From Candidatus Eiseniibacteriota bacterium (GTDB taxonomy: Bacteria > JAFGKV01), in the NCBI GenBank assembly GCA_025453925.1, contig JALOPK010000043.1, forward strand, positions 1-14,723: a DNA stretch of 14,723 bases. The letters run 5' to 3'. Position 1 is the first letter of the stretch. Each line of letters begins with the position of its first letter. The notes beneath the pieces were generated by a model. It saw nothing but the letters and a program-made list of their open reading frames with translations. It was not told where the DNA came from and made no database searches. Shown here one piece after another: positions 1 through 14,723 of this stretch. The translations under genes and the position numbers were made by a program.

Positions 1-927
1 GGAGTAGAGAACCGAGGCCATGAGCGAGTTGTTTCGGTCATAGAACACGCCCGCCGTGGGGACCAGACTGGCCGTCAACTTGCGGACGCTGCTGTCCTCC
101 CCGATGTCCGTAAGGCTCTTCGCCACCAGCCCGGCTCCGAACGAGATGCTAGTCCCGTCGTCCCGCCGGTAGGATACGCCCAGCTCTCCATGTATGCCGT
201 AGCAGTAGAACACGCTGTACCTCTCGGAGCCCGGTATCCGGTAGCGGAGCGCAATGTTCTGCCCGTTGTTGTAGATTTCCTTCCGCCAGGGGTCGAAACC
301 GAACTGATAGGACCAATCGGCCATGTTGAGGCGTTCGCTGAAGAAGCGGCATACCGCTTCGGAGCTGAAGAGCACCATGCTGATAGGGTCGAAGATGTAG
401 ATGTCCGCGATGGGGTCGACGTTGACGCCCTCGTACGGGCCATTCTCCACCACCTCGTTCAGGAGATGGTAACCCCAGATCGTGGCGAATGCGGCAGCCC
501 TCGGGAACCGGAATCCATGGAAGCGATACCACTCGGCCATGAGGCGGTAGCTCATGCCGCCCCCGATGAGGTGCTGCGTGTAGTTCGGCCAGTAGTGGGC
601 GCGTTCGTCATCGGTGCTGGCGGGAATGACCTCGGTGAAGATGAAGTCGCTCCAACCGAACCTCCGCACCGCACCGATCGGGTCCCTGAGATTGTGCCAG
701 AGATTCCGAGCGCCGGCTGAGTACTCCACTTCGAAGGGGTTGTTGGGCCGGTTGTCCATCTGCATGATGCCGTAGCCGCCATTGAGGATCAGCGCCAGGG
801 GGTTGACGAGGCATTCACTCCCGTAGTCGAGCCCTTGGTAGAAGTAGTACGGTGGCGATGTGCCTGCCGAATCCGTCCCGCAGGCGAGCGAGATAGCAAG
901 GCAGAGCGGTGGGAGCATGATCGGCAT
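1..927 (-). CDS. Exported protein of unrecognised family, partial (3' end beyond left edge)
   Basis: An open frame of 309 codons runs on the minus strand from ATG at 927 to the window edge with no stop, so the C-terminus is missing. The N-terminus (MPIMLPPLCLAISLACGTDS) is hydrophobic and could be an export signal, with Cys16 as a possible though atypical lipidation site; it lacks the usual positive charge. A second ATG at 918 is an alternative start. About residues 105-175 form a helical, aromatic-rich stretch containing YTQHLIGGGMSYR, LLNEVVENG and VNVDPIADIYIFDP. From about residue 225 there are alternating short strands (ALRYRIPG, SVFYCYGIHGELGVSYRR, SISFGAGLVAKS) that look like an outer-membrane or periplasmic beta protein. 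The layout loosely recalls DUF3943-like envelope proteins, but I do not recognise the family. It is transcribed divergently from the lipoprotein gene at 1132. Coding is well supported by amino-acid composition; function is unknown. Confidence 0.72.
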   Translation of the reverse strand, partial: MPIMLPPLCLAISLACGTDSAGTSPPYYFYQGLDYGSECLVNPLALILNGGYGIMQMDNRPNNPFEVEYSAGARNLWHNLRDPIGAVRRFGWSDFIFTEVIPASTDDERAHYWPNYTQHLIGGGMSYRLMAEWYRFHGFRFPRAAAFATIWGYHLLNEVVENGPYEGVNVDPIADIYIFDPISMVLFSSEAVCRFFSERLNMADWSYQFGFDPWRKEIYNNGQNIALRYRIPGSERYSVFYCYGIHGELGVSYRRDDGTSISFGAGLVAKSLTDIGEDSSVRKLTASLVPTAGVFYDRNNSLMASVLYS

Positions 928-1131
928 TGGCGGAACCTGGAGGCCCCTGGCGTGGGCAGTGGGGCGGAAATGAACGCGCTTCGATCCGCCTGGGCGGAGG
1001 CTGGACGACGAGCGGCAGAACTTGCCGCACGATGGCGCTCTCGTCAATCGCGCAACCCGTGTGCCCCCACCGGGGAGGCGTGGTGCGGCCGCCATGTTGT
1101 ACCGTGTCGTGGATTCCCTATCTTGGCGGAC

Positions 1132-1896
1132 ATGACACGGTACCCCTTCTCGTCTGATTATGCCCGTTCTTCCCTGCTGGCAGCCGTCGCCGCTCTCCTG
1201 GCGGTCTGGTCCTGCGCCCATGCGCCTCACTTCGTTCCAGGGCCTTGGGTCTCACCGTCCCCCGACAGCCTCACCGCCATCGACACCCTCGCCGTTTCAG
1301 GACGGGTCATGGTGACGGACGGCTCCGTGAGGCATCGGGCACGCTGGGCGATGGCGGGCTGCGCGGATGCCCTGCGGCTGCAGGTGTTCACCACCGATGG
1401 GAGCTGCATCGCCGACATCGGGTACCGGGGAGACAGTCTCATCGTACTGCTGCCCGGGGCCGTGGAGTGTCACCGCGGGCCTGCTGACAGGATCCCCGTT
1501 GATTCGCTCCTCGGCATCCCTGTGCCGTGGGCACCTGCGTTGTCTGTGTTGCATGCTGCCCTGTGGCCCCAACGGCTGTCACCCCCCTGGACGCCGGGAA
1601 CGCTGGGCCGTCGGCGAGGGTGGTATTCGGAGACGGACGGCATCTTCATCGAACCGGATTCGAAGACCCGTCTGCCTCGGTTCATGGCCTGTTCCCGGGA
1701 GGGATCAGGGCTCACCGCGGAAGTGCGGGCGTGGGAGAGTGATTCCCTCCGGGCGTTTCCCTCCGAGCTGCGGTTGTCGTGGCCCGCCCGAGGGATGGAA
1801 ATGTGGATCAACCTCTCGGTCCGCAGGACGGAAGGAGTGGGCAGTGCGGCGCTTCGCGTGGCGTGTCCAAGCGGTGCTCCGGTCGTGGACTGGTAG
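1132..1896 (+). CDS. Putative LolB-like outer-membrane lipoprotein
   Basis: A 254-residue exported protein. The frame stays open upstream to 835, but ATG 1132 directly precedes a signal-like segment (Arg3, then LLAAVAALLAVWSC), so I chose it. Cys28 is a probable lipidation site, although Trp at -2 is unusual in a lipobox. The body resembles the LolB/LolA-like fold: a SGRVMVTDG strand near residue 55, an HRARWAM strand, QVFTTDGSCIADIGYRGDSLIVLLPG, and a late FPSELRLSWPARGMEMWINLSV stretch, where LolB relatives carry a strand on the inherited lipoprotein-binding scaffold. This fold call is inference from pattern, not a recognised family match. Its last 53 nt overlap the start of the next gene, so the two are almost certainly co-transcribed. 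It could serve lipoprotein trafficking or act as an assembly partner of the adjacent barrel protein. No strong Shine-Dalgarno is visible before ATG 1132. Confidence 0.75.
   Translation: MTRYPFSSDYARSSLLAAVAALLAVWSCAHAPHFVPGPWVSPSPDSLTAIDTLAVSGRVMVTDGSVRHRARWAMAGCADALRLQVFTTDGSCIADIGYRGDSLIVLLPGAVECHRGPADRIPVDSLLGIPVPWAPALSVLHAALWPQRLSPPWTPGTLGRRRGWYSETDGIFIEPDSKTRLPRFMACSREGSGLTAEVRAWESDSLRAFPSELRLSWPARGMEMWINLSVRRTEGVGSAALRVACPSGAPVVDW
1831..1837 (+). promoter_or_regulatory. Ribosome binding site deciding the start of the protease-barrel gene
   Basis: GAAGGAG lies six bases (TGGGCA) before GTG 1844, inside the 3' end of the lipoprotein gene. It is the only strong Shine-Dalgarno near a start codon that leads directly into a signal peptide. 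It therefore fixes a 53-nt gene overlap and rules out the much longer upstream open frame. Confidence 0.8.
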
Positions 1897-4624
1897 CGCG
1901 CTGGGCATCCTCGTCCTCTGCGGCGCCGCATCCGCGGAGTACGGGTTCGGGAAGAACAAGATTACGTACGGCGCGCGCGACTGGTATGCGATCGACGTGG
2001 GCAGTTGCAGGCTTTACTTCCCGGAAGGGTTCGAGAAGGTCGGGCAGATGGCCGCCAGGGAGGTTGAGCAGTCGGCTGCTCTGATTGAAGACATCCTCGG
2101 CATTCAGAGCGATCACGAGATTCCCATCGTCGTCTACGGATCTCACATGGCGTTCCTGGAAACGCGGATTCTGCCTCAGATCCTCCCGGAGGGCGTCGGA
2201 GGGTTCACCGAGTTCATCCAGGGCCGCGTCGTCGTGCCGAACACCGGTGCGTACGGGGAACTGCGGCACGTCCTCGTGCACGAACTCACGCACGCCCTGA
2301 TGCTCGACAAGCTTGCCCGAGTCTCCCGGATCAACCGCCGGATGCGGCTTCCTTCGGTGCCCCTCTGGTTCACCGAGGGTCTGGCGGAGTACACCAGCAC
2401 CACCTGGACCGCCCAGGAGGAAATGGTCATGGGAGATGCGTTCATCGACGGCTATCTCCCCGATCTGGCGAACCTCTGGAAGCTGAACGGCAGCTACCTC
2501 CTCTATTGCGCCGGGCATTCGGTGCTGCTCTTCATGAGCGAGACCTATGGACCGGGCGTGATCCGATGCATCATTGACGAGCTTGGAGATTCCGCCTCAT
2601 TCGAGGAGGCCCTGGAGCGTGCAGTCGGGATTGACCAGCGGGCCGTTGGCGATGCATGGAAGCACTGGCTGGGTGGGCGGTTCGCCTATGCATACGGCCT
2701 AGACGAGGCTTCCGTCCGATTCGCCAGGGCTCTCCCGACGCATCAGGCGTTCCTGAGTCCGTCGCCGTGGGGCGACTCCGCCGACACACTGGTGAGCCTC
2801 TCATATGGCGACGGCTACAGCTCGGTGTATTCCGCCTGCGCTGATCCTTCTCTGTGCCGCCCGAAGCGCATCGTACAGGCGGGAGGCCGGGAGGGTGCGG
2901 AGTCCCTTCATCTCTTCCGCTCCCGACTTGGCGTCAGTCCATCGGGGATCGTCGCGTTCGTTGCGAAATCCGGCGACCGTGACGCCCTGTGCCTTGCTGA
3001 TGGGCGGAGCGGGCGGGTGCTCAGACGCTGGCGGTCATCGGGACTTCTGACCATGGCGAGCCCCTCATTCGCGCCGTGCGAATCGCTGCTGGCGTTCTCG
3101 GCCATGGACACCAGCGGCGTCGTGGATCTGTACGTGCTGGACTTGAGGAGCGACTCCCTGTGCCGGCTTACCGCGGATGTCTTCGACGACGGGTCCCCCG
3201 TGTTCAGTCCAGATGGCACTTCCCTGGTGTTCCACTCAGACCGGTCACCGTGTGGACCGCAGCGGTGCTCCAACCTCTACCTCCTTGATCTCCCCAGCGG
3301 TCAAATCACTCAGCTCACCTGCGGACCGTTCCGTGACCGCGATCCGGCGTGGTCTCCCACCGGAGAGGGGATTACCTTCGTTTCGGATCGGGGGCAGGGC
3401 ATCGGTCTGTGGGAAGTCTCCGGCACCAAGCTCAGGCCACTCGTTCTGGTCAAGGGCGGCGCATTCGATCCATCCTGGAGCAGGGACGGGGAGCGCCTCT
3501 ACTTCGCGACCTACCGCCACGGCACACACGAAGTCTTCGTGGCGGAGCGGTCGGCGATCTCGGGGGCCTGGGAAGAGACCGATCCCCGTGCCTGCGGGGG
3601 ATTCTGGCAGGAGCCGGACTTTCAGACACTTCCCCGGATCCGCCGCTACACCCCACGGTTCAACCTCGATGTGGCGGGGGGCATACTGACCTATGATCCG
3701 ACACTGACCGGTGGCGGAGGCGCCAACATCGTGCTCAGTGATGTCCTGGGAGAGAAGCGTATTTACGCCCACGTGAGCAATGGAGCCGAGACGGCCGGGG
3801 ACTTCCTCTCCAGCTTCAATCTCGCGGTCGCCTATGCGAATCTGAGACCGCGTCTGGCGCATTCGCTGGGGGTGTTCAGACTGGCCGTGAGCGATCGGAC
3901 ATCCTTGGAGGACATTGGCGCCGACGAGCGGCACAATGGTGCGGCCCTGTTCTTGAGCTACCCATTCAGCCGATACCACCGCATCGACGCCGGAACGAGT
4001 GTGCGGATGGTGGAGGAGTTGATCGGAGGCAGTCAGCGAACGGAGCTGTACACGGAAATCGGTTACGCGCGCGACACGGCAGTCTGGGGATACGAGGGTC
4101 CCTGGGACGGGAGCAGGGTCAGCGTCAAGCTGGAGAGCGCCCTCGATGCCGGATCCGGGGCGTTCGTCCGTCGCGACCTGTTCGCCGACGCCCGCTACTA
4201 CGTGAGACTGTCCCGCACGTGCACCCTTGCCAACAGGATTCAGTGGTGGCAGAGTGGTGGGGCTGATCCCCGGCGCTTCGGCCTCGGCGGGACCTTCAGC
4301 CTCCGGGGCTGGGACGGTTACCGCATGCTGGGTCGCACGCGTCTCCTCGGGAACATCGAGTTGCGGTTTCCCGTTCTTCTCGGCATCCAGTTGTTCACTC
4401 CCGCGGGCGAGATGGGATTAGGCCCTTTGCGCGGCGCGCTATTCTTCGATGTCGGCAGGGCGTGGGATGGTCAGTTCCCCGGGCTGGTCGGCAGTGTGGG
4501 TGGGGGACTCCGTCTCACGCTGGGCGGGTTTCTCGTGATACGGTTCGATATCGCTGCCCGAACCGACTTTTCCTCCGCCCCCGGGAAACCAGGGACGCAG
4601 TTCTTCTTTGGCTGGAGCTACTGA
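1844..4624 (+). CDS. Peptidase_MA-like metalloprotease / PD40 propeller / Omp85-type barrel fusion protein
   Basis: A 926-residue outer-membrane protein. Residues 1-31 are a signal peptide (Arg2, Arg3, hydrophobic core, ASA then cleavage before Glu32). Residues about 32-260 are a gluzincin-type peptidase domain: HELTH at 146-150 with Glu147 as catalytic base, and WFTEGLAEY at 175-183 offering the third zinc ligand (Glu178 by family pattern), as in Peptidase_MA-like proteins. Residues about 350-590 carry TolB/PD40 propeller blades, seen as FSPDGTSLVFHSDR (454), WSPTGEGITFVSDRG (503) and WSRDGERLYFATYR (545). From about 602 to the end is an Omp85/BamA-like barrel with the LRGWDG motif at 820-825 and a terminal FFFGWSY ending in an aromatic residue. 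No POTRA domains are visible between propeller and barrel. The protein probably sits in the outer membrane with protease and propeller in the periplasm or outside; substrate unknown. It overlaps the upstream lipoprotein gene and is followed closely by recG. Confidence 0.9.
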   Translation: MRRFAWRVQAVLRSWTGSALGILVLCGAASAEYGFGKNKITYGARDWYAIDVGSCRLYFPEGFEKVGQMAAREVEQSAALIEDILGIQSDHEIPIVVYGSHMAFLETRILPQILPEGVGGFTEFIQGRVVVPNTGAYGELRHVLVHELTHALMLDKLARVSRINRRMRLPSVPLWFTEGLAEYTSTTWTAQEEMVMGDAFIDGYLPDLANLWKLNGSYLLYCAGHSVLLFMSETYGPGVIRCIIDELGDSASFEEALERAVGIDQRAVGDAWKHWLGGRFAYAYGLDEASVRFARALPTHQAFLSPSPWGDSADTLVSLSYGDGYSSVYSACADPSLCRPKRIVQAGGREGAESLHLFRSRLGVSPSGIVAFVAKSGDRDALCLADGRSGRVLRRWRSSGLLTMASPSFAPCESLLAFSAMDTSGVVDLYVLDLRSDSLCRLTADVFDDGSPVFSPDGTSLVFHSDRSPCGPQRCSNLYLLDLPSGQITQLTCGPFRDRDPAWSPTGEGITFVSDRGQGIGLWEVSGTKLRPLVLVKGGAFDPSWSRDGERLYFATYRHGTHEVFVAERSAISGAWEETDPRACGGFWQEPDFQTLPRIRRYTPRFNLDVAGGILTYDPTLTGGGGANIVLSDVLGEKRIYAHVSNGAETAGDFLSSFNLAVAYANLRPRLAHSLGVFRLAVSDRTSLEDIGADERHNGAALFLSYPFSRYHRIDAGTSVRMVEELIGGSQRTELYTEIGYARDTAVWGYEGPWDGSRVSVKLESALDAGSGAFVRRDLFADARYYVRLSRTCTLANRIQWWQSGGADPRRFGLGGTFSLRGWDGYRMLGRTRLLGNIELRFPVLLGIQLFTPAGEMGLGPLRGALFFDVGRAWDGQFPGLVGSVGGGLRLTLGGFLVIRFDIAARTDFSSAPGKPGTQFFFGWSY

Positions 4625-4637
4625 GGGCCCCGCGGCC

Positions 4638-6659
4638 GTGGGCGTTCTCGATCACCCGATCGGGGTGATCCGAGGCGTCGGCCCCGCCACCGCAAACCAC
4701 CTCCGCACCCTGGCCGTGCACACGGTTCGTGATCTGGTGTCCTTCCTTCCGCTCCGGTACCTGGACCGTTCACGCATCATGCCCATCGCCTCGGTGCATT
4801 GCGGCCAGGATTGCCTCCTCTGCGGGATCCTTGGGGCCGCCGCCCCGCTGTTCACCCGCGGGGGGAGACGGGGCGTTTCGGCGCTCCTCGCCGACGAGTC
4901 GGGGTCCATTCGATGCATGTGGTTCGGTTCGGCTTCCTGGGTCGGGCGCTGGTCAGGCCGAGAGGTGGTTGTCTCGGGCCGTACGTCCCTGCGCAACCCG
5001 CCTGCGCTTCTCCACCCGGAAATTGAGGATCTCACCGACGAACGCGACCCCTATCTCCCCGTCTATCGGCTCACGGCGGGTTTGACCCAACGGAAAATGC
5101 GGGCAGTCGTGCGAGCCGCCCTCGCCTCGCTGCCCCTGGCGGTGCCAAGTCTGGTGGATTCTGCGTGGGCCTCGGCCTGCAGCCTTGCGGCGCTGGGGGA
5201 GGCGGTGCGGTGCGCTCACTTCCCGCCGTCGCTTGAGCAGGGCCTCCGCGGGCAGGATCGCGTGCGCCTGGAGGCGCTCATCCCTCTTCAAGTCCTGGTG
5301 GCCCGCCGCAGGGCGTCTTTCCGAGATCGCTCGGCGCCGGCCATGGCGGCGACCGCGGACGAACTGGCCAGGTTTCTACGTCTGCTTCCTTTCCCGCTCA
5401 CCCGATGTCAGGCCGACGCCCTTGGTGAAATCCGCGGCGATCTCGCCAATCCACGGCCAATGCACCGTCTCCTCCAAGGCGATGTCGGGTCGGGCAAGAC
5501 CGTGGTGGCGGCCGGGGCCGCCGTCATTGCTCTGGCACACGGTTTTCAGGTGGCCCTGATGGCCCCGACCGAAGTGCTGGCCGACCAGCACGCACGGGTG
5601 CTCACCCCGTGGATACGGGAGATCGGGCACGAGACCGTCGTCCTTTCCGGAGGGACCTCCGCAGGGGACCGCGGCACCATTCATCGCAGGATGGCGGAGG
5701 GCCAGCCATTGCTTGTCATCGGCACGCATGCGTTGGTGCAAGACTCCGTCGCGTTCGGGAACTTGGGGCTTGCGATCATTGACGAACAGCACCGTTTCGG
5801 ACTCGGCCAACGAGCGGCGCTCGCGGCAAAGGGAAGCTCGCCCCATCTCCTGGTCATGACCGCGACTCCCATTCCCCGAACGCTGGCAATGACGGTGTAT
5901 GGGCATCTTGACCTGTCCGTACTGAGCGAGAAACCGCCGGGACGAAGGCCCATTCAGACCAAGTGGTATGACCATGGGCGGCGGGGCCACGCGTTCGACG
6001 ATCTCCGTCGGGCCGTGGCGGGGGGCATCCAGGCGTATGTGGTGGCGCCCCTGGTTGAGGGATCTCCGTCCCTGGAGGCCAGCGGCGCCGTGGATCTCTA
6101 TCATGACCTGTCGACCGGCGAGCTGGCCGGCGTGCGGGTAGGGCTCGTGCATGGGAGAATGAAGGCCGCGGAGAAGGACCGCGTGATCCACGCGTTCCGT
6201 GCCGGGGAGATTCAGGTGCTGGTCTGCACGACGGTCGTTGAGGTGGGCATGGACGCGCCGGGAGCAGGTCTGCTCCTGGTGGATGGGGCCGAACGGTTCG
6301 GCCTCTCGCAGCTGCACCAGCTGCGAGGCCGGATCGGTCGTGGCGGGCAGGACGCCTTCTGCATCCTGCTCACCGGCGAAATCATCACCATCGAGGCAGA
6401 ACAGCGTATCCAGGCGATGCTTGATACCGGTGACGGATTTCGCCTGGCGGAGATCGACCTGACGCAGCGCGGGCCCGGCGCGCTGCTGGGCCCGGACCAA
6501 CATGGCAGAGTCGCCGGAGTTCTCTCCGCGGACGTCCGGTTGGTTGCCCTTGCCCGCGAGTGTGCCCAGCGCATCGTGGAGGGGGGCCCCCCCCCCGGCA
6601 TCGACCTTGATGGACTGGTCAGGGGTTTTGAGGACGTCCCTGCCCTGGGGGCCGGCTGA
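4638..6659 (+). CDS. recG: ATP-dependent DNA helicase RecG
   Basis: RecG remodels stalled replication forks and branched DNA. The protein is 673 residues, close to the usual size of about 690. Order: N-terminal HPIGVIRGVGPA helix-hairpin-like segment, an OB-fold wedge at about 60-150 (LLADESGSIRCMWFGS), then the superfamily 2 helicase core. Visible motifs are Walker A GDVGSGKT (281-288), MAPTEVLADQH, DEQHRFG (DEQH at 382-385), MTATPIPRTLAMT, TTVVEVGMDAP, QLRGRIGRG (561-569), and the RecG-specific TQRGPGALLGPDQHG. The start is uncertain: GTG 4638 has GAGGG ten bases upstream and gives a typical RecG N-terminus, while TTG 4608 is in frame and would overlap the previous gene by 17 nt. The 3' end holds a G6C10 tract and overlaps the convergent glycosyltransferase gene by 41 bp. 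The family call is secure. Confidence 0.97.
   Translation: MGVLDHPIGVIRGVGPATANHLRTLAVHTVRDLVSFLPLRYLDRSRIMPIASVHCGQDCLLCGILGAAAPLFTRGGRRGVSALLADESGSIRCMWFGSASWVGRWSGREVVVSGRTSLRNPPALLHPEIEDLTDERDPYLPVYRLTAGLTQRKMRAVVRAALASLPLAVPSLVDSAWASACSLAALGEAVRCAHFPPSLEQGLRGQDRVRLEALIPLQVLVARRRASFRDRSAPAMAATADELARFLRLLPFPLTRCQADALGEIRGDLANPRPMHRLLQGDVGSGKTVVAAGAAVIALAHGFQVALMAPTEVLADQHARVLTPWIREIGHETVVLSGGTSAGDRGTIHRRMAEGQPLLVIGTHALVQDSVAFGNLGLAIIDEQHRFGLGQRAALAAKGSSPHLLVMTATPIPRTLAMTVYGHLDLSVLSEKPPGRRPIQTKWYDHGRRGHAFDDLRRAVAGGIQAYVVAPLVEGSPSLEASGAVDLYHDLSTGELAGVRVGLVHGRMKAAEKDRVIHAFRAGEIQVLVCTTVVEVGMDAPGAGLLLVDGAERFGLSQLHQLRGRIGRGGQDAFCILLTGEIITIEAEQRIQAMLDTGDGFRLAEIDLTQRGPGALLGPDQHGRVAGVLSADVRLVALARECAQRIVEGGPPPGIDLDGLVRGFEDVPALGAG
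6581..6596. repeat. Homopolymer run G6C10 inside recG
   Basis: Six G followed directly by ten C, read in frame as Gly-Gly-Pro-Pro-Pro-Gly about 20 codons before the recG stop. The run is long enough to slip in replication or to be misread in sequencing. An indel would replace only the last residues of RecG. Confidence 0.9.
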
Positions 6660-8628
6660 GGCCTCTGCCCCGCTTGGGCTGGCCGCCTCGCTGGAGGCCC
6701 ATGGGTGCGACCCTGGTTGCCTCGCGCCTGAACAGCCGCTCCTTTTCCTTGCGCTCCGCCTCTGCCGGGAAGTACGCCACCTGCTGCCGGGAGAAGACCG
6801 CGACATAGTCGAACGCCACAGCCTTCATCCGCCACGGGGTACCGTCAGGCGCGGTCGATGGCCGGTGGGTCGCGAAGTGAAAATCGATGCGCCCGCGTTG
6901 CCCTGGAAGGAACTCGGGCGGCTCGAACACCGCCAGGTAGTGTCTCCAGCCACCAGCCATCTCGATCTGGGCTTTCCGCCGTTTGTTCAGATCGATGGTG
7001 ACCTTCTGAGGCAGCGTGAACGATGCGGCCCGGAACACCACTGCCGAGGCAGGCCGGTTGTTCTCCAGCGGGAAGTTCAGTTTGGCGTGGGCGGCGAGGG
7101 CCCAGGAGAATGTGAAGGGCTGTCGCGGGTTGTCGGATTCCTCCGACCGGGAGTCGATGTTGTCGACGTAGTAGGGAAGAGCTTCCGGGGTTCCGATGTC
7201 CAGGCCTCCGGTCTTGACAAGACGGGAAAGGCGAATCTGTGGGGCGGCGCTGCCGGGGGCGTGCGAGCCCTCGCATAGCCACAGGGTGGAGACCTTCTCC
7301 ATATTGGGGCCTGCATCGTAACGCGAAAGCCAGTTCTCGCCACGGACCAGGTGCGCCCAAGGTTTCTTGGTCGCTGCCCAGGCCATGAAGACCTTGGCGT
7401 CTTCAGGGGAGACGAGGACGATGTCGCTGTCACGGATCTTTCCGTCCAGGTGGGCTGCGGCCTCCTCCCAGATGGCCGCCTGGATCCGCGCCGACCCTGC
7501 CGGCGGCCTCCAGCCGATCCCGGCGAGGACTGCGCCGAAGGCCAGCGTGAGGGCGAATTCCGGCACGCGCGGCGCGCTCGCTGAGTGGGGAATCAGCCGT
7601 GCGATGCCAAGTCCCGCCAGCAGGAGAAACACCGTCAGCAGCGCGGCCGCGCCGCCTGCGGAGACGGTGGTCACGGTAGTGCGGTGAAAGGCGAACAGAC
7701 CGGGCACGAAGAGAAGAGACAGCACGATCAGGAAGAAGGACGGCAAGAGGCATTTCGTGCTGAGTAGCACCCGCCCGCTGCTCAGGGAGACGCGCTCGGT
7801 TCGAAGCCCGAGGATCGCGCCAACGACCGCCGCCGCGCCCAGCGGGACGAAACCGATGATGCTGCCGGAGCCGTGATTCCGGAGAACGGTATCATAGAAC
7901 CCGGCAGCCGTGACGGGAACGGGGGAAATCGGCATCCGCGCATGGCGGCCCAGCAGGACCAGCCATGGAAGGTAGCACAGGCCGGCCAGGCCCATGGCGA
8001 CCAGGGCCTCCCCCACGGGTGGGCGGCCGGGTTCCCGCGCCCTGCGGAGCTTTCCCTGCCAGAGCAGCACGGCGCCGAAGGCACACCAGAGCAGGAGGTA
8101 CATGAACACCCCGTAGGCGTGCCAGTAGAGCATGAAGACCAACGCTCCAAGGAGAATTGCCCAGGGCAGTTTCCCCTGACGTTTCCACCCCGAGAGGAAT
8201 GCGTCGACGGCAAGGATCGTCGCGAGGAGAAAGCCGCTGTCCGGGCCGAAAGTGCGGGCGATTCCGGACGCTGCCGGTGAGCAGGCATAGAGGGTCGCCG
8301 CGCTCATTCCTGCCGCTCGGGAGAAGTGCCGGGTGCCTACTCGCGTGATCAAGACGATGATGGCCAGCCCACACATGATGGAGGGGAGTCGGAGCAGCCA
8401 AGGCTCTCTCGTGACCCGTGCCCATAGTCCTGCGGAGAGCCAGAAAGGAGAGGGATGGGGCATCACGGACCCGGTCTTGAGCGACGCGGCCAGCTCGCCA
8501 CTCCCCAGGAGGCCGCCCGACAGCGACATGATCTCCCCGTCCGACAGACGATTGGCGCCGGGAACCAGGACAATGAGGACCAGGTGGATCGCCAACAGGA
8601 CTGCCGTGAACACGTGGAATCGTGTCAT
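6619..8628 (-). CDS. GT-C / PMT-type (ArnT-like) membrane glycosyltransferase
   Basis: A 669-residue integral membrane protein. Members of this superfamily move sugars from polyprenyl-phosphate donors to acceptors on the periplasmic side. Start ATG 8628 is fixed by CCGGAGG five bases upstream; the frame extends to 8745 but without a site as good. About ten to twelve hydrophobic segments lie between residues 3 and 373. The first outer loop holds SDGE (29-32), the usual place for the catalytic Asp/Glu of GT-C enzymes, followed by RLPSIMCGLAIIVLITRVG and AGMSAATLYACSPAASGIAR, typical of PMT_2-like proteins. Residues about 375-620 are soluble; the part near 525-612 (LPQKVTIDLNKRRK, PGQRGRIDFHF) reads as a beta-sandwich, possibly carbohydrate-binding. 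The tail from 625 is Lys/Arg-rich and low-complexity. Donor and acceptor are unknown. The gene stands alone between recG and the divergent heat-shock operon. Confidence 0.85.
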   Translation of the reverse strand: MTRFHVFTAVLLAIHLVLIVLVPGANRLSDGEIMSLSGGLLGSGELAASLKTGSVMPHPSPFWLSAGLWARVTREPWLLRLPSIMCGLAIIVLITRVGTRHFSRAAGMSAATLYACSPAASGIARTFGPDSGFLLATILAVDAFLSGWKRQGKLPWAILLGALVFMLYWHAYGVFMYLLLWCAFGAVLLWQGKLRRAREPGRPPVGEALVAMGLAGLCYLPWLVLLGRHARMPISPVPVTAAGFYDTVLRNHGSGSIIGFVPLGAAAVVGAILGLRTERVSLSSGRVLLSTKCLLPSFFLIVLSLLFVPGLFAFHRTTVTTVSAGGAAALLTVFLLLAGLGIARLIPHSASAPRVPEFALTLAFGAVLAGIGWRPPAGSARIQAAIWEEAAAHLDGKIRDSDIVLVSPEDAKVFMAWAATKKPWAHLVRGENWLSRYDAGPNMEKVSTLWLCEGSHAPGSAAPQIRLSRLVKTGGLDIGTPEALPYYVDNIDSRSEESDNPRQPFTFSWALAAHAKLNFPLENNRPASAVVFRAASFTLPQKVTIDLNKRRKAQIEMAGGWRHYLAVFEPPEFLPGQRGRIDFHFATHRPSTAPDGTPWRMKAVAFDYVAVFSRQQVAYFPAEAERKEKERLFRREATRVAPMGLQRGGQPKRGRGLSRPPGQGRPQNP

Positions 8629-8633
8629 CCCAA

Positions 8634-8640
8634 CCTCCGG
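8634..8640 (-). promoter_or_regulatory. Ribosome binding site of the glycosyltransferase gene
   Basis: On the minus strand CCGGAGG is followed by TTGGG and then ATG 8628, a five-base spacing from GGAGG. It sets the start 39 codons inside the longest open frame. Confidence 0.8.
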
Positions 8641-8808
8641 GGCTTCGGACGTGTACCAAGACCGCGGTTCGAGATCGCCGCGTCCCGACGCGCAATGTGC
8701 ATTCTGGGTGAGAAACTTGTCGGCAGTCGGCCGTCGCGGCATCACGGTCTTCTCGCCGGACGGCGGATTCCGATCGGCGCCTTGCCGCAGCGGATGGCTG
8801 CACAGCCT

Positions 8809-8836
8809 TCATCGGGATGCAAAGGCATCCCGATGA
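8809..8836. repeat. Perfect 12-bp inverted repeat with 4-base loop
   Basis: TCATCGGGATGC, loop AAAG, GCATCCCGATGA: every base of the twelve-base arms pairs. There is no T-run on either side, so it does not look like a standard intrinsic terminator. It sits about 180 nt upstream of the glycosyltransferase start and 390 nt before the hrcA promoter. It could be an RNA stem in the glycosyltransferase 5' leader or a protein-binding site. Confidence 0.85.
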
Positions 8837-9010
8837 TCCCGGCGTGACGCCGCATGACCGGCCCCGCACGTCGGCGCAACTACTGCGCGGGCTCGTGGAC
8901 GATCGAGGCTGTTTTGGCCGGAAGCGAGTGCCCATCTTCGGATACCCGTTCCCACCTGTCAAGCCCCATTGCATGCGTGCGCCAGCCGGGTCGCCGCAAG
9001 GTCCGATAGG

Positions 9011-9060
9011 AGCCTCCACCGTGGGGCAGTCCTCGCCCATGGCAGTCCCCGTCGGAGGCT
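9011..9060. repeat. Imperfect GC-rich inverted repeat
   Basis: AGCCTCC (9011-9017) pairs with GGAGGCT (9054-9060), and inside it GGGG (9023-9026) can pair with CCCC (9047-9050) across an internal loop. A second small stem, CCCC-GCCCAT-GGGG, lies at 9087-9100, and CGCCCATGG occurs twice (9034-9042, 9090-9098). In GC-rich DNA such repeats can be chance. Confidence 0.45.
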
Positions 9061-9186
9061 GAGGTCCGCGTCGCGGGTTGCCGTCACCCCGCCCATGGGG
9101 CTGATGCCTGGACGGTGGCGGGCCACACGTGATTGATGGACGGCGTCCCACCACGTGGCAGGATCCACCCTTGTGAGGTCCGACGG

Positions 9187-9216
9187 TTGACCTGCAGGTA
9201 TGAAGGATGCTATATT
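9187..9216 (+). promoter_or_regulatory. Sigma-70-type extended -10 promoter of the hrcA operon
   Basis: TTGACC (9187-9192, five of six consensus bases), an 18-base spacer, then TATATT (9211-9216, five of six) preceded directly by TGC, an extended -10 element. The predicted transcription start is near 9223, giving a leader of about 36 nt before hrcA ATG 9259. This is the clearest promoter in the window and stands out against the GC-rich background. Confidence 0.8.
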
Positions 9217-9218
9217 GA

Positions 9219-9232
9219 TATGATGCATCATA
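9219..9232. promoter_or_regulatory. Candidate operator: perfect 14-bp palindrome over the transcription start
   Basis: TATGATGCATCATA is perfectly self-complementary and begins two bases after the -10 box, so it covers the predicted +1 of the hrcA operon. Outer TTG (9215-9217) and CAA (9235-9237) extend it imperfectly. It does not match the canonical CIRCE (TTAGCACTC-N9-GAGTGCTAA). The position suits a repressor, either HrcA with a divergent site or another heat-shock regulator; this is inference. Confidence 0.55.
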
Positions 9233-9258
9233 CGCAAAGAGAGGTAACTCCGTCAGCT

Positions 9259-10302
9259 ATGGCAACTCACCGAATCGACCCCCGCCACGAAGCGGTCCTT
9301 GAAGTCGTGGTTGAGCACCACGTGATGACCGCGCAGCCCGTCAGCTCGGCAACGGTTGCGCGGCGGTCATCCTTGCGGCTTAGCCCCGCGACGCTGCGCA
9401 ACATAATGGCGGAGCTGGAGGAGCAGGGCTTCCTTCAACAGCCGCACACGTCGGGCGGCAGGATCCCCACCGATCGGGGCTACCGGCTGTACGTGGACGA
9501 TCTCATGCGCGTCAGAGGGCTCACTACCGGGGAGAAACGCCTCATCCTGACCGAGATCCGCAATGCCTGCCGCGACGTCGAGGATGTCCTCAGGGCAGCC
9601 TGTAATGTTCTCTCGAGAATCTGGGGGCAACTGGCGTTGGCGCTGGGGCCTTCGGCCACTGAAGGGGTTCTCCGGAGGATCGACCTCATCCCCGTGTCAT
9701 CAGAACGGGTTCTGGTGGTGCTCTCGGTGGCATCTGGAGTCATCAAGACAGTCTTGGTGGAGGCCGTCCAGTCGGTGGATCCCGGCAAGCTGGAAGCCGT
9801 CGCGCGGCTCCTCAACGAGCGTCTCTCCGGTGTTCCCCTTTCCGAGGCGCTCTCCATCATCAGTTCGGAGCCGCACGCCTTCAGCAGTGGTGATGCCGCG
9901 GTCCGGCAGGTACTGGTGCGGCTGGCCGACCGAGGCTCAGTGTCCAAGCTGGGAGGTGACCTGTTTCTCGATGGAACGACCCGTCTTCTGTCCCAGCCTG
10001 AGTTCGAGTCAAGGGGCATGGTGGGTAGGTTTCTTCAGATCGTCGAGGCCCGGGAACCGATCGTCCGGGAGCTGGCCCTTCTCCGCCATCAGACGATGCC
10101 GATGGTGGTCATCGGCAGAGAGAACGCGGTGAACGAGCTTCAGGAGTGCAGCATGGTTGCCGCCGGGTACCGCGTTGGCAAGGCATCCGGAGCCGTCGGC
10201 ATCTTGGGGCCGATTCGGATGCCCTACTCGACCCTTCTCCCCGCCGTTCAGTTCGTGGCTTGCGCCGTCAGCGACCTTTTCTCACAGCAGGGGCGAGCAT
10301 GA
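9259..10302 (+). CDS. hrcA: Heat-inducible transcription repressor HrcA
   Basis: HrcA represses class I heat-shock operons and normally depends on GroEL for activity. The protein is 347 residues, standard for the family. The N-terminal winged helix is clear: RHEAVLEVVVEHHVMTAQPVSS (9-30), LSPATLRNIMAELEEQGFL (41-59) and HTSGGRIPTDRGYRLYVD (63-80), where most relatives have SAGR. The rest matches the dimerisation and inserted domains, ending in a GPIRMPYSTLLPAVQFV region typical of HrcA. ATG 9259 was chosen because the predicted transcript starts near 9223, inside any longer frame. AAAGAGAGG at 9236-9244 is the likely ribosome site, though its 14-base spacing is long. It is the first gene of the hrcA-grpE-dnaK-dnaJ operon, so autoregulation is expected. 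No canonical CIRCE is visible upstream. Confidence 0.96.
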   Translation: MATHRIDPRHEAVLEVVVEHHVMTAQPVSSATVARRSSLRLSPATLRNIMAELEEQGFLQQPHTSGGRIPTDRGYRLYVDDLMRVRGLTTGEKRLILTEIRNACRDVEDVLRAACNVLSRIWGQLALALGPSATEGVLRRIDLIPVSSERVLVVLSVASGVIKTVLVEAVQSVDPGKLEAVARLLNERLSGVPLSEALSIISSEPHAFSSGDAAVRQVLVRLADRGSVSKLGGDLFLDGTTRLLSQPEFESRGMVGRFLQIVEAREPIVRELALLRHQTMPMVVIGRENAVNELQECSMVAAGYRVGKASGAVGILGPIRMPYSTLLPAVQFVACAVSDLFSQQGRA

Positions 10303-10358
10303 CGAACCCCACCTCCCATGGTGCACCCTCACCGCGTGAACTGTTCTGGCGATGGTGA
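10299..10358 (+). CDS. Possible 19-residue coupling ORF between hrcA and grpE
   Basis: ATG 10299 overlaps the hrcA stop as ATGA and is preceded by AGGGG with five-base spacing, a good ribosome site. The frame encodes MTNPTSHGAPSPRELFWRW and stops at TGA 10356-10358, whose last base starts the grpE ATG (TGATG). A ribosome could therefore pass from hrcA through this short frame into grpE, which has no good ribosome site of its own at that ATG. Whether the peptide matters is unknown; the geometry could be chance, and a later grpE start (GTG 10406) would weaken the case. Confidence 0.4.
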   Translation: MTNPTSHGAPSPRELFWRW

Positions 10359-10972
10359 TGCATACTGAGGATACGCCTGTGGCCGGTCCCGAGGAGATGA
10401 CCACGGTGACCGCGGACTTCAAGCCGAGGACTGGGAAGCGGGGCAGACTCAAGGCCTTGTCTGCGGAGGTCGAGCGTCTGAGGGAAGAGGAGGAGGCGTG
10501 GCGGCGCGCCAGGGAAGAGTTCATGGAGCGGATCGCGGGGCTGGAGGACGAGAAGCTTCGGCTCCTCGCTGAGATGGACAATGTGCGCAAGCGCGCGCAG
10601 CGGCGTTTGGAAGAGGATCGCTGGGCGCTCACCGCCGAGGTCTCACGGCCTTTGCTCGATGTGGCGGACAACTTGGAACGTGCCATTTCCGCAGGTGCAG
10701 AGGGTGGCGTCCAGGCTGCCACGCTGGACGGTATCCGCATGGTTCACACGCAGCTCATGGACGTGCTCGGCCGCTACGGGGTGGAGCCCATCCAGGCGGT
10801 GGGGCTACCGTTCGACTTCAACGTACATGAGGCGATCGCCCATGCGCCCTCCAGCTCCGCGCGTGACAATGAGGTCGCCATCGAGGTGGCCAGGGGCTAT
10901 CTCCTGAAAGGGAAACTCCTTCGTCCGAGCAAGGTCATCGTCGCGCGCGCGGGCCGCGAGAGCGAGTCCTGA
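10358..10972 (+). CDS. grpE: Nucleotide exchange factor GrpE
   Basis: GrpE releases ADP from DnaK and acts as a thermosensor in the Hsp70 cycle. With ATG 10358 the protein is 204 residues, usual for the family. About residues 31-95 form a charged coiled coil (AEVERLREEEEAWRR through EMDNVRKRAQRR), followed by the four-helix dimer region (LLDVADNLERAI). The C-terminal beta domain carries the GrpE signature FDFNVHEAIAHAP and VARGYLLKGKLLRPSKVIVA (152-197). Start choice is uncertain: ATG 10352 is also in frame, ATG 10358 overlaps the stop of the preceding 19-codon ORF, and GTG 10406 has GAGGAG nine bases upstream and would remove 16 disordered residues. It lies between hrcA and dnaK in the standard order. 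Confidence 0.95.
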   Translation: MHTEDTPVAGPEEMTTVTADFKPRTGKRGRLKALSAEVERLREEEEAWRRAREEFMERIAGLEDEKLRLLAEMDNVRKRAQRRLEEDRWALTAEVSRPLLDVADNLERAISAGAEGGVQAATLDGIRMVHTQLMDVLGRYGVEPIQAVGLPFDFNVHEAIAHAPSSSARDNEVAIEVARGYLLKGKLLRPSKVIVARAGRESES

Positions 10973-11006
10973 ATGCGTCCCGTGTGGTGGCTCCGGGCAC
11001 TCTCGG

Positions 11007-11028
11007 TCAGGTCCGTTTCCGGGCCTGA
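11007..11028 (+). other. Intercistronic hairpin between grpE and dnaK
   Basis: TCAGGTCCG, loop TTTC, CGGGCCTGA forms a nine-pair stem with one G-U pair. It ends four bases before the dnaK ribosome site (AAGGGGG, 11032-11038). No T-run follows, so it is not a standard terminator. It may protect or process the mRNA so that dnaK is expressed above grpE; that role is inference. Confidence 0.55.
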
Positions 11029-11048
11029 GACAAGGGGGTTAGCGATTC

Positions 11049-12917
11049 ATGGGTAGGGTGGTAGGGATCGATCTCGGCACTACCAACAGCTGCGTGGCGT
11101 TCGCCGAAGGCGGAAACGCGGTGATCGTCCCCAGTGCCGAAGGCGGCAGGGTGACGCCGTCCATCGTCGGCTTCACGCCCGACGGCGAGTTGCTGGTGGG
11201 CGAAGTCGCCAAGCGGCAGATGGTCACCAATCCCCTGACCACGGTCAGCAGTATCAAGCGTTTCATGGGGAGGCGTTTCGCCGAGATCACCCGGGAATCG
11301 GAGATGGTGCCGTACCGGGTGGTCGAAGGCAAGAATGGGGACGTGCGGGTCGTGCTGGGGCAGAGGGACCTGAGCCCCCCTCAGATCAGCGCCATGATAC
11401 TGCAAGCGCTCAAGCGGCGGTCGGAGGAGTTCCTCGGCGAGGCGGTCGATCGCGCCGTGATCACCGTGCCGGCCTATTTCAATGATGCACAACGCCAGGC
11501 GACCAAGGACGCCGGGCGTATCGCGGGCCTCGATGTGCTTCGAATCATCAATGAGCCGACCGCGGCGGCGCTGGCATACGGGCTCGAGAGAAAGCGTGAC
11601 CAGCGGATCGCGGTATTCGATCTTGGCGGGGGAACGTTTGATATTTCCATTCTGGAGATGGGGGACGGCTTCTTCGAGGTGAAGGCGACAAACGGGGATA
11701 CGCACCTTGGGGGCGATGATCTCGACCGGCGGCTGGTGGACTGGCTTGCCAAGGAGTTCGAGAAGGAACACGGGATGGATCTCCGCAAGGATCCGACCGC
11801 GTTGCAGCGCCTTCGTGAAGCCGCTGAACGGGCCAAGTGTGAGCTCTCCAACGTGCTGCAGACGACCATCAACCTACCCTTCATCGCGGCGGATCAGGAT
11901 GGGCCGAAGCATCTGCTCTCCATCATGACCCGGACGCTGTTCGAACGTTTGGTCGCCGATCTCGTGGACAGTACGGAAGATCCGTGCCGCCAGGCATTGG
12001 AGGATGCGGGGCTCGCCGCCGAGCAGATCGAGGTGGTCTTGCTGGTGGGGGGCTCGACCCGGATGCCCGCAGTGCGGGAGAAGGCCAGAGCGATCTTCGG
12101 CAGAGAGCCGTTCCAGGGAGTGAATCCAGATGAGGTCGTGGCGGTGGGTGCGGCGATTCAGGCCGGCGTGCTGGACGGGCAGGTGAAGGACGTGTTGCTT
12201 CTCGACGTGACGCCGCTCTCGTTGGGAATAGAGACCGCAGGAGCTGTGTTCACCCGGCTCATCGAACGGAACACGACCATCCCGACCAGGAGAAGCCAGA
12301 TTTTCTCCACGGTTGTCGACAATCAGCCGGCTGTCAGCGTGCATGTCTTGCAGGGCGAACGGCCGATGGCGCAGGACAATCGGACTCTGGCGCGCTTTGA
12401 ACTCGTCGGCATTCCTCCTTCGCCGCGGGGAGTACCCCGCGTCGAGGTCATGTTTGACATAGATGCCAACGGAATCGTGAGTGTCTCGGCCAAGGACCTC
12501 TCGACGCAGAAGGAACAGAAGATCCGGGTTCACTCCTCCAGCGGTTTGACCGAGGAAGAGATCCAGCGGATGATCAGGGATGCCGAGCAGTTCAGGGACG
12601 AGGACACACGGAAGTCCGTCCGTGCGCAATTGAGGAACCAGGCCGACGCGCTCCTGTACGACACCGAGATCGGATTGTCGGAGCACGGCGCGCAGCTCCA
12701 GGATGCGGATCGCCAGCGCCTGCTCGATGCAGTCAGCAGCCTGAGAGGCCATCTTGCGGCGGGGGACGAGGAGAACGTGCGCCTCTCCATGCGGGAGATA
12801 AGTCAGGCCAAGGTTCCACTGGACGAGATCGTGTTTGCCGGCGAGCCCTCGGACGCATCTGCCGACCGGCCTGAGCACCAGGAGGAGCCTGCTCCTGATT
12901 CCTGGTCGTGGCGTTGA
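11049..12917 (+). CDS. dnaK: Molecular chaperone DnaK (Hsp70)
   Basis: DnaK is the ATP-driven chaperone that binds exposed hydrophobic segments and works with DnaJ and GrpE. The protein is 622 residues, slightly short for the family. The nucleotide-binding domain shows GIDLGTTNS (6-14), [13 protein letters not shown] (166-178), [13 protein letters not shown] (188-200, with Thr196 in the position of the autophosphorylated Thr) and [12 protein letters not shown] (331-342). The interdomain linker is DVLLLDVTP (381-389). The substrate domain follows with [31 protein letters not shown] and [15 protein letters not shown], then the helical lid. The last 20 or so residues (ending [11 protein letters not shown]) differ from the acidic DAEFEEV-type tail common in bacterial DnaK. 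ATG 11049 has AAGGGGG ten bases upstream. It lies between grpE and dnaJ as expected. Confidence 0.98.
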
Positions 12918-12965
12918 CTCCGCGGGGACTTCTCGGCCCTCCCCGAAGTTGAACGTGGAGGATAG

Positions 12966-14111
12966 GTGGCCAGCAAACGAGACTACTACGAGGTCTTGGG
13001 GGTCGAAAGGGGTGCCTCCGATGACGAGATCAAGAAGGCGTACCGTAAGCTCGCCTTGAAACATCACCCGGATAGGAACCCCGGGAACAAGGATGCCGAG
13101 GAGAAGTTCAAGGAGGTCGTCGAGGCCTACGAAGTACTTAAGGATTCGGACAAGCGCGCGCGATACGACCGGTTCGGCCATGAGGGCGTTCGCGGAAGCA
13201 CTGCGGGGTCCGGGGGATTCGGCGGATTTGACCTCTCCGACGCCCTGCGCTCGTTTCTGAGGGATTTCGGGGGCGGATTCGGCTTCGGCGATCTGTTCGG
13301 CGAGGAGGAGCGGGAGGCCCCGGGCCCGAGGCGCGGAAAGGACCTCCAGATCCGGCTGCCCCTCACCCTCCAGGAGATCGCGACCGGCGTGGAGAAGACC
13401 CTTCGGATCGCGCGGGAGGAGGTGTGTGAAGCGTGTCAGGGCTCCGGCGCGAGCCCCGGCACGAGCCAGACACCCTGCGGGACGTGCAAGGGGAGCGGCC
13501 GGGTGAAGCGGGTCGCGTCATCGCTGTTCGGGCAGATGGTGCGCGTCGAGCCGTGTCCTGTGTGCCACGGCGAGGGGAGCGTGATCGCGCACCCGTGCGC
13601 GACATGCGGTGGTGCCGGTACGCAGGAAGGCAAGTCGACCGTGTCGGTGAGGATCCCCGCCGGCGTCGCCATGGGCAACTACCTCACGCTCCGGGGTCAG
13701 GGGCATGCCGGAGCCAAGGGGGGAGGCCGCGGTGATGCGTATGTGCTGGTCGTGGAGAAGGAGGATCCACTGTTCGAGCGTCAGGGCGATGACGTGTTGT
13801 GCCGGCTGGCCGTGAGCTTCGCTACCGCGGTTCTGGGTGGAGAAGTCGAGGTGCCCACTCTCACCGGACGGGTGAAGGTGCGAATTCCAGCGGGCACCCC
13901 GTCAGGGAAGGTGTTCCGGATGAAGGGGAAGGGTCTCCCCCATCTCAACGGCTCGCGACGGGGCGATCTGCACGTGCAGATAGTGGTCTGGGTTCCCGAG
14001 CGGTTGAACCGCGACCAGACGGCCCGACTGTCGGAGTTGTCAAAGTCAGGCGGTCTGGAGCCGCCAACCGAACTCATGGCTCGGCGGCAGGTGTCCCGAG
14101 ACGAACTGTGA
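12966..14111 (+). CDS. dnaJ: Co-chaperone DnaJ (Hsp40, type I)
   Basis: DnaJ delivers substrates to DnaK and stimulates its ATPase. The 381-residue protein has the full type I layout: J domain (about 5-70) with HPD at 34-36, Gly/Phe-rich linker (about 76-112), then four CxxCxGxG-type zinc repeats (CEACQGSG at 154, CGTCKGSG at 171, CPVCHGEG at 197, CATCGGAG at 211). The two C-terminal beta domains include [18 protein letters not shown] and [18 protein letters not shown]. The start is GTG 12966 with GGAGG four bases upstream; no in-frame ATG fits better. The gap from dnaK is 48 bp. The stop overlaps the rsmE start as GTGA. All functional residues I can check are present. Confidence 0.98.
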
Positions 14112-14723
14112 CCGCGCATGTCCCCGGGATCGTGCTCCCGGACCAAGTGACATGCGGAGAGGAGGTGGTGCCATCCAGGGCTGAGGCCCATCGCTTGAGA
14201 CGAGTGTTGAGACTTCCCGAGGGATCCACGGTCCGTGGCCTCACTCCGGACGGCTCGACCCTTCTACTGCAGATCACCTATCGCCCCGGTGGCGAAGTCA
14301 GGCTCCTGGTGGTGGGTGAGGCGCAGCGGTCGTCATGCGACAGCACGGGAACAACCGTCGCCGTCGCTCTCATCAAGCGGATGGCGCACCTTGATTTCGT
14401 AATCGAGAAGGGAACGGAGATCGGCGTTGCGGCGTGGTGGGCCGTGGTGACTGAACACTGTGCCGACGCAGGGCTGGTGCGTTCGTATGAACACCGGCTC
14501 CAACGGTGGCGGCGGATCGCGGAGTCAGCCTCCATTCAGTCTGGCCGATCCTCGGTGCCCCCGGTGATCGGCGTGCTGTCGCTGCCCGAGTTGTTTGAGG
14601 CGTCACTGGGATGCGGCCGGCGTCTGGTCGCTGTCCCCGGCGCTGCGGAGTCGATGCGGACTGTCGCGCGCGAACGAAGCGCCTCAACGTTGTTTCTTGT
14701 CGGGCCCGAGGGCGGATGGAGTT
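14108..14723 (+). CDS. rsmE: 16S rRNA (uracil(1498)-N(3))-methyltransferase RsmE, partial (right edge)
   Basis: RsmE methylates N3 of U1498 in 16S rRNA using S-adenosylmethionine and belongs to the SPOUT knot family. The window holds 205 codons of an expected 240 or so; the C-terminal end of the knot is cut off. An N-terminal PUA-like segment contains [15 protein letters not shown] (26-40), followed by the SPOUT part: [20 protein letters not shown] (88-107), [15 protein letters not shown] (133-147), and the S-adenosylmethionine-binding loop start LVGPEGGWS (197-205). After the KGTEIGV motif this copy reads TEHC where relatives commonly have SERS. GTG 14108 overlaps the dnaJ stop by four bases (GTGA), indicating translational coupling. 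The prmA gene that often lies between dnaJ and rsmE in Firmicutes is absent here. Confidence 0.93.

Follow-up and report, generated by a model that had tools for sequence, protein, structure and literature searches.

A conserved fusion of a predicted zinc protease, a TolB-type propeller, and an Omp85 barrel, often encoded beside genes for outer-membrane assembly

The window, i.e., the whole stretch of 14,723 nucleotides that was analysed, carries a gene whose product combines a metalloprotease domain, a TolB-type β-propeller, and an Omp85 β-barrel in a single chain. This three-domain reading, which an earlier note had made from the letters and their reading frames, is borne out by Pfam, by an AlphaFold model, and by fold matches in the PDB. 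The features of the locus are as follows.

1132–1896, forward strand: putative lipoprotein gene, upstream of the fusion gene and overlapping it by 53 nt
1832–1837, forward strand: Shine-Dalgarno sequence AAGGAG, 6 nt 5' of the GTG start of the fusion gene
1844–4624, forward strand: gene of the protease-propeller-barrel fusion protein (926 aa, GTG start; open reading frame, Pfam, model)
1844–1936, forward strand: signal peptide, residues 1–31, cleavage after A29-S30-A31 (A-x-A site; read from the sequence)
1946–1969, forward strand: FGKNKITY motif, residues 35–42, at the mature N terminus (alignment conservation)
1985–2698, forward strand: gluzincin-type metalloprotease domain, residues 48–285 (Pfam, model, fold and profile matches)
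2189–2239, forward strand: conserved segment EGVGGFTEFIQGRVVVP (EGVGGFTEFxKGRVV), residues 116–132, ahead of the active-site helix
2279–2293, forward strand: HELTH zinc-binding and catalytic motif, residues 146–150 (H146, E147, and H150 in 85/85 homologues)
2375–2377, forward strand: Glu178, by its position the third zinc ligand, 28 residues downstream of H150 (85/85)
2504–2506, forward strand: Tyr221, candidate transition-state tyrosine, 43 residues after the Glu ligand (85/85)
2708–3562, forward strand: TolB-type β-propeller, residues 289–573 (fold match to TolB)
3662–4621, forward strand: Omp85 β-barrel of 16 strands, residues 607–926 (model, fold match)
4301–4312, forward strand: LRGW, an L6 (V/L)RG(F/Y)-type motif, residues 820–823 (alignment)
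4608–6659, forward strand: recG, directly downstream of the fusion gene (Pfam)

In the fusion protein, Pfam detects PD40 (5.6e-18, three stretches), Peptidase_MA_2 (3.5e-11), and Omp85 (2.3e-9), each above its curated cut-off. The signal peptide proposed earlier is confirmed with its A-x-A site, and the same layout is present in relatives. The putative lipoprotein encoded upstream has no Pfam family in a Pfam search. The order of lipoprotein, fusion gene, and recG is kept in three Fermentibacterota genomes, the window's own included, and recG is probably only co-transcribed with the fusion gene. A second copy of the fusion gene lies on a separate contig of the window's own genome.

Relatives are encoded by no fewer than 524 matching stretches of a genome collection at species level. 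The best 80 of these belong to Zixibacteria, Gemmatimonadota, Eisenbacteria, Latescibacteria, Krumholzibacteria, Ignavibacteria, Calditrichota, KSB1, Marinimicrobia, Cloacimonadota, Hydrothermota, Coatesbacteria, one Bacteroidota MAG, and others. Full-length relatives are spread over many FCB-type phyla, and the fusion is no one-off. A frame shift, a pseudogene, or a chance fusion is ruled out, because full-length homologues with the shared layout occur in distant genomes. The tree of the fusion proteins falls into two broad clades, with Zixibacteria and Fermentibacterota represented in both.

The AlphaFold2 model, built on an alignment of 85 sequences, has a mean pLDDT of 89.3 and a pTM of 0.89, the latter implying that over 926 residues the domains are packed in a defined way and do not form a loose string. 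Of the segments whose conservation was quantified, FGKNKITY varies least (mean entropy 0.37 bits), and the FGKNK motif is placed with low confidence both in the whole-chain model and in that of the N-terminal domain alone. Most homologues were collected by a scan seeded with the peptides FGKNK and EGVGGFTE, so that the conservation of both is partly a selection effect; relatives found without seeding carry both as well. The seeds lie outside the catalytic residues, and the conservation of the latter is therefore no selection effect.

Folded alone, the N-terminal domain reaches a pLDDT of 90.2 and matches, in a PDB fold search, the peptidase of M9 collagenases (Z 18.2) and M30 lugdulysin (16.6), followed by M1 aminopeptidases. 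Collagenases are likewise the first matches to its sequence profile (E 1.7e-4). Structure prediction and PDB comparison thus recover the gluzincin fold for which the earlier note had suggested looking, and HELTH at 146–150 and WFTEGLAEY at 175–183 lie at the positions given there. All 85 homologues, down to 23–30% identity, carry H146, E147, H150, E178, and Y221. The distance of 28 residues between H150 and E178 is the same as that between the zinc ligands His527 and Glu555 of ColG, and in the collagenase of G. hollisae, Tyr564 follows the Glu ligand by 44 residues (PMC9304777). An inert HELTH domain, considered as an option before, is disfavoured, because none of the catalytic residues varies among the 85 aligned sequences and the His-to-Glu spacing equals that of ColG. 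The fusion protein apparently contains a working zinc protease, as predicted from the fold and the invariant residues. Within the 116–132 segment, which is modelled with strands at 121–123 and 128–132, G120 and R128 are found in 85/85 and E123 in 83/85 homologues; the segment is a likely candidate for a substrate-binding edge strand. PF01435 (M48) gives no Pfam match in the fusion protein at E up to 1. M48 has no row among the fold-search matches listed either, which is no argument either way, as the lists are not exhaustive.

The propeller comprises the whole TolB-type domain of about residues 289–573, with roughly 24 strands, of which Pfam detects three blades only. The earlier assignment of three PD40 blades at 454–560 was thus right about the fold and too narrow in its extent. 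Residues 312–573 match E. coli TolB over 241 residues (Z 27.6, rmsd 2.3; PDB fold comparison). The propeller differs from TolB in sitting between protease and barrel and in scoring far below the TolB cut-off: with TIGR02800, the TolB equivalog, the fusion protein obtains 90.2 bits against 343.15.

For the barrel, the model contains 16 strands between residues 607 and 924, the number expected for Omp85 and proposed as a check in the note; the barrel itself stands, and its start is corrected from about 602 to 607. Residues 607–926 match BamA and Sam50 with Z 22–24 in PDB fold comparison. With these proteins, the fusion protein shares the 16-strand barrel, the L6 RG motif (R821 in 83/85 and G822 in 84/85 homologues), the acidic pair of the barrel wall (E839 in 85/85, D869 in 84/85), and the C-terminal aromatic residue (82/85). 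LRGWDG, at 820–825, and the terminal aromatic, Tyr926, had both been recognized from the sequence. Members of the Omp85 superfamily usually carry at least one POTRA domain. In contrast to BamA and Sam50, the fusion protein lacks POTRA and has the protease and the propeller instead: POTRA has no Pfam match in the fusion protein and is absent among the families listed for 50 relatives, and the model leaves no room for it between propeller and barrel. The idea that protease and propeller take the POTRA position therefore holds. The 2014 classification of Omp85 proteins does not require POTRA (PMC4104836).

Flanking genes were gathered for all homologue loci, and the identities of the neighbours were confirmed by Pfam (BamB-like PQQ propeller lipoprotein 1.5e-33, LptE 2e-6, TamB 9e-33, MlaE 4e-72, cyclophilin PPIase 1.5e-38). 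The types of neighbour vary between lineages. A BamB-like PQQ propeller lipoprotein is encoded by the next gene mostly in Zixibacteria and at a few loci in KSB1, Eisenbacteria, and Marinimicrobia; when the first possible start codon is taken, its reading frame begins within the last 13 nt of the fusion gene at 16 of the 22 loci of this kind. The order in Gemmatimonadota is HEAT-cyclophilin protein, fusion gene, lipoprotein, and LptE. TamB is located directly upstream, overlapping or abutting, in three Eisenbacteria-like loci (L085, L087, L088), while the genes directly downstream at L090, L103, and L106 (Calditrichota, LCP-89-like) are those for MlaE and, next to it, an MlaF-type ATPase. No labelled neighbour is present at 40 of the 85 loci, in some owing to the contig end. 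For comparison, Pfam was run on 105 same-strand genes adjoining the fusion gene and on 105 others of the same loci that lie four or more positions from it. PQQ_2/BamB occurs in 21/105 adjacent and at most 1/105 far genes (Fisher p 2e-6, assuming independent loci, which the loci are not). The adjacent genes further include nine PPIase, three MlaE, and three TamB genes; the families listed for the distant genes include none of the three. According to the tree, a neighbour arrangement is inherited as one within a lineage, and the comparison of 105 with 105 genes thus overstates independence; the independent evidence is the recurrence of different partners of one process in different branches. The gene neighbours point to outer-membrane assembly rather than to substrates that would pass through the barrel, one of the options in the earlier note.

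Two candidate identities of the lipoproteins were rejected. The window's lipoprotein (1132–1896) is not supported as a homologue of the one in Gemmatimonadota (profile comparison probability 0.5%, E 0.12), and LolB or DUF4292 was dismissed for both proteins, with no Pfam match and with BB1 as the sole PDB profile match (E 0.016).

We give an even chance to the reading that the fusion protein is a periplasm-facing outer-membrane assembly factor of BAM/TAM type whose own protease serves quality control or maturation. Once exported by Sec and freed of its signal peptide, the protein would insert its modelled 16-strand barrel into the outer membrane. Judging from Omp85 topology and from PlpD, protease and propeller would reside on the periplasmic side, in the usual place of POTRA. 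The propeller may serve as a dock for partners or incoming substrates, like BamB and TolB, and the barrel seam could aid the insertion of some outer-membrane proteins or parts of lipid pathways, e.g., LptD-type barrels. The gluzincin domain might hold nascent chains via its conserved edge strand and, as BepA does, cleave those that are stalled or misassembled, or else trim them. Assembly combined with built-in proteolysis is favoured because BepA provides a functional precedent, PlpD a topological one, and propeller and protease would both be periplasmic. By means of an edge strand next to the active site, the HExxH protease BepA either aids LptD assembly at BamA or degrades stalled LptD (PMC8423444), and the N-terminal enzyme domain of PlpD has been shown to be periplasmic (PMC11116518). 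The periplasmic BepA has its edge strand by an HExxH active site and acts on outer-membrane protein assembly, as the fusion protein would; it differs in that it belongs to a different peptidase family (M48) and stands alone, with a TPR domain and no barrel fusion. The best reading is that the two are homologous only as fellow HExxH proteases and that the fusion protein works like BamA and BepA together. More tentatively, it may represent a single-chain assembly machine, composed of a BamA-type insertase, a TolB/BamB-type propeller, and a protease in the role of BepA, that is widespread in FCB-type phyla and uses FGKNKxxY as partner docking site. Besides the variation of the neighbours between lineages and the loci without a labelled one, two observations stand against the assembly-factor reading: The protease family differs from BepA's M48, and a search with PF04453 brought up no LptD in the genome of the window, which is 82% complete. 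LptE was detected in that genome.

The loci with TamB next to the fusion gene and those with MlaE-MlaF downstream would also fit a TamA-like partner of TamB/Mla-type lipid transport, in which the barrel receives phospholipid or glycolipid bridges while protease and propeller regulate bridge docking. We regard this as doubtful: TamB and Mla neighbours occur in just one of the two clades, in the other, to which the window belongs, the neighbours are lipoprotein, BamB-like, and LptE genes, and lipid transfer needs no protease. A further proposal is a maturation protease that would cut off propeptides, or process proteins destined for the surface or for secretion, during their insertion or passage through the barrel. 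The invariant active-site set, the M9 and M30 endopeptidases as nearest folds, and the fixation of the protease to a translocase-type barrel all agree with such maturation, which is nevertheless unlikely, as no dedicated secreted-substrate gene recurs beside the fusion gene and BamA-type Omp85 barrels, unlike TpsB, are not usually secretion pores.

The barrel could also export the N-terminal domains, which would then digest environmental protein at the cell surface. While the M9 collagenase-like fold and the autotransporter-like layout formerly proposed for PlpD recall such a display, the enzyme domain of PlpD turned out to be periplasmic (PMC11116518), the neighbours are periplasmic assembly factors, and the model predicts a defined packing of all domains (pTM 0.89), which makes this very unlikely. 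Hardly probable at all is a scaffold whose HExxH domain holds substrates without catalysis; the edge strand of BepA does further LptD assembly besides proteolysis (PMC8423444), but the invariance of the five catalytic residues over so divergent a set of sequences speaks against it.

Among known systems, the propeller and barrel half has been described before. Heinz and Lithgow defined in 2014 a WD40-Omp85 subfamily with an N-terminal propeller and an Omp85 barrel (PMC4104836), with which the fusion protein shares the TolB-like propeller, the Omp85 barrel, and the absence of POTRA, membership being assigned here by domain layout. The text of that paper names no peptidase domain in the class, and neither the gluzincin domain with its invariant active site nor the gene context appears there (PMC4104836). 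The doubt of the earlier note as to whether the architecture had been described is thus settled for one half, whereas the peptidase half is absent from that text. In the open-access literature, we found none that joins PF13485/peptidase MA with Omp85, nor an earlier description of the protease half or of the gene context. PlpD likewise has an enzyme domain N-terminal to an Omp85 barrel; it differs in its patatin lipase, its POTRA, and its lack of a propeller, and neither patatin nor POTRA domains have Pfam matches in the fusion protein. The M9 collagenase peptidase shares the fold (Z 18.2) and, in ColG, the ligand spacing of 28, yet identity is only about 13–15%, and partner domains and location are different.

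Outer-membrane assembly is known mainly from Proteobacteria and, more recently, from Bacteroidota. The fusion gene is present in hundreds of little-studied bacteria and frequently adjoins genes for building the outer membrane, for which reason its product is probably a factor of assembly and quality control that is as yet uncharacterised. With such a protease-propeller-Omp85 fusion conserved over hundreds of genomes, it would become apparent how a BamA-type barrel can carry its own quality control. Moreover, the protein offers a concrete test case for the WD40-Omp85 class, which, together with the metalloprotease class, was still listed as uncharacterised in 2024 (PMC11116518). The latter class also raises a labelling problem. 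The N-terminal domain of the 2014 "Metallo" Omp85 subfamily is PF00149, termed a metalloprotease in the paper (PMC4104836), and PF00149 is Metallophos, a phosphoesterase family. Both proteins thus combine an N-terminal metal-dependent enzyme with an Omp85 barrel, but the enzyme of the fusion protein is an HExxH peptidase and not PF00149, i.e., it has the real peptidase domain.

The motif FGKNKxxY (window 1946-1969), which forms the start of the mature N terminus, shows the highest conservation of the segments measured, with a mean entropy of 0.37 bits across 85 aligned homologues, most of them collected by a scan seeded partly with FGKNK. Confidence for this segment is low in both structure models, the AlphaFold2 whole chain and the separately folded N-terminal domain. 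Together, top conservation and low model confidence suggest a candidate partner-binding peptide, which is perhaps comparable to the N-terminal peptide of TolB.

Also present in the window's own genome:
L107:5046-7754 (-), paralogue with the same three-domain layout
L108:2-3418 (-), TamB-like gene adjoining an Omp85 gene

The paralogue has lost its N-terminus at the contig end, and this fragment scores slightly under the Pfam cut-off for Peptidase_MA_2. The TamB-like gene and its Omp85 neighbor form a candidate TAM pair.

In Heinz and Lithgow (2014; PMC4104836), PF00149 is the defining family of the “metalloprotease-Omp85” class. As PF00149 is named Metallophos in Pfam, this label seems to be a mistake, carried into later papers.

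The family gene shares its contig with:
1-1230 (-), open-ended frame, probable exported protein
6619-8745 (-), PMT_2-type glycosyltransferase (Pfam), between recG and hrcA
9133-14722, hrcA-grpE-dnaK-dnaJ, then the start of an RsmE-like gene

Pfam and NCBIfam searches returned no match for the exported-protein frame, and the C-terminal half of the glycosyltransferase is without a Pfam match. Hsp20, DnaK, and DnaJ also lie 3-5 genes from the family gene in several Zixibacteria loci.

Directly upstream of the family gene, relatives carry:
L055:6857-7927, L056:5783-6847, L067:1848-3428, genes with SprT-like, DUF2786 and DUF7168 domains
L089, L098, L082, L104, L078, MurA-like gene of the EPSP_synthase family

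The former are hosted by Latescibacteria-type genomes and one Gemmatimonadota genome, the latter by one Zixibacteria subclade.
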